64,000 nucleotides of DNA from Streptacidiphilus sp. P02-A3a (GTDB lineage Bacteria; Actinomycetota; Actinomycetes; Streptomycetales; Streptomycetaceae), in assembly GCF_014084105.1 (NCBI RefSeq), contig NZ_CP048289.1, positions 1,373,922 through 1,437,921 on the forward strand, given 5' to 3'. The translations under genes were made by a program, and so were the position numbers. Position 1 is the stretch's first letter. Each line of letters opens with the position of its first letter. The notes under the pieces are model-generated. The model was not told the origin of the DNA. It ran no database searches and worked only from the letters and a program-made list of their open reading frames with translations. This document shows positions 1 through 64,000 of the stretch, one piece after another.

Positions 1-1
1 C

Positions 2-865
2 GCCGGGCGCGGCAGCGTCACCGCGCACGATGTGGCGCTGCTGGACGAGCTGACGGTGCTGCTCGGCGAGGCCGCCCGGCAGCGCAGCCGCGAGGTGAAC
101 CCGATGGACCTGCTGACCGGCCTGGACGAGGTCACCACCTTCGCCGAGCGCTCCCGCCGCGCCGAGTCCCGGCGGGAGGCCGACGAGCGCCGCGACTACG
201 CCCACATCATCGTGGACGAGGCGCAGGACCTGACCCCGATGCAGTGGCGCATGATCGGCCGCCGGGCCCGGCAGGCGACCTGGACCATCGTCGGCGACCC
301 GGCGCAGAGCTCCTGGATCGACCCGGCCGAGGCGCAGGCGGCGATGGACGAGACCCTGGGCAGCAAGCCGCGCCGGAGCTACACGCTGACCACCAACTAC
401 CGGAACCCGGCCGAGATCGCCGAGGTGGCGGCGCGGATCCTGGCGCAGGCCGCCCCGGGCACGCTGCCGCCGAACGCGGTGCGCTCCACCGGCGTGCACC
501 CGCGCTTCGTGTCGGTGGCGGCCGAGGACCGGGTCGGTCCGGCGGCGCGGGCCGAGGTGGAGCGGCTGCTGGCGGAGGTGGACGGCACGGTCGGCATCGT
601 CGTCCCGATGGACCGCCGGGAGGAGGCGGCCGGCTGGATCGACGGGCTCGGCCGCCGGGCGGTGGCGCTGGGCAGCCTGGAGGCCAAGGGCCTGGAGTAC
701 GACGCCACGGTCGTGGCCGACCCCTCCGGGATCGCGGGCGAGTCGGACGCCGGGCTGCGGGTGCTCTACGTGGCGCTGACCCGGGCGACCCAGCGGCTGA
801 CGGTGCTGTCGGGACCGCTGGACCTGCCGGACGCCGACGGAGTCCCGGCGCTGCTGCGGGACTGA
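2..865 (+). CDS. helD: HelD-type RNA polymerase-associated helicase, C-terminal part
   Basis: Only the last 287 codons are present: the frame is open from base 2 and runs without a break through the GTG at 32, so that codon is internal. The protein has a superfamily-1 motif II (DEAQDLTP), a motif III-like GDPAQSSW, TTNYRNP, and near the end LRVLYVALTRATQRLTV (motif VI), which together fit the HelD branch of UvrD/Rep-like ATPases. HelD uses ATP to strip stalled RNA polymerase from nucleic acid and, in actinobacteria, can protect it from rifamycins. The gene is followed directly by a strong hairpin. S. coelicolor has a HelD in the same place next to malic enzyme (from memory). Confidence 0.88.
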   Translation, partial: AGRGSVTAHDVALLDELTVLLGEAARQRSREVNPMDLLTGLDEVTTFAERSRRAESRREADERRDYAHIIVDEAQDLTPMQWRMIGRRARQATWTIVGDPAQSSWIDPAEAQAAMDETLGSKPRRSYTLTTNYRNPAEIAEVAARILAQAAPGTLPPNAVRSTGVHPRFVSVAAEDRVGPAARAEVERLLAEVDGTVGIVVPMDRREEAAGWIDGLGRRAVALGSLEAKGLEYDATVVADPSGIAGESDAGLRVLYVALTRATQRLTVLSGPLDLPDADGVPALLRD

Positions 866-887
866 CACCGCCACGGTCGGCGACAGC

Positions 888-924
888 ACTGAGGCTCCCC
901 ACCAGTCAGGTGGGGAGCCTCAGT
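888..924. terminator. Perfect 16-bp hairpin after helD
   Basis: The arms 888-903 and 909-924 are fully complementary around a 5-nt loop (agtca). There is no T run, as is usual in high-GC actinobacteria. It lies 22 bp after the helD stop and should end that transcript. Confidence 0.85.
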
Positions 925-1140
925 TGACGATCAGTGCGACACCGACCCGCCATGCTCGCCTCGCGGCAAGTGGTCGCTCGAAGCGACTAAGGTTGGGCCC
1001 GGGGGCTTGGATCGAGCCGGTGCCGCACACCCAGACTAACAAAGCCTCCCGGAAACGCATTCCCTTCGCCGGAGAAACTTCCGCCCCCGGCCGCCCGGTG
1101 ACCCGTCCCGGGGCCCGCCCCAGCTGCGGCTATCCGCGCA

Positions 1141-1176
1141 GTGGAACAATATTTCCACCTACTGGCTGGTAGGTGG
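1141..1176. promoter_or_regulatory. Overlapping inverted repeats upstream of malic enzyme
   Basis: Two dyads sit side by side about 77-112 bp before the malic enzyme start. The first is GTGGAA-caatat-TTCCAC (1141-1158). The second is CCACCTAC-tggctg-GTAGGTGG (1155-1176), with 8-bp perfect arms. They share bases, so they could be alternative binding sites or one composite operator. The rest of the 866-1252 gap shows no convincing gene; a further short palindrome, GTCGCTCGAAGCGAC, lies around 973-987. Confidence 0.45.
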
Positions 1177-1252
1177 GATCATCGAAGCGGAAACCGGCGA
1201 ACCAGCGCACGGCGAACAGCGCACAACGAACGTGCTCACGGAAGAAGGAACG

Positions 1253-2701
<1,449 letters not shown>

Positions 2702-2705
2702 CCGG

Positions 2706-2848
2706 CTGGGACGTGCTGGGACGACCTGGGACGACCTGGGACGCGACTGGGACGCGCTGGGACGGCCGGGGACGTCCCAGGGACGGCCGGGGACACCTGG
2801 GACGCCCTGGGACCTTCCTGGGAAGTTCCTGGGAGGCCGCTGGGACGT
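2706..2848. repeat. Degenerate tandem repeat, about 13 copies of a CTGGGACG unit
   Basis: Right after the malic enzyme stop the sequence repeats CTGGGACG or close variants (CCGGGGACG, CTGGGACC, CTGGGAAG) every 10-11 bp. The early copies are the most alike (ctgggacgac twice in a row) and later ones drift. The period is close to one DNA helical turn, so the G-tracts lie on one face of the helix. No open frame is evidently conserved across it. Confidence 0.8.
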
Positions 2849-3290
2849 ACTCGAACGCCCCGGCGCCGCGACGGGTCGTCAGACCTGGGACGATCCAGTG
2901 AACGTCCCCGTTTGGGCGGTTCTCGTCCCAGTGGCGTACCGTGTCCCTGGACCGGCGTGCCGTGCCCGACCCGTACGGGGAGGCCGTCACGACTTCCGCC
3001 GAGAGCCACGTCGCGCCACCCCATCCGGGGGTCGGAACCAGCGGCGGACGCGGCGTCACAGCGCTCGGCCTGTGGCGCTGTTCGTGTGACTCTCACGGGT
3101 GCCGGATTCGCTTTCCCGGCGGTAGTGGGGGCAGGATTCGTGCCAAGGCAAGAGATTTGCGCAGCCTGGGGCATCGAACGAGATCCCCCATCGTCTGTCG
3201 GGAGTCACCCGGTTGGGTGGCTCGGCAGCCGAGGCGGCGGTCCTTTGGGGCAGCCGAGGATCGCAACGCGACAGACCACATGGAGTACAT
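2849..3290. other. Long upstream region of hup, no gene seen
   Basis: About 440 bp separate the tandem repeat from the hup start. The frames through it have no homology that I recognise and no good ribosome site. HU genes in actinobacteria are strongly expressed from long upstream regions, so promoters are expected here, but I could not fix a -35/-10 pair with confidence. Confidence 0.4.
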
Positions 3291-3572
3291 ATGAACCGCA
3301 GTGAGCTGGTGGCCGCTCTGTCCGAGCGCGCCGAGGTGACCCGCAAGGACGCCGACGCCGTTCTGGCCGCGCTCGCCGAGGTCGTCGGCGACGTCGTCGC
3401 CAAGGGCGACGAGAAGGTCACCATCCCCGGCTTCCTGACCTTCGAGCGCACCCACCGTGCCGCCCGCACCGCGCGCAACCCCCAGACCGGCGACCCGATC
3501 CAGATCGCGGCCGGCTACAGCGTGAAGGTCTCCGCGGGCTCCAAGCTCAAGGAAGCCGCCAAGGGCAAGTAA
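3291..3572 (+). CDS. hup: HU family histone-like DNA-binding protein
   Basis: This 93-residue nucleoid protein matches the short HupA type of Streptomyces nearly residue for residue: it starts MNRSELVAAL, carries the DNA-intercalating arm around TARNPQTGDPIQI and ends SAGSKLKEAAKGK. It lacks the long Lys/Ala tail of HupS, so it should be the vegetative HU homologue. It binds and bends DNA as a dimer. The ATG at 3291 follows GGAGTAC. A strong hairpin follows, so it is its own unit. Confidence 0.96.
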   Translation: MNRSELVAALSERAEVTRKDADAVLAALAEVVGDVVAKGDEKVTIPGFLTFERTHRAARTARNPQTGDPIQIAAGYSVKVSAGSKLKEAAKGK

Positions 3573-3590
3573 GCCCCCAGGCAGCAGCAG

Positions 3591-3633
3591 CCGCGCCGGG
3601 CGGTCCCCCCTCCAGGAGGACCGCCCGGCGCGG
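3591..3633. terminator. 16-bp hairpin after hup
   Basis: The arms 3591-3606 and 3618-3633 pair perfectly (CCGCGCCGGGCGGTCC and its complement) around an 11-nt loop, 18 bp after the hup stop. Confidence 0.88.
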
Positions 3634-3687
3634 CGCCGTTCCGGGCGCCCCGGGAACCCGGCGCGCCGTCCGAGCGTCCCTGACGTT

Positions 3688-5406
3688 ATGCGATCAGCCA
3701 GGCACGCGGCCCGCCCGGACAGCCGGGGCCCGGCCCGCCACGCGGCCCGCCCCGGCCCCCGCCCGGCGGCGGCTCCGCGGACCGCCCGGAGCCCCCGCGA
3801 CGGCCAGGGCGCCCGGGCCGGTCTCGGCCGCTCCTCGGTGCTGATGGCGGTCGGCACGGTGGTCTCCCGGGCCACCGGGCTGATCCGGCTGGTGCTCCAG
3901 GGCGCGGCGCTCAGCACCGGCCTGCTGGCCACCACGTACAACGTCGCCAACACCGTCCCCACCAGTATCTACACGCTGCTGATCGGCGGCGCGCTGAACT
4001 CGGTGCTGGTCCCGCAGCTGGTCCGGGCCCGCGAGCAGCACCCGGACGGCGGGCGGGCCCACGAGCAGCGGATCGTGACCCTGGTGCTGTGCGTCCTGGG
4101 CGTCGGCACGGTACTCGCGGTGCTGGCCGCCCCGCAGATCGTCTCGCTCTACCTGGCCGACACCCCGCGCGACCACCAGACCTTCGAGCTGTCGGTCGAG
4201 TTCGCCCGCTTCCTGCTGCCGCAGATCTTCTTCTACGGGCTCTTCGCGATCTTCGGTCAGATCCTCAACGTCCGCGACCGCTTCGGCGCGATGATGTGGA
4301 CCCCGCTGCTCAACAACCTGGTCCTGATCACCCTGTTCGGCCTCTACCTGGGCCTGGTCGGCGGCCCGCACGACGCCACCGGGGTCACCGCCGCGCAGGT
4401 CAGACTGCTCGGCGTGGGCACCACCCTGGGCATCGCGCTGCAGTCGCTGGCGCTGCTGCCGTACCTGCGGGACGCGGGCTTCGTGCTCCGCCCGCGCTTC
4501 GACTGGCGCGGGAACGGCCTGCGCGCCAGCGTCACCGCCGCCCGCTGGACGCTGCTCTTCGTGCTGGCCAACCAGGTCGCGCTGACCGTGGTCACCCGCT
4601 ACTCGGCGGACGTCGACACCGCGCTGCCCACGGCCGGGGCGGGCAACACCGCGTACTTCTTCGCGCAGACCATCTGGCTGCTGCCGCAGTCCGTGGTCAC
4701 CGTCACCGCCGTGACCGCGCTGCTGCCCCGGATGAGCCGGGCCGTCGCCGAGGAGCGGCTGGACGACGTGCGGGCCGACCTCTCCCGCGGGCTGCGGCTC
4801 ACCGGCCTGGTGATCGTCCCGGTGGCCTTCTTCTTCCTGGCCCTGGGCCCGCAGCTGACCTCGCTGCTGTTCGGCGTCGGGCACCACCCGGGCCCGACGC
4901 TGCCGATGGGCCGGATGCTCCAGGCCTTCGCGCTCGGCCTGATCCCGTTCTCCGCGCAGTACCTGCTGCTGCGCGGGTTCTACGCGTTCCAGGACACCCG
5001 GACGCCGTTCCTGATGGCGGTGTGCATCTCCGGCCTGGACATCGCCCTGGCCGCGGCCTGCCACCAACTGCTGCCCACCCGTTGGGCGGTGATCGGGATG
5101 GCGGCCGCGTACTCGGTGTCCTACCTGGCCGGGCTGCTGGTCACCGGCGCCCGGCTGCGCCGTCGGCTCGAAGGCCGGATCGACGGCAGGCGGCTGGCCC
5201 GCACCTACGGCAAGCTGGTCCTGGCCGGGGCACTGGCCGCCGCCGCGGCCTGGGCGGTGACCCGGACCGACGCCGGTGCCGCCGTTCCGGCGCTGCTCAG
5301 CGGCGGGGCGGTGATGGCGCTGCTGTTCCTGGCCGTCGCCTGCGCGCTGCGGCTGCCGGAGCTGAACCGGCCCCGGGCCCGGCTGCTCGGCGCGGTCCGC
5401 CGGTGA
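3688..5406 (+). CDS. MurJ/MviN-family lipid II flippase-like membrane protein
   Basis: The 572-residue product begins with about 45 residues rich in Arg, Pro and Ala, then has many hydrophobic segments that fit the 13-14 helices of the MOP-superfamily MurJ group. Typical stretches are GTVVSRATGLIRLV near the first helix, NTVPTSIYTLLIGGALNSVL and FYAFQDTRTPF. MurJ flips lipid-linked cell-wall precursors across the membrane. Streptomycetes carry their main murJ near the replication origin, so this is probably a paralogue; a transporter of another lipid-linked glycan is possible. Position between hup and murA suggests an envelope role. The ATG at 3688 has no clear ribosome site, and the true start may be further in, near 3841. 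Confidence 0.82.
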   Translation: MRSARHAARPDSRGPARHAARPGPRPAAAPRTARSPRDGQGARAGLGRSSVLMAVGTVVSRATGLIRLVLQGAALSTGLLATTYNVANTVPTSIYTLLIGGALNSVLVPQLVRAREQHPDGGRAHEQRIVTLVLCVLGVGTVLAVLAAPQIVSLYLADTPRDHQTFELSVEFARFLLPQIFFYGLFAIFGQILNVRDRFGAMMWTPLLNNLVLITLFGLYLGLVGGPHDATGVTAAQVRLLGVGTTLGIALQSLALLPYLRDAGFVLRPRFDWRGNGLRASVTAARWTLLFVLANQVALTVVTRYSADVDTALPTAGAGNTAYFFAQTIWLLPQSVVTVTAVTALLPRMSRAVAEERLDDVRADLSRGLRLTGLVIVPVAFFFLALGPQLTSLLFGVGHHPGPTLPMGRMLQAFALGLIPFSAQYLLLRGFYAFQDTRTPFLMAVCISGLDIALAAACHQLLPTRWAVIGMAAAYSVSYLAGLLVTGARLRRRLEGRIDGRRLARTYGKLVLAGALAAAAAWAVTRTDAGAAVPALLSGGAVMALLFLAVACALRLPELNRPRARLLGAVRR

Positions 5407-5457
5407 ACCCACCGCAGATGAACCACCGCCGGTGAGCCAGCGGGGCCGGTGAACGAG

Positions 5458-5497
5458 TCGGCCCGCCCCCGCCGGACCGTCAGCGGGGGCGGGCCGA
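5458..5497. terminator. Bidirectional hairpin between the MurJ-like gene and murA
   Basis: The 15-bp arms 5458-5472 and 5483-5497 pair perfectly around a 10-nt loop. The hairpin lies between two convergent genes and can serve both. Confidence 0.85.
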
Positions 5498-5505
5498 GGC
5501 CGTGC

Positions 5506-6849
5506 TCACAGCTCGTCAGCGGACTCCTCGCCGGGCAGCTCCACCTGCGCGCCCAGCGCCCGGAGCTTGTTCATGAAGTTCTCGTAGCCCCGGTTGATCA
5601 GGTCGATCCCGTGCACGCTGGACGGCCCCTGCGCGGTCAGTGCCGCGATCAGGTAGGAGAAGCCGCCGCGCAGGTCGGGGATGACCAGTTCGCCGCCGAG
5701 CAGCTTGGACGGGCCGGAGACCACCGCCGAGTGCAGGAAGTTGCGCTGCCCGAAGCGGCAGGGGGTGCCGCCCAGGCACTCGCGGTACAGCTGGATGTGC
5801 GCGCCCATCTGGTTCAGCGCGGAGGTGAAGCCGAGCCGTGACTCGTAGACGGTCTCGTGCACGATCGACAGGCCGGTGGCCTGGGTCAGCGCCACCACCA
5901 GCGGCTGCTGCCAGTCGGTCTGGAAACCGGGGTGGACGTCGGTCTCCAGCGCGATGGCGGTCAGCTCGCCGCCCGGGTGCCAGAAGCGGATGCCCTCGTC
6001 GTCGACCTCGAACGCCCCGCCGACCTTGCGGAAGGTGTTGAGGAAGGTCATCATCTCCAGCTGCCGCGCGCCCCGGACGAAGATGTCGCCGCCGGTGGCC
6101 AGCGCCGCGCAGGCCCAGGAGGCGGATTCGAGCCGGTCCGGCAGCGCCCGGTGGTTGTAGCCGCCGAGCCGGTCCACCCCGGTGACCAGGATGGTCCGGT
6201 CGGTGCCCATGGAGATGATCGCGCCCATCTTCTGCAGCACGCAGATCAGGTCCACGATCTCCGGCTCGATGGCGGCGTTGCGCAGCTCGGTCACGCCCTC
6301 CGCCAGCACCGCGGTCAGCAGCACCTGCTCGGTTGCGCCGACCGAGGGATAGGGCAGCTCGATCTTGCAGCCGCGCAGCCGCTGCGGGGCAGTCAGCACC
6401 GTGCCCTGCGGGTGCTTCTCGATGACCGCGCCGAACTGGCGGAGCACGTCGAAGTGGAAGTCGACCGGGCGTCCGCCGATGTCGCAGCCGCCGAGGCCGG
6501 GGATGAACGCGTGGCCGAGCCGGTGCAGCAGCGGGCCGCAGAACAGGATCGGGATCCGCGAGCTGCCCGCGTGGGCGTCGATGTCGGCGACGTTCGCGCT
6601 CTCGACGTGCGAGGGGTCGAGCACGATCTCGCCGGACTCGTCGCCGGGGAGCACGGTGACCCCGTGCAGCTGGAGCAGCCCGGTCACGACCTTGACGTCA
6701 CGGATGTCCGGAACGTTGCGGAGCCGGCTCGGCTCCTGCCCGAGCAGGGCGGCCACCATGGCCTTGGGCACGAGGTTCTTCGCGCCGCGGACACGGATCT
6801 CGCCCTCAAGGGGGTTGCCGCCATGGACAAGCAGGACGTCGTCGGTCAT
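5506..6849 (-). CDS. murA: UDP-N-acetylglucosamine 1-carboxyvinyltransferase
   Basis: This 447-residue cytoplasmic enzyme transfers enolpyruvate from PEP to UDP-GlcNAc, the first committed step of peptidoglycan synthesis. It starts MTDDVLLVHGGNPLEGEIRV and keeps the invariant RGAKN motif (residues 21-25). The catalytic cysteine is present as Cys122 in GGCDIGGRPVD, so the enzyme is not of the naturally fosfomycin-resistant Asp type seen in mycobacteria. The frame is open much further upstream (to 7275), but the ATG complementary to 6847-6849 matches the known family start and has AGGA upstream. It is convergent with the MurJ-like gene. Confidence 0.96.
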   Translation of the reverse strand: MTDDVLLVHGGNPLEGEIRVRGAKNLVPKAMVAALLGQEPSRLRNVPDIRDVKVVTGLLQLHGVTVLPGDESGEIVLDPSHVESANVADIDAHAGSSRIPILFCGPLLHRLGHAFIPGLGGCDIGGRPVDFHFDVLRQFGAVIEKHPQGTVLTAPQRLRGCKIELPYPSVGATEQVLLTAVLAEGVTELRNAAIEPEIVDLICVLQKMGAIISMGTDRTILVTGVDRLGGYNHRALPDRLESASWACAALATGGDIFVRGARQLEMMTFLNTFRKVGGAFEVDDEGIRFWHPGGELTAIALETDVHPGFQTDWQQPLVVALTQATGLSIVHETVYESRLGFTSALNQMGAHIQLYRECLGGTPCRFGQRNFLHSAVVSGPSKLLGGELVIPDLRGGFSYLIAALTAQGPSSVHGIDLINRGYENFMNKLRALGAQVELPGEESADEL

Positions 6850-7162
6850 GGTCTCGCGATCCTGGGGAGGGTTGGGGGGTGGAGCGGGGGCAGTGTTCGG
6901 CGCACACACGTCAAGTTCCGACACCAAGGAAGATGGTATTCGCACCGGAGCGGTTCCCTGGCGCACCGGGTGTTTGCGGGAGCGGCCGGATTGGGCAGGA
7001 GGGGCGGGGGAGTCGTCGTGTGGTGAAGCTCTCACGGGCGGGCCCGCGCGGCAACCGCAGCGCGCCGCGCCGAAGGCCGCAACCCGCCGCGACGCGGGCC
7101 GCCCGCCGCGACGCGGCCGGTTGCGTTGCCTGCCCGGCGGGATGTGCGGGATCATTTCTGCC

Positions 7163-7732
7163 ATGACCGAGGCCGTCTCGCTGGCGGGCAGGCTGCTGGT
7201 GGCAACACCCGCGCTGACCGATCCGAACTTCGACCGTGCGGTGGTGCTGCTGATCGACCACGACGCCGAGGGCACCCTCGGCGTGGTCCTGAACCGGCCG
7301 ACCGGGGTCGAGGTCGGCGCGGTGCTGGAGTCCTGGGGCGCGTTCGCGGGCGCGCCCGCCGTGGTCTTCCAGGGCGGCCCGGTGGCGCTGGACTCGGCGC
7401 TGGGACTGGCCGTGGTCCCGGGCGAGTGGCCCTCGGGGGAGTTCCTCGGCTGGCGGCGGGTGCACGGGGCGATCGGCCTGGTCGACCTGGAGGCGCCGCC
7501 GGAACTGCTCGCCCCGGAGCTGGGCTCGCTGCGGATCTTCGCCGGTTACGCCGGATGGGCGCCCGGGCAGCTGGAGGACGAGCTGCTGGAGGGCACCTGG
7601 TACCTGGTCGAGTCCGAGCCCGGGGACGTCTCCTCGCCGGACCCGGAACGGCTGTGGCGCTCGGTGCTGCGGCGGCAGCGGGGCGAGCTGGCGCTGGTGG
7701 CGACCTACCCGGACGACCCCTCGCTGAACTGA
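7163..7732 (+). CDS. YqgE/AlgH family protein
   Basis: This is a 189-residue member of the UPF0301 family, starting MTEAVSLAGRLLVATPALTD. Family features are the early NFDRAVVLLIDHD and GVVLNRPT segments and FQGGPV. The biochemical role is unsettled: AlgH was named for alginate regulation in Pseudomonas. The ATG at 7163 is chosen over 7142 because it matches family starts. It keeps the place next to murA that I recall from S. coelicolor. Confidence 0.9.
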   Translation: MTEAVSLAGRLLVATPALTDPNFDRAVVLLIDHDAEGTLGVVLNRPTGVEVGAVLESWGAFAGAPAVVFQGGPVALDSALGLAVVPGEWPSGEFLGWRRVHGAIGLVDLEAPPELLAPELGSLRIFAGYAGWAPGQLEDELLEGTWYLVESEPGDVSSPDPERLWRSVLRRQRGELALVATYPDDPSLN

Positions 7733-7787
7733 GCCGACTTCGCCGCCGCCGTACCACGGCCGGTGGCGAGTCCTAGACTGGTGTGCC

Positions 7788-8084
7788 ATGAGCACCTATG
7801 ACCCCGAGTACCAGCCGGAGCGCGGCGGCAGCACCGGAACCCTCGTCGAGCCGGTCCCGCAGACATCCCACGGCGACGGCGACCACGAGCGGTTCGCGCA
7901 CTACGTGAAGCGCGACAAGATCATGGACAGCGCGCTGTCCGGCAGCCCGGTCGTGGCGCTCTGCGGCAAGGTCTGGGTGCCCGGGCGCGACCCGAAGAAG
8001 TACCCGGTCTGCCCGATGTGCAAGGAGATCTACGAGGGCCTGGACGGCAGCGGGGACAAGGACAAGGGCGGCAAGGACAAGTAG
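7788..8084 (+). CDS. DUF3039 domain protein
   Basis: The small (98 aa) hydrophilic protein has the DUF3039 signature: HERFAHYVKRDKI, then GSPVVALCGKVWVPGRDPKKYPVCPMCKEIY. The Cys pattern C-x20-C-x2-C suggests metal binding, but this is inference. The C-terminus is a Gly/Asp/Lys tail. Function is unknown; the family is common in actinobacteria and holds this locus in Streptomyces. Confidence 0.88.
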   Translation: MSTYDPEYQPERGGSTGTLVEPVPQTSHGDGDHERFAHYVKRDKIMDSALSGSPVVALCGKVWVPGRDPKKYPVCPMCKEIYEGLDGSGDKDKGGKDK

Positions 8085-8119
8085 CCCGCGGGCCGGAGCG
8101 GCCCGGCCCGGGGTCGCCC

Positions 8120-8135
8120 ATAGGTCTGGACCATT
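8120..8135. promoter_or_regulatory. Candidate DasR operator (dre) before hexosaminidase
   Basis: ATAGGTCTGGACCATT agrees at 12 of 16 places with the dre consensus as I recall it (A-C/G-TGGTCTAGACCA-C/G-T), with the core GGTCTrGACC conserved. It ends 28 bp before the GH20 start, as expected for a repressor site. DasR is the GntR-family GlcNAc-6-P sensor that represses chitin and GlcNAc genes. Confidence 0.65.
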
Positions 8136-8163
8136 GGTGCAGATCGGGGCAGGATGACGTCAC

Positions 8164-9915
8164 ATGAACCTCATACCTGCCCCGCTGTTCCTGGAAAGCC
8201 CGGCCCCGGAAGACCCTGACCAGCCGTCCCGCTTCGAGCTGGACGCGGACACCTCGCTCAGCGCCGGTCCGGGGGCCGGTCGGGTGGCCGGGTGGCTGCG
8301 GTCGGCGCTGGGCGCGGCCACCGGGTTCCCGCTGCTGCCCGGGGCGGCCGGTGCCCCCGGGATCGAGCTGGAGCTCGACCCGGCGCTGGCCGCGGAGGGG
8401 TACGAGCTGCGGATCACCGAGAGCCGGGTGCGGCTCACCGGCGGCGCCCCGGCCGGGCTGTTCTGGGGCGCCCAGACGCTGCGGCAGCTGCTCGGCCCCG
8501 AGGCGTACCGGCGCGCCCCGCTCCGGCGCTCCGGCTGGAGCCTGCCCGGCGGCACCGTCCGGGACCAGCCGCGGTTCGGCTGGCGCGGGGTGCTGCTGGA
8601 CGTCTCGCGGCACTTCCTGACCAAGGCCGACGTGCTGCGCTACCTGGACCTGATGGCCGCGCACAAGCTCAACGTGCTGCACCTGCACCTGACCGACGAC
8701 CAGGGCTGGCGGATGGAGATCAAGCGCTACCCCCGGCTGACCGAGGTCGGCGGTTGGCGGGAGCGCTCCATGACCGGTTACCGGGGCGGCCTGGCCGAGG
8801 GGCTCACCGGCGCCGCCGAGGCCGCGCAACTGACCGCCGAGCAGCTGTCGGCCGCGCGCCGCGACAGCCGTCCGCACGGCGGCTTCTACACCCAGGACGA
8901 CCTGCGCGAGATCGTCGCCTACGCCGACGACCGGCAGATCACCGTCGTCCCCGAGATCGACATCCCCGGCCACGCCCAGGCCGCCATCGCCGCCTACCCG
9001 GAGCTGGGCAACCACGACGTGGTCGACACCGCGGCGCTGCGCACCTGGACCGACTGGGGCGTCAACGCCAACGTGCTCAACGTCGAGGACAGCACGCTGC
9101 GCTTCTACGAGCACGTGCTGGAGGAGGTGCTGGAGATCTTCCCCGCCACCTTCATCCACCTCGGCGGCGACGAGTGCCCCAAGGACCAGTGGCGGGCCAG
9201 CCCCTCCGCCCAGGCCCGGATCAAGGAGCTCGGCCTCGCCGACGAGGACGAGCTGCAGAGCTGGTTCATCCGCCACTTCGACACCTGGCTGGCCGCCCGC
9301 GGACGCCGGCTGATCGGTTGGGACGAGATCCTCGAAGGGGGGTCGCTCGAAGGGCGTCCGAGCGAGGGTGGTGGTGGGCGACGGGAGGGCGGGCTCGCTC
9401 CCGGCGCCACCGTCTCCTCCTGGCGCGGCTACCAGGGCGGGGTGACCGCCGCGCTGGCCGGGCACGACGTGGTGATGTGCCCCGAGCAGCAGGTCTACCT
9501 GAACTTCCGGCAGGCCCCGGGGCCGGACGAGCCGGTCCCGGTCGCCTGGGTGCGCACGCTGGAGGACTTCTACCGGTTCGAGCCGCTGCCGCCCGCGCTG
9601 CGTTCCGACCCGGTCGCCGCCGCGCATGTGATCGGCACTCAGGCCAACCTGTGGACCGAGTTCATGGACGACGTCCGCGAGGTCGACTACCACGCCTTCC
9701 CCCGGCTCGCGGCCTTCGCCGAGGTGGCCTGGTCGCAACTGCCGCAGGAGCCGGCCGAGCGCGACTTCGCGGGCTTCCAGCAGCGGATGGCGGTCCACCT
9801 GGAGCGGCTGGACGCGCTGGGCGTCGAGTACCGGCCCGAGTCGGGGCCGCACCCGTGGCAGCGCCGCCCCGGGGTGTCCGGCCGTCCGGCCGACGGGCTG
9901 CCGCCGGAGCTGTGA
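8164..9915 (+). CDS. Beta-N-acetylhexosaminidase, GH20, probably cytoplasmic
   Basis: This 583-residue enzyme should remove terminal GlcNAc (or GalNAc) from chito-oligomers. It has the N-terminal GH20b domain, the barrel with HLHLTDDQGWR, and the catalytic pair Asp336-Glu337 in HLGGDECPK (polarising Asp and acid/base Glu of substrate-assisted catalysis). No signal peptide or lipobox is seen, so it probably acts on imported oligomers. An insertion of about 17 residues (394-410, Gly/Arg/Glu-rich) interrupts the usual WDEILEGG-LAPGATVSSWRG sequence. The start ATG lies 28 bp after a candidate DasR site, so GlcNAc should induce it. A second, lipoprotein GH20 lies at 60982. Confidence 0.94.
   Translation: MNLIPAPLFLESPAPEDPDQPSRFELDADTSLSAGPGAGRVAGWLRSALGAATGFPLLPGAAGAPGIELELDPALAAEGYELRITESRVRLTGGAPAGLFWGAQTLRQLLGPEAYRRAPLRRSGWSLPGGTVRDQPRFGWRGVLLDVSRHFLTKADVLRYLDLMAAHKLNVLHLHLTDDQGWRMEIKRYPRLTEVGGWRERSMTGYRGGLAEGLTGAAEAAQLTAEQLSAARRDSRPHGGFYTQDDLREIVAYADDRQITVVPEIDIPGHAQAAIAAYPELGNHDVVDTAALRTWTDWGVNANVLNVEDSTLRFYEHVLEEVLEIFPATFIHLGGDECPKDQWRASPSAQARIKELGLADEDELQSWFIRHFDTWLAARGRRLIGWDEILEGGSLEGRPSEGGGGRREGGLAPGATVSSWRGYQGGVTAALAGHDVVMCPEQQVYLNFRQAPGPDEPVPVAWVRTLEDFYRFEPLPPALRSDPVAAAHVIGTQANLWTEFMDDVREVDYHAFPRLAAFAEVAWSQLPQEPAERDFAGFQQRMAVHLERLDALGVEYRPESGPHPWQRRPGVSGRPADGLPPEL
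9343..9393 (+). repeat. In-frame 51-bp low-complexity insertion in the GH20 gene
   Basis: The bases encode SLEGRPSEGGGGRREGG between two segments that are normally continuous in GH20 proteins. The insert includes a repeat of CTCGAAGG from just upstream and a GAGCGAG / CTCGCTC inverted repeat (9360-9366 and 9394-9400). The reading frame is kept. Confidence 0.6.
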
Positions 9916-10193
9916 GCCCGCCGCCGCCCCTCGTCCGCTCGGGAGGGCGGGGGGTGGCGGGACGGTGGCGTGGGTGTGAAAAGGTGGTGGAGAAGCAGCA
10001 AAGGGGGCGTCAAATCGGGCAAAGGCCCTGAAATTGTCGCCAACTCGCTGGTAGGGGAGGGGATCACGTCCGCGTCGAGGTGTGTCACAGTTGCCCCACC
10101 GCAACTCGTGGGGTGCGCGTGCGACGCGTTTCCACGTACCGTACGGGCGAGAAGCGGCAGCGATGTGTGCAATCCGAGCTCGGTGGGACACAG
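9916..10193. other. Gap between GH20 and the molybdoenzyme operon
   Basis: The first 50 bp contain imperfect GC-rich complementarity (cccgccgcc against ggtggcggg) that may act as a weak terminator. Around 10091-10115 there are two mutually exclusive short hairpins (GTTG...CAAC and CCCCAC...GTGGGG). No gene is seen. The operon promoter must lie here. Confidence 0.4.
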
Positions 10194-11057
10194 GTGAACC
10201 AAACGATCATGCTCCCGTCCTCGCTGGACGAGGCCGTCGCGGCACTGGCGGCCTCGCCGGCCGCCGTGCCGGTGGCGGGCGGGACCGACCTCATGGGTGC
10301 GGTCAACGCCGGTCTGCTGCGCCCGATGGCGCTGATCGGCCTGGGACGGATCAACGAGCTGCGCGGCTGGCAGTACCAGGACGGCTCGGCGCAGCTCGGC
10401 GCCGGGCTGACCCACGCCAGGATGGGCCGCCCCGACTTCGCCGCGCTGATGCCCGCGCTCGCCGCCGCCGCCCGCACCGCCGGACCGCCGCAGGTCCGCA
10501 ACGCCGGGACGCTGGGCGGCAACATCGTCACCGCCGACCCGGCCGGGGACACCCTGCCGGTGCTCGCCGCGCTGGAGGCCACGGTCACCCTGGTCGGCCC
10601 CGAGGGCTCGCGCGAGGTCCCGGTGAGCCATCTGCTCACCGGCCTGGACCCGCTGCGCGGCGGGGAACTCCTCGGCTACGTGCGGATTCCGCTGCTGCAC
10701 GCCCCGCAGGTGTTCCTCAAGGCCACCAACCGGACCGGACCGGCACGGGCCGGGGCGTCGGTGGCACTGGTGCTGGACCCGGCGCGGCGCGCGGTGCGCT
10801 GCGCGGTCGGCGCGGTCGCCCCGGTGCCGCTGCGCCCGCTGGAGGCCGAGCAGTGGGTGTCCGGCTGCATCGACTGGGACGGTGACCGGGCCATAGACCC
10901 GGCCGCCGCCGCCGCCTTCGGCGAGTACGTCGCCTCCGCCTGCGTCCCCGAGCCGCCGGCGGGCGGCGCCGACGGGGCGGCCGGCGTGATGGTCACCCGC
11001 ATCCGCCGTACCGTGGCTGTACTGGCCCGCCGCGCACTCGGGAGGGCGCTCGCGTGA
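10194..11057 (+). CDS. FAD-binding subunit of a xanthine-dehydrogenase-family complex
   Basis: This 287-residue protein is of the CoxM/CutM type. It has the FAD-binding VAGGTDLMGAVNAGLLRP loop near residue 30 and the second flavin motif RNAGTLGGNIVTADPAGD around 100-117. It would pass electrons between FAD and the Fe-S subunit encoded next. The start is GTG at 10194 (VNQTIMLPSS); upstream frame extension to 10080 has no support. Its stop overlaps the next start by four bases (GTGA), so the genes are translationally coupled. Substrate cannot be named. Confidence 0.87.
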   Translation: MNQTIMLPSSLDEAVAALAASPAAVPVAGGTDLMGAVNAGLLRPMALIGLGRINELRGWQYQDGSAQLGAGLTHARMGRPDFAALMPALAAAARTAGPPQVRNAGTLGGNIVTADPAGDTLPVLAALEATVTLVGPEGSREVPVSHLLTGLDPLRGGELLGYVRIPLLHAPQVFLKATNRTGPARAGASVALVLDPARRAVRCAVGAVAPVPLRPLEAEQWVSGCIDWDGDRAIDPAAAAAFGEYVASACVPEPPAGGADGAAGVMVTRIRRTVAVLARRALGRALA

Positions 11058-12175
11058 CTGACTTTCTGGCAACCCCGACGATGACCGGCGCCGTTCCCGC
11101 AGGTGGCGGTTTCGGCACCGACGACCCGCCGCGGGCCTCGTACACGCTGCGGGTCAACGGGGTGGACCGGCCGGTGGCCGACGCCTGGATCGGCGAGAGC
11201 CTGCTCTACGTGCTGCGCGAGCGGCTGGGACTGGCCGGGGCCAAGGGCGGCTGCGACCAGGGCGAGTGCGGGGCCTGCTCGGTGCAGCTGGACGGCCAGC
11301 TGACGGCTGCCTGCCTGGTGCCCGCCGCGCTGGCGGCGGACAGCGAGATCCGCACCGTCGAGGGGCTGGCCGACGACGGCACGGCCTCGGACGTGCAGCG
11401 GGCGCTGGCCGAGAGCGGCGCGGTGCAGTGCGGCTACTGCGTGCCGGGCCTGGCCATGGCGGTGCACGACCTGCTGGAGCGCAACCACGATCCGGCCGAG
11501 CTGGAGACCCGCGAGGCGCTGTGCGGGAACCTGTGCCGGTGCACCGGCTACCGGGGCGCGCTGGCGGCGGTGCGGGCGGTGGCGCAGTCCCGGGCGGAGC
11601 AGGCGGAGGCCGACGCCGAGGCGGGCGAGAGCAGCGCTCTCATCCCGGAGCAGCAGACGCAGACCCCGCCGCAGGCCGTGGCCCAGCCGCAGCCGGTACC
11701 ACCGCAGTCGGTCCAGCAGCAGTCGGTACCGCAGCAGGCGGCTCCGCAGCAGTCCGTCCCGCAGCAGGCGACTCCGCAGCAGGTCCCGCAGCCCGCGCTC
11801 GCACAGTCCGGGCCCGCGCAGCAGCCGTCGGCGTACCCGCAGCCCGGCTACGCCGAGCAGCCGTACGCCGAGCAGCCCTACGCGGAGCAGACGTACCCGG
11901 ACCAGCCCTACCCCGCCGAGCAGCCCTACGCCGGGCAGCCGTACCCGGCCGAGCAGCCGTACGCCGAGCCGCCGGTCCCGCAGCCGCAGTACGTCGGCCT
12001 GCCGCAGCAGTCGGGACCGCCGGACCAGCAGCCGCAGCACCAGCCGCAGTACGAGTACCAGCCGACCACCGGCCTGTACCCGGACCCTGACGGCGGCGGC
12101 TACAACCCGGAGACCAGCGGCTACCACCAGCTGCCGCACCAGCAGACCACCGCTGCCCCGGAGGCCGGAGCATGA
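11054..12175 (+). CDS. (2Fe-2S) subunit with long Gln/Pro/Tyr-rich C-terminal tail
   Basis: The first ~175 residues are a standard small subunit of molybdenum hydroxylases: a plant-type ferredoxin cluster (Cys67, Cys72, Cys75, Cys87 in GGCDQGECGACS and AACLV) and the second cluster (CGYC at 126-129 and CRC at 161-163). Such subunits are usually 150-180 residues, but this one has 373. Residues ~190-373 are low complexity: QQSVPQQ-type repeats, then PYAEQPYAEQ and PYPAEQPYA units, then a Q/P/G end. The tail is probably disordered. The gene overlaps both neighbours by four bases (GTGA, ATGA), so it is the middle of an operon. Confidence 0.88.
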   Translation: MTDFLATPTMTGAVPAGGGFGTDDPPRASYTLRVNGVDRPVADAWIGESLLYVLRERLGLAGAKGGCDQGECGACSVQLDGQLTAACLVPAALAADSEIRTVEGLADDGTASDVQRALAESGAVQCGYCVPGLAMAVHDLLERNHDPAELETREALCGNLCRCTGYRGALAAVRAVAQSRAEQAEADAEAGESSALIPEQQTQTPPQAVAQPQPVPPQSVQQQSVPQQAAPQQSVPQQATPQQVPQPALAQSGPAQQPSAYPQPGYAEQPYAEQPYAEQTYPDQPYPAEQPYAGQPYPAEQPYAEPPVPQPQYVGLPQQSGPPDQQPQHQPQYEYQPTTGLYPDPDGGGYNPETSGYHQLPHQQTTAAPEAGA

Positions 12176-14580
12176 CCACCCCCGACGGCGACGGCGAGCT
12201 GCTCGGCCCCCTGCCCGGCGTCCCCCAGGGCGCTCCGGGCAGCGCCACCGGTACCGCCCTGGGCGCGCCGCCGGTGGTCTCGCCCGCGCGGCCCCGGCTG
12301 CCGGAGCAGCAGCCCGCGACCAACGGGCTCGGCTCCTCGCCGATGCGCGCCGACGCGCTGGCCAAGTCCATGGGCATCTACCCCTACGCGGCCGACCTCT
12401 GGGCCGAGGGGCTGCTCTGGGGCGCGGTCACCCGCTCCCCGTACCCGTACGCCCGGATCGTCTCGGTGGACATCGGCCCGGCGCTGGCCATCCCCGGGGT
12501 GCACGCCGTGGTCACCGCCGCCGACCTGCGGCCCGGCCCGGCCGGGGTGCCGGACGGCGCCCCCAGTGGGCCGATCGCGCAGGACCGCCCGGTCTTCGCC
12601 ACCGACATCGTCCGGCACCACGGCGAGCCGGTGGCCGCCGTGGCCGCCGACCACCCGGACACCGCCCGGCTGGCGGCGGCGGCCATCGTCGTCGGCTACG
12701 AGCCGCTGGAGCCGCTGACCGATCCGGAGCAGGCCTTCGCCGCCCCGCCGATCCACCCCGACGGCAACCTGTTCCGGCACCTGCCGGTGCGCTTCGGCGA
12801 CCCGGAGGCGATCGGCGCGGTGGTGGTCGAGGGACTGTACCGGGTCGGCCGCCAGGACCCGGCGCCGATCGGCGCCGAGGCCGGCCTGGCCGTGCCGCGC
12901 CCGGACGGCGGCGTCGAACTGCACGTCGCCAGCACCGACCCGCACGGCGACCGGGACCGGGCCGCCTACTGCCTGGGCCTGGAGCCGGACCGGGTCCGGC
13001 TGGTGGTCAGCGGCGTCCCCGGGGCCACCGCCGACCGCGAGGACGTGGGCTTCCAGGTGGCGCTGGGCCTGCTGGCGATCCGCACCGGGCATCCGGTGAA
13101 GATGGCGCTGACCCGGGAGGAGTCCTTCCTCACCCACGCCCACCGGCACCCCGCGCTGCTGCGCTACCGGCACCACGCCGACATCGAGGGCCGACTGGTG
13201 AAGGTCGAGGCGCAGCTGCTGCTGGACGGCGGCGCGTACGCCGAGGTGTCCAGCGAGGCGCTGGCGGCGGCGGCGGCGATGGCGGCCGGTCCCTACGTGG
13301 TGCCCAACGTCTTCGTGGACTCCTGGGCGGTGCGCACCAACAACCCCCCGGCCGGGCGGATGCGCGGCGAGGGCGCGCTGCAGACCTGCTTCGCCTACGA
13401 GTCGCAGCTGGACCAGCTGGCGACGGCGCTGGACCTGGATCCGCTGGAGATCCGCCGCCGCAACGCCATGTCCACCGGCGACCTGCTGCCCACCGGCCAG
13501 GCGGTGACCTGCCCGGCGCCGGTCCGCGAGCTGCTGGACGCGGTGGCCGCCGAACCGCTGCCGCCGCTGCCGGTGGACCAGCCGGACGCCGAGTGGCTGC
13601 TGCCCGGCGGCCCCGGCGGCGCGGGCGACCCGGCGGCGGTGCGGCGCGGCATCGGCTACGCCGTGGGCATGGTGCACATGCTGGGCGCGGAGGGCGCGGA
13701 CGAGGTCTCCACCGCCTCGGTCCGGGTCACCGGCTCGCAGGCGTCGGTGATGTGCACCGCCGTGGACACCGGCACCGGCTTCTCCACGCTGGCCCGCCAG
13801 ATCGTGCAGGACGTGCTCGGGGTCACCGATGTCTACATCGCGCCGGTCGACACCGACCAGCCGTCCGCCGGTCCCTCCGCGCGCGGGCGGCAGACCTGGG
13901 TGTCCGGCGGCGCGGTCGAGCGGGCCGCGCTGATGGTCCGGCACCAGCTGCTGCAACCGCTGGCGGTGCAGTTCGGCATGTCGCCGGAGCTGCTGACGAT
14001 CAGCGACGGCAAGATCACCTCCTATGACGGGGTGCTCGGCATGCCGGTGCTCCAGGCACTGGAGGACAAGGACCTCTGGGCGACCGCGCAGTGCCGCCCG
14101 CACCCCACCGAGCCGCTGAACCCGGAGACCGGCCAGGGGGACGCCTTCGTCGGCCTGGCCTTCTGCGCGATGCGCGCGGTGGTGGACGTGGACGTGGAAC
14201 TCGGCACCGTCCGGGTGGTGGAGCTGGCGGTGGCCCAGGACGTCGGCCGGGCGCTGAACCCGGAGCAGATCATCGCCCGGATCGAGGCCGGGGCGACCCA
14301 GGGCCTGGGCCTGGCGCTGATGGAGGAACTGGTCAGCGAGGGCGGCCGGATCGCCAACCCGTCCTTCACCCGGTACCGGCTGCCGACCGCGCTGGACGTC
14401 CCGGACATCCGGATCGCCGCGCTGCTGGAGGAGCGGGACGTGGTCGCGCCCTTCGGCGCGAAGGCCGTCGGCGCGGCCCCGGCGACGGTCGCCCCGGCCG
14501 CGGTCGCGGCAGCGGTGCGGGCGGCCACCGGCCGCCCGGTGAACCGGCTGCCGATCCCGCCCGAGGACATCGCCGGATAG
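12172..14580 (+). CDS. Molybdopterin-binding large subunit, xanthine dehydrogenase family, atypical active site
   Basis: The predicted 802-residue protein has the a/b hammerhead domain (from residue ~60, RADALAKSMGIYPYAADLWAEG is a variant of the usual entry) and the two molybdopterin-binding domains. Against the family pattern two key sites differ. The GVGE motif that carries the catalytic glutamate near the C-terminus reads GAKAVGAAP, with Ala at 768. The molybdopterin GQG motif reads DTGTGFSTLARQ, without the Gln. The first ~55 residues are a Pro/Ala-rich lead. It may oxidise an unusual substrate, or be inactive. No xdhC-like maturation gene is adjacent. Two hairpins follow the stop. Confidence 0.82.
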   Translation: MTTPDGDGELLGPLPGVPQGAPGSATGTALGAPPVVSPARPRLPEQQPATNGLGSSPMRADALAKSMGIYPYAADLWAEGLLWGAVTRSPYPYARIVSVDIGPALAIPGVHAVVTAADLRPGPAGVPDGAPSGPIAQDRPVFATDIVRHHGEPVAAVAADHPDTARLAAAAIVVGYEPLEPLTDPEQAFAAPPIHPDGNLFRHLPVRFGDPEAIGAVVVEGLYRVGRQDPAPIGAEAGLAVPRPDGGVELHVASTDPHGDRDRAAYCLGLEPDRVRLVVSGVPGATADREDVGFQVALGLLAIRTGHPVKMALTREESFLTHAHRHPALLRYRHHADIEGRLVKVEAQLLLDGGAYAEVSSEALAAAAAMAAGPYVVPNVFVDSWAVRTNNPPAGRMRGEGALQTCFAYESQLDQLATALDLDPLEIRRRNAMSTGDLLPTGQAVTCPAPVRELLDAVAAEPLPPLPVDQPDAEWLLPGGPGGAGDPAAVRRGIGYAVGMVHMLGAEGADEVSTASVRVTGSQASVMCTAVDTGTGFSTLARQIVQDVLGVTDVYIAPVDTDQPSAGPSARGRQTWVSGGAVERAALMVRHQLLQPLAVQFGMSPELLTISDGKITSYDGVLGMPVLQALEDKDLWATAQCRPHPTEPLNPETGQGDAFVGLAFCAMRAVVDVDVELGTVRVVELAVAQDVGRALNPEQIIARIEAGATQGLGLALMEELVSEGGRIANPSFTRYRLPTALDVPDIRIAALLEERDVVAPFGAKAVGAAPATVAPAAVAAAVRAATGRPVNRLPIPPEDIAG

Positions 14581-14582
14581 CC

Positions 14583-14609
14583 GATGGGGCGCCGCACCGG
14601 CGCCCCATC
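14583..14609. terminator. 12-bp hairpin after the molybdoenzyme operon
   Basis: GATGGGGCGCCG (14583-14594) pairs perfectly with 14598-14609 around a 3-nt loop, 3 bp past the stop codon. Confidence 0.82.
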
Positions 14610-14636
14610 CGCCGCGCACGGCGGCCCCACGGCAAG

Positions 14637-14675
14637 GGGAACGGCCCGGCCGCCTGTGGCGACCGGGCCGTTCCC
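14637..14675. terminator. Second hairpin, 13-bp stem, between operon and tRNA-Cys
   Basis: The arms 14637-14649 and 14663-14675 pair perfectly around a 13-nt loop. It may back up the first hairpin on the plus strand and also stop the minus-strand tRNA-Cys transcript. Confidence 0.78.
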
Positions 14676-14757
14676 ATTCCCCTGGAATTACCCCCCGAAT
14701 TCCACGGGAAAGCATGCGGAAAAAGGGATCCACGAATCGTGCGTGAATTCCTTGCGG

Positions 14758-14829
14758 AGGCCATGACCGGATTCGAACCGGTGTAAACCGCTTTGCAGGC
14801 GGTTCCCTAAACCACTCGGGCACACGGCC
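14758..14829 (-). tRNA. tRNA-Cys (GCA)
   Basis: Reading the minus strand, the 72-nt sequence folds as a cloverleaf: acceptor GGCCGTG with CATGGCC, D stem CCC/GGG, anticodon stem ACCGC/GCGGT with loop CTGCAAA (anticodon GCA), variable loop TTAC, T arm ACCGG-TTCGAAT-CCGGT. The discriminator is U, an identity mark of tRNA-Cys. CCA is not encoded. Two small hairpins with GACCC/GGGTC arms lie upstream at 14837-14850 and 14866-14880. Confidence 0.95.
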
Positions 14830-15193
14830 GGGCGACGACCCTGACGGGTCGGTCGGGCTTGGGTAGACCCTCAGCGGGTCCGACAGGAGGCGGCGGAACA
14901 GCGACACGCCGCGGTCATACAGGTGCTGGGGCAGGCGGCGGACTGCGCGGTGCGCACGGCCTTCCTGTCCATCAGAACACCCCTGTCATCGAGAACCTGT
15001 CCGGGCCCTGCCGGCCCGGTGAATTCACTCTACGGGAATGCACCCCCTATTCGTCAACACCGGTCGGAAATTCCGATCGGAACGAGTCCCGGGGCCCGAC
15101 CCCTGACCGCCCTGCGGCCTAGGTCCGCGGACCCGGTGCGGACCGGCCTTCGGACAGGGGTGATCCTGGTCAATGGGCCTTACCATTGCTCTG

Positions 15194-16603
15194 GTGACCA
15201 CAGCCCCCGGCTCGACGAAGCCGTCCGACGAGACCGCGCCCGCCGACCTCGCCCCCACCGAGGGCGGGGTGCTCAGCGGGCGCTACCGGGCGCTGACCAT
15301 CGGCATCGTCTCCTGCGTCCTGCTGGTCGCCTTCGAGGCCACCGCCGTGAACACCGCGATGCCGGTCGCCGCCCGCGCCCTGCACGGCCTCGGCCTGTAC
15401 GCCTTCGCCTTCTCCGGCTACTTCACCGCGAGCCTGCTGGCGATGGTGGTCTCCGGCGAGTGGAGCGACAAGCGCGGACCGCTGGGGCCGCTGGCGGCCG
15501 GCATAGGCACCTTCGGGGTGGGCCTGGTGATCGCGGGCACCGCCCAGGACATGTGGGTCTTCGTGGCCGGACGCGCGGTGCAGGGCCTCGGCGGCGGCCT
15601 GCTGATCGTGGCGCTGTACGTGGTGGTCGGCCGGGCCTACCCGGAACGGCTGCGGGCCTCGGTCTTCGCGGCCTTCTCCGCCGCCTGGGTGCTGCCGTCG
15701 ATCGTCGGCCCGGTGATCTCCGGCAGCGTCACCCAGCACCTGGGCTGGCGCTGGGTGTTCCTGTCGATCCCGGCGCTGGTGCTGCTCCCGGTGCTGCTGA
15801 TGCTGCCGCAGCTGCGGCGGCTCCAGGCGGCGGACACCACCGAGCGCGGCTGGGCGCTGGACCGCCGCCGGATCCTGCTCGCGGTCGCCCTGGCCGCCGG
15901 TGCCGGACTGCTGGAGTACGCCGGGCAGCTGCTGGACCCGCTGGCGCTGCTCCCGGCCGCCGCCGGGCTGGCACTGCTGGTACCGGCGGTGCTGCGGCTG
16001 CTGCCGCGCGGCACGCTCCGGGCGGCGCGCGGGCTGCCGACGGTGATCCTGCTGCGCGGCCTGGCCGCCGGGACCTTCTTCGCCGCCGAGTCCTTCATCC
16101 CGCTGATGCTGGTCACCCAGCGCGGCCTGTCGCCGACGCTGGCCGGGCTGTCGCTCACCAGCGGCGGCCTGAGCTGGGCGCTCGGCTCCTGGCTGCAGGG
16201 GCGTCCGTGGGCGGACCGGCACCGGGTGGCGCTGATCCGGCTCGGCTTCCTGATGTCCGCCTCCGCCATCGGCGCCGCCACCCTGGCCCTGGTGCACGGC
16301 GTCCCGCCGTACGTGGTCGCCTGCGCCTGGACGGTCGGCGGCGCCGGGATGGGGCTGGCCATCTCCTCGGTCGGGGTGCTCATGCTGGGCCTCTCGGCCC
16401 CCGAGGACACCGGCGAGAACTCGGCCTCGCTCCAGGTCAGCGACGCCCTCGGGAACGTGCTGCTGACCGCCGCGGCCGGGGTCCTGTTCACCTCGCTGGG
16501 CACCGACAGCGCCGGAGCCTTCGCCTCCATCTTCCTCACCATGGCCGGGGTGGCCCTGCTCGGCGCCCTGCTCTGCTCCCGGGCCCGCAGCGTCCCCGGC
16601 TGA
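15194..16603 (+). CDS. MFS transporter, 14-helix drug/proton antiporter type
   Basis: This ~469-residue membrane protein has many hydrophobic helices and the family features EATAVNTAMPVAAR in helix 1, WSDKRGPLGP (motif A) after helix 2 and GRAVQGLGGGLLIVALYVVVGRAYPE (motif B/C region). It should export a small molecule with proton entry. The GTG at 15194 is preferred over the ATG at 15173: VTTAPGS fits relatives. TACCAT at 15181-15186 lies about 7 bp before it, so a leaderless transcript is possible. It is a single gene between a tRNA and the helicase gene. Confidence 0.86.
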   Translation: MTTAPGSTKPSDETAPADLAPTEGGVLSGRYRALTIGIVSCVLLVAFEATAVNTAMPVAARALHGLGLYAFAFSGYFTASLLAMVVSGEWSDKRGPLGPLAAGIGTFGVGLVIAGTAQDMWVFVAGRAVQGLGGGLLIVALYVVVGRAYPERLRASVFAAFSAAWVLPSIVGPVISGSVTQHLGWRWVFLSIPALVLLPVLLMLPQLRRLQAADTTERGWALDRRRILLAVALAAGAGLLEYAGQLLDPLALLPAAAGLALLVPAVLRLLPRGTLRAARGLPTVILLRGLAAGTFFAAESFIPLMLVTQRGLSPTLAGLSLTSGGLSWALGSWLQGRPWADRHRVALIRLGFLMSASAIGAATLALVHGVPPYVVACAWTVGGAGMGLAISSVGVLMLGLSAPEDTGENSASLQVSDALGNVLLTAAAGVLFTSLGTDSAGAFASIFLTMAGVALLGALLCSRARSVPG

Positions 16604-16764
16604 GCCGGTCCGGGCCGGTCCCGCCGACCGTGGCGCGGGTTCGGTTGAGCGGAGTGCCCGGGGAGCGGGGGCGCCGCCGGTAGTCTGGGCGGGTTGCCCG
16701 GGCCCCTGGGGCGAGTGCGCTCGTCCGACTGCCCTGTCCCTATCACCGACCCACCCCGGAGACC

Positions 16765-18549
16765 GTGAGTACCGCAGCCGCCTCCCACCACCTGTCCCCT
16801 GCCTACCCCGGCCGGGCCCCCTGGGGTACCGCCGGGAAGCTCCGGGCCTGGCAGCAGGCCGCGATGGAGCGCTACGTCGAGCAGGAGCCGCGCGACTTCC
16901 TCGCGGTGGCCACCCCCGGCGCCGGGAAGACCACGTTCGCGCTGACGCTCGCGTCGTACCTGCTGCACAGCCACACCGTGCAGCAGATCACCGTGGTCGC
17001 GCCGACCGAGCACCTGAAGAAGCAGTGGGCCGAGGCCGCCGCGCGGATAGGGATCAGGCTGGACCCGGGGTACAGCAGCGGTCCGCTGTCGCGCGACTAC
17101 CAGGGCGTCGTGATCACCTACGCCGGTGTCGGGGTCAACCCGATGCTGCACCGGAACCGGGTCGAACAGCGGAAGACGCTGGTGGTCCTGGACGAGATCC
17201 ACCACGCCGGGGACTCCAAGTCCTGGGGCGAGGCCTGCGCCGAGGCCTTCGAGCCGGCCACCCGGCGGCTCGCGCTCACCGGCACCCCGTTCCGATCGGA
17301 CACCAACCCGATCCCCTTCGTCAGCTACGAGGCCGGGAACGACGGCATCCGCAAGAGCGTCGCCGACTACACCTACGGCTACGGCAACGCGCTCGCCGAC
17401 CACGTGGTCCGGCCGGTGATATTCCTGTCGTACAGCGGCAACATGCGCTGGCGCACCAAGGCCGGGGACGAGGTCGCCGCCCGGCTCGGCGAGCCGATGA
17501 CCAAGGACGCCGTCGCCCAGGCCTGGCGCACCGCGCTGGCCCCGCAGGGCGAGTGGATGCCGAACGTGCTGCGCGCCGCCGACAAGCGGCTGACCGAGGT
17601 CCGCAAGGGCATCCCGGACGCGGGCGGGCTGGTCATCGCGACCGACCAGAACGTGGCCCGCGCCTACGCCAAGATGATCCGGGAGATCACCGGCGAGGGG
17701 GCGACCGTGGTGCTCTCCGACGAGGCCGAGGCCTCCCAGCGGATCTCCGACTTCTCCGAGGGCACCCAGCGCTGGATGGTGGCCGTCCGGATGGTCTCCG
17801 AGGGCGTGGACGTGCCGCGGCTGGCCGTCGGCGTCTACGCGACCTCGATCTCCACCCCGCTGTTCTTCGCCCAGGCGGTCGGCCGCTTCGTCCGGGCCCG
17901 CAAGCGCGGCGAGACGGCCTCGGTGTTCCTGCCCTCCGTGCCGACGCTGCTGACCTTCGCCAACGAGATGGAGCTCCAGCGCGACCACGTGCTGGACAAG
18001 AAGAAGCGCGGCGAGGAGGGCCTGTTCGACCAGGAGGACGCGCTGCTGGCCGAGGCCGAGAAGACCAAGGACGAGGCCGACGGCGGCATGGACGAACTCC
18101 CCTGGGAGGCGCTGGAGTCGGACGCGGTCTTCGACCGGGTGCTGTACGACGGCAACGAGTTCGGCATGCAGGCGCACGCGGGCTCCGAGGAGGAGGAGGA
18201 GTACCTCGGCATCCCCGGCCTGCTGGAGCCGGACCAGGTGCAGATGCTGCTCCAGCGGCGGCAGACCCGGCAGATCCAGCGCAGCAAGGCCAAGCCCGCC
18301 GAGGAGGCGGACCTGCTGGAGCTCCCGGCCGAGCAGCGCCCGGTGGTCACCCACAAGCAGCTCCAGGAGCTCAGGAAGGAGCTGAACGGACTGGTCGGCG
18401 CCTGGCACCACCGCACCAACCAGCCGCACGGCACCATCCACAACGAGCTCCGCCGGGTCTGCGGCGGCCCGCTGACCGCGCAGGCCACCGCCGGGCAGTT
18501 GCAGGCGCGGATCAAGAAGATCCAGGAGTGGGCCACCCGGGTCAGCTGA
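16765..18549 (+). CDS. DEAD/DEAH-box superfamily-2 helicase
   Basis: The 594-residue protein has Walker A ATPGAGKTTFAL (residues ~49-60), motif II as DEIHH, motif III TGTP and helicase C-terminal motifs VSEGVDVPRLAVGVYAT and QAVGRFVRARK (motif VI). It resembles type-III-restriction/UvrB-like SF2 helicases widespread in Streptomyces. A charged, Glu/Lys-rich segment follows (~410-560). The role is probably in DNA or RNA repair or processing; none can be assigned. The start is GTG at 16765 (VSTAAASHH) with GGAGACC just before it. A TAGTCT -10-like element lies near 16681. Confidence 0.87.
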   Translation: MSTAAASHHLSPAYPGRAPWGTAGKLRAWQQAAMERYVEQEPRDFLAVATPGAGKTTFALTLASYLLHSHTVQQITVVAPTEHLKKQWAEAAARIGIRLDPGYSSGPLSRDYQGVVITYAGVGVNPMLHRNRVEQRKTLVVLDEIHHAGDSKSWGEACAEAFEPATRRLALTGTPFRSDTNPIPFVSYEAGNDGIRKSVADYTYGYGNALADHVVRPVIFLSYSGNMRWRTKAGDEVAARLGEPMTKDAVAQAWRTALAPQGEWMPNVLRAADKRLTEVRKGIPDAGGLVIATDQNVARAYAKMIREITGEGATVVLSDEAEASQRISDFSEGTQRWMVAVRMVSEGVDVPRLAVGVYATSISTPLFFAQAVGRFVRARKRGETASVFLPSVPTLLTFANEMELQRDHVLDKKKRGEEGLFDQEDALLAEAEKTKDEADGGMDELPWEALESDAVFDRVLYDGNEFGMQAHAGSEEEEEYLGIPGLLEPDQVQMLLQRRQTRQIQRSKAKPAEEADLLELPAEQRPVVTHKQLQELRKELNGLVGAWHHRTNQPHGTIHNELRRVCGGPLTAQATAGQLQARIKKIQEWATRVS

Positions 18550-18826
18550 CCGGCCGGGTGCCCGTGACCGGAGGTAGCGGGGAGTGGTCGGCCCCGGTTC
18601 CGGGAGTCCGGTGCCCCGCCGTCCGCTGTGAGCGAGCTGGGTGTCCGGTGTCGGAACGGCAACGGCCGACCCGGACACTTTGTCCGCTTCTTCCGCCTTG
18701 CCCGGGCCGCAGGCAACAATCCTGCCCGAATTCTGGACAAGCCCTTCCGCAGAGCGGTGCATCATCACTAGCGTCACCCGCCACGGTCCGATCCGAAGGA
18801 CCTATTCCGGCGGAAGGGAACGCACT

Positions 18827-19477
18827 GTGACCGCCGAGACCTCGCAGACTCTGGACCGGGGCGTGAAGGTCCTGAAACTGCTGGCCGACACCGAGCGCGG
18901 GCTGACCGTCACCGAGTTGGCAACCAAGCTCGCGGTGAACCGCACGGTGGTCTACCGGCTGCTGGCCACGCTGGAGCAGCACGGGCTGGTCCGCCGCGAC
19001 CTCGGCGGGCGGGTCCGGGTGGGCCTCGGCGTGCTGCGGCTCGCGCACCGGGTGCACCCGCTGCTGCGGGAGGCGGCGCTGCCCGCGCTCCGCGACCTGG
19101 CCGAGGAGCTGGGCGCGACCGCCCACCTGACCCTGGTCGACGGCAGTGACGCGCTGGTGGTGGCCGTGGTCGAGCCGAGCTGGACCGACTTCCACGTCGC
19201 CTACCGCACCGGCCTGCGGCACCAGCTGGACGAGAACGCGGCCGGTCGGGCGATCCTCGCCGCCCGCGCCCAGCGCCCCGGCGTCCGCTCCGAGCCGACC
19301 TTCGTGGTCAGCACCCCGGACGAGCGCTCCGGCGCCTGCGGCGCGGCGGCCCCGCTGCTGGGGCTGACCGGGATCGAGGGCAGCGTGGGCGTGGTGATGC
19401 TGGGCGGGATGGTCCCGGAGCGGGTCGGCCCGCGGGTGGTGGAGGCGGCCCTGGAGGTCGCCGAGACCCTGCGCTGA
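18827..19477 (+). CDS. IclR-family transcriptional regulator
   Basis: A winged helix-turn-helix occupies residues ~5-65 (TVTELATKLAVNRTVVYRLLATLEQHGLV), followed by an IclR-type effector domain (RTGLRHQLDENAAGRAILAA). At 216 residues it is shorter than the usual ~250. GTG at 18827 has a strong GGAAGGGAA site. The target is unknown; no catabolic operon adjoins it, and the helicase and protease neighbours do not suggest a ligand. Confidence 0.87.
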   Translation: MTAETSQTLDRGVKVLKLLADTERGLTVTELATKLAVNRTVVYRLLATLEQHGLVRRDLGGRVRVGLGVLRLAHRVHPLLREAALPALRDLAEELGATAHLTLVDGSDALVVAVVEPSWTDFHVAYRTGLRHQLDENAAGRAILAARAQRPGVRSEPTFVVSTPDERSGACGAAAPLLGLTGIEGSVGVVMLGGMVPERVGPRVVEAALEVAETLR

Positions 19478-19558
19478 CGCCCCCGGCGGGGCCCGGCGGG
19501 GGGTGGATTCCGCGAGCCGAGGAGAAGGCCCGGGCGCCGGTGTGTTTGGATTCCCGGT

Positions 19559-20380
19559 GTGTCGTTCTCTCTGTCTTCGCTTCCCCGCCGTCCGCTGGTG
19601 CTCGGCCTGTGCGCGGTGGTGGTCCTGGCGCTGCTCGCGGTGGCCGCCTTCGTGCGGCTGCCGTTCACGATCATGTACCCCGGGATCACCGTGAACACCC
19701 TCGGCGTCTACGACGGCCAGCGGGTGATCACGATCACCGGGCACCCGCTCCGGCAGACCAGCGGGGAGCTGCGGATGGTGACCATCGCGGCCACCCCGCC
19801 GCAGGACTCGATCTCGATCGGCGCCGCGCTGCGGGCCTGGCCGAACCCCAGCGAGGCGGTGGTGCCCCGGGCCGCGGTCTACCCGGCCGGGCAGTCGGTG
19901 GCGCAGGTGAACGCGCAGGACCAGCAGGAGATGAACCAGTCGCAGCAGGCGGCCACCACGGCCGCGCTGAACCACCTCAAGCTGTCGCCGGACAAGGTCA
20001 AGGTCGGCCTCAGCCTGGCCGACGTCGGCGGCCCCAGCGCCGGGCTGCTGTTCACCCTGGGGATCATCGACGAGCTGGACGGCAACGGCACCGGCAAGCC
20101 CGGCGCGGCCGGGGACCTGACCAACGGCGCGGTCGTCGCCGGGACCGGTGAGATCGACGACAGCGGCCAGGTCTCGCAGGTCGGCGGGGTGGCGCTGAAG
20201 ACCAAGGCGGCGGCACGGGACGGCGCGACGGTGTTCCTGGTCCCGCAGGCCGAGTGCGCGGACGCCGAGGCGGGCCTGCCGAAGGGGCTCCGGCTGGTCC
20301 CGGTGACCTCGCTGGACGACGCGCTGAGCGCGCTCACCGCGCTGCAGACCGGCGTCGGCGCGGTCCCGGCCTGCTCCTAG
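19559..20380 (+). CDS. Membrane-anchored S16 (Lon-like) serine protease
   Basis: The 273-residue protein has one N-terminal transmembrane helix (~12-33) and an extracytoplasmic C-terminal Lon-type protease domain. The catalytic Ser is Ser160 in DVGGPSAGL and the dyad Lys is Lys214 (or 216) in QVGGVALKTKAAARDGA. It resembles YlbL-type proteases but is shorter, and I see no clear PDZ domain between helix and protease. The substrate is unknown. The GTG start at 19559 has GGAGAAGG rather far upstream. The stop codon ends at 20380, where a tandem repeat begins. Confidence 0.82.
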   Translation: MSFSLSSLPRRPLVLGLCAVVVLALLAVAAFVRLPFTIMYPGITVNTLGVYDGQRVITITGHPLRQTSGELRMVTIAATPPQDSISIGAALRAWPNPSEAVVPRAAVYPAGQSVAQVNAQDQQEMNQSQQAATTAALNHLKLSPDKVKVGLSLADVGGPSAGLLFTLGIIDELDGNGTGKPGAAGDLTNGAVVAGTGEIDDSGQVSQVGGVALKTKAAARDGATVFLVPQAECADAEAGLPKGLRLVPVTSLDDALSALTALQTGVGAVPACS

Positions 20381-20484
20381 CCGCCCGCGACCGAGCCGCC
20401 CGCGACCGAGCCGCCGCCGACCGAGCCGCCCGCGACCGAGCCGCCGCCGACCGAGCCGCCCGCGACCGAGCCGCCGCCGACCGA
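20380..20484. repeat. Seven tandem 15-bp repeats between convergent genes
   Basis: The unit is GCCGCCCGCGACCGA (type a) or GCCGCCGCCGACCGA (type b), ordered a-a-b-a-b-a-b with no other change over 105 bp. It fills the space from the protease stop to just before the Lrp stop. The strict alternation suggests that a 30-bp a-b pair was amplified. It has no spacers, so it is not a CRISPR array. Confidence 0.93.
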
Positions 20485-20488
20485 GCCG

Positions 20489-20968
20489 CTAGTCCCGGCC
20501 GGTCGCGGCGGCCTCCCCGACCAGCGGCAGCACCCGGTACGGCACCGGGTTCTCCAGCGCGATCGCGGTGGACGCGCGGACGATCCCGTCGAACCCCACC
20601 ACCAGGTCGATCACCCGCTGCAGGTCGGCGTTGGAGCGGGCGACGATCCGGCAGAGCATGTCCCCCTGCCCGGTGATGGTGTGCAGCTCCAGCACCTCGG
20701 GTACGGACGCCAGGTGTGCCCGCACGTCCGCGCCCTGGCCCTGGGAGATCTCCAGGGTCGCGAAGGCGGTCACCGGGTAGCCGAGCGCGCCCGGGTCCAG
20801 CTGCGGCGCGAAGCCGAGGATCACCCCCCGGCCGCGCAGCCGGTCGAGCCGCGCCTGGACCGTCCCGCGGGCCACCCCGAGCCGTCGGGAGCACTCCAGC
20901 ACGCCGGGCCGGGGTTCTTCGGCGAGCATGGAAAGGAGCGCGGCGTCGAGTGTGTCGATTCCGGACAT
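20489..20968 (-). CDS. Lrp/AsnC-family transcriptional regulator
   Basis: This 159-residue protein has an N-terminal helix-turn-helix (RRLGVARGTVQARLDRLRGR, ~32-51) and a C-terminal RAM ligand-binding domain (VTAFATLEISQG and HTITGQGDMLCRIVA). The start complementary to 20966-20968 is chosen over 20980 because GGGAGGCCCG stands just upstream. It is divergent from hpd with a 161-bp shared control region, so it probably senses an aromatic or other amino acid and controls hpd. This arrangement is, from memory, conserved in streptomycetes. Confidence 0.91.
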   Translation of the reverse strand: MSGIDTLDAALLSMLAEEPRPGVLECSRRLGVARGTVQARLDRLRGRGVILGFAPQLDPGALGYPVTAFATLEISQGQGADVRAHLASVPEVLELHTITGQGDMLCRIVARSNADLQRVIDLVVGFDGIVRASTAIALENPVPYRVLPLVGEAAATGRD

Positions 20969-21000
20969 CGGGCCTCCCATCTGGGCAGTCTGTCCAGTGA

Positions 21001-22236
<1,236 letters not shown>

Positions 22237-22258
22237 CCCGGCAATCGCTCAGCCATTC

Positions 22259-22290
22259 GCCGCGAATCCCTGGACGCCGGGATTCGCGGC
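22259..22290. terminator. 12-bp hairpin after hpd
   Basis: GCCGCGAATCCC (22259-22270) pairs perfectly with 22279-22290 around an 8-nt loop, 22 bp past the hpd stop. Confidence 0.85.
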
Positions 22291-22343
22291 GTGGCTCCAT
22301 GGCTCCATAGAGCCGTACATCTGAGGAGCCGAGGAGCGCAGCG

Positions 22344-23717
22344 ATGAGCGACCACAGCGAGCTGACGGACCGCCTCCGGGACGGGTTGCCGGCCGACGCC
22401 GTCATCGTGGACCCGGACGTCACCGCCGCCTACCGGCACGACATGGCCGGGTTCTGCGATGCCGGGATCCCGGCCGTGCTGGTGTTCCCGGACACCGTCG
22501 AGCAGGTGCGGCACGTGCTGCGGACCGCGACCGCGCTGCGGGTGCCGGTGGTCCCGCAGGGCGCGCGGACCGGCCTGTCCGGCGCGGCCAACGCGGTCGA
22601 CGGCTGCATCCTGCTGTCACTGACGCGGATGAACCGGATCCTGGAGATCGACCCGGTGAACCGGATCGCGGTGGTCGAACCCGGCGTGGTGAACGCCGAG
22701 TTGTCCCGGGCCGCGGCCAAGTACCGGCTCAGCTACCTTCCGGACCCGTCGAGTTGGGAGTCCTGCACCATCGGCGGCAACATCGGCACCGGCTCCGGCG
22801 GGCTCTGCTGCGTCAAGTACGGGGTGACCGCCGAGTACGTGCTCGGCCTCGACGTGGTGCTCGCCGACGGCCAACTGCTGCGCACCGGACGGCGCACCGC
22901 CAAGGGCGTGGCCGGGTACGACCTGACCCGGCTGCTGGTCGGCTCCGAGGGCAGCCTCGGCGTGGTGGTCGGCGCGGTGCTGGCGCTGAAGCCCACCCCG
23001 CCACCGCAGTTGGCGCTGGCCGCGGAGTTCCCGAGCACCGACGCCGCCTGTGCCGCGGTCTGCGCGATCATGGAGGCCGGGCACGTCCCCTCGCTCATGG
23101 AGCTGATGGACACGGTGACCGTACGCGCCATCAACTCCATGGCCAACATGGGACTTCCGGACTCCACGGCGGCGCTGCTGCTGGTCGCCTTCGACACCCT
23201 GGACCCGGCCGTCGACCTCGCCGCCGCCGGTGAGCTGTGCCTGGCCGCCGGGGCCACCGAGGTGGTCCCGGCCGCCGACAGTGCCGAGTCCGACCTGCTG
23301 CTACAGGCGCGGCGGCTGGTGCTGACCGCGATGGACCGGCTGGGCACCACCATGGTCGACGACGTCGCGGTACCGCGGACCGCGCTGGCGCCGATGCTGC
23401 GCGGCGTGGCCGAGATCGGCGAACGCTTCGGCCTGGTCATCGGCACCTGCTGCCACGCGGGCGACGGCAACACCCACCCGGTGGTGGTCTTCGACGCCGA
23501 CGACCCGGAGCAGACCGAGCGCGCCCGGGCCTCCTTCGACGCGATCATGGCCCTGGGCCTGGAACTCGGCGGGACGATCACCGGCGAGCACGGCGTCGGG
23601 CTGCTCAAGCGGGACTGGCTGGCCCGCGAACTCGGTCCGCTGGGGCTGGAGTTGCAGCAGCGGGTGAAGGCCGCGTTCGACCCGTTGGGGCTGCTCAACC
23701 CGGGGAAGGTGTTCTGA
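22344..23717 (+). CDS. FAD-linked oxidase, GlcD / D-lactate dehydrogenase type
   Basis: This 457-residue flavoprotein has the PCMH-type FAD domain (~37-215: PQGARTGLSGAA, GNIGTGSGGLCCVKYG) and the FAD-oxidase C-terminal domain with HAGDGNTHP and GEHGVGLLKRDWL. It should oxidise a 2-hydroxy acid such as D-lactate or glycolate. Without GlcE/GlcF partners nearby, it probably acts alone. RBS GAGGAGCGCAGCG precedes the ATG at 22344. Its frequent position after hpd may reflect 4-hydroxyphenyl-lactate or related acids, but that is inference. Confidence 0.88.
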   Translation: MSDHSELTDRLRDGLPADAVIVDPDVTAAYRHDMAGFCDAGIPAVLVFPDTVEQVRHVLRTATALRVPVVPQGARTGLSGAANAVDGCILLSLTRMNRILEIDPVNRIAVVEPGVVNAELSRAAAKYRLSYLPDPSSWESCTIGGNIGTGSGGLCCVKYGVTAEYVLGLDVVLADGQLLRTGRRTAKGVAGYDLTRLLVGSEGSLGVVVGAVLALKPTPPPQLALAAEFPSTDAACAAVCAIMEAGHVPSLMELMDTVTVRAINSMANMGLPDSTAALLLVAFDTLDPAVDLAAAGELCLAAGATEVVPAADSAESDLLLQARRLVLTAMDRLGTTMVDDVAVPRTALAPMLRGVAEIGERFGLVIGTCCHAGDGNTHPVVVFDADDPEQTERARASFDAIMALGLELGGTITGEHGVGLLKRDWLARELGPLGLELQQRVKAAFDPLGLLNPGKVF

Positions 23718-23727
23718 TCAAGGCTGC

Positions 23728-23762
23728 TGACGCTTCGTCGGTGATGTGCTGACGAAGCGTCA
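23728..23762. terminator. Bidirectional 12-bp hairpin overlapping a stop codon
   Basis: TGACGCTTCGTC (23728-23739) pairs with 23751-23762 around an 11-nt loop. Its right end contains the stop codon of the convergent secreted-protein gene, so it serves both. Confidence 0.85.
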
Positions 23763-24275
23763 AGGGCCCCAGGTCTGCACGAACGGGGCGTGGCCGTTCC
23801 AGGTCACGTAGAAGATCGAGTCCAGCGTGCCCTGCTCGAAGTCCACCCGCAGCCAGTCGTCGCCGGTCCACTGGTGCACCGACCAGCCCGGCTCGGCCAC
23901 CGCCGTGACCACGCTCGCCGACGACGCGCCCATGTCCACCACGATCCGCCCGCCGGGCCGGTTGTAGCCCTGGATCTGGCCGGACGCGGCGGCCGTCGTG
24001 GCGGCGCCGCGGGTGGACGGCGCGGCCGGGTGGTCCGGTGCGGTGCTCGGCTTCGGGGTCACGCTCGCGGGCGGCGTCGGCCGCTGCGTCGGCGAGGCCA
24101 TCGCGGTCGGCAGCGGCGGCTCCGAGGAGGCGCTCGACACCGGCGCGGCGGCCAGCATCCGGGGCGGGTCGTACGAGGTGTCGCCGAGGACCCGGTGCAC
24201 GCCGAGCCAGGACACCGACACGGCCGCCGCCGTGGCCGCCGCCCATGCTCCCGCCCGCACCAGTCCCATCCGCAC
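23760..24275 (-). CDS. Secreted or anchored protein of unknown function
   Basis: The 171-residue product has an N-terminal hydrophobic signal/anchor (~6-25), a Pro/Ser/Thr-rich linker (~45-95) and a compact C-terminal part with GRIVVDMGASSASVVTAVAE, GWSVHQWTGDDWLRVDF and FYVTWNGHAPFVQTW. The last segment looks like an extracytoplasmic beta-rich domain known to me only as a streptomycete hypothetical. It starts 63 bp from, and is divergent to, the response-regulator gene, so it might be controlled by that system. Confidence 0.72.
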   Translation of the reverse strand: MRMGLVRAGAWAAATAAAVSVSWLGVHRVLGDTSYDPPRMLAAAPVSSASSEPPLPTAMASPTQRPTPPASVTPKPSTAPDHPAAPSTRGAATTAAASGQIQGYNRPGGRIVVDMGASSASVVTAVAEPGWSVHQWTGDDWLRVDFEQGTLDSIFYVTWNGHAPFVQTWGP

Positions 24276-24338
24276 GGGCCCCAGTATGGCCTGTGACGGG
24301 TGTCCGCCCGGTACTCCGATGGCGTACCGTCACACCTC

Positions 24339-25049
24339 ATGGCAACGGTCCTGGTGGTCGAGGACGACCCCTTTGTGCGATCTGCCCTGATAAGACATCT
24401 TTCAGGAGCTGGACACGCGGTGCGCAGCGTCGGCACCGCGCTCGAAGCGCTGCGCGAGGTCGCCCAGGTCGGCTGCGACGTGGTCATCCTCGACCTCGGG
24501 CTGCCCGACCTGGACGGCAGCGAGGCGCTGAAGATGATCCGCGGCCTCACCGACGTCCCGGTGATCATCTCCACCGCCCGCGACGACGAGGCCGAGATCG
24601 TCCGGCTGCTCAACGCGGGCGCCGACGACTACCTGGTCAAGCCGTTCTCCGGGGACCACCTCAGCGCCCGGATGGCGGCGGTGCTGCGCCGGACCGGGAC
24701 CACCCCGGGCAGCGGGCAGCTGCTCCAGGTCGGCGGGCTGCACATCGACCTGCAACGCCGCGAGGTCTCCCTGGACGGCGTCGACCTCGACCTCACCCGC
24801 CGCGAGTTCGACCTGCTGGCCTTCCTCGCCGCCCGGCCCGGCGTGGTCGTCGCCCGCCGGGAACTGCTGGCCGAGGTGTGGCGGCAGCCCTACGGCACCG
24901 ACCAGACCATCGACGTGCACCTGTCCTGGCTGCGCCGCAAGCTCGGCGAGACGGCCTCCCAGCCGCGCTACCTGCACACCGTGCGCGGCGTCGGGGTACG
25001 GCTCGACGTCCCGGCCGGGTTCCCGGCGCCCGGGCGGCCGGCGCCGTGA
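24339..25049 (+). CDS. OmpR/PhoB-family response regulator
   Basis: This 236-residue protein has a receiver domain (VLVVEDDPFVR, phospho-acceptor Asp52 in VILDLGLPD, Lys in LVKPFSG) and a C-terminal winged helix (LTRREFDLLAFLAARPGVVV ... HTVRGVGVRLD). The ATG at 24339 has no Shine-Dalgarno site, and TACCGT lies about 8 bp upstream, so it may be leaderless. It overlaps the sensor kinase start by four bases. Confidence 0.93.
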   Translation: MATVLVVEDDPFVRSALIRHLSGAGHAVRSVGTALEALREVAQVGCDVVILDLGLPDLDGSEALKMIRGLTDVPVIISTARDDEAEIVRLLNAGADDYLVKPFSGDHLSARMAAVLRRTGTTPGSGQLLQVGGLHIDLQRREVSLDGVDLDLTRREFDLLAFLAARPGVVVARRELLAEVWRQPYGTDQTIDVHLSWLRRKLGETASQPRYLHTVRGVGVRLDVPAGFPAPGRPAP

Positions 25050-26431
25050 GATGGGCCCTGGTCAAGGTCTGCATCGCGGTCACCACGATGATCGCGCTGG
25101 CCTTCCTGATCCCGTTGGGCCTGCTGGTCCGGGAGAGCGCCCGGGACCGGGCCTTCAGCGGCGCGGAGGCGCGGGCCGCCGCGCTCGGCCCGGCGCTGGC
25201 GATCACCACTGACGTGAACGCCCTGCAGCGCGCCGTCAGCAGCACCGATACCGGCTCCGTCACCGACAGCGCGGTCCACGTCCCCACCGCCCACGGCATG
25301 GTCACCATCGGCCGGACCCGGAGCACCCCGGCGGAGGTCCGCAGCGCCGCCGACGAGGGCCGCAGCGGCACCGTCGCCGTCCCCGGCGGGTACGCCTACC
25401 TGCAACCGGTCGCCGTGGCCAGCGGCGGAATCGCGGTGGTGGAGGTGTTCATCCCGGACTCCCAGCTCGACCAGGGCGTGGCCGTCGCCTGGCTGGTGCT
25501 CAGCGGGGTGGCGGTGACCCTGGTGCTGATCTCGATCCTGGTCGCCGACCGCCTCGGCACCCGGATCGTCGGCTCCGCCCGACGGCTCGCGGGCGCGGCG
25601 CGCGCGCTCGGCGCGGGCGACCTCGCCGTGCGCGTCCCGCAGGCCGACGACTCGCCGCCGGAGCTGCGCGAGGCCGCCGCCGCCTTCAACGCCATGGCCG
25701 ACCGGGTGATCCAGCTGGTCGCCGCCGAACGCGAACTGGCCGCCGACCTGTCGCACCGGCTGCGCACCCCGCTGACCGCGCTGCGGCTCAACGCCGCCTC
25801 GCTCGGCGACGGCGACGCCGCCGAGCAGACCCGGGAGGCGGTGGCCCAGCTGGAACGCGAGGTCGACCAGATCATCCGCACCGCCCGTGGCCGCGGCGAC
25901 CGGTTCGCCACCGCGCCGGAGCCGCTGACCTGCGACGCGGCCGAGGTGATCCGGGACCGGGTGGCCTTCTGGTCGGCCCTGGCCGAGGACGAGGGCAGGC
26001 AGTGGCGGCTCGCCGGAGCGACCGACCCGGCGCCGGTGCCGGTCGGCGCCGCCGACCTGGGCGCGGCCCTGGACGCCCTGCTCGGCAACGTCTTCCGGCA
26101 CACCCCGGAGGGTGCCGGATTCCTGGTCGACGTCCGCGCCGACCAGGACGCGGTGACCGTGCTGGTCGCCGACGCCGGTCCGGGCATCAGCGACCCGGAC
26201 GAGGCGCTGCGCCGGGGCCACGGCCACGGCGGCGAGGGCTCCACCGGACTGGGACTGGACATCGTGCGCCGGGTCGCCGAGTCCACCGGCGGCGGGGTAC
26301 TGGTCGGCCGCTCCGCGTTCGGCGGCACCGAGATCCAGCTGCGGCTGTGCACCGGCGCGGCGCCGCAGCCCGACCCGGCCCGCAACCGCGGCCGACGGCG
26401 GACCCCGACCCGGGTCCGGCTGGTGCGCTGA
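25046..26431 (+). CDS. Two-component sensor histidine kinase
   Basis: GTG at 25046 overlaps the regulator's stop (GTGA). The 461-residue protein has TM1 ~7-29, an extracellular part of about 115 residues, TM2 ~146-168, HAMP ~170-222, the phosphorylated His237 in LAADLSHRLRTPLTAL and an ATP-binding domain with an N box (LGNVFRHTPEG), DAGPGISD and GLGLDIVRRVAE. The basic C-terminal tail (RNRGRRRTPTRVRLVR) is unusual but short. The sensed signal is unknown. The neighbouring secreted protein or chitinase could be targets. Confidence 0.92.
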   Translation: MRWALVKVCIAVTTMIALAFLIPLGLLVRESARDRAFSGAEARAAALGPALAITTDVNALQRAVSSTDTGSVTDSAVHVPTAHGMVTIGRTRSTPAEVRSAADEGRSGTVAVPGGYAYLQPVAVASGGIAVVEVFIPDSQLDQGVAVAWLVLSGVAVTLVLISILVADRLGTRIVGSARRLAGAARALGAGDLAVRVPQADDSPPELREAAAAFNAMADRVIQLVAAERELAADLSHRLRTPLTALRLNAASLGDGDAAEQTREAVAQLEREVDQIIRTARGRGDRFATAPEPLTCDAAEVIRDRVAFWSALAEDEGRQWRLAGATDPAPVPVGAADLGAALDALLGNVFRHTPEGAGFLVDVRADQDAVTVLVADAGPGISDPDEALRRGHGHGGEGSTGLGLDIVRRVAESTGGGVLVGRSAFGGTEIQLRLCTGAAPQPDPARNRGRRRTPTRVRLVR

Positions 26432-26725
26432 ACCGTCCGGTGCGGGTCCGGAGCCGGTTGATCCAGGTTCCTTAAGCCAGCCCTAAGGGAGCCACACCAC
26501 CGCCTGTGGCCGGATTTCCGGGCGCGCCCGGCCGGTAGCGTCGGCGGCGGCCGGACCGAGCCAGTCCCGCGGATGCCCCGACCGGGCCCCAACCCAGCGG
26601 GTGGACGCCTCCCTGTCCTGGGGCTGCGCCTGCGGTCCGGCCCTCGGGCGCAGGGCGTACTCCGTTGCCCGCCCGCGTCGCCTGGTCCCGCTCTTCCCGC
26701 ACCGCTGTTCCATGGAGGTACCCGT
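26432..26725. other. Upstream region of the CBM2 chitinase
   Basis: About 290 bp contain no gene. I see no site like the DasR operator here, in contrast to the chitinase at 46644. A CCTTAA / CTAAGG imperfect dyad sits near 26469-26487. A ribosome site GGAGG lies at 26714-26718. Confidence 0.4.
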
Positions 26726-28336
26726 ATGACGTCGTCCAAGCACAGCCGCAACGCCGCAGGCAGGCGCCGACGCTCCCGCCGGGGCACCGTCGTCGGGGCC
26801 TCGGCCGTGGCGGCCGTCGTCGTCGGCGGCAGCCTGGTCGCCCTCGCGGCCAGCGCGAACGCGGCGACCGTCGGCGCGGTCTACTCCAGCACCAGCGACT
26901 GGGGCAGCGGCTACAGCGGGCAGTACGACGTGACCAACGGCGGCAGCTCCACCATCAGCACCTGGTCGCTGGTCTTCGACCTGCCCGCCAAGGCGACCAT
27001 CACCTCGCTCTGGAACGCCACCTACAAGGCCGACGGCCAGCAGATCACGGTCACCCCGGACAGCTGGGACGCCTCGCTGGCCAGCAACCAGAGCGCGGTC
27101 ATCGGCTTCGTGGTCAGCGGCTCCGGCGCGCCGACCAGCTGCACCATCAACGGCGCGGACTGCTCGACCGGGGTGGCCCCGACCACCAGCGGCCAGCCCT
27201 CCTCCGCCGCCCCGGCCGGTCCCAGCCCGTCCGCGAGCGGCGGCGGCTCGACCACCGCCCCGGCCAGTCCGTCGGCCGGCGCCCCGGCCACCAGCTCGGC
27301 CCCCGCCTCGGCCCCCGCCTCCGCGCCCGCCTCGGCTCCGGCGAGCGCCACCGCCTCGGCCGGCCCGAGCGCCGGTTCGACCAGTGGCAGCGGCAGTGGC
27401 AGCGGCGGCAGTACGGCCGACGCGGCCTTCTCCCCGTACGTCGACACCTCGCTCTGGCCCAGCTACGACACCGTCGCCGCGTCCAAGGCGGGCGGCGCCA
27501 AGAACGACAACCTGGCCTTCATCACCGCGGGCAGCGGCTGCACCCCGGAGTGGGGCGGCGTCAGCACCCTGGCCGCCACCCCCGACCCCGGCGGGATCAC
27601 CGAGCTGCGGGCGGCGGGCGGCGACGTCCGGGTGTCCTTCGGCGGCGCCAGCGGCACCGAACTGGCCGAGTCCTGCACCAGCGTCAGCTCGCTCGCGGCG
27701 GCCTACCAGCAGGTCATCTCCGCCTACGGGCTGACGAAGATCGACTTCGACGTCGAGGGCGCGGCCGCCGACGACACCGCCGGGATCACCCGCCGGGACC
27801 AGGCCATCGCCCAGCTCCAGGCCACCGCCAAGGCCGCGGGCAGGACCCTGCAGGTCTCCTTCACCCTCCCGGTGCTGCCCTCCGGCCTGGTCCAGTCCGG
27901 CACCGACCTGCTCCAGGACGCCAAGACCAACGGGGTCGACATCTCCGCCGTCAACATCATGGCGATGGACTACGGCGACTCCGCCGCCCCCAGCCCCAGC
28001 GGCCAGATGGGCACCTACGCCATCGACGCCGCCACCGCCACCGAGGCCCAGGTCAAGAGCATCTTCGGCTACACCGACGCGCAGGCCTGGGCGCACGTCG
28101 CGGTCACCCCCATGATCGGCGTGAACGACACCAGTGACGAGGTCTTCACCGTCGCCGACGCCACCCAGCTCGCCCAGTTCGCCGCCACCAAGCACCTCGC
28201 CTGGCTGTCGATGTGGTCGGCGGCCCGGGACCAGGAGTGCTCCGGCGGGGCGCAGAGCTACGCGTCGCCGAGTTGCAGCAGCATCGTCCAGTCCCCGTAC
28301 GACTTCGCCAAGGCCCTCGGCGCCTACACCGGCTGA
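26726..28336 (+). CDS. Secreted chitinase, CBM2 plus GH18
   Basis: The 536-residue precursor has a twin-arginine-rich N-terminus (RRRRSRRG) with a hydrophobic core ending in ASANA at about residue 47, a family 2 carbohydrate-binding module (~48-145: TSDWGSGYSGQYDVTNGG, TWSLVFDLP, SWDASLASNQSAVIGFVVSG), a Ser/Ala/Pro linker (~150-230) and a GH18 barrel. The catalytic motif reads KIDFDVEG with the acid Glu344. The first Asp-Gly of the textbook DGxDxDxE is Thr-Lys, a variant seen in one GH18 group. It should degrade chitin outside the cell. The ATG at 26726 follows GGAGG. Confidence 0.9.
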   Translation: MTSSKHSRNAAGRRRRSRRGTVVGASAVAAVVVGGSLVALAASANAATVGAVYSSTSDWGSGYSGQYDVTNGGSSTISTWSLVFDLPAKATITSLWNATYKADGQQITVTPDSWDASLASNQSAVIGFVVSGSGAPTSCTINGADCSTGVAPTTSGQPSSAAPAGPSPSASGGGSTTAPASPSAGAPATSSAPASAPASAPASAPASATASAGPSAGSTSGSGSGSGGSTADAAFSPYVDTSLWPSYDTVAASKAGGAKNDNLAFITAGSGCTPEWGGVSTLAATPDPGGITELRAAGGDVRVSFGGASGTELAESCTSVSSLAAAYQQVISAYGLTKIDFDVEGAAADDTAGITRRDQAIAQLQATAKAAGRTLQVSFTLPVLPSGLVQSGTDLLQDAKTNGVDISAVNIMAMDYGDSAAPSPSGQMGTYAIDAATATEAQVKSIFGYTDAQAWAHVAVTPMIGVNDTSDEVFTVADATQLAQFAATKHLAWLSMWSAARDQECSGGAQSYASPSCSSIVQSPYDFAKALGAYTG

Positions 28337-28386
28337 CCCGGCACACCGGCACGGCCGACCGGCCGACCGGCCGGACTCCACTGACC

Positions 28387-28422
28387 GCGGGCCCTTCGAT
28401 CCCAGGAGATCGGAGGGCCCGC
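28387..28422. terminator. 15-bp hairpin after the CBM2 chitinase
   Basis: The arms 28387-28401 and 28408-28422 pair with one G-U, around a 6-nt loop. Confidence 0.85.
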
Positions 28423-28521
28423 TGCCGGTCTGTCAGTGGCGCGTGATTGGCTGTGGCCACCGACCGGCGGAGCACCGCCATCCGCTAGGGTCACCCACGG
28501 TACGCACTTAGGGAGGGTTGT

Positions 28522-29934
28522 GTGACGAGCCTCGGTCTGGACGCGAAGGACGGCGCGGCTCCGGCCGCGCCCTGGTCCCGCCTGCCCGCGTTCCTCCGGG
28601 CGCCGGTGCTCGCCCTGCGCGACGCCCCCCGGCGGCGGACACTGGCCGCGTTCTGGATCGGCGTGGCCTCCCTCCTGCTGTACGCGGTGGTCCGGCACCT
28701 GGCCCGAGTGTCCATGATCGACATGGTGGTCTACCGGGCCGAGGGCGGCGCCGTCGCCCACGGACACGACCTCTACGACCTCCGGGTCACCAGGTACCTG
28801 CTGCCCGCGACCTACCCGCCGTTCGCCGCGATGCTGTTCACCCCGACCGCCTGGGTGCCCGTGCCGCTGCTGCGGATCCTGGTCACCGGTGTGAACCTGG
28901 TGCTGCTCGGCGGCTTCGGCTACCTGTCCGCGGTGCTCGTGGGCTGGCCCAAACGCACCATGCGACCGGCCCTGGTGTTCCTGGTGGTGGGCCTCGGGGT
29001 GTGGCTGGAGCCGGTGTTCACCACGCTGCGCTACGGGCAGATCAACCTGCTCATCGGCGTGCTGGTGCTCTACGACCTGACCCGCCCGGACAGCCGCCGC
29101 AGCAAGGGCGCCGCCCTCGGCCTGGCCGCCGCCATCAAGATCACCCCCGGCCTGTTCGCCGTCTACCTGCTGCTCAGCGGCCGGATCCGGGCCGCCGTCA
29201 CGGCCGGGCTCAGCTGCCTGGCGACGATACTGGTCGGGCTACTGGTCCTGCCGCACGCCTCGGTCGAGTTCTGGACCGGCGACCTCTACGACACCAGCCG
29301 GGTCGGCAAGGAGTACATCGTCGACAACCAGTCGCTGCGGGGCGTCCTGGACCGACTGCTGCACACCACCCACAGCGGCACCAGCACGCTGCTGCTCAGC
29401 GCGGCGGTGGCGGTCTTCGGGCTGACCGTCTCCGTCGGCCTGCACCGCGCCGCCGGGAGCCTCCCGCGCGGCCGCGCCTGGTCGGTGCTCTGCTGCGCGG
29501 TCACCGCACTGCTGATCTCCCCGATCAGCTGGACCCACCACTGGGTCTGGTGCGTCCCGCTGATCGTGCTGCTGGCCGCCGAGGCCGCGCACGAGCGGGC
29601 CCGCCCGGCCGGGGGCGCGCTGCTGCGCGGCCGATGGCGGGCCACCGCCGTCGCCACCGCCCTCGGCTTCTGCTCCTTCGCCATGTGGATGGTCCCGCAC
29701 AAGGGGCTCAGCAACCTGCGGATCCCGTACCCGCTGCAACCGGTCGCCGCGATCTACCCGCTGCTCGGCCTCGCCTTCCTGCTGCTCGCCGGGGAGCGCC
29801 TGCGCCGGCACCGGCGCAGGCGCCGAAGGCGGAGCGCGACCGCGCACCGCCCCTCAGTGCCCGGCCAGGAGGGCGGCCAGCGTCCCGTCCAGGTCGAGGG
29901 CATCCTCCTCCCGGCCGGCCGGGACCAGCCGTAG
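28522..29934 (+). CDS. GT87 (DUF2029) polyprenol-phosphate mannosyltransferase-like membrane protein
   Basis: The 470-residue protein has about 10-12 hydrophobic helices and typical GT87 sequences: DMVVYRAEG (catalytic Asp region after helix 1), TYPPFAAMLFTP, GQINLLIGVLVL and WTHHWVWCVPL. GT87 enzymes move mannose or arabinose from polyprenol-phosphate donors onto envelope lipids. The acceptor is unknown here. GTG at 28522 follows AGGGAGG. The C-terminal Arg-rich tail (after ~425) overlaps the end of the convergent ssgG by 81 bp. A second GT87 lies at 52374. Confidence 0.86.
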   Translation: MTSLGLDAKDGAAPAAPWSRLPAFLRAPVLALRDAPRRRTLAAFWIGVASLLLYAVVRHLARVSMIDMVVYRAEGGAVAHGHDLYDLRVTRYLLPATYPPFAAMLFTPTAWVPVPLLRILVTGVNLVLLGGFGYLSAVLVGWPKRTMRPALVFLVVGLGVWLEPVFTTLRYGQINLLIGVLVLYDLTRPDSRRSKGAALGLAAAIKITPGLFAVYLLLSGRIRAAVTAGLSCLATILVGLLVLPHASVEFWTGDLYDTSRVGKEYIVDNQSLRGVLDRLLHTTHSGTSTLLLSAAVAVFGLTVSVGLHRAAGSLPRGRAWSVLCCAVTALLISPISWTHHWVWCVPLIVLLAAEAAHERARPAGGALLRGRWRATAVATALGFCSFAMWMVPHKGLSNLRIPYPLQPVAAIYPLLGLAFLLLAGERLRRHRRRRRRRSATAHRPSVPGQEGGQRPVQVEGILLPAGRDQP

Positions 29935-30303
29935 GCAACGCTCCAGCCAGGCCGCGAACACCCCGGTCGGAGCCTCGATCAGGGCGTCCCCGGCCGGGGA
30001 GCTGAGCGCCAGGCACATCACGCTGCGCCCCTCCATCCGGGTCGGCCAGACCCGCACGTCACCGTGCCCGCAGGCCCGGAACACCCCCTCGATCAGCAGA
30101 TCGCGGGCGAACACCCAGGTCACCGGGGTGTCCTGGCCCAGGTGAAAGGTGATGTGCACCGCGTAGGGATCCTCCGCCCGGTAGATCAGCAGGGCCGGTA
30201 CCGGCACGTTCCGCTCCGGCCCGAGCACCAGGCTCACCGTCAGTTCCTGTCGTACCTCCCGCTCGGTACCGCCCAGCACGCTCTCGTCGCTGTCCATGGC
30301 CAT
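29854..30303 (-). CDS. ssgG: SsgA-like sporulation/cell-division protein, SsgG type
   Basis: This 149-residue SALP shows the family core: ALLIYRAEDPYAVHITFHLG, VTWVFARDLLIEGVF, GDVRVWPTRMEGRSVMCLALSSP and GDALIEAP. SALPs occur only in sporulating actinomycetes and guide septum placement. SsgG, which affects septum spacing in S. coelicolor, sits next to the same neighbours (from memory), hence the name. GGAGGAAGGGGC before 30303 favours MAMDSDES over the second Met at 30297. Confidence 0.85.
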   Translation of the reverse strand: MAMDSDESVLGGTEREVRQELTVSLVLGPERNVPVPALLIYRAEDPYAVHITFHLGQDTPVTWVFARDLLIEGVFRACGHGDVRVWPTRMEGRSVMCLALSSPAGDALIEAPTGVFAAWLERCLRLVPAGREEDALDLDGTLAALLAGH

Positions 30304-30597
30304 GCCCCTTCCTCCGCCGGTCCCAGGGCCGCTGCCGGGGCCCCTTACGGGTGGAGAGCGGGTCACCCGCCGACTCTTACAGCACTTTTCGCGGCGAATC
30401 CGTCGCGGGTCGGCGGGCCGGTGTCCGCGCGGGCGCGGACAGTACCCCTTGGGTGCTTCCTCCGGGCGCGTTGTCCGGCAACCGGCCCGTACCGGGCCGC
30501 GCGAGTACTACTCTTTGTCACGGCTCGATGACTCGGTGCATCCTGGCCATCCCCAGAGTGCGCCGTTCGGCAACGCAGACGAAGCAGGTCCACCTCC

Positions 30598-32139
30598 ATG
30601 TCGGTTCCACCCTCCGCCGGGTCCGAGGCCGAAGACCGCCCCTCGGCCGGCTACTACCCCGACCCCTCGATCCCCGGCTACGTCCGGTACTGGGACGGGG
30701 GTCGCTGGCTTCCCGGGACGAGCCGTCCCGCCCCGCCGGACGGCGAGGTGCTCGCGCCGCCCCGGGCGGCGACGCGGCCGAACGCACCGTCGATGAGCTT
30801 CGTGCCGCCGCCCGCGCCGCACCGGCCGGTCGCCGAGTCCCCGCTGGAGGAGTCCGGGCCGATCTACCTGGACGAGACCAGCGGCCTGCCGCTGACCCAG
30901 TCCCCGCCGCTCCCGGGGCAGCACCAGGCCGAGGGCGAGGCCCGGAACCAGGGCGGGGGCGAGGCGGCGGACGGCCCCTGGCGCGCGGACGCGGCGCAGC
31001 AGCGCGGCCTGATGGAGACCGGCCGGGTACCGCGCTGGGTCAGCTGGGGCGCCCCGGCGCAGGAGGAGGAGGGCCCGTCGGCCCGCCTGCTGCACCTGCC
31101 CACCTCCGACGTCCAGCCGTCGACGGCCCCGCCGCACCCCCGGCTGACCCCGGTCCCGGACTCCTGGCCGGTCCCGGAGCCCGCCGCCGGTCCGGCCCCG
31201 TTCCCGGCCCCGGCCGCACCGGCGGCGTACCGGCCCCCGGCCGCCTACGAGCCCCCGGCCGCCCGGGTGCCCGCCCACCAGGCCCCGGTCGGCCACGTCC
31301 CGGCGGAGGCCGAGTACCCGGCCCCGGCGCTGCCCGCGCGGCCGGTGCCGACCGCCCTCTCCGTGAGCCCGCCGCCGCAGTCCCAGGCCGCGCCGTACCG
31401 GGTCGCGGACCGCTCCGCGGTGCCGTCCCCCACCCCCGGCGACGGTTCGGGGGCGCTGAGCCCGGCCATGGCCGCCTTCGCCGCTCCGGCGCCCCCGGCC
31501 CCCGTCGCCGCTCCCGAACCGGCCGCCGCCCCGGCCGCCCCGGTGGCCCCCGCCCTCCCGGCCACCCCGGCCACCCCGGCCACGGACCAGGCGCCGAGGC
31601 ACATCCGGGCCGTGGGCGCGCGGCAGTCCGGTCCCCGGCCCGCCCTGCTCGGGCGCCGCCTCGGCGCCCGGCTGCTCGACCTCGCGGTCGTGGTCGGCGC
31701 GGTGACCCCGATCGCCGTCCCGCTGGTCCGGACGGTGACCTCGCACCTCCAGCAGAAGATCGATCTCGCCCGTAACCTGGACGGCGACAGTACGGTCTGG
31801 CTGGTCGATCCGACCGTGCTGCGCGGCGCCGGTGTGCTGGTGCTCGCGGTCCTCCTGGTCGGCCTCGTCTACGAGGCGCTGCCGACCGCCCTGTGGGGGC
31901 GGACCCTGGGCAAGGCGCTGTTCGGTCTGCGGGTGCTCGACCTGCGGTCCAAGCGCAAGCCGGGCCCGGGCCGGGTGCTGGCGCGCTGGTTCTCGTACCA
32001 GCTGCTGCTGGTGCTCGCGGTGGGCGTCTTCGACCTGATGTGGTGCATGGTGGACCGGCCGTGGCGCCAGTGCTGGCACGACAAGGCGGGCGGCACCTAC
32101 GTCACCTCCGGGGCCGCTGCCGCGTCGAAGGAGCACTGA
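30598..32139 (+). CDS. DUF2510 plus RDD-family membrane protein
   Basis: The 513-residue protein begins with a DUF2510 motif (AGYYPDPSIPGYVRYWDGGRW, ~17-37), then a very long Pro/Ala-rich, probably disordered segment (~45-345), and ends in an RDD domain (~350-500: LLGRRLGARLLDLAVVVG, ALWGRTLGKALFGLRVLDL, WFSYQLLLVLAVGVFDLMWCM, QCWHDKAGGTYV). The function of RDD proteins is unclear; transport and ion exchange have been proposed. It is followed by a second RDD gene. Confidence 0.85.
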   Translation: MSVPPSAGSEAEDRPSAGYYPDPSIPGYVRYWDGGRWLPGTSRPAPPDGEVLAPPRAATRPNAPSMSFVPPPAPHRPVAESPLEESGPIYLDETSGLPLTQSPPLPGQHQAEGEARNQGGGEAADGPWRADAAQQRGLMETGRVPRWVSWGAPAQEEEGPSARLLHLPTSDVQPSTAPPHPRLTPVPDSWPVPEPAAGPAPFPAPAAPAAYRPPAAYEPPAARVPAHQAPVGHVPAEAEYPAPALPARPVPTALSVSPPPQSQAAPYRVADRSAVPSPTPGDGSGALSPAMAAFAAPAPPAPVAAPEPAAAPAAPVAPALPATPATPATDQAPRHIRAVGARQSGPRPALLGRRLGARLLDLAVVVGAVTPIAVPLVRTVTSHLQQKIDLARNLDGDSTVWLVDPTVLRGAGVLVLAVLLVGLVYEALPTALWGRTLGKALFGLRVLDLRSKRKPGPGRVLARWFSYQLLLVLAVGVFDLMWCMVDRPWRQCWHDKAGGTYVTSGAAAASKEH

Positions 32140-32209
32140 CTCACCCGATCGGCCCGTTCCGGACCGGTTGCTCATGCTTTGACTGCTTATCAGGTGATCT
32201 ACTCGATGC

Positions 32210-32899
32210 ATGACGACACCTGAGCCGCCCGACGAGCCGACCCCGCCCTCGTTCGAGAAGCCGGCGGCGGGCGGTTCGCCCCATGAGACGCCCCCGCCCT
32301 ACGGTCAGTCGCCGTATCCGGGGCAGCCGCCGTACGGTCACCAGCCGCCGAACGGCACTCCTCAGCCCGGTGTCGGCGCCCCCCTCTACGACCCGAACCG
32401 GAGCGGTACCTACCCGTACGGTCCCACCCCCTACGGCAACGCGCCGGTGTCCCAGATGCCGCCGCTGGGCGGGCTCGGGCGGCGGTTGGCGGCCCGGATC
32501 ATCGACACCGTGCTGCTGGCGATCGTCGGCGTGCCGCTGTCGCTGCTCGCCTACGCCGGTTCCAGCCACGACCGCACGGCGCGCACGGTGGTGGCCGAGG
32601 TGGCGCTGGCGCTGGTGGGGTTCGTCTACGAGGGGCTGATGCTGACCCTGTCGCGCGGGCAGACGGTGGGGAAGAAGGCGATGCGGATCCGGGTCGCGGT
32701 GCTGGCCAGCGGCGCGGTGCCGTCCGGCAGGACCGGCTGGATCAGGTCGGCCGTCTACTGGCTCCCGGGCATCTTCAGCGCCCTGTGCATTCCGGCTCTG
32801 TTCTCGCTGCTGAACATCCTGTGGTGCACCTGGGACCGGCCGTACCGCCAGTGCCTGCACGACAAGGCCGCCAAGACCGTGGTGGTCAGGACGGACTGA
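32210..32899 (+). CDS. RDD-family membrane protein
   Basis: The 229-residue protein has a Pro/Tyr/Gly-rich cytoplasmic lead with YGQSPYPGQPPYG-like repeats (~25-80) and an RDD domain (GLGRRLAARIIDTVLLAIVG, SRGQTVGKKAMRIRV, QCLHDKAAKTVVV). It is probably a paralogue of the preceding gene. The ATG at 32210 has no clear Shine-Dalgarno site, and TTGACT at 32179-32184 with TACTCG at 32200 could form a weak promoter close to the start. Confidence 0.86.
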   Translation: MTTPEPPDEPTPPSFEKPAAGGSPHETPPPYGQSPYPGQPPYGHQPPNGTPQPGVGAPLYDPNRSGTYPYGPTPYGNAPVSQMPPLGGLGRRLAARIIDTVLLAIVGVPLSLLAYAGSSHDRTARTVVAEVALALVGFVYEGLMLTLSRGQTVGKKAMRIRVAVLASGAVPSGRTGWIRSAVYWLPGIFSALCIPALFSLLNILWCTWDRPYRQCLHDKAAKTVVVRTD

Positions 32900-33025
32900 C
32901 TGGTCGTCACGGAAAGGTCCGAGGCCGGCGCCGGGGTTCTCGGCGTCGGCCTCGGCTGGTTCGGTGGTGGCGTCTCCGCCGGGCCCGGCTCGGGGGTCGC
33001 CGGGTCCGGCGGCCGGTACCGGCGC

Positions 33026-33319
33026 CTATCGCCGACTGCTCTCGTGCTGCGGGATCGACTCCACCGCGGGCGCCGCCGCGTGCCGGGCGGAGGCGGGGTG
33101 GTTGCGGGCGACGGTGAGCGAGCGTCGGCGCCCGGACCCGCGCCGGGCGGGTGCGGTGACCGCCAGCGCGGCGGCGATGGTGCCCAGGGTGATGCCGAGT
33201 ATCGCGAGCAGGGCGGTGGTGAGCAGGCTGTGGGTGCCCGTGGCGGCCAGCAAGGCCACCGTGACGATGACCACGGTGACTGTGCCGTAGCAGATTTGAG
33301 CAGAAGTCAGGCGGGGCAT
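33026..33319 (-). CDS. Small membrane protein, unknown
   Basis: The 97-residue product has two hydrophobic segments (~10-25 and ~30-54: VTVVIVTVALLAATG, LTTALLAILGITLGTIAAALAV) and a basic cytoplasmic tail. AAGGACGG stands before the start. I do not recognise a family. It is convergent with the RDD gene; coding bias in the tail is weaker, so it is less sure than its neighbours. Confidence 0.55.
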   Translation of the reverse strand: MPRLTSAQICYGTVTVVIVTVALLAATGTHSLLTTALLAILGITLGTIAAALAVTAPARRGSGRRRSLTVARNHPASARHAAAPAVESIPQHESSRR

Positions 33320-33713
33320 GGGTGTTCCGTCCTTCGCAGCGGGGGATGCCGGGGAGGTTCACCTGCGATGTACCCGTGAGCGGGACCGGCGACCCCAGTG
33401 CGGAGTCGGCGAAGGAGGGGCACACGGGGGCGCACGGACTCATCACGCAGGCGGACGTTTGGAGTATGCCAGCGGCAGCACCCGGCGGCCGAGGCGGTGG
33501 CCGGCCACCCCGCTGATCCGCCGTCTTCCAGCTGGACGCGCGTAGTCCGGGTGGCCGGGCGGCCCCGGCCGGGTGCGGTCGAGCCCCGGCGCGGCCCCCG
33601 GGGCGGAGGAGCGCCCGGCGCGGGGCGTCAACTGACGCTCCATCAACACATGCCAAATGTACGCGCGATGTTCATCCGATTCCGTGGGCCGGGATGCATT
33701 GAACGCGGCCGTT

Positions 33714-33779
33714 GGACGCGCGTAGACAAGTGGTCATGACAAGTTAACCGTTGGGGTATTCCTTCCGGTCTACGCGCGT
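33714..33779. promoter_or_regulatory. 12-bp inverted repeat, 40-bp spacing, upstream of PLD-like gene
   Basis: ACGCGCGTAGAC (33716-33727) is exactly repeated in inverted form as GTCTACGCGCGT (33768-33779). A third copy of the core stands at 33534-33548 as GGACGCGCGTAGTCC, itself a dyad. Two sites on opposite strands about five helical turns apart suggest a looping regulator or a divergently read signal. Confidence 0.6.
33729..33744. promoter_or_regulatory. DasR-like site inside the PLD promoter region
   Basis: AGTGGTCATGACAAGT agrees with the recalled dre consensus at 13 of 16 positions, though the centre is CATG and not CTAG. It is also a near-dyad (core GTCATGAC), which fits any GntR/HutC-type repressor. 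It lies between the arms of the 12-bp inverted repeat. Confidence 0.4.
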
Positions 33780-33843
33780 GGTTCTCTGGAACGGCATTGG
33801 CCCGGGTGGGCTGATGAACCATCAAGTGCCCAGGGAGACACAC

Positions 33844-34827
33844 ATGTTGCGCACATCTGTCGGTCGCGCCGGGATTGCCCTCGCCGCATGCGTCGCCGCG
33901 TTCAGTACCGCCGTCCCGGCTCACGCTGCCAGCACCTACTCGGCCTTCGCGTTCTCCCTCGGCACCAGTGAGCCGACGATCTACTCGTTCATAAACTCGG
34001 CCACGTCCACGCTTGACATGACCATGTATGAACTGAAGGACACCACGGCGGTCAACGACCTGATCGCCCGCGAGAAGGCCGGGGTCAAGGTCCGCGTCAT
34101 CCTGGACCGCGAGGAGACCTCCACCAACTCCAGCGCCTACTCGGCGCTGAAGAGCGCGGGCGTCGGCGTGGTGTACTCCTCGTCCGCGTTCACCTACACC
34201 CACCAGAAGACGATCACGGTCAACGACGACGAGTCGCTGGTCCTGACCGGCAACCTGACCTCCGAGTACTACCCGACCAGCCGCGACTACGGGGTCTTCG
34301 ACAACGACCAGACCGACGTCGCCGCGATCGAGAAGGTCTTCGCCGCCGACTACGCCCACACCTCGATCACCCCCAGCGACGGCGACAACCTGCTCTGGTC
34401 GCCCACCACCGCGCAGAACCGGCTGCTGTCGGTGATCAACGGCGCGACCACCACCCTGGACGTCGAGGAGGAGGAGTTCAGCGACTCCGCCGTGGTCGAC
34501 GCGATCGCCAACGCCGCCGAGAACGGCGTCACCGTCCGGGTCGTGCTGGAGGACCCGGCCGACTACTCCTCCGAGGTGCAGCAGGTCGAGGACGCCGGGG
34601 CGACCGTCGTCGGCTACTCCTCCAGCACCGGCTTCTACATCCACGCCAAGGCGATCGTCGCCGACTACGGCCTGTCCACCCAGACCGTCGAGGCCGGTTC
34701 GATGAACGTCACCAGCAACTCGCTGGAGAACAACCGCGAGCTGGGCATCATCCTGAACGACTCGGGCGTGGCCTCGGTCATCGAGAACGCCTTCGACAGC
34801 GACTACGCCGGTGGCACCCCGGCCTGA
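33844..34827 (+). CDS. Secreted phospholipase-D-like protein
   Basis: The 327-residue precursor has a Sec signal peptide cleaved after about Ala28 (VPAHA) and two PLD half-domains with HxK motifs: His120/Lys122 (THQKTITVNDDESLVLTGNL) and His267/Lys269 (IHAKAIVADYG ... SMNVTSNSLENNREL). PLD-fold enzymes cut phosphodiesters via a phospho-His, so it may be a secreted phospholipase or nuclease. It lacks the long insert of classical Streptomyces PLD (~500 aa) and looks more like Nuc-type proteins. A strong hairpin follows. Confidence 0.88.
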   Translation: MLRTSVGRAGIALAACVAAFSTAVPAHAASTYSAFAFSLGTSEPTIYSFINSATSTLDMTMYELKDTTAVNDLIAREKAGVKVRVILDREETSTNSSAYSALKSAGVGVVYSSSAFTYTHQKTITVNDDESLVLTGNLTSEYYPTSRDYGVFDNDQTDVAAIEKVFAADYAHTSITPSDGDNLLWSPTTAQNRLLSVINGATTTLDVEEEEFSDSAVVDAIANAAENGVTVRVVLEDPADYSSEVQQVEDAGATVVGYSSSTGFYIHAKAIVADYGLSTQTVEAGSMNVTSNSLENNRELGIILNDSGVASVIENAFDSDYAGGTPA

Positions 34828-34860
34828 CCCGCCCCCGCCGAACGGCGGCGCAGCGGTCGA

Positions 34861-34896
34861 GCGGCGCGTGCCGGGCGGATGCCCGGCACGCGCCGC
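34861..34896. terminator. Perfect 16-bp hairpin between convergent PLD and pncA
   Basis: GCGGCGCGTGCCGGGC (34861-34876) pairs with 34881-34896 around the tetraloop ggat. It should stop transcription from both sides. Confidence 0.92.
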
Positions 34897-34915
34897 TGGT
34901 TCCGGTCGGCGCCGC

Positions 34916-35512
34916 TCAGTTCCCGGCCAGTACCACCGGTGTACCGGTGAGCAGCACCCCGGCCGCCTGCAACTGCTCCAGCGCGGTCTCGGTGGTCTCC
35001 TTGGCCACGCCCGCCGTCAGGTCCAGCAGCACCCGGGTCCGGAAGCCCTCGCGGACCGCGTCCAGCGCGGTCGCCCGGACGCAGTGGTCGGTGGCGATGC
35101 CGACCACGTCGACCTCGGTGACCTGCCGCGCGCGCAGCCAGCCGGCCAGCGTCTCGCCGTTCTCGTTGGCGCCCTCGAAGCCGCTGTAGGCGGCCGAGTA
35201 CGCGCCCTTGTCGAAGACCGCCTCGACCGCGCCGGAGGTCACCGAGGGGGTGAAGTTCGGGTGGAAGCCGACGCCCTCGGTGCCCGCGACGCAGTGCACC
35301 GGCCAGCTGCTGACGAAGTCCGGCGTGTCCGAGAAGTGGTCGCCCGGGTCCACGTGGTGGTCGCGGGTCGCCACCACATGGGTGTATCCGGCCGCTGCCT
35401 CGGCCACCAGGTCGGTGATGGACGCGGCGACCTCGGCCCCGCCGGTCACTGCGAGGCTGCCGCCCTCACAGAAGTCGTTCTGTACATCGACGACGATCAG
35501 TGCGCGGTGCAT
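34916..35512 (-). CDS. pncA: Nicotinamidase, isochorismatase fold
   Basis: The 198-residue cytoplasmic enzyme deamidates nicotinamide to nicotinic acid in NAD salvage. The triad is visible as Asp9 (VVDVQNDF), Lys102 (FDKGAYSA) and Cys144 ([13 protein letters not shown]), with metal-site residues in [12 protein letters not shown]. PncB lies directly upstream on the same strand (212 bp away) and supplies the next step, so the two probably work together. Confidence 0.93.
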
Positions 35513-35724
35513 CGGTGACCTCGCTTACCGGGTACGCGGGCGTACGTGGGGCTGGGTGGGGGCGTGTTGCTTCGGATGAGAGCGTAGGGACCGCGCCGGA
35601 CGCGGGGGAAGAGCATGGCATGCGACATCTGACCCGGTTCCCTCCGGGGTACTCAGACCCGGCCCGGCCCGGGTACTCACTGCCGCCACCCGGGGTCCGC
35701 CCACCCGGCGTACCCCGCGCGCGG

Positions 35725-37080
35725 TCAGCCCGCGTGCCCGGAGCGGGTGACGTACTCGGTCGGGATCACCGGCTCGCCCTTGGACAGCTGGGTCGCCGAC
35801 ATCGGCAGCTGCTCGCGCGAGCGCAGATGCCGGTCGCGGGCCTCCGCCAGCGGCTCCCGGCCGACGATCTCACCGCCGCTTACCAGGGTACGGTGCAGCA
35901 GCCGGTCGGTCAGGTCGTGCGGGACCGGTCCGACGCCCACCACCTCCGCCTCGGCCACGCCCTCCGGGTCCAGCCGCCGGGCGCCCCACTTGCGTCCGCC
36001 GCGGCTGGCCTTGGCCCCCGCGGAGCGCTTCGCCACCGGGACCAGCGGGGCGTCCGGCTCCGCCGAGGCGGCCCGGGCCACCAGTTTGTAGACCATGGCG
36101 CAGGTCGGCTGGCCGCTGCCGGTGACCAGCGAGGTGCCCACGCCGTAGCCGTCGACCGGGGCCGTGCCCAGCGCGGCGATGGCGTACTCGTCGAGGTCGC
36201 TGGTGACCGTGATCCGGGTCTTCTTCGCGCCCAGCTCGTCCAGCTGCCGGCGCACCCGGTGCGCCAGCATCAGCAGGTCGCCGGAGTCGATCCGGACCGC
36301 CCCCAGCTCCGGTCCGGCGACGTCGATCGCGGTGCGGACCGCCTCGCCCAGGTCGTAGGTGTCGATCAGCAGCGTGGTGCCGCGGCCCATCGACTCGATC
36401 TGGGCGGTGAACGCGTCCCGCTCGCTGTCGTGCACAAGGGTGAACGCGTGGGCGCTGGTGCCCCTGGTCGGGATCCCGTACTGGAACCCGGCCTGGAGGT
36501 CGGAGGTGGCCGCGAACCCGGCGACGTGGGCGGCCCGGGCGGCCGAGACCGCGGCCAGCTCGTGCGCCCGCCGGGCGCCCATCTCGATCAGCGGCCGGGC
36601 CCCGGCCGCCGCCGACATCCGCGAGGCGGCGGCGGCGATCGCCGAGTCGTAGTTGAGGATCGACAGGATGGTGGTCTCCAGCAGCACCGCTTCGGCGAAG
36701 CTGCCCTCGACCACCAGCACCGGCGAACCGGGGAAGTAGCACTCGCCCTCGCCGTAGCCCCGGATGTCGCCCCGGAACCGGTAGTCGGCCAGCCAGGCCA
36801 GGGTGCTGTCGTCCACCACCCGCTCGTTGGCGAGCCAGTCCAGCTGGGGCGTGGTGAAGCGGAAGGCCTCGACGGCGTCCAGGACCCGGCCGGTACCGGC
36901 GGTCACGCCGTAGCGGCGGCCCTCGGGCAGGCGGCGGGTGAAGACCTCGAAGACCGAGTGCCGCTGGGCGGCGCCGCTGCGCAGGGCCGCCTGGAGCATG
37001 GTCAACTCGTAGCGGTCGGTGAGCAGGGCGGTGGAAACGGTGCTGGCGGTGGCACTCGCGTGGAGGGCTGCGGCGTCCAT
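35725..37080 (-). CDS. pncB: Nicotinate phosphoribosyltransferase
   Basis: The 451-residue enzyme makes nicotinate mononucleotide from nicotinate and PRPP. Family marks are the N-terminal [29 protein letters not shown], the His-containing [18 protein letters not shown] and IDTYD and RIDSGDL. The frame is open to 37638, but [13 protein letters not shown] at 37080 fits relatives. TAGCAT ends 7 bp before that ATG on the minus strand and no Shine-Dalgarno site is seen, so it may be leaderless. It is divergent from clpS. Confidence 0.94.
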
Positions 37081-37278
37081 GAGGATGATGCTACCGCGAA
37101 TACTCGTCACTTTGACGATTTCTCCTCCGGGCGAGTCCCGGATCGCCTCGGCATCCCCCGGATGGCAGCATGGGAAGGTACGGCAGAACCTTCTTCCCCC
37201 GTCTCCACCTTCCCGCCCCGTCCCGGGCCGAGCCCGCCGCCCGGGCTGGGAGAACCCCACCGAACAGGAGCCATCGCC

Positions 37279-37581
37279 GTGAGTGTCGCGCCGGTCGAGA
37301 TCGAGCGCACGGAGTCGGAGTCGGCACCGGAAGCGGTGCAGGAGCCCGACCTTCCCTGGGTGACGATCGTCCACAACGATCCGGTGAACCAGATGAACTA
37401 CGTGGTCTACGTCTTCCAGTCGTACTTCGGCTATCCCAAGGACAAGGCCCGCAAGCTGATGCTGGACGTCCACCACAAGGGGCGGGCCACGGTCTCCATC
37501 GGCACCCGCGAGGAGATGGAGCGCGACGTGCAGGCCATGCACGGCTACGGGCTCTGGGCGACGCTCCAGCACGACAAGTGA
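37279..37581 (+). CDS. clpS: ATP-dependent Clp protease adaptor
   Basis: The 100-residue protein has the ClpS core: [20 protein letters not shown] (the N-degron pocket with Asn-Asp), [32 protein letters not shown]. It delivers N-end-rule substrates to ClpA/ClpC. An acidic N-terminal arm precedes it. GTG at 37279 follows AGGAG. It heads a conserved set with DUF2017 and the JAMM peptidase. Confidence 0.95.
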
Positions 37582-37673
37582 CGCCCCGCGACCCGGCCCC
37601 GTCCGGCCCCCGCACCTCCTGACGTCCCCGAGCCCCAAGCCCTGAAGCCCCGAAAGGCGACACGGAACTCCCC

Positions 37674-38246
37674 ATGTCCGGACCCTTCAAGCCCGCCCCC
37701 CACGGCGGAGCCGCCCTCACCCTGGACTCCGTCGAGGCATCCATCCTGCGCAGTCTGACCGTCCAGCTGCTGGAACTCATCGGCCCCGGCGACGAACCGG
37801 CGGCCGACGCGGACCCGTTGGCCGCCCTGTTCGCCGAGGGCCCCAGCAAGGCCCCGCAGGACCCGGCGCTCGCCCGGCTCTTCCCCGACGCCTACCGCGA
37901 GGGCCCCGACGCCGCCGACTACTCGGCCGAGTTCCGCCGCTTCACCGAGAACGACCTGCGCGCCCGCAAGCGCGAGAACTGCCTGGCCCTGGTCCGCAGC
38001 CTCGACCGGGCCCCGGTCGGCAGCCAGGGCGACGTCGAGCTGGAGCTGGACGCCGACGGCTGCCGCGGCTGGCTGGGCGCCCTGAACGACCTGCGGCTGA
38101 CCCTCGGCACCCGGCTGGAGGTCACCGACGACGACGGCGAGGCGCTGTACCAGCTGCCGGACGACGACCCGCGCAAGCCGCAGACCATGGCCTACCTGTG
38201 GCTCGGCTGGCTGGAGGAGAGCCTGCTGGAAGTCCTGATGGACTGA
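37674..38246 (+). CDS. DUF2017 family protein
   Basis: The 190-residue acidic protein shows the DUF2017 pattern: EASILRSLTVQLLELIG near the start, DALARLFPDAY-like (PALARLFPDAYRE), RFTENDLRARK and a C-terminal YLWLGWLEESLLEVLM helix. It follows clpS in nearly all streptomycetes that I recall. Function is unknown. Confidence 0.88.
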   Translation: MSGPFKPAPHGGAALTLDSVEASILRSLTVQLLELIGPGDEPAADADPLAALFAEGPSKAPQDPALARLFPDAYREGPDAADYSAEFRRFTENDLRARKRENCLALVRSLDRAPVGSQGDVELELDADGCRGWLGALNDLRLTLGTRLEVTDDDGEALYQLPDDDPRKPQTMAYLWLGWLEESLLEVLMD

Positions 38247-38313
38247 TCCCACCGGTGCCCACCGGTGCCGCCGGAGCGCCCTGGGTCGCGCGGGCGCGTC
38301 CTATCCTGGCGCC

Positions 38314-38742
38314 ATGCTGACCATCATCCGTTCGCTGCACGACCAGATCGTCGCCCACGCCCGGGCCGACCACCCCGACGAGGCCTGCGGCGTCGTCGCG
38401 GGCCCGGTCGGCACCGGTCGCCCCGAGCGGTTCATCCCGATGCTGAACGCGGCCCGCTCGCCCACCTTCTACGAGTTCGACTCCGGGGACCTGCTCAAGC
38501 TCTACCGGGAGCTGGACGACCGGGACGAGGACCCGGTGGTGGTCTACCACTCGCACACCGCGACCGAGGCGTACCCGTCCCGGACCGACGTCTCCTACGC
38601 CTCCGAGCCGGAGGCCCACTACGTCCTGGTGTCCACCGCCGACTGCGGCAACGACGAGGGGCCGTTCCAGTTCCGCTCGTTCCGGATCGTGGACGGGGAG
38701 ATCACCGAGGAGGACGTCGAGATCGTCGACGCGTACGCCTGA
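38314..38742 (+). CDS. mec: JAMM/MPN+ metallopeptidase, CysO-cysteine hydrolase (Mec+ type)
   Basis: The 142-residue protein has the zinc motif of JAMM peptidases: Glu23 (DEACGVVAG) and His79, His81 and Asp92 in HSHTATEAYPSRTD (HSHT in place of HSHP). In Mycobacterium Mec+ releases cysteine from CysO after CysM has built it there. The genes for CysO and CysM follow, separated by a small Cys leader ORF. It may also trim the CysO precursor, whose C-terminus extends past Gly-Gly. Confidence 0.92.
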   Translation: MLTIIRSLHDQIVAHARADHPDEACGVVAGPVGTGRPERFIPMLNAARSPTFYEFDSGDLLKLYRELDDRDEDPVVVYHSHTATEAYPSRTDVSYASEPEAHYVLVSTADCGNDEGPFQFRSFRIVDGEITEEDVEIVDAYA

Positions 38743-38860
38743 TCAACCCCGGCCCAGGTCACCGGCGCCTGGCCGTCCGAGCCCGGGCGGCCAGGACACG
38801 CCGACAGGGGAAATCCCGCCCCTCGGGACTGGAATGTCCGCCAGACGAGACGGGCATGCC

Positions 38861-38886
38861 TTCCCGAGGTCGGGAATCGATACGAT
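38861..38886 (+). promoter_or_regulatory. Palindrome and -10 element before the Cys leader ORF
   Basis: TTCCCGA-gg-TCGGGAA (38861-38876) is a perfect 7-bp-arm dyad. TACGAT (38881-38886) lies 4 bp after it and 6 bp before the leader ATG, a spacing that fits a -10 box with transcription starting at or next to the ATG. The dyad would lie between -10 and -35, where a repressor would block polymerase. Confidence 0.55.
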
Positions 38887-38892
38887 GAGCGT

Positions 38893-38997
38893 ATGCGTTA
38901 CCTCGATGTGAGCACTCCGGCCACAGGCACCCGCCTCGTGGCGCGGCTGCACGTCGACCTGTGCCGCCTCGCCAGCGCGATCTGTCCCGCCTGCTGA
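38893..38997 (+). CDS. 34-codon cysteine-containing leader peptide
   Basis: The ORF reads MRYLDVSTPATGTRLVARLH then VDLCRLASAICPAC. The HVDLCRLASAICP ending is the hallmark of small leader peptides that precede sulfur and cysteine genes in streptomycetes. Three Cys codons cluster in the last 11 codons. It lies 80 bp before cysO and has no Shine-Dalgarno site, consistent with leaderless translation. Stalling at the Cys codons when Cys-tRNA is scarce could control the downstream cysO-cysM; no clear terminator hairpin is seen between, so the control could be translational or Rho-linked. Confidence 0.82.
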   Translation: MRYLDVSTPATGTRLVARLHVDLCRLASAICPAC

Positions 38998-39077
38998 CGA
39001 CCCGGCGCGGCTCACATCACGCCCGTCTCCGGGCATCCCGCCCTGTCCCCGCCCCGCCACCCTTCTGGAGTGCAGCC

Positions 39078-40324
<1,247 letters not shown>

Positions 40325-40377
40325 CCGCCGCCCGGTTCCGCGCACCCCACCGGCCGTGTCCGGACGTCCCAGGAGCT

Positions 40378-40400
40378 CCGCCGCGCCCCGGCGCGGACGG
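40378..40400. terminator. Weak GC hairpin after cysM
   Basis: CCGCGC-cccg-GCGCGG (40381-40396), with three more pairs outside it if one base bulges, lies 57 bp past the cysM stop. Short, so only probable. Confidence 0.45.
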
Positions 40401-40588
40401 CGCCACACCCTGGTGACTCCGTTCGCGGCCGGTTCTGTATCCGTTTTCTGACCCGAAACCGTCACAGAACGTCTACAAGGGACATTCCTCCGCTTTGCCC
40501 CGGCCGGCCTGGAAAAGGCTTGGGCAGTAGATCGACCGCGTCGCGGCTGGATCGGCGCCGGTCGCACCCCAGGTGGAGGAGGAGTTCG

Positions 40589-40789
40589 ATGAGTCCTCGC
40601 AGTGGTGAGCTCTGGTCCTATGCGCAGATCGCGGCCCACATCGGTGTCCAGCCGGACACCGTGAAGTCGTACCGGAGGCAGGGCGTGCTGCCGGAGCCCG
40701 ACGTGGTCACCGTCCTCGGCCAGCCGCGCTGGTACGAGGAGACCATCCGGGCCTGGAGCGCCCGCCGCCCGCGCAACCGCGACCGCTGA
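40589..40789 (+). CDS. Small MerR/excisionase-like DNA-binding protein
   Basis: The 66-residue protein is one winged helix: ELWSYAQIAAHIGVQPDTVKSYRRQGVLPEPD, then a wing and WYEETIRAWSARRPRNR. The YxxxxxLP pattern fits the MerR-like/HTH_17 type. GGAGGAGG precedes the ATG at 40589. It stands alone; in Streptomyces a like gene occurs next to cysM (from memory). It is not BldC, whose sequence differs. Target unknown. Confidence 0.8.
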   Translation: MSPRSGELWSYAQIAAHIGVQPDTVKSYRRQGVLPEPDVVTVLGQPRWYEETIRAWSARRPRNRDR

Positions 40790-40954
40790 CCCATCCGCAC
40801 ACCCGTACCGGGGGGTGCGCCACCGCGCCCCCCGTACTGGTGATTCCGACCACAACCGGCCCCGTGGACGGCTGCGAATCCACAGCGCCGCCTTACTCTC
40901 GACTCTCACGCAGTGAAGCGTGGAGCGTTACGAGCAGCAGGCGGAGGACGCGGC

Positions 40955-41701
40955 ATGGACCTGACCGTGGTGGGAAGCTCGGGGAGCTTTCCGTCGGCCG
41001 ACTCGCCCTGTTCCTGCTACCTCGTCCAGGCCGACGGCTTCCGGCTGGTGATAGACCTCGGCAACGGCGCGCTCGGCGCCCTCCAGCGCTACTGCGGCCT
41101 CTACGACGTGGACGCGGTGCTGCTCAGCCACCTGCACGCGGACCACTGCGTCGACATGTGCGCCTACTACGTGGCCCGCAACTACCGGGTCGAGGGCTGC
41201 CCCGATCCGCTGCCGGTCTACGGACCGCACGGGACGGCGGAGCGGCTGGCCCGCGCCTACGGCATGGACGAGCATCCGGGCATGAAGCAGGTGTTCGACT
41301 TCAACACCCTGGAGGACGGCGTCTTCCAGGTGGGGCCGTTCCGGATCACCGCCGCCCGGGTCGCCCACCCGGTCGAGGCCTTCGCCTTCCGGCTCGAACA
41401 CGGCGGCCGGACCCTCGTCTACAGCGGCGACACCGGCCCCTGCCAGGAACTTGTGGACCTCGCCCAGGGGGCCGACCTGCTGCTCAGTGAGGCGGCCTTC
41501 ACCCACGGCAAGGAGGAGATCCCGGACCTCCACCTGAACGGCCGTCAGGCCGGGGAGCACGCCGCCCTGGCCGGGGTCGGGCGGCTGGTGCTGACGCACA
41601 TCCCGCCGTGGACCGACCCCGAGCGCAACCGCGCCGACGCGGCCGCGGTCTACCCGGGGCCGGTGGAACTGGCCAGGCCGGGCGCCGTCTACCCGGTCTG
41701 A
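40955..41701 (+). CDS. Metallo-beta-lactamase-fold hydrolase
   Basis: The 248-residue protein has HLHADHCVDM (the HxHxDH zinc motif), later ligands in VAHPVEAFAFRL, YSGDTGPC and LTHIPPW. It resembles the cyclic-phosphodiesterase/RNase Z-like group of MBL proteins. The substrate is unknown. ATG at 40955 has GCGGAGGACG before it, better than the upstream start at 40913. Confidence 0.87.
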   Translation: MDLTVVGSSGSFPSADSPCSCYLVQADGFRLVIDLGNGALGALQRYCGLYDVDAVLLSHLHADHCVDMCAYYVARNYRVEGCPDPLPVYGPHGTAERLARAYGMDEHPGMKQVFDFNTLEDGVFQVGPFRITAARVAHPVEAFAFRLEHGGRTLVYSGDTGPCQELVDLAQGADLLLSEAAFTHGKEEIPDLHLNGRQAGEHAALAGVGRLVLTHIPPWTDPERNRADAAAVYPGPVELARPGAVYPV

Positions 41702-41734
41702 CCCGGCTCCCGACCCGGCGGACCGGGTACCGGG

Positions 41735-43033
41735 CTACTTGACGTTGGCCTGTTCCAGCTCCTCCGCGTCGTCCTCCCGGCCCGGTGTCTTCAGGTCGAA
41801 CTTGGTGATCACGACGCGGAAGATCGTGTAGTAGACCACCGCGAACACCAGTCCGATCGGGATGATCAGCCACGGCTTGGTGGCCAGACTCCAGTTGATC
41901 ACGTAGTCGATCAGCCCCGCCGAGAAGCTGAACCCGTCGTGCACCCCCAGCCACCAGGTGACCGCCATCGACACCCCGGTGAGCACCGCGTGGATCGCGT
42001 ACAGCACCGGCGCGATGTAGAGGAACGAGTACTCGATCGGCTCGGTCACCCCGGTGACGAACGAGGTCAGCCCGACCGAGATCATCATCCCGGTCACCTC
42101 CTTGCGGCGGCTCGGCTTCGCGCAGTGGGCGATGGCCAGCGCCGCCGCCGGCAGCGCGAACATCATGATCGGGAAGAAGCCCGAGGTGAACTGACCCGCC
42201 GTCGGGTCGCCCGCGAGGAACCGGTTGATGTCGCCGTGGACCACCGTGCCGTCCGGTTCGGTGTAGTTCCCGAACTGGAACCAGAAGAACACGTTCAGGA
42301 ACTGGTGCAGGCCGAAGACCAGCAGCGTCCGGTTGGCGATGCCGAAGATGCCGGAACCGGTTCCGCCCAGGCCGGTCAGGCCGTTGGCGAAGTGGTCCAG
42401 GCCGCGCCCGATCGGCGGCCAGATCCACAGGCAGAGCACCGCGAACAGCAGCGCCACCCCGGCCATGATGATCGGCACCAGCCGCCGCCCGTTGAAGAAG
42501 CCCAGCCAGTCGACCAGCTTCACCCGGTGGAAGCGCTGCCAGAAGTACGCGGACAGCAGCCCGATGATGATGCCGCCGAACACCCCGGGGTTCTGCACCG
42601 TCGGCGCGGCGATGGCCGAGAACGGTCCCGCGGTCGGCCCGGTCGCGCACACGCCCTGGTTCAGCACCGCCGGCGCGGTGCACTTGGCGAAGGTCTTCAG
42701 CACGTTGAAGTAGACGAGGAACCCGGCCACCGCCGCCAGGGCCGTGGAACCGTCCGCCTTCTTCGCCATGCCGATGGCCACGCCGACCGCGAACAGCAGC
42801 GGCAGGCCCAGCGACCCGTCGAGCAGCGCGCCGCCGGCGCCGCCGAAGACCTTCACCAGGTTCGACGGGAAGCCCCAGCTGGTGTGGATGTCCGGCTGGC
42901 CCAGCCGGTTGAGGATCCCGGCGGCAGGCAGCACCGCGATCGGCAGCTGCAGGCTGCGGCCCATCTTCTGCAGACCGCTGACCAGGCCCTGCCACCAAGG
43001 CGCTTGCGGAGCGACGGCGTTCGCCGAACTCAT
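41735..43033 (-). CDS. nagE2: N-acetylglucosamine-specific PTS permease, EIIC
   Basis: The 432-residue membrane protein is an EIIC of the glucose/GlcNAc group: LQLPIAVLPAAGILNRLG, FGGIIIGLLSAYFWQRF, GLHQFLNVFFWFQFG and the sugar-contact GVTEPIEYSFLYIAP. It imports GlcNAc as GlcNAc-6-P. The EIIB partner (nagF) is divergent next door. S. coelicolor has two EIIC genes here (nagE1, nagE2), whereas only one is present in this window. The name is by position and similarity to NagE2; EIIA (crr) must be elsewhere. Confidence 0.92.
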   Translation of the reverse strand: MSSANAVAPQAPWWQGLVSGLQKMGRSLQLPIAVLPAAGILNRLGQPDIHTSWGFPSNLVKVFGGAGGALLDGSLGLPLLFAVGVAIGMAKKADGSTALAAVAGFLVYFNVLKTFAKCTAPAVLNQGVCATGPTAGPFSAIAAPTVQNPGVFGGIIIGLLSAYFWQRFHRVKLVDWLGFFNGRRLVPIIMAGVALLFAVLCLWIWPPIGRGLDHFANGLTGLGGTGSGIFGIANRTLLVFGLHQFLNVFFWFQFGNYTEPDGTVVHGDINRFLAGDPTAGQFTSGFFPIMMFALPAAALAIAHCAKPSRRKEVTGMMISVGLTSFVTGVTEPIEYSFLYIAPVLYAIHAVLTGVSMAVTWWLGVHDGFSFSAGLIDYVINWSLATKPWLIIPIGLVFAVVYYTIFRVVITKFDLKTPGREDDAEELEQANVK

Positions 43034-43062
43034 GGACTCTCCTCGTCGGGCTCGCTCAAGTA

Positions 43063-43076
43063 GGGACCTAAGTCCC
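43063..43076. promoter_or_regulatory. Palindrome GGGACCTAAGTCCC in the nagE-nagF control region
   Basis: The 5-bp arms GGGAC and GTCCC surround ctaa, 30-43 bp upstream of nagE2. The 174-bp intergenic region contains no good match to the DasR operator core, which is unexpected for the GlcNAc permease. This dyad may be the local operator. Confidence 0.45.
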
Positions 43077-43207
43077 GTATCGTCATCTTCGGCGAGGAAG
43101 GTGATCTATGCTCGCGAAGTTGCGCCAACCGTGCGTTACTTTGAAAAAGCGGACGAAACGGGAGTCACCTCCGCCTCCGCACCAGGGCGAGAACAGGAGC
43201 TGAAGAC

Positions 43208-43441
43208 ATGCCCACTAAGGCTGAGAAGATCGTCGCGGGCCTCGGCGGCATCGAGAACATCGAAGAGGTCGAGGGCTGCATCACCCGGCTGCGCACCGAG
43301 GTGATCGACCCCTCCAAGATCGACGAGGCCGCCCTGAAGGCCGCCGGAGCGCACGGCGTGGTCAAGATGGGCACCGCCATCCAGGTGGTCATCGGCACCG
43401 ACGCCGACCCGATCGCCGCGGACATCGAAGACATGATGTGA
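43208..43441 (+). CDS. nagF: PTS EIIB component, GlcNAc-specific
   Basis: The 77-residue protein is a single EIIB domain. The phosphorylated cysteine is Cys24 in VEGCITRLRTEV, the standard EIIB-glc motif. It carries phosphate from EIIA to GlcNAc bound at EIIC. RBS AGGAGCTGAAG precedes the ATG. It is divergent from nagE2. Confidence 0.94.
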   Translation: MPTKAEKIVAGLGGIENIEEVEGCITRLRTEVIDPSKIDEAALKAAGAHGVVKMGTAIQVVIGTDADPIAADIEDMM

Positions 43442-43643
43442 CCAGGTGAGCTGAACCGGCCCACCGGAGTCGCACAGGCTGCCCTTGCGAGGGGCACCCG
43501 ACGGCCCGCGCCCCCTTCGACCGCGCCACCGGCCTCGACCGGCCGACCGGCCGCGGGGGACCCGGGCCGTCATCCGTCCCGCCCGCCAACGGCCCCGCCC
43601 CTCCCGGAAACCGGGGCCTTTCCCACCCGATAGGGTCGGAACC

Positions 43644-44369
43644 ATGACACGCATCGACGGCCGTACCGAGGACCAGCTCCGCCCGATCACCATCGAACGG
43701 GGCTGGAGCAAGCACGCGGAGGGGTCAGTGCTGGTCTCCTTCGGCGACACCCGCGTGCTCTGCACCGCGAGCGTCACCGAGGGCGTGCCGCGCTGGCGCC
43801 GGGGCAGCGGTGAGGGCTGGGTCACCGGCGAGTACGCGATGCTGCCGCGCGCCACCAACACCCGCAACGACCGCGAGTCGGTCCGCGGCAAGATCGGCGG
43901 CCGCACCCACGAGATCAGCCGCCTGATCGGCCGCTCGCTGCGCGGCGTGGTCGACACCCGCGCCCTGTCCGAGAACACCATCGCCATCGACTGCGACGTG
44001 CTCCAGGCCGACGGCGGCACCCGTACGGCCGCGATCACCGGCGCGTACGTCGCCCTGGTCGACGCGGTGCGCTGGGCCCAGGCGAAGAAGATCACCCGCT
44101 CCAAGGCGGAGCCGATCATCGGCGCCGTCAGCGCGGTGAGCGTCGGCATCGTCGGCGGGGTGCCGATGCTCGACCTCTGCTACGAGGAGGACGTCCGCGC
44201 CGAGACCGACATGAACATCGTCTGCACCGGCGACGGCAAGTTCGTCGAGGTCCAGGGCACCGCCGAGGGCGCGCCCTTCGACCGCGCGCTGCTCGACCAA
44301 CTGCTCGACCTTGGCCAGTTGGGCTGCGCCGAGCTGGACGAGATCCAGCGGAAGGTACTGGAGGGCTGA
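43644..44369 (+). CDS. rph: Ribonuclease PH
   Basis: The 241-residue phosphorolytic exonuclease trims tRNA 3' ends. It shows [43 protein letters not shown] and [22 protein letters not shown] (phosphate-binding region). It is followed 5 bp later by rdgB, a pairing common in bacteria. Confidence 0.96.
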
Positions 44370-44374
44370 ACGGC

Positions 44375-44998
44375 ATGTCGACAGTCAGTGAGGGCAGCAC
44401 CCGGCTGATTCTGGCCACCAGGAACGCCCACAAGGTGAGCGAGCTGCGGGCGATCCTCGGCGCCGCCGGCCTCGACGTCGAACTGGTCGGCGCGGACGCC
44501 TACCCCGAGGTTCCGGACGTTCGCGAGACCGGCGTCACCTTCGCCGAGAACGCCCTGCTCAAGGCGCATGCGCTGGCCCGGGCCACCGGCTTCCCGGCGG
44601 TCGCCGACGACTCCGGCCTGTCGGTGGACGTCCTCGGCGGGGCACCGGGGATCTTCTCCGCCCGCTGGGCCGGACGGCACGGCGACGACCAGGCCAACCT
44701 CGACCTGCTGCTCGCCCAGCTGGGCGATATCGCGCCACCGCACCGCGCCGCGCACTTCGCCTGCGCGGCGGCGCTGGCCCTCCCGGACGGCACCGAGCGG
44801 GTGGTCGAGGGCCAACTGCGGGGAACCCTGCGGTTCGAGCCCGTGGGCACGCACGGCTTCGGCTACGACCCGATCCTCCAGCCCGACGGCTACCAGGTCA
44901 CCTGCGCCGAGCTGACCCCGGACCAGAAGAACGCCATCAGCCACCGCGGCCAGGCCTTCCGCGCCCTACTCCCACTACTCCGCGACCTCCTGGGCTGA
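44375..44998 (+). CDS. rdgB: XTP/dITP pyrophosphatase
   Basis: The 207-residue Ham1-type enzyme removes non-canonical purine triphosphates. Motifs: LATRNAHKVSELRAIL, ENALLKAHALA, ADDSGLSVDVLGGAPGIFSARWAG, GFGYDPILQPDG and ISHRGQAFRAL. It forms an operon with rph. A bidirectional hairpin follows. Confidence 0.96.
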   Translation: MSTVSEGSTRLILATRNAHKVSELRAILGAAGLDVELVGADAYPEVPDVRETGVTFAENALLKAHALARATGFPAVADDSGLSVDVLGGAPGIFSARWAGRHGDDQANLDLLLAQLGDIAPPHRAAHFACAAALALPDGTERVVEGQLRGTLRFEPVGTHGFGYDPILQPDGYQVTCAELTPDQKNAISHRGQAFRALLPLLRDLLG

Positions 44999-45013
44999 CC
45001 CGGAGCGCCCGAC

Positions 45014-45061
45014 TGGTGTCGGCCGGCCCGACCCGCCTCCGGGGTGGGCCGCCCGACACCA
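45014..45061. terminator. Hairpin between rdgB and tRNA-Leu
   Basis: The 16-bp arms 45014-45029 and 45046-45061 pair with a single mismatch; the loop can pair further. It lies between rdgB (plus) and the 3' end of tRNA-Leu (minus) and can end both transcripts. Confidence 0.82.
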
Positions 45062-45064
45062 CGC

Positions 45065-45151
45065 TGGTGCGGCCGGAGGGACTCGAACCCTCACGGAATT
45101 TCTTCCACTGGCACCTAAAGCCAGCGAGGCTGCCAATTTCTCCACGGCCGC
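45065..45151 (-). tRNA. tRNA-Leu (UAG)
   Basis: On the minus strand the 87-nt sequence has acceptor GCGGCCG/CGGCCGC, an anticodon stem CTGGC/GCCAG with loop TTTAGGT (anticodon UAG), a long class-II variable arm, T arm with GGTTCGAGTCC and an encoded ACCA end. Its 5' end lies only 17 bp after the stop of the HNH gene on the same strand. Confidence 0.95.
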
Positions 45152-45168
45152 ATACCGCAGCCTGAATG

Positions 45169-46203
45169 CTACCCGCTGGCGTTTGCCCGCGTCTTGTTCT
45201 TCCGGCTCCGTCGGTTGCCTGAGCACCAGGTTGCGGTCGTCGCGTGGCAGTTCGGGCAGAGGAAGCGGAGGTTCTCCAGACGGTTGTCGAGCCACTGCCC
45301 GTTGATGTGGTCGATCTGGAGCGTCAACGGGGCGTCCCGCCAGACCCCTGTGTTGGCGCACTCCACGCAGGCATACACGATGCCCTTCGCCTCCATGGCC
45401 CGTCGTAGGCGGGAGTGGCTGCTCCGAGCGCTGCCTGGCGGTTTGACCACGAGGACGCGGTCGGGATCGGGGGCGGCGGGCCTGGCCGCGCGGAGGTCGT
45501 TGGACCGACGTGTGAAATGACTGGTGTCGATTCCAGCCCGCTGGATCGCTCTGCGGACCCTTCGATGGTTCCCGGAATCGGTGGGCAGCCCGAGGCGACG
45601 CATGACTTCGGCGAAGCTGCTGGAACTGCGGGCATGAGTGGCGAGATCCTCGCTCGGCAGTTCCGGCCTGTCGCCGCGACGAGCGGTGGTCCCCAGCCGG
45701 ACGCCGAGGTGGTCGAGCGCGGCCCGCAACTGCTTTCGGCTGGCGCTGTCCTCGCCGAGGCCGAGCCGTCGGGCGCAGTCGCGCACACTGGTGGACGACT
45801 CGGCGGCTGCCAGTATCTCCGCTCGGCTGATCGCCAGCTCGCCACTGGCCGCTGGCATGAGCGGGAAGTGGCTCAGGTCAAGGCCGAGCCGCTCGACCCG
45901 GACCCGTAGATGGCTCAGGGTGCCGCTGGCGGGGACCGCGCCGAGTTCGAGGGCTACCTGTCGCATGCTGGTGGCTCGGGTCACGGCTGTGGTGATGTCC
46001 GCGTCGGAGTAGCGGGTCCAGCCACTGGTCTGCTTGAAGTGGCTGGTGTCGATGCCGTACTCGGCCACGAGCCGCTGCAACTGCTTGCGCAGCCCGCCGC
46101 TGGTCGGGCGACCCAGTCGGCGCATGAGGTCGCTCCAGTCGCGCGACTCGGCGGCGGCCTCGCTGAGCAGGGGCTGGGTGTAGGTGGGGCGGGGCGTGGG
46201 CAT
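45169..46203 (-). CDS. HNH endonuclease-like protein with four internal repeats
   Basis: The C-terminal ~75 residues are an HNH domain: CVECANTG, LQIDHINGQWLDNRLENLRF (His299, Asn307) and CPNCH (Cys316, Cys319, His320). The first ~240 residues hold four like units of ~36 residues, each with a [S/W]-x-x-(V/L)-x-R-x-LG helix and ending in G(I/L)D(T/L)SHF or a relic: ~20-56, ~78-115, ~137-172 and ~192-228. They look like tandem DNA-binding helix-turn-helix units. The layout recalls homing-type nucleases. GC content is below that of the neighbours. GGGAG precedes the ATG at 46203. Biological target unknown. Confidence 0.82.
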   Translation of the reverse strand: MPTPRPTYTQPLLSEAAAESRDWSDLMRRLGRPTSGGLRKQLQRLVAEYGIDTSHFKQTSGWTRYSDADITTAVTRATSMRQVALELGAVPASGTLSHLRVRVERLGLDLSHFPLMPAASGELAISRAEILAAAESSTSVRDCARRLGLGEDSASRKQLRAALDHLGVRLGTTARRGDRPELPSEDLATHARSSSSFAEVMRRLGLPTDSGNHRRVRRAIQRAGIDTSHFTRRSNDLRAARPAAPDPDRVLVVKPPGSARSSHSRLRRAMEAKGIVYACVECANTGVWRDAPLTLQIDHINGQWLDNRLENLRFLCPNCHATTATWCSGNRRSRKNKTRANASG

Positions 46204-46402
46204 TGGGGGCTCCCTGGGTGTGGCGCAGGGAGCGGAGGCGGGCGTGGGCTCGTCCGGTCCCTGGGGGTGGGGTGGGGGTGGACGAGTGTGCCGGGCGCCG
46301 GGGTGGCGGGTGGCCTCGTGGGGGTCAACGAGGGCTGGGCGCAGCGGTCACGGGTCGCTGGTGTGGCGTCGGTCACATGGGTTTAGCTCCGCGAAGCGTG
46401 TA

Positions 46403-46432
46403 TGTGGTCGAGACCAATAGGACTAGGCCAGT
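46403..46432. promoter_or_regulatory. Two adjacent DasR-like operators before chitinase
   Basis: TGTGGTCGAGACCAAT (46403-46418) matches the recalled dre consensus at 13 of 16 positions, and ATAGGACTAGGCCAGT (46417-46432) at 12 of 16. They overlap by two bases, so their centres are 14 bp apart. Confidence 0.62.
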
Positions 46433-46508
46433 TGCGGCGACAACCATCCTGACCTGGCTCTTCGTTGAACCTTAAAGAAACTTAAGTGACACGTTGCTGA
46501 ATGGTGTC

Positions 46509-46538
46509 TTGACGCTGAGGGTTGGTCCAGGCCAATTT
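46509..46538 (+). promoter_or_regulatory. Candidate promoter with a third DasR-like site in the spacer
   Basis: TTGACG (46509-46514) could be a -35 box. GTTGGTCCAGGCCAAT (46521-46536) lies just behind it and resembles both dre (11 of 16) and the GGTCCAGACC direct repeats reported in Streptomyces chitinase promoters. The -10 (CAATTT near 46533) is weak. Confidence 0.45.
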
Positions 46539-46643
46539 ATGCAGCGAGCGGTTGGTTACTGAGGAGTCGTGTGGGGGCCTCGAATCAACTGCCGTAGCGG
46601 GACCGCAGGTTCAGTGACGGATGTTGTGGTTGCGGAGGCAGAG

Positions 46644-48236
46644 ATGATCGAGAAGCCCGCACAGGGACAGGTCCGACGGTTCAGAAGGGAGCTGCTGGCG
46701 GTCTGTACCGCCGGGGTGCTCGGCATCGGCGGACTGATGGCGGTTGACGGTCCGGCCCAGGCCGACAGCACCCAGCTGCTGGTCAACCCCGGTTTTGAGA
46801 GCGGGAACCTGAGCGGCTGGAGCTGCTCCCCGCTGGACACCGTGGTGACCGGCCCGGTCGCCTCCGGCTCCTACGCGCTGTCGGCCACGCCCGCCGGGCA
46901 GGACGACGCGCAGTGCACCCAGACGGTGGCGGTCGTGCCCAACTCGACCTACACCCTGACCGGTCAGGTCCAGGGCGACTACGTCTACCTCGGCGCCACC
47001 GGCACCGGCGTGACCGCGTCCAACTGGACTCCCAACGCCACCAGTTGGACCAACCTCTCGACCAGCTTCAGCACCGGCGCGACCACCACCTCGGTTCAGG
47101 TGTACGTCCACGGCTGGTACGGCGAGGGCACCTTCGAAGCGGACAACCTGTCACTGAGCGGCCCGGCCCCGGCCGGTGGCGGCCCCTCCAGCAGCCCGAG
47201 CGCCAGTGCCAGCGCCAGTGCCAGCCCGACCCCCACGGCCAGCGCCACCCCCACCGGCAGCGCCAGCCCGAGCGCCAGTGCGACCCCCACCGCCAGCGCC
47301 AGTGCCACCTCCACCCCCAGCAGCCCGCCGCCGAGCACCGGGTTCACGCACCCGGTCTACCTGATGCCGCTGGACAACTCCCCGCAGGCCGTCTCGGACA
47401 TCCTGGCCAACTCCGGCGAGAACCAGTTCCTGCTCGCCTTCGTGCTCGACTCCGGCAACTGCACCCCGGCCTGGGGCGGCGACGCCACCACGCCGGTGTC
47501 CACGGACACCACCGTGCTCGCCGACGTCAACGCGATCCGCGCGGCCGGCGGTGACGTCAGCGTCTCCTTCGGTGGCTACAACGGCACCGAGCTGGGCAGC
47601 GACTGCGGCAGCTCGGCCGCGCTGGCGGCGGCGTACCAGCAGGTCATCACCAAGTACAAGCTGACCAGGATCGACCTGGACTGGGAGAACGGCAGCCTGG
47701 ACGCCAACATGGCGGTGCGCTGGGGCGCGATCAAGCTGCTGGAGGCGGAGGACCCCGCCCTCCAGGTCTCGCTGACCATCCCGATGACCACGGTCGGCCT
47801 GCCGGACACCGGCAGGGACGAGATCCAGCAGGCGATCAACGACGGCGCCCGGATCGACCGGATCAACATCATGGACTTCGACTTCGGCCTGGACAGCGGC
47901 ACCGAGACGGCCGCCGCCGAGGGCGTCGCCAACGACGTGGTGGCGCAGCTGGAGACGCTGTACGGCTGGAACGCGGCCACCGCCTGGGCGCACCTGGGCG
48001 TGCAGCTGATGAACGGCCACACCGACCAGCCGAGCGAGCTGTTCACCCAGTCCACCTTCACCGACCTGCTCGGCTTCGTCCAGGCCAACCACGCGGCCCA
48101 GTTCTCCTACTGGGACATCAACCGGGACCGGGCCTGCGACCCGTCGGTGGTGCACTACTGGGCCGACGGGGCGTGCAGCAGCGTGACCCAGAACCCGTAC
48201 GACTTCACCAAGATCATCACCCAGTTCAACGGCTGA
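46644..48236 (+). CDS. Secreted chitinase-like GH18 protein with N-terminal CBM
   Basis: The 530-residue precursor has a signal peptide ending PAQA at residue 40, a beta-sandwich carbohydrate-binding module (~42-180: LLVNPGFESGNLSGWSCSPL ... HGWYGEGTFEADNLSLSGP), a Ser/Ala/Thr/Pro linker (~185-250) and a GH18 barrel. The catalytic motif is RIDLDWENG with Asp346 and the acid Glu348. The barrel resembles the CBM2 chitinase at 26726 (both have ANSGENQFLLAF/SGCTPEWGG-type and SVSFGG sequences). ATG at 46644 follows CGGAGGCAG. GlcNAc control through DasR is likely. Confidence 0.9.
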   Translation: MIEKPAQGQVRRFRRELLAVCTAGVLGIGGLMAVDGPAQADSTQLLVNPGFESGNLSGWSCSPLDTVVTGPVASGSYALSATPAGQDDAQCTQTVAVVPNSTYTLTGQVQGDYVYLGATGTGVTASNWTPNATSWTNLSTSFSTGATTTSVQVYVHGWYGEGTFEADNLSLSGPAPAGGGPSSSPSASASASASPTPTASATPTGSASPSASATPTASASATSTPSSPPPSTGFTHPVYLMPLDNSPQAVSDILANSGENQFLLAFVLDSGNCTPAWGGDATTPVSTDTTVLADVNAIRAAGGDVSVSFGGYNGTELGSDCGSSAALAAAYQQVITKYKLTRIDLDWENGSLDANMAVRWGAIKLLEAEDPALQVSLTIPMTTVGLPDTGRDEIQQAINDGARIDRINIMDFDFGLDSGTETAAAEGVANDVVAQLETLYGWNAATAWAHLGVQLMNGHTDQPSELFTQSTFTDLLGFVQANHAAQFSYWDINRDRACDPSVVHYWADGACSSVTQNPYDFTKIITQFNG

Positions 48237-48417
48237 CCCCACGCCGTACCCCCACAGTCGTACCTCCCCGAGTCGGCCGCGCCCCCACGGCGGCCACCCC
48301 CACAGACCCACCCGCGCCGGGTGGCGGTCGGCAATCCCCCACTTGCCCGCCGTGCTCACAACTCCCCGGCGCGGGTGACGCAACACCCCCCCCACAGAGA
48401 TCAAGAGGAGTTCTCGC

Positions 48418-50805
<2,388 letters not shown>

Positions 50806-50843
50806 GGCGGGACCAGCGGGACCGGCAGGATCCACAGCACGTT

Positions 50844-50875
50844 GAGGGCGGCGCACCGACCGGTGCGCCGCCCTC
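50844..50875. terminator. 14-bp hairpin between chitinase and bcp
   Basis: GAGGGCGGCGCACC (50844-50857) pairs perfectly with 50862-50875 around a 4-nt loop. It lies between convergent genes. Confidence 0.9.
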
Positions 50876-50889
50876 GGCGCGTCCGCCGG

Positions 50890-51363
50890 TCAGAGTGTGA
50901 CCGACAGGTCCCGGATCAGCTTGGCGACGTGTCCGGTCGCCTTGACGTTGTAGAACGCGTGCTCGATCCTGCCCTGCTCGTCGACGACCACGGTCGAGCG
51001 GATCACCCCGGTCACCGTCTTCCCGTACAGGCTCTTCTCGCCGAACGCGCCGTACGCGGTCAGCACCTCCTTGTCCGGGTCGGCCAGCAGGGTCACCCGC
51101 AGGTCCTCCTTCTCCCGGAACTTGGCCAGCTTCTCCGGCTTGTCCGGGGAGATGCCCAGCACGTCGTACCCGGCCCCGGCCAGCGCGTCCAGGTTGTCGG
51201 TGAAGTCGCACGCCTGCTTGGTGCAGCCGGGTGTCAGTGCGGCGGGGTAGAAGTAGACGATGACCTTGCGGCCCAGGTGGTCGGCGAGGGACACCTGCTT
51301 GCCGTCCGCGTCGGGCAGGGAGAAGGCCGGGGCGGTGTCGCCGGGCTTCAGTCGCTCACTCAT
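50890..51363 (-). CDS. bcp: Thioredoxin-dependent thiol peroxidase
   Basis: The 157-residue peroxiredoxin reduces organic hydroperoxides and H2O2. The peroxidatic Cys47 and resolving Cys52 stand in AALTPGCTKQACDF, the Bcp-type C-x4-C pattern. Other marks are FSLPDADGKQVSL and VTGVIRSTVVVDEQGRI. It is convergent with the chitinase and divergent from the DUF3618 gene. Confidence 0.95.
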   Translation of the reverse strand: MSERLKPGDTAPAFSLPDADGKQVSLADHLGRKVIVYFYPAALTPGCTKQACDFTDNLDALAGAGYDVLGISPDKPEKLAKFREKEDLRVTLLADPDKEVLTAYGAFGEKSLYGKTVTGVIRSTVVVDEQGRIEHAFYNVKATGHVAKLIRDLSVTL

Positions 51364-51504
51364 GCTTCGTGCTCCTGGATGGCTCAGTGATGGGAGGTCG
51401 CGCAGACAGAACGTACTCCGAAGGCGGGTGCCGCTGCGCGTGGCGGCCCGTCACCTGACAAACTGTCCGAGAGCATCGGTTCGGCGACGGAGGGAAGGTG
51501 CCTC

Positions 51505-51849
51505 GTGGGCGAGGTCAGCACGAGGGGTAAGGACGGCAAGGACGTCCGCAGCGCAGCCCAGATCGAGGCGGACATCGTCCGGACCCGGCAGCAGCTGGCG
51601 GCGACGCTGGACGAGCTGGCCGTGGCGGTGCACCCGTCGACCATCATCGGCTCGGCCAAGGCGCAGGCCAAGGCCGTGGTGGAGCAGAAGGCCGGAAACG
51701 CCTTCGTCGCGGTGAACCGGGGCGTCGAGCAGGTCAGGGCGCAGTTCGTGGACGAGAAGGGCAATCCCCGCAAGGAGCGGATCATCCCGGTCGCGGTGGC
51801 GGGCACGGCGCTGGTGGTCGGGATCGTGCTGCTGCGCCGCCGCAAGTAG
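51505..51849 (+). CDS. DUF3618 membrane protein
   Basis: The 114-residue protein has the DUF3618 motif (IEADIVRTRQQLAATLDELA) and one C-terminal helix (IIPVAVAGTALVVGIVLLRRRK). Such proteins often accompany actinobacterial stress or envelope genes. GTG at 51505 has GGGAAGG upstream. Confidence 0.88.
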   Translation: MGEVSTRGKDGKDVRSAAQIEADIVRTRQQLAATLDELAVAVHPSTIIGSAKAQAKAVVEQKAGNAFVAVNRGVEQVRAQFVDEKGNPRKERIIPVAVAGTALVVGIVLLRRRK

Positions 51850-51984
51850 CCGCCACGGACAACCACTGCGGGTGACCGCCGCGATCGACCGCCGGGGGTG
51901 ACCGTCGGGCGGTGGACGGTCGGGATTCGGTCGCCGATCCCGGTCGGGGACTGCCGCGCGCGCTGTCCGGTGTACCTTCCAGGG

Positions 51985-52341
51985 GTGAACGATTCCACCG
52001 AACGTGGCTTCCCCCTGGGCGAGAAACTGCCGATCAGGATGCTGCACGACCGGGTGCTGGTTCGCCCGGAGGGCCCTGAGGGCGACCGGCGCACCAACGG
52101 CGGCATCCTGATCCCGGACACCGCCGAGCTCTCGCGGCGCTGCATCTGGGCCGAGGTGGTCGCCGTCGGCCAGAACGTCCGCAGCATCGAGGCGGGCGAC
52201 CGGGTGCTGTACGAACCCGAGGACCGGTCCGAGGTCGAGGTGCGCGGCGTGCTGTACGTACTGCTGCGCGAGCGCGACGTGCACGCCGTGGCGTCCGAAC
52301 GGGTCGGCGACGGTTCCGGCAGCACCGGGCTCTACCTCTGA
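51985..52341 (+). CDS. GroES/Cpn10-fold protein without adjacent groEL
   Basis: The 118-residue product has the co-chaperonin fold: LPIRMLHDRVLVRPEG, a mobile-loop-like RRTNGGILIPDTA, AEVVAVGQNVRSIEAGDRVLYEPED. No groEL is next to it; it is likely a stand-alone paralogue. The GTG at 51985 has TACCTT 6 bp upstream, so it may be leaderless. Whether it binds GroEL is not known. Confidence 0.85.
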   Translation: MNDSTERGFPLGEKLPIRMLHDRVLVRPEGPEGDRRTNGGILIPDTAELSRRCIWAEVVAVGQNVRSIEAGDRVLYEPEDRSEVEVRGVLYVLLRERDVHAVASERVGDGSGSTGLYL

Positions 52342-52373
52342 GCGCTCCGGAACCCACGGGGCGGCGGCAACCC

Positions 52374-53726
52374 GTGGGGGAGCGGGTGGAACGGGCCCGG
52401 GCGTGGCGCTGGTGGGTGCTGCTGGTGTGGGCGCTGTCACGGCTGGTACTGGTGGCCGGATCGCTGAAGGTGGGCCCGTTCGCGGCCCCCGGCGGCCTGG
52501 ACTACTCGGTCGCCGACGTCTACCACCCGTGGTTCGAGGTGCTCCGCACCGGTGTCTTCCCGGCCCACGACGTCAGCTGGCAGTACCCGCCCGGCGCGGC
52601 GGGGCTGATGCTGTGGCCCGCGCTGGTGCCGTTCACCGACTACGGCCACGCCTTCATCACCCTGTGCGCGCTGTGCGACGCGGCGGTGATGGCGATGCTC
52701 TACCGCCGCGCGACCCGCGGCGGCGCGCGGCGCCCCGGTGGCGCGGGCAGCCTGGCGGGCTGCTGGGTCTGGACGCTGGGCCTGCCGCTGCTGTGGACCA
52801 CCCCGTGGAACCGCTTCGACGTGATGGTGACCGCGCTGGCGGTGGCCGCGCTGCTGGCCGCGTCCTGGCGCGGGGTGCGCGGCGACGCGCTGTTCGGGGT
52901 ACTGGTGGGGCTGGGGGTGCTGATCAAGGTCTGGCCGGTGCTGCTGCTGGTGGGCACGGCCCGCGGGCGGCGCTCCCGGGTGGCCTGGGCGGCGGCCGGG
53001 GCGACCGTGGCGCTGGGCGCGGTGCTGTTCGCGGCGACCATGCCGGGCGCGTTCGACTTCCTCACCGCGCAACGGGACCGGGGCATCGAGTTCGAGTCGC
53101 TGCCCGCGCTGCCCTTCCAACTGGCCCGGCACCTGGGCTGGTCCGGCCGGATCGGGGTGCACGAGGGCTCGACCGAGTTCCTGGGGCCCTGGGTGCGGCC
53201 GGTCGCCGACCTGAGCGAGGTGCTGTCGGCGGCGGCGCTGGGCTGGCTGCTGTGGTGGCGCGCCCGCGCGGACCGCGGTGCGGACCGGGTGCTGCCGGAC
53301 GCGGCCTTCACGGCGGTGCTGCTGTTCGTGGTCACCAGCCGGGTGCTGAGCCCGCAGTACCTGGTGTGGCTGGTCGGGCTGGCGGCGGTGTGCCTGCTGC
53401 GCCCGGCGAGCTCGCAGCGGCCGGTGGCGGTGCTGGTGCTGCTGGCCTGCCCGCTGACCATGGCGATCTTCCCGTTCCTGGGGCGGGCGCTGGTGCACGG
53501 CTCGGTGCTGCCCACGGTCCTGCTGACGCTGCGCGACCTGCTGCTGCTGGCCGCCGCGCTGCTGTCGGCGCGGCGGCTGCCGCGGGCGGCGCCCCGTCGC
53601 GACGCCGCCCCCGAGCCCGTCCCGGCGCTCGCCGGGGTCACCGTGGCGGAGCGGATCCCGCGGCGTTCGCCGGGGGGAGCGCCGAGTCGGCGGGCTGACT
53701 TGGCTGGACCGGGACGGCGGGGGTGA
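52374..53726 (+). CDS. GT87 (DUF2029) mannosyltransferase-like membrane protein
   Basis: The ~450-residue protein has about ten hydrophobic helices, YSVADVYHPWFEVLRTG (with the catalytic Asp), VSWQYPPGAAGLMLWPAL and SRVLSPQYLVWLVGLAA. It should use a polyprenol-phosphate sugar to decorate an envelope lipid. GTG at 52386 has a good GGGGGAGC site and may be the true start. The gene runs 89 bp into the convergent PBP gene, a rather long antisense overlap; the last ~30 residues are Arg/Ala-rich and could be extra. Confidence 0.84.
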   Translation: MGERVERARAWRWWVLLVWALSRLVLVAGSLKVGPFAAPGGLDYSVADVYHPWFEVLRTGVFPAHDVSWQYPPGAAGLMLWPALVPFTDYGHAFITLCALCDAAVMAMLYRRATRGGARRPGGAGSLAGCWVWTLGLPLLWTTPWNRFDVMVTALAVAALLAASWRGVRGDALFGVLVGLGVLIKVWPVLLLVGTARGRRSRVAWAAAGATVALGAVLFAATMPGAFDFLTAQRDRGIEFESLPALPFQLARHLGWSGRIGVHEGSTEFLGPWVRPVADLSEVLSAAALGWLLWWRARADRGADRVLPDAAFTAVLLFVVTSRVLSPQYLVWLVGLAAVCLLRPASSQRPVAVLVLLACPLTMAIFPFLGRALVHGSVLPTVLLTLRDLLLLAAALLSARRLPRAAPRRDAAPEPVPALAGVTVAERIPRRSPGGAPSRRADLAGPGRRG

Positions 53727-56010
53727 CCGGCGTGGTCGGCGCCGACGGGGTCCGCGCCGGGGCGGACGGCGGGACGCTGCTGCTCGCCGGTGCGCTGGGG
53801 GTTTTCGACGGCGCGGCCGGTGCGGACGGCGTGGTGGAGGCGCTGGGGGTGCTCGACGGGGGCGCCGAGGAGGGGATGACCGGGGCCACCGGAGTGGTCG
53901 CGGCGCCGCTCAGGTCGAAGGACGCGACCGGCTGGCTGCTGAGCGCCGAGGACATGTAGGTCGTCCAGATCTGGGTCGGGAAGGCCCCGCCGTTGACCCG
54001 GCTGACACCGGTGGCCTGGCTCAGCGGGATCCGCGCGTGGGTCTTCGGGTCCTCCGCGAACAGGCCGACCGAGGTGGCCAGCTGCGGGGTGTAGCCGATG
54101 AACCAGGCCGAGTTGTTGCTGTCGGTGGTGCCGGTCTTGCCCGCCGCCGGGCGGTCCAGGCCGAGGGCCAGGGCGCCGGTGCCGCTGGGGCTGACCACGC
54201 CCTCCAGGACCGAGGTGACGGTGTCGGCGGTGTCCCGGCTGAAGGCGGTGGTGGCCTTGTGCGCGGGCAGCGTCGTCGGTCGGCCCTCGTGGCTGAGCGC
54301 CTGCACCGACCAGGGGGTGATCTGCTGCCCGTGGTCGGCGAAGGTGGCGTACGCGCCCGCCATCTGGATCGCGTTCGGGGTGGCCACGCCGAGCGCGATG
54401 GACGGGTCGGAGGCGTTCATGCTGGGGGTGTCGGGCGGCAGCCCGGCGGCGACGGCGGCGTTGCGGACGTTGGCCAGGCCCACGTCGGCGGCCTCCTGCG
54501 CGTAGACGCTGTTGACCGACTTCATCATGGCGTAGCGCAGGCTGATGTCCCCGTAGTCGAAGTCGTCCTCGTTCGGCGGCGCGTAGGACTGGCCCTTCGG
54601 CAGGCCCTGGACCGGACGTCCGCTGGTGCCGTCGTAGACGGTGCCGGGGGTGATCGGCACGCCGTCCTGGGTGGTGGCGTGGTCCTGCAGAGCGGCGGCC
54701 AGGTCGAAGGCCTTGAAGGTGGAGCCGACCTGGATGTCGGTCCGGGTGGCGTCGTTGTACTCCTGGGTGGCGTAGTCCGGGCCGCCGTACGCGGCGACCA
54801 GCTTGCCGGTGGTCGGGTCGACCGAGCCCGCCGCCGCGCGGACGTCCTTGGCCTTGGCGGTGTTCGGCAGCTGACTGGTGAGCTCGCTCCTGACGGCCGA
54901 GGCCAGGGCGTCCTGGTCGCTCTTGACGAAGGTGGTGGTGATCCGCCAGCCGCCGGCCGCGAGCGAGGCCTGGTCGACGATGTCGTTGTCGTTGAGGTAC
55001 TGGTTCGCGATGTCGATCAGGTAGCCGGCCTGCCCGCCGACGCCGTCGATCGGGCGGGGCTGCTTGACCGCCGGGAAGGTCTCGGCGGCGCGTTCGGCGG
55101 GGGTGAGCCAGCCGAGCTTCTGCATGCCGTCCAGGACGTAGTTCCAGCGCGCGACGGCGGCGGCCTTCCCGTCCGCGGTGGCGGTGTCCACGTCGTAGGC
55201 GCTGGGGGCCTGGAGCAGCGCGGCCAGGTAGGCGGACTGGGGGACGTTCAGCTGCGAGGCGTTGATCCCGTAGTACGCCTGGGCGGCGGCCTGGATGCCG
55301 TAGGCGCCGCGGCCGAAGTAACTGGTGTTGAGGTACCCGGCCATGATGGTGTCCTTACTCTCGGTCTGGTCGACCTTGAGCGAGATGAAGAACTCCTTCG
55401 CCTTGCGGGCGAGGTTCTGGTCCTGGTTCAGGTAGTAGTTCTTCACGTACTGCTGGGTGATGGTCGAGCCGCCCTGCAGGCCGCGGCCGCTGGCCGTGTA
55501 CCAGGCGGCGCGGGTCATGCCGGTGACGCTGACGCCGCGGTTGGTGTAGAAGGTGCGGTCCTCGGCGGAGACGGCCGCGTGCTGCATGGTGAGCGCGATC
55601 TCGTCGATGGGCACCGAGACCCGGTTGACCTCGCCGGTCTGGCCGATCTCGGTCTTGTTGTCGGAGTAGTAGTAGATGTTGCTCTGCGCGGTCGCGGCGG
55701 CGTTGGCGTCGGGGACCCGGACCACGGTGTACATGACCACGAAGGCGCCGATCCCGAGCAGCAGCACGGTCAGTACGCCGCCGAGGGTCATCCGCCAGGT
55801 CGGGACGCAGCGGCGCCACCAGGGCTTGGCCCGGCGGGCGGCCTTGCGGGACCGCTTCCTGGCGCGTCGGCGTTCGCGGCGACCGGCGCCGGTGCCGCCG
55901 TCGGCGCGGTCCTCCGCCGAGAGGGCGTCCAGGGGCTGGCGAGGGCCGTCCGGGCCGTCCGGGTCGCCGTCGGCTGGTCCCCAGCCCGGTCCCTGTGGTC
56001 CTTGGGTCAT
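53638..56010 (-). CDS. Class A penicillin-binding protein
   Basis: The 790-residue bifunctional enzyme has a basic cytoplasmic lead, one transmembrane helix (~75-97), a GT51 transglycosylase domain (AVSAEDRTFYTNRGVS, GGSTITQQYVKNYYL) and a transpeptidase domain with Ser430 in GSTFK, SVNSVYA and GKTGTTDSN. It makes and cross-links glycan strands. The last ~110 residues are a Ser/Ala/Pro tail. The start complementary to 56008-56010 has GAGGAGC. TTGACC (minus strand, 56104-56109) may be its -35. Confidence 0.93.
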   Translation of the reverse strand: MTQGPQGPGWGPADGDPDGPDGPRQPLDALSAEDRADGGTGAGRRERRRARKRSRKAARRAKPWWRRCVPTWRMTLGGVLTVLLLGIGAFVVMYTVVRVPDANAAATAQSNIYYYSDNKTEIGQTGEVNRVSVPIDEIALTMQHAAVSAEDRTFYTNRGVSVTGMTRAAWYTASGRGLQGGSTITQQYVKNYYLNQDQNLARKAKEFFISLKVDQTESKDTIMAGYLNTSYFGRGAYGIQAAAQAYYGINASQLNVPQSAYLAALLQAPSAYDVDTATADGKAAAVARWNYVLDGMQKLGWLTPAERAAETFPAVKQPRPIDGVGGQAGYLIDIANQYLNDNDIVDQASLAAGGWRITTTFVKSDQDALASAVRSELTSQLPNTAKAKDVRAAAGSVDPTTGKLVAAYGGPDYATQEYNDATRTDIQVGSTFKAFDLAAALQDHATTQDGVPITPGTVYDGTSGRPVQGLPKGQSYAPPNEDDFDYGDISLRYAMMKSVNSVYAQEAADVGLANVRNAAVAAGLPPDTPSMNASDPSIALGVATPNAIQMAGAYATFADHGQQITPWSVQALSHEGRPTTLPAHKATTAFSRDTADTVTSVLEGVVSPSGTGALALGLDRPAAGKTGTTDSNNSAWFIGYTPQLATSVGLFAEDPKTHARIPLSQATGVSRVNGGAFPTQIWTTYMSSALSSQPVASFDLSGAATTPVAPVIPSSAPPSSTPSASTTPSAPAAPSKTPSAPASSSVPPSAPARTPSAPTTPVTPAVPVQPSQPADSALPPANAAGSAPPR

Positions 56011-56145
56011 TGCGCACTGCTCCTCGGGCCGGAGTCGGCGGCCCGGCAGGGGGCTACTGGCTTGACGCGGCCGGTCACTGGTGGTTGTTGATCCGAATGA
56101 GTCGGTCAAATCATCTGGTGTCCCTTTGGTGATGATTAAACCTGA

Positions 56146-56192
56146 TGCGCGGAGGGCCGTGTGCCCGCTACGCTTCCCGCTCGCCCGACCGC
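56146..56192 (+). repeat. Direct repeat copy A bracketing the DUF397 cassette
   Basis: TGCGCGGAGGG (56146-56156), 8 bp of less conserved sequence, then a 28-bp block (56165-56192, starting CCGCTACGCTTCCCG and ending CCCGACCGC). The 11-bp and 28-bp blocks recur exactly and in the same orientation at 57965-58011. Similarity fades out on both sides. Confidence 0.9.
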
Positions 56193-56384
56193 ATACAGCC
56201 ACCGTCCCTTCGCTCCCCCTGCGTGAGCGGTCCGGGTCGGTCCGCAGCCGCTCTCATGTTTCTTACCTACAGACACGGTTCCTGGGGCGTCGGCGGTTCC
56301 CCGCTACCGCAGGTCCTCGGCGGCCCAAGCCCCCGGGCCCGGGCGGCCATGCCTGGTGGAGCGCTCCCATGTCGAAAGCATCAG

Positions 56385-56435
56385 GGCAGCGAAGAGCCCT
56401 CGACCTGTCGTGCCGGTCGAGGGCTCTTCGCTGCC
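56385..56435. terminator. Perfect 21-bp hairpin after the DUF397 gene
   Basis: The arms 56385-56405 and 56415-56435 are complementary over 21 bp around a 9-nt loop, the strongest hairpin of the window. On the minus strand it lies 25 bp past the DUF397 stop and insulates the PBP gene. Confidence 0.93.
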
Positions 56436-56460
56436 AGGACTCAGGGGCCGCGTCCGGAGG

Positions 56461-56667
56461 CTAGTTGAGCCGGTCGTCGATCACCTGGCGGACGAAGGCG
56501 TCCCATCCGGCGCGGGTGAAGGCCAGGATCGGCCCCTGCCCCTGGGCCTTCGAGTCACGCACCCCCACGACACCCGCATGGAACGCCACCTCCACGCACT
56601 GGCCTCCGTTGTCACCGCTGTGGCTGCTCTTGTGCCACTCGGCACTGGTGAAATCGGGGGTGCTCAT
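56461..56667 (-). CDS. DUF397 protein
   Basis: The 68-residue protein has the family pattern FTSAEWHKSSHSGDNGGQCVEVA, VGVRDSKAQGQGPILAFTRAGWDAFV. DUF397 proteins are paired with XRE/DUF5753 regulators in streptomycetes, in which they affect development and secondary metabolism and can behave like a toxin-antitoxin pair (Scr-type systems, from the literature as I recall it). The start complementary to 56665-56667 follows GGGAG; XRE lies 28 bp upstream in the same operon. Confidence 0.92.
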   Translation of the reverse strand: MSTPDFTSAEWHKSSHSGDNGGQCVEVAFHAGVVGVRDSKAQGQGPILAFTRAGWDAFVRQVIDDRLN

Positions 56668-56695
56668 GCTGGTACTCCCTCTTGGGTTGATGGCA

Positions 56696-57562
56696 CTAGC
56701 TCGCGCTGGCAAGGTGAAGGATCATGCGGCGCGACTCTACTTGACCCCTGGCCGCAGCTTGCAGGCGATTCCAAAGAGCACCGTAAGCTTGCACGCCATC
56801 CGGTCGATCGAGATAGGCCGCGTCGGTGTAGTCCTCAAGGTAGACCACGTCAGAGGCCGCGTCATGGTCAAAGCGCATGATCGTGAAACCCACCCAGGCG
56901 GCACCGAAGGTCTGCGCATCGAAGGGCAGCACCTGCAGTTCCACGTTGGGGAGTTCGGCAATCTCGGCCAAGTGCAGCAACTGTTCGCGCATGACCGCCG
57001 AGTCGCCGATGTTCCGTCGGATTGCTGACTCGCTCAGGATGAAGTTGAGCAGGGGAGCGTTGGCTTGCTTGATGATCGCCTGCCGTCCGATGCGCACCTT
57101 GAGTTGCTGTTCCATCGCGTCATCCGAGACTCGCGAGTGGGCCTTGATGTTCATTGCGCGGATGTAGCTCTCGGTCTGGAGGATGCCCGGCACTACCTCG
57201 GGTTGGTACCAGCGGAGTTCCGAGGCGTCGGCTTCAAGGTCGACGTACGTGCGGAACCAGTCGGGGATCGCCCCCAAATAGCCGGTCCACCTGCCCCGCT
57301 GCCGACCGGCGCGTGCCAACTCGCGCATGACTTCGGCTTGTTCGCCCTTCACACCGTAGAAGTCGAGCAGCAGCGTCAGGTCTGTCAACTTGATGCCGCT
57401 CTGACCGAGTTCCAGGCGACTGACCTTGCTTGCTGCTGCGTCGATCTGCTCGGCGGCTTCATCCTGCGTCTTGTTCGCCTCCTCGCGAGCGCGCTTCAGG
57501 GCGTTGCCGAGCCGACGCCCGCTTGAGGCGGCTGCGAGATCCCTGCGCCGCCGGGTGGCCAA
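56696..57562 (-). CDS. XRE-family regulator with DUF5753-like sensor domain
   Basis: The 288-residue protein has an HTH (~15-70: LKRAREEANKTQDEAAEQID ... KVSRLELGQSGIKLTDLTLLLDFYG) and the DUF5753 region (WFRTYVDLEADASELRWYQPEVVPGILQTESYIRA, FILSESAIRR, VQVLPF-type LQVLPFDA, YLEDYTDAAYLDRP). It should regulate itself and the DUF397 partner. The start is taken as TTG at 57562, the only start codon before the HTH in a reasonable place; AGAAGGA abuts it directly, which is poor spacing. Codon use is less GC-biased than in neighbours. Confidence 0.87.
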   Translation of the reverse strand: MATRRRRDLAAASSGRRLGNALKRAREEANKTQDEAAEQIDAAASKVSRLELGQSGIKLTDLTLLLDFYGVKGEQAEVMRELARAGRQRGRWTGYLGAIPDWFRTYVDLEADASELRWYQPEVVPGILQTESYIRAMNIKAHSRVSDDAMEQQLKVRIGRQAIIKQANAPLLNFILSESAIRRNIGDSAVMREQLLHLAEIAELPNVELQVLPFDAQTFGAAWVGFTIMRFDHDAASDVVYLEDYTDAAYLDRPDGVQAYGALWNRLQAAARGQVESRRMILHLASAS

Positions 57563-57580
57563 TCCTTCTAAGGAGCGATC

Positions 57581-57898
57581 TTGAAGCCCTTGGCCTATGG
57601 GTACATGTGTGTGACCGTCGAGTCGGACGACGAGCAACTCCTGCGTTCCGAAAGGTTGTTGGTTCAGTATGCGGAAGCTGAGGGCTATCGCCTGGGGATG
57701 ATCTTCTATGACTACGCCCCAGGGCAACTCAGGACGTTCGCCGCGCTGATGCGCGCACTGCAATGCTCTGAGGCGTACCACGTCCTCACGCCCTCCAGGG
57801 GGCATCTGGCTCGCCATCCGGTGCTGCAGAGAGCCCTGATCAGAATCCTGGAGGACAATGCCGACGCTGAGCTCATCGAAGTCGGTGAACCAGAGTGA
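57581..57898 (+). CDS. Degenerate serine-recombinase-like small protein
   Basis: The 105-residue product resembles the N-terminal catalytic domain of resolvase/invertase recombinases: AYGYMCVTVESDDEQLL, LVQYAEAEGYRLGMIFYDYA, YHVLTPSRGHLARHPVLQ. However the active-site Arg and Ser of the YxRVS motif are Cys10 and Thr12, and there is no DNA-binding domain. It is probably inactive as a recombinase. TTG at 57581 has a good AAGGAG (57570-57575). It starts 18 bp from, and divergent to, the XRE gene. GC content is clearly lower than average. Confidence 0.72.
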   Translation: MKPLAYGYMCVTVESDDEQLLRSERLLVQYAEAEGYRLGMIFYDYAPGQLRTFAALMRALQCSEAYHVLTPSRGHLARHPVLQRALIRILEDNADAELIEVGEPE

Positions 57899-57964
57899 TG
57901 GCCAGTCGGGCAGTTCGTCTGACGATTGGTCATGAGTTTCGCCCCGGCGGCGGATAAAACCCAG

Positions 57965-58011
57965 TGCGCGGAGGGTTGTCGGGCCGCTACGCTTCCCGCT
58001 CGCCCGACCGC
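57965..58011 (+). repeat. Direct repeat copy B bracketing the DUF397 cassette
   Basis: TGCGCGGAGGG (57965-57975) and the 28-bp block (57984-58011) repeat those at 56146-56192 exactly and in the same direction, 1819 bp apart. This copy lies 119 bp before the ABC permease start. Confidence 0.9.
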
Positions 58012-58130
58012 GTAGAGCTACCGGTCCCCTTGCTGCCGCCCCCTGGGCAGCCGCATGGGGGCCTGCTTGGCGTGCGCGTGTGTCGGGCTGTCTGTGTTCG
58101 CACGGTATTCAGAGAGGAAGTGGTTCCCCG

Positions 58131-59051
58131 ATGCCGCCGGTACTCGACGACGTCCACCCACCCTGTCCGCCTCCGCCCGATCCGCCCCCCGTACCGCCGA
58201 GCCGCTCGGGAGCGCTCCCGGCGCTGCGGCCCGCGGTCGGGCTGTACGCGGCCGTGGGCCGGGGCAGCTTCCGCCGGTACGCCACCTACCGGGCGGCGAC
58301 CTGGTCCGGGGCGCTCACCAACAGCGTCTTCGGCTTCTTCATCGCGTACACCTACCGGGCGCTGTGGGAGGTCCGGCCGCACCTCGGGGGCTACGACCTC
58401 AGTTCGGCGCTGACCTACGTCTGGCTCGGCCAGGCGATGCTGATGCCGGTGGCCGCGATGGGCGGCGGGATCCAGGACGACCTGGAGGCGCGGATCAGCA
58501 ACGGTGACATCGCGGTCGACCTGTACCGGCCGGTGGACCAGCAGGCCTGGTGGCTGGCCGCGGACCTGGGCCGGGCCGGGTACCACCTGCTGTCGCGCGG
58601 GGTGCTGCCGCTGCTGGTCGGCGGACTGTTCTTCCGGCTGCGGATGCCCGCGGGCGGGCTCGCCGAGGCGGCGCTGACCTGGTGCGGCTTCCTGGTGTCG
58701 GTGCTGCTCGCGGTGACCGTCAGCTTCTCGCTGCGCTACATGACCTCGCTCACCGGCTTCTGGCTGCTGGACGCGCGCGGGGTCAGGCAGGTCGCGCTGG
58801 TGCTCGGGATGTTCTTCTCCGGCTTCCTGCTGCCGCTGACGCTGTTCCCGTCGACCCTCGGGCAGATCTCGGAGCACCTGCCGTGGGCGGGGATGGTGCA
58901 GATCCCGGAGGACGTCTTCCTGCAGCGGCGGACCGGTGCCGCGCTGCTGACCGGGCTGGGACTGCAACTCGGCTGGGCGGCGCTGCTGCTGGGCGCGGGG
59001 CGGCTGGTCCAGCGGGCGGCGGCGGCCAAGGTGGTGGTCCAGGGTGGCTGA
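58131..59051 (+). CDS. ABC-2 type permease, first subunit
   Basis: The 306-residue protein has a Pro-rich lead (~1-30) and six hydrophobic helices (GALTNSVFGFFIAYTYRALW, YVWLGQAMLMPVAAMGGG, LLSRGVLPLLVGGLFF, FLVSVLLAVTVSFSLRYM). It belongs to the ABC2_membrane_6 group. With the next permease and ATPase it should form an exporter. The second gene starts within its last codons. The substrate is unknown. Confidence 0.87.
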   Translation: MPPVLDDVHPPCPPPPDPPPVPPSRSGALPALRPAVGLYAAVGRGSFRRYATYRAATWSGALTNSVFGFFIAYTYRALWEVRPHLGGYDLSSALTYVWLGQAMLMPVAAMGGGIQDDLEARISNGDIAVDLYRPVDQQAWWLAADLGRAGYHLLSRGVLPLLVGGLFFRLRMPAGGLAEAALTWCGFLVSVLLAVTVSFSLRYMTSLTGFWLLDARGVRQVALVLGMFFSGFLLPLTLFPSTLGQISEHLPWAGMVQIPEDVFLQRRTGAALLTGLGLQLGWAALLLGAGRLVQRAAAAKVVVQGG

Positions 59052-59907
59052 GACGACGGATGCGCCAAGCGTCCTCCCCGCCCGACTGGGAGCGCTCCCG
59101 TCGATCTGGGCGGCACTGCGGGCGTACCTGCTGGTCGCCGGGATGTGGTTGCGCGCCTCGCTGGCGTACCGCACCTCGTTCTGGCTGACCATGGTCGGCA
59201 ACGGGGTCACCTCGGCCCTGGACTTCGCGGTGATCGCGATCATGTTCCTGCACACCCGGGCCCTCGGCGGCTGGACCCTGCCGCAGGTGGCCTTCCTGTA
59301 CGGGACCGCCGGGATGACCCTGGGACTGGCCGACCTGGCCGTCGGCAGCCTGGACCAGCTGGGCCAGCGGGTCCGCGACGGCTCGGTGGACACCGTGCTG
59401 ATCCGCCCGGCCGCCGCGCTGGCCCAGCTGTGCGCGGACCGCTTCGCGCTGCGTCGGCTGGGCCGGGTGCTGCAGTCGGCGCTGGTCCTGCTCTGGTCCG
59501 TGTCCCGGCTGCACCTCGACTGGACGCCGGGGCGGGTGCTGGTGACGCTGCTGCTGCTGGTGTGCGGGAGTGTGATCTTCGGATCGGTGTTCGTCGCTGG
59601 TGGCGCCTTCCAGTTCTTCGCCGCCGACGCCGCCGAGGTGCAGAACTCGGTGACCTACGGCGGCTCGGCGATGCTCCAGTACCCGCCCACGATCTACGCC
59701 CGCGAGCTGGTGCGCGGGGTCGTCTACGGGGTGCCGCTGGCGTTCGTGAACTGGCTGCCCGCGATGTACGTGCTGGGCCTGCCGGACCGGCTGGGCCTGC
59801 CCGGCTGGTTCCGCTTCGCCTCGCCGATCGCCGCCCTGCTCTGCGCCACGGCGGCCGGGCTTGCCTGGCGCGCCGCGCTGCGCTCCTACCGCAGCACCGG
59901 CAGCTGA
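59044..59907 (+). CDS. ABC-2 type permease, second subunit
   Basis: The 287-residue protein has six helices and the same family pattern (LRASLAYRTSFWLTMVGNGV, GSLDQLGQRVRDGSVDTVLIRP, YPPTIYARELVRGVVYGVPLAFVNWLPA). GTG at 59044 overlaps the previous gene by 8 bp, so the pair is coupled and probably forms a heterodimer. Confidence 0.87.
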   Translation: MAETTDAPSVLPARLGALPSIWAALRAYLLVAGMWLRASLAYRTSFWLTMVGNGVTSALDFAVIAIMFLHTRALGGWTLPQVAFLYGTAGMTLGLADLAVGSLDQLGQRVRDGSVDTVLIRPAAALAQLCADRFALRRLGRVLQSALVLLWSVSRLHLDWTPGRVLVTLLLLVCGSVIFGSVFVAGGAFQFFAADAAEVQNSVTYGGSAMLQYPPTIYARELVRGVVYGVPLAFVNWLPAMYVLGLPDRLGLPGWFRFASPIAALLCATAAGLAWRAALRSYRSTGS

Positions 59908-59956
59908 ACGCCGGTCACATCGCTCGTTCCGCAATCTCTGCCCAGGAGGGCGACAT

Positions 59957-60949
59957 ATGGGAATCATCGAGGTCGAGGACGTGGTCCGGACCTTCACGGT
60001 ACGGCGCCGGACCGGACGGCTGAGACGCGAGCGCATCGAGGTGCGGGCGGTGGAGGGCCTGACCTTCGGCATCGAGCCGGGGGAGATGGTCGGCTACATC
60101 GGCCCCAACGGCGCGGGCAAGTCCACCACCATCAAGATGCTCACCGGCATCCTGGTCCCCAGCTCGGGGCGGCTGCGGGTGGCCGGGGTCGATCCGCAGC
60201 GGGAGCGGACCCGGCTGGCCCGGCGCATCGGCGTGGTCTTCGGCCAGCGGACCACCCTGTGGTGGGACCTGCCGCTGCGGGACTCCTACGAGTTGGCGCG
60301 GCGCATCTACCGGATCGAGGAGGCCCGCTACCGGCGCAACCTGGACCGCTGCGTGGAACTGCTGGAGCTCGGCCCGCTGCTGGACGTCCCGGTCCGCCAG
60401 CTCTCGCTCGGCCAGCGGATGCGCGGCGACATCGCGGCGGCACTGCTGCACGACCCGGAGGTGCTCTACCTGGACGAGCCCACCATCGGCCTGGACGTGG
60501 TCAGCCGGAACAAGGTGCGGGCCTTCCTCGCCGAGATCAACGCCGAGGCGGGGACGACGGTGCTGCTCACCACCCACGACCTCACCGACATCGAACGGCT
60601 GTGCTCACGGGTGATGGTGATCGACCACGGCCGGGTGGTCTACGACGGCGGGATCGAGGGGCTGCACGCCACCGGGCGCAGCGAGCGCACCCTGGTCGTG
60701 GACCTGGCCGAGCCCGCCGGGCCGATCCAGGTGCCGGGGACCCGGGTGGTCCGGATCGAGGGGCCGCGCCAGTGGCTGTCCTTCCCGGCCTCGCAGAGCG
60801 CCGCGCCGCTGGTCGCGGCGGTCGCGGCGAACCACGCGCTGGTCGACCTGTCGGTGCGGGAGCCCGCGATCGAGGACGTGATCGCGCGGATGTACGGCGA
60901 GCGGGGGGAGGTGGCGGCGGAATCGGCGGCCGTGGGCGTGGGGGATTGA
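59957..60949 (+). CDS. ABC transporter ATPase
   Basis: The 330-residue ATPase shows Walker A GPNGAGKST (49-57), signature LSLGQRMRGD, Walker B VLYLDEPTIGLD and the H-loop TTHDLTD. The C-terminal ~80 residues fit the DUF4162-like end of ABC-2 exporters. AGGAGGG precedes the ATG at 59957. It completes the exporter with the two permeases. Confidence 0.93.
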   Translation: MGIIEVEDVVRTFTVRRRTGRLRRERIEVRAVEGLTFGIEPGEMVGYIGPNGAGKSTTIKMLTGILVPSSGRLRVAGVDPQRERTRLARRIGVVFGQRTTLWWDLPLRDSYELARRIYRIEEARYRRNLDRCVELLELGPLLDVPVRQLSLGQRMRGDIAAALLHDPEVLYLDEPTIGLDVVSRNKVRAFLAEINAEAGTTVLLTTHDLTDIERLCSRVMVIDHGRVVYDGGIEGLHATGRSERTLVVDLAEPAGPIQVPGTRVVRIEGPRQWLSFPASQSAAPLVAAVAANHALVDLSVREPAIEDVIARMYGERGEVAAESAAVGVGD

Positions 60950-60981
60950 GTTGAGCCGCGGCAGCTGGCAGGGTCGCCGCC

Positions 60982-62667
60982 ATGAACCGGAAAGCGCTGG
61001 TCGCGGCGGTGGGCCTGGTCTCGCTGGTGGCTGCGGTGTCCGGCTGCGGATCGTCGCGACCGGCCTCGGTCTCCTCCGACTCGGCCACGGCCACGCCGAG
61101 TGCCCCCCGGGACGTCGCTGCCCCGGGGGCGCCGCTGCTGTCCGCACCGGCCGCTGCCGCCGCCGGTGCGGCGCTGCCGCTGGTGCCGGAGCCGTCCGAG
61201 GTCACCGCCCTCGGCGGCACCGGCTACCGGCTCACCGCGCGGAGTGCGATCCGGGCCGACGGCGGCCCGGCCGCCACCGGCGTGGCCGCGCTGCTGACGG
61301 CCGACCTCGACGCCTCGACCGGCCTCCGGCTGCCGGTGCCGGGCGGCGGGGCCGGATCCGGGACGGGATCCGGGGCGGGATCCGGGACGGCCGATGACGG
61401 CGTGACGCTGCGGCTCGACCCGGCCGCCGGGACCGGCCCGGAGGGGTACGGCCTGGTGGCCGGGCCGGGCGGGGTGGTGATCACCGCCGCCGACGGCGCC
61501 GGTCTGTTCCACGGCGCGCAGACGCTGCGGCAACTGCTCCCGGCGCGCGGCGCGGGCACGGTGGCGGCGGTGCGGATCACCGACCGCCCGCGCTACCCGG
61601 TGCGCAGCGTGGAACTGGACGTCGCCCGGCACTTCTTCCCGGTGCCGGTGGTCGAGCGGATCATCGACCTGCTGGCCGAGTACAAGATCAACTATCTGCA
61701 CCTGCACCTGACGGACGACCAGGGCTGGCGGATCGAGATCCCCGGCCTGCCCCGGCTGACCGGGATCGGCGCGGCCACCGAGGTCGGCGGCGGCCCGGGC
61801 GGCTCCTACACGGACGCCGACTACCGGGCGATCACCGCCTACGCGGCGGCCCGCTACGTCACCGTGGTCCCGGAGGTGGACCTGCCCGCGCACACCAACG
61901 CGGCGCTCACCGCCTACCCGGACCTGGCCTGCGCCGGGACCGCCCGGCCGCGCCCGTACACCGGTATCGGCGGTCCCGGCGACAGCCTGTGCGCCGACGG
62001 GGCCGGGGTGTACGCGTTCGTGGACCAGGTGGTGGGCACGCTCGCGGCGCTGACGCCGGGCCGGTACCTCGACATCGGCGGCGACGAGGCCTTCGGGGTC
62101 AGCGCCGAGGCGTACGACTCGTTCATGGCGCGCGCGGCGGCGATCGTCCGGGCGCACGGCAAGCAGCCGATGGCCTGGGAGGACGCGGCGGGCGGGGGAC
62201 TCGGCCCGGCGCTGCTCGGTGCCTGGCACCCGGCCGCCCAGCTGCCGCCCGGGCTGGCGCCGCGGCTCGCGGCGGCGGTCAGGGGCGGCTCGCAGGTGCT
62301 GCTGGAGCCCGCCGAGCACGCCTACCTGGACCAGAAGTACGACCGGCAGACCGGGCTCGGCCTGTCCTGGGCCGGGTACGTGGGCGTGCCGCAGGCCTAC
62401 GACTGGGATCCGGGAACGTTTCTGCGGGACGTCCCGGCGGCTTCGGTGGCCGGGGTCGAGGCTGCCCTGTGGACCGAGACCCTGGCCACCCCGCAGGACC
62501 TGGAGAGCATGCTGCTGCCCCGGCTGCCGGCCCTGGCCGAGGTCGCCTGGACGCCGCAGCAGGGCCGGGTCTGGTCCGCGTTCCGGCTGCGGCTGGCCGC
62601 CCAGGCCCCGCGCTGGGACGCGCAGGGCCTGGACTGGACCCGGGTGGACGGCATCCCGTGGCGGTAG
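60982..62667 (+). CDS. Lipoprotein beta-N-acetylhexosaminidase, GH20
   Basis: The 561-residue enzyme carries a lipoprotein signal (lipobox VSGC, Cys22), an Ala/Pro linker, the GH20b domain and a GH20 barrel with LHLTDDQGWRIEIPGL and the catalytic pair Asp368-Glu369 in YLDIGGDEAFG. It should split chitobiose to GlcNAc at the cell surface, feeding the NagE2 permease. A Gly/Ser/Thr repeat (GGAGSGTGSGAGSGT, ~115-130) lies in the N-terminal domain. It begins only 32 bp after the ABC ATPase gene and may be co-transcribed with it. No DasR-like site is seen upstream. Confidence 0.93.
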   Translation: MNRKALVAAVGLVSLVAAVSGCGSSRPASVSSDSATATPSAPRDVAAPGAPLLSAPAAAAAGAALPLVPEPSEVTALGGTGYRLTARSAIRADGGPAATGVAALLTADLDASTGLRLPVPGGGAGSGTGSGAGSGTADDGVTLRLDPAAGTGPEGYGLVAGPGGVVITAADGAGLFHGAQTLRQLLPARGAGTVAAVRITDRPRYPVRSVELDVARHFFPVPVVERIIDLLAEYKINYLHLHLTDDQGWRIEIPGLPRLTGIGAATEVGGGPGGSYTDADYRAITAYAAARYVTVVPEVDLPAHTNAALTAYPDLACAGTARPRPYTGIGGPGDSLCADGAGVYAFVDQVVGTLAALTPGRYLDIGGDEAFGVSAEAYDSFMARAAAIVRAHGKQPMAWEDAAGGGLGPALLGAWHPAAQLPPGLAPRLAAAVRGGSQVLLEPAEHAYLDQKYDRQTGLGLSWAGYVGVPQAYDWDPGTFLRDVPAASVAGVEAALWTETLATPQDLESMLLPRLPALAEVAWTPQQGRVWSAFRLRLAAQAPRWDAQGLDWTRVDGIPWR

Positions 62668-62765
62668 CCGGTCGGGCGTTGCGGCCGGTCAGGGGAGGCG
62701 GCCGGGCAGGGACGGCGGCCGGTCGGGAGCGGTAGCCGGTCGGGGACGGCGGCCGGTCAGGGGCG
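62666..62765. repeat. Degenerate tandem repeat between convergent genes
   Basis: About six units of 16-18 bp, each beginning GGCCGGTCGGG or a variant (TAGCCGGTCGGG, GGCCGGTCAGGG, GGCCGGGCAGGG), fill the interval between the GH20 stop and the PLP-enzyme stop. They can form many alternative hairpins but no single strong terminator. Confidence 0.7.
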
Positions 62766-63920
62766 CTGGAGCGAGCGCAGCGCGGCGTGCAGCAGGTCGA
62801 CGGTGGCCAGGGTGGTGGAGGCGTGCGCGCACAGTCGGATCTGGTCCGGGCGGACGGTCGCGGTCACCCCGTGCGTCTCCAGGGCCCGGCCGACCAGCGC
62901 CGGGTCGGTCTTCGGCAGCACGAAGGCGACGATCCCGGCCCGCTCGTGCTCGGCGGTCGGCGACAGCACCCGGCCGCCCGCGCTGCGCACCGTGTCGACC
63001 AGTTCGTCGGTGCGTTGCAGGATGTGCGCGGCGATCCGGCGGATCCCGGCGCGTTCGACCAGTTCCAGGGCGCGGGCCAGGCCGCCTGCCGCGACCGGGC
63101 TGAGGTTGGTCACCGAGAACCGCCGGGCGTCCTCGGCCGGGGGGTGTTCGCGGCCGTCGAACAGGCCCGGATCGGTGACCCCGGTCCAGCCGGTCAGCAC
63201 CGGTTCGAGCCGTTCCAGGGCCAGCGGTGAGGCGTACAGGAAGCCGGTCGCCCAGCCTGCCCGCAGCCACTTCTGCCCACCGGTGACCAGCAGGTCCGCC
63301 GCCGTCCAGGGCAGTTCGGTGGCGCCCAGGGCCTGGATGGCGTCGACGATCAGCAGCCGGTCGGGGCCGATCACCTCACGGATCCCGGCGAGGTCGGCAC
63401 GGAAGCCGGTGCGGTAGTCCACGGCGGACAGCGCCACCGCCGCCGTCTCCCGGGTCAGCGCGGATCGGACCAGGTCAGGGGTGATCCGGCCGTGCCTGTC
63501 AGGGGTGAGTGGTACAGGTTGTACCCGGCCCAGAGCGGCGGCTCGCCGCCACGGGTACAGGTTGGCCGGGAACTCGTGCCCGGGGACGAGCACGTCGCCG
63601 CGCGGCAGGCCGAGGGCCGCGTGGAACAGGCCGGTACTGGCGTTGGGAAGGAGGGCTACCCTGGACAGTTCACTGGAGGCGGCGTTCAGCCCGAGCAGCC
63701 GGGCCGCGGCCTGACGTGCCCGCAGTTCCTGGCCCATCAACTCGTCCACGGTGCGCGCGGTGCAGTGCGAGGACTGGGTCATCAGGCCGGTCGTGGCCTC
63801 CACCACGTCGGCGGAGGGCGGGCCGAAACGTCCGTAGTCGAGATAGCCGTCCGGCTCGATGAAGTGTTCGGCGTAACCGGACAGGCCACCCGGGCCCGGC
63901 AGAGCAGACAAGGCGGGCAT
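62757..63920 (-). CDS. PLP-dependent enzyme, aminotransferase class V fold
   Basis: The 387-residue protein is of the cysteine-desulfurase/kynureninase-like group. The PLP Lys is in VTGGQKWLRAGWATGFLY; cofactor contacts are LPNASTGLFHAAL, VDAIQALGATELP and the substrate loop SVTNLSPVAAGGL. The desulfurase-type active-site Cys loop is not evident, so it may be a lyase or aminotransferase rather than a sulfur donor. The substrate is unknown. The start complementary to 63918-63920 has GGGAG directly adjacent, which is poor spacing. The 80 bp beyond to the window end show no gene. Confidence 0.83.
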   Translation of the reverse strand: MPALSALPGPGGLSGYAEHFIEPDGYLDYGRFGPPSADVVEATTGLMTQSSHCTARTVDELMGQELRARQAAARLLGLNAASSELSRVALLPNASTGLFHAALGLPRGDVLVPGHEFPANLYPWRRAAALGRVQPVPLTPDRHGRITPDLVRSALTRETAAVALSAVDYRTGFRADLAGIREVIGPDRLLIVDAIQALGATELPWTAADLLVTGGQKWLRAGWATGFLYASPLALERLEPVLTGWTGVTDPGLFDGREHPPAEDARRFSVTNLSPVAAGGLARALELVERAGIRRIAAHILQRTDELVDTVRSAGGRVLSPTAEHERAGIVAFVLPKTDPALVGRALETHGVTATVRPDQIRLCAHASTTLATVDLLHAALRSLQRP

Positions 63921-64000
63921 CTCCCGAACTTCGATCTCGAAGAGGTAAGACTGGGAACGTGGATACGCTCGAAGACAGTAAGGCCGATCGACCGGTCGGG

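Follow-up and report, generated by a model that had tools for sequence, protein, structure and literature searches.

Direct repeats around a WhiJ/BldB-type cassette of Streptacidiphilus sp. P02-A3a: most likely an old duplication of an exporter promoter rather than the ends of a mobile element

In the genome of Streptacidiphilus sp. P02-A3a, a soil actinobacterium, a small gene cassette is bracketed by two copies of the same sequence. Do these repeats mark the ends of a mobile unit, or do they record an event of another kind? We addressed this question in silico using a window of 64 kb (NZ_CP048289.1 1373922-1437921), i.e., the whole stretch of DNA that was analysed, to which the positions below refer.

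The direct repeat and the genes between its copies

The repeat comprises the following elements:

56134..56221, + strand: left copy of the ~90-bp direct repeat, a putative duplicate of the exporter promoter region that ends within the leader hairpin
56165..56192, + strand: exact 28-bp block, left copy (from the repeat listing)
57953..58045, + strand: right copy of the ~90-bp direct repeat, the putative exporter promoter adjoining its leader
57984..58011, + strand: exact 28-bp block, right copy, with a -10-like box, GCTACGCT (from the repeat listing)

The exact 28-bp blocks have the same direction (shift of 1819) and form the longest exact direct repeat among the + strand repeats listed, a listing in which the tandem array at 20379-20489 was left unmerged. 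They are enclosed in a 71-bp ungapped repeat (56134-56204 and 57953-58023; 83% identity), which also includes the 11-bp block TGCGCGGAGGG (56146-56156 and 57965-57975). Both of the exact same-direction repeats that the preliminary description had placed around the block were confirmed. Gapped alignment takes the repeat to 56221 and 58045, with 71 of 92 columns identical (77%). A chance origin was ruled out by the alignment score of the two copies, 107 compared with 40 for the best of 500 shuffles, and by the number of exact 28-mer pairs expected at random in 64 kb of DNA composed like the window, which is ~3e-6; the two copies are homologous. The duplication may exceed ~90 bp, and its exact ends are uncertain, since the sequences just outside the core are of borderline similarity at the heads (7 of 500 shuffles as good) as well as at the tails (19 of 500). 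With 12 differences placed at random in 71 bp, an identical run of 28 bp has a probability of P = 0.016, which hints at gene conversion or some constraint; the exact block exceeds the remainder of the repeat in conservation, though mildly and not strikingly.

The repeats enclose ~1.7 kb of low-GC DNA with the following features:

56385..56435, unstranded: 21-bp perfect inverted repeat 3' of the DUF397 gene (from the inverted-repeat listing), a probable bidirectional terminator judging by its sequence
56461..56667, - strand: DUF397 (BldB-like) gene, 68 aa (Pfam PF04149, 80.5 bits)
56696..57562, - strand: XRE-family regulator with a DUF5753 domain (WhiJ-like), presumed TTG start at 57562 (PF19054, 183 bits; HTH_31, 44 bits)
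57581..57898, + strand: stand-alone resolvase-N-domain-like protein, 105 aa, divergent from the XRE regulator

The last of these is abbreviated here as RLP (resolvase-like protein), which is not the RES toxin domain. The DUF397 gene lies directly downstream of the XRE-DUF5753 gene on the same strand (56461-56667 after 56696-57562), and the cassette is thus a WhiJ/BldB-type pair (XRE-DUF5753 and DUF397) plus a divergent stand-alone resolvase-like gene. The lower GC content noticed earlier was confirmed (0.63 across 56373-57952, compared with 0.722 for the window), and the lowest-GC 1.58-kb stretches of the window, sampled every 200 bp, fall within the cassette. No known RNA family was recognised in the repeat, the one sub-threshold match (to a miRNA) being located at the terminator-like inverted repeat.

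Cassette-free sites in relatives and the exporter promoter

The cassette is bordered by genes of two different systems:

53638..56010, - strand: penicillin-binding protein gene (transglycosylase and transpeptidase), left neighbour (Pfam Transgly, 190 bits; Transpeptidase, 94 bits)
58021..58072, + strand: conserved exporter leader hairpin (24.5 bits with a model built from nine relatives; fold z -2.78)
58131..59051, + strand: ABC exporter permease 1 (ABC2_membrane_6), right neighbour (Pfam PF06182)
59044..59907, + strand: ABC exporter permease 2, following permease 1 at each of the 29 relatives' loci
59957..60949, + strand: ABC exporter ATPase (ORF with ATPase motifs recognised by eye), following permease 2 at each of the 29 relatives' loci

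The exporter permease, used as query, was matched in 46 of 61 genomes, and loci were taken for 30 of them, including our own. At 22 of the 29 relatives' loci the penicillin-binding protein gene lies next to the exporter in divergent orientation; at the remaining seven no such gene lies within the 1.5-kb flank. DUF397, XRE or RLP matches (E <= 1e-5) were found in the 1.5-kb flanks of the exporter at none of the 29 loci. Within the genus, the two neighbours adjoin each other with no cassette between them in all 12 relatives carrying the exporter, which was not found in one further same-genus genome (76% complete). The cassette is therefore an insertion between the penicillin-binding protein gene and the exporter, and in this respect the preliminary interpretation is supported.

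A detailed alignment was made with five relatives (G013, G003, G005, G001 and G011), of which G013 is the closest cassette-free genome available (permease 81% identical). Their intergenic regions contain one -10-like box each. The left copy of the repeat is similar to the sequences of G013 (5 of 500 shuffles as good) and G003 (0 of 500), in register with this box, and its similarity to G005 (152 of 500), G001 (251 of 500) and G011 (127 of 500) is not significant. For the right copy, none of the five comparisons reached significance (G005, 23 of 500; the others, 167-255 of 500). The repeat is consequently tied to the ancestral site only through the left copy, through position, and through the homology of the copies to each other. 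The expectation that an empty site would hold a single copy was upheld in part: it holds for G013 and G003 through the left copy only, while in G005, G001 and G011 the site is recognised by the position of the -10-like box alone. In the same columns the copies are 77% alike, compared with 51-62% to the five relatives, so they were either duplicated in this lineage after the split or homogenised.

Which part of the intergenic region was doubled is indicated by the sequences conserved upstream of the exporter. A -10-like box, GCTANNCT, and a hairpin of the form GCCCCTTCG...GGGGC are each present in 11 of 12 genus relatives; ten relatives have both, 34-125 bp apart, and the distance in the right copy is 39 bp. 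When nine of the hairpins were aligned, two-sided changes that preserve pairing were seen at 3 of 15 pairs, one of these three being broken in three of the nine sequences and another in one. The covariance model built from the nine hairpins gives the right copy 24.5 bits, the next best score in the whole window being 16.9 bits, and the left copy 2.3 bits, a score exceeded by many chance matches in the same 2.5 kb. At the genome scale the model is unspecific: another site scores 23.7 bits, and the hairpin's own site does not appear in the output of that search, which scored 150 of its 7811 candidates. Fold z values are -2.78 for the right copy and -0.57 for the left, those of relatives being -3.14 (G005), -3.05 (G012) and -0.89 (G013). 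Comparison with G013 gave a significant result for the DNA downstream of the right copy (0 of 500 shuffles as good), and not for the DNA downstream of the left copy (314 of 500) or upstream of the right copy (376 of 500). As regards the coding part of the operon, GGGAGCGCTCCC palindromes are present in the exporter genes.

The leader hairpin is thus retained at the right copy alone. Because the right copy runs into a hairpin conserved in the genus and the left copy does not, the repeat would be the exporter's promoter in duplicate, relatives having one copy. This identification, which is drawn from sequence conservation, is supported, not proven, and the -10 label is our own. We read the left-hand DNA as the side of the penicillin-binding protein gene and the right-hand DNA as the exporter side, with a promoter core of ~90 bp doubled between them. 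We rejected the possibility that the left copy duplicates all of the intergenic DNA up to and including the exporter start, as its tail failed the shuffle control.

The three-gene module in other genomes

The RLP gene had been regarded as a degenerate recombinase-like gene. This did not hold, while the DUF397 and XRE/DUF5753 assignments did: RLP is a full-length member of a family of ~104-aa proteins. A homologous-protein search with the single RLP sequence found only itself, whereas a profile of four sequences gave 269 clusters. Among the 120 listed, most members have ~104 aa and many are named recombinase family protein. RLP is no gene remnant: lack of the catalytic serine is the rule in its family (Ser in 1 of 46 aligned entries), and 13 of 23 RLP loci lie divergently next to XRE-DUF397.

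The fold is predicted from three sources, i.e., a Pfam match, a weak PDB profile match and the secondary structure of an AlphaFold model (pLDDT 93.9; strands and helices alternating). The match of RLP to the Pfam Resolvase family is weak (15 bits, under the 23.3 cut-off), and the family (PF00239) was matched weakly by all four RLP members scanned. PDB profile matches were likewise weak (3lhk, E 0.011; 6dgc, E 0.068), and were outranked by a chain annotated as a putative RTX-toxin (E 0.00088), which we judged unrelated. In the Pfam scan the 105-aa protein showed an N-domain-like match alone and no C-terminal DNA-binding domain. The catalytic positions and the Y-x-R-V motif preceding the catalytic serine, which we take from resolvase biochemistry, were inspected in 46 aligned entries, including our own. 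The position of the catalytic serine is occupied by Ser in one entry and Thr in 17 (among them our RLP), and otherwise mainly by Ala, Pro, Gln or Glu. The Arg before it is kept in 45 of the 46, and is replaced by Cys in our protein only. A viral scan with an RLP relative found nothing.

RLP genes detected at E 1e-20 or better occur in 15 of 297 family genomes, at 23 loci. At 13 of these an XRE-DUF5753 gene lies within 1.5 kb, in divergent orientation, and DUF397 is present in the same 1.5-kb flank at 10 of the 13. The other 10 loci have neither gene, and several of them are tandem RLP pairs. When longer flanks were used (10-kb stretches for 11 of the 13 modules, plus two loci of our own genome), DUF397 was found in 13 of 13 modules. 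RLP is divergent in all 13, which were chosen for having it. The second module of our genome is located as follows:

9147247-9148883 (own genome): second RLP, XRE-DUF5753 and DUF397 module, without tight flanking repeats

The distance from the RLP start to the XRE HTH anchor is 237-725 bp in 12 modules and 60 bp in the cassette. This short gap, together with the loss of the near-invariant Arg, implies that our copy may be decaying or rewired; it looks eroded.

Among the 13 modules of the same gene order, the cassette is the only one with a tight flanking repeat. Module L160 has long repeats of 69-72% identity, the right one 1.8 kb beyond the module, L163 has a 61-bp repeat pair (74%) further out, and the other siblings have short, chance-level repeat pairs only. 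The proposal that such repeats accompany DUF397 systems as a duplicated control sequence is thus not supported, with 1 of 13 modules tightly bracketed and the repeats read as the promoter of the target. Repeats as general flanks of DUF5753 loci were rejected as well: in a search for exact repeats of at least 16 bp placed more than 500 bp apart, covering loci for 30 of 33 DUF5753 matches, only the cassette locus was bracketed and three others had one-sided repeats.

The XRE regulator itself has a relative at E <= 1e-70 in one other of the 394 family genomes (six candidates scored per genome). This protein is 64% identical and its gene lies beside two DUF397 genes, with no RLP in the 11 kb examined. 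No description of a three-gene module of RLP and XRE-DUF397 was found in the literature searched by those words. DUF397 and resolvase were not mentioned together there, and where DUF397 and recombinase did co-occur, it was in a reference list or in a table row whose subject, XerD, is another recombinase.

Origin of the duplication and comparison with known systems

Target-site duplications and att-flanked insertions leave direct repeats at both ends of the inserted DNA. The cassette resembles them in its end repeats and in the presence of one related sequence in G013 and G003. It differs in that the repeat is ~90 bp of an apparent host promoter, no transposase or integrase was recognised among the scanned genes, and dispersed copies are missing. 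The search of the genome and its relatives for the 28-bp block, put forward with the preliminary description, bears on the last point: allowing up to 3 mismatches, the 28-mer occurs in the 394 family genomes (including our own) twice at this site and once elsewhere, with 3 mismatches. There is no third copy in our genome, and the core was not found in use at other insertions, the block being present in 2 of 394 genomes, in the second with 3 mismatches. A dispersed repeat family was therefore rejected, the 28-mer being almost unique to the site. A phage or plasmid origin of the block was also rejected, as no phage DNA match was obtained and the plasmid matches were three short ones (in 3 records), all to the DUF397 region. 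Of the 48 inverted pairs, the 25 longest include none that joins the ends of the block. The block is not a demonstrated mobile unit with the repeats as its ends, and the idea of a mobile or once-mobile unit bounded by them is not supported: the 28-mer is not dispersed, 1 of 13 modules is tightly bracketed, and RLP, the only recombinase-like protein, lacks catalytic residues and a DNA-binding domain.

Rather than mobile-element ends, the flanking repeats most likely represent an exporter promoter duplicated long ago, and they look like the ordinary trace of an old insertion. Probably, in the lineage of this strain, a WhiJ/BldB-type locus was inserted into a shared divergent promoter region, and the ~90-bp core of the exporter promoter was duplicated in the event. 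The locus of RLP, XRE-DUF5753 and DUF397 would have entered the divergent promoter region of the penicillin-binding protein gene and the ABC exporter operon, duplicating a target of ~90 bp that corresponds to the exporter promoter core. The right copy would still supply the exporter with its -10 box and leader hairpin, the left side would retain the upstream region of the penicillin-binding protein gene, and the left copy of the repeat would be a leftover cut off inside the hairpin. Recombination or break repair at insertion may have produced the duplication, by a mechanism that is unproven, and it may have been kept because both promoters were spared.

A Campbell-type integration, in which a molecule carrying the cassette and a homologous intergenic piece is joined by a single crossover, would yield a direct duplication of the shared homology around the insert, and the copies are indeed homologous over ~90 bp. 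It is nevertheless unlikely: when the changes were polarised with G013, derived states alternated between the left and right copies instead of forming the two clean halves of a crossover with a diverged donor, and the donor would have needed the intergenic piece beside the cassette beforehand, an arrangement not seen in the 394 family genomes.

Still more doubtful is a small site-specific element whose integrase was lost or borrowed, the repeats being attL and attR and the empty-site copy attB. Such an element would have the direct repeats at both ends, the low GC between them and the single related sequence that G013 and G003 have without the cassette (where similarity is significant to the left copy). 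Against it, none of the three cassette genes scanned (Pfam; RLP residues) encodes a working integrase, and RLP lacks a DNA-binding domain and comes from a family in which 1 of 46 aligned proteins has the catalytic Ser. With up to 3 mismatches allowed, the 393 other genomes contain a single match to the 28-mer (with 3 mismatches), its exact form gave no match in viral contigs, phage DNA did not match the block, and plasmids gave only the short DUF397-region matches. Moreover, the homology of the copies reaches ~30 bp past the exact core on both sides, and 12 sibling modules have no such tight repeats.

It is equally improbable that the left promoter copy is functional, yielding RNA toward the 3' end of DUF397 and being kept as a control of the cassette: the -10-like box and the 28 bp identical in both copies (P = 0.016 for a run that long among 12 random differences), the strong inverted repeat that follows (56385-56435) and the greater likeness of the left copy to G013 and G003 speak for it, but this copy lacks the conserved leader hairpin (2.3 bits; fold z -0.57) and the arrangement is absent from the 12 sibling modules.

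On the preferred reading, insertion with duplication of the promoter core, the repeats suggest how a divergent promoter shared by two neighbours can receive a new regulator with neither of them disabled. As for the function of the inserted genes, XRE-DUF397 pairs have been proposed as toxin-antitoxin systems (PMC2701414, PMC4239341), but PMC10364602 reports no clear toxicity for 14 DUF397 proteins of S. coelicolor. The Scr1/Scr2 XRE-DUF397 pairs (PMC6262351, PMC10364602) share the two-gene order and the domains with the cassette, which adds to them a divergent gene and a flanking promoter duplication.

Relative to serine recombinases, RLP is alike in its weak match to the N-terminal domain (PF00239) and in the predicted alternation of strands and helices, and differs in its usual size of ~104 aa, the lack of a DNA-binding domain and the Ser retained in 1 of 46 members at the catalytic position. 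Tentatively, and with somewhat less than even confidence, we propose that RLP with XRE-DUF397 constitutes a distinct, recurrent actinobacterial class of BldB/WhiJ system, whose output is a catalytically dead protein of recombinase fold that acts by DNA or protein binding, not by recombination.

The closest counterparts are the Streptomyces loci iosA-whiJ9-bldB9 and abaA-whiJ-bldB, in which, according to PMC10294661, an XRE/WhiJ gene lies by a DUF397/BldB paralogue and a further gene, iosA and whiJ9 share one intergenic region, and the third gene (the abaA/iosA slot) is not found at every such locus. If iosA-whiJ9-bldB9 is taken as the model, the divergent RLP would be under the control of the XRE protein, with DUF397 modulating it. 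The 10-bp WhiJ9 motif given there (CGXXCTCAAC) was not found in the collapsed RLP-XRE gap of the cassette, and CGNNCTCAAC was found in none of the divergent gaps scanned, those of 11 of the 13 modules, our own included; paralogues may bind other sequences. What sets the cassette apart from these Streptomyces loci is the third gene, here RLP and not AbaA or IosA. BldB/WhiJ loci are numerous and poorly understood, and RLP, as a third type of occupant of the abaA/iosA position, gives them a concrete, testable output, which makes the recurring dead-resolvase partner the part most worth following.

Tandem and direct repeats

Tandem pairs of the stand-alone gene for the resolvase-like protein are found in three genomes:
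G011, contig C1: locus L059, 4426-5051
G017: L141/L149
G226: L139/L153
Neither an XRE regulator gene nor a DUF397 gene was found within 1.5 kb of these pairs.

Close to a chromosome end, locus L132 contains a 586-bp direct repeat (99.3% identity):
L132 1146-1731 (G000, contig C1, 9150145-9150730)
L132 2478-3063 (9151477-9152062)
The repeated unit is part of a quinone-oxidoreductase-like gene (named by eye), of which a third, partial copy is located further along. The small gene between the two copies, with a sub-threshold PIN match, is apparently an insertion, alongside which its neighbour was duplicated.

The window itself contains a short tandem array (20379-20489; period 15 or 30 bp).

Possible exporter leader, and permease genes

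Downstream of the -10-like box of the ABC exporter lies a hairpin conserved across Streptacidiphilus:
58021-58072, hairpin in the window
It also precedes the exporter in L023-L027, L031, L033-L035, L038 and L040, at 34-125 bp from the box in most Streptacidiphilus loci, with a few compensatory changes among the relatives compared. An Rfam search with the window copy returned no match. The hairpin looks like a candidate leader or attenuator of this ABC-2 exporter.

Perfect GGGAGCGCTCCC palindromes (21 sites genome-wide vs. 1 for the reversed control) occur inside the starts of both permease genes:
58208-58219, first permease gene
59088-59099, second permease gene
They resemble CebR/LacI-type operators.
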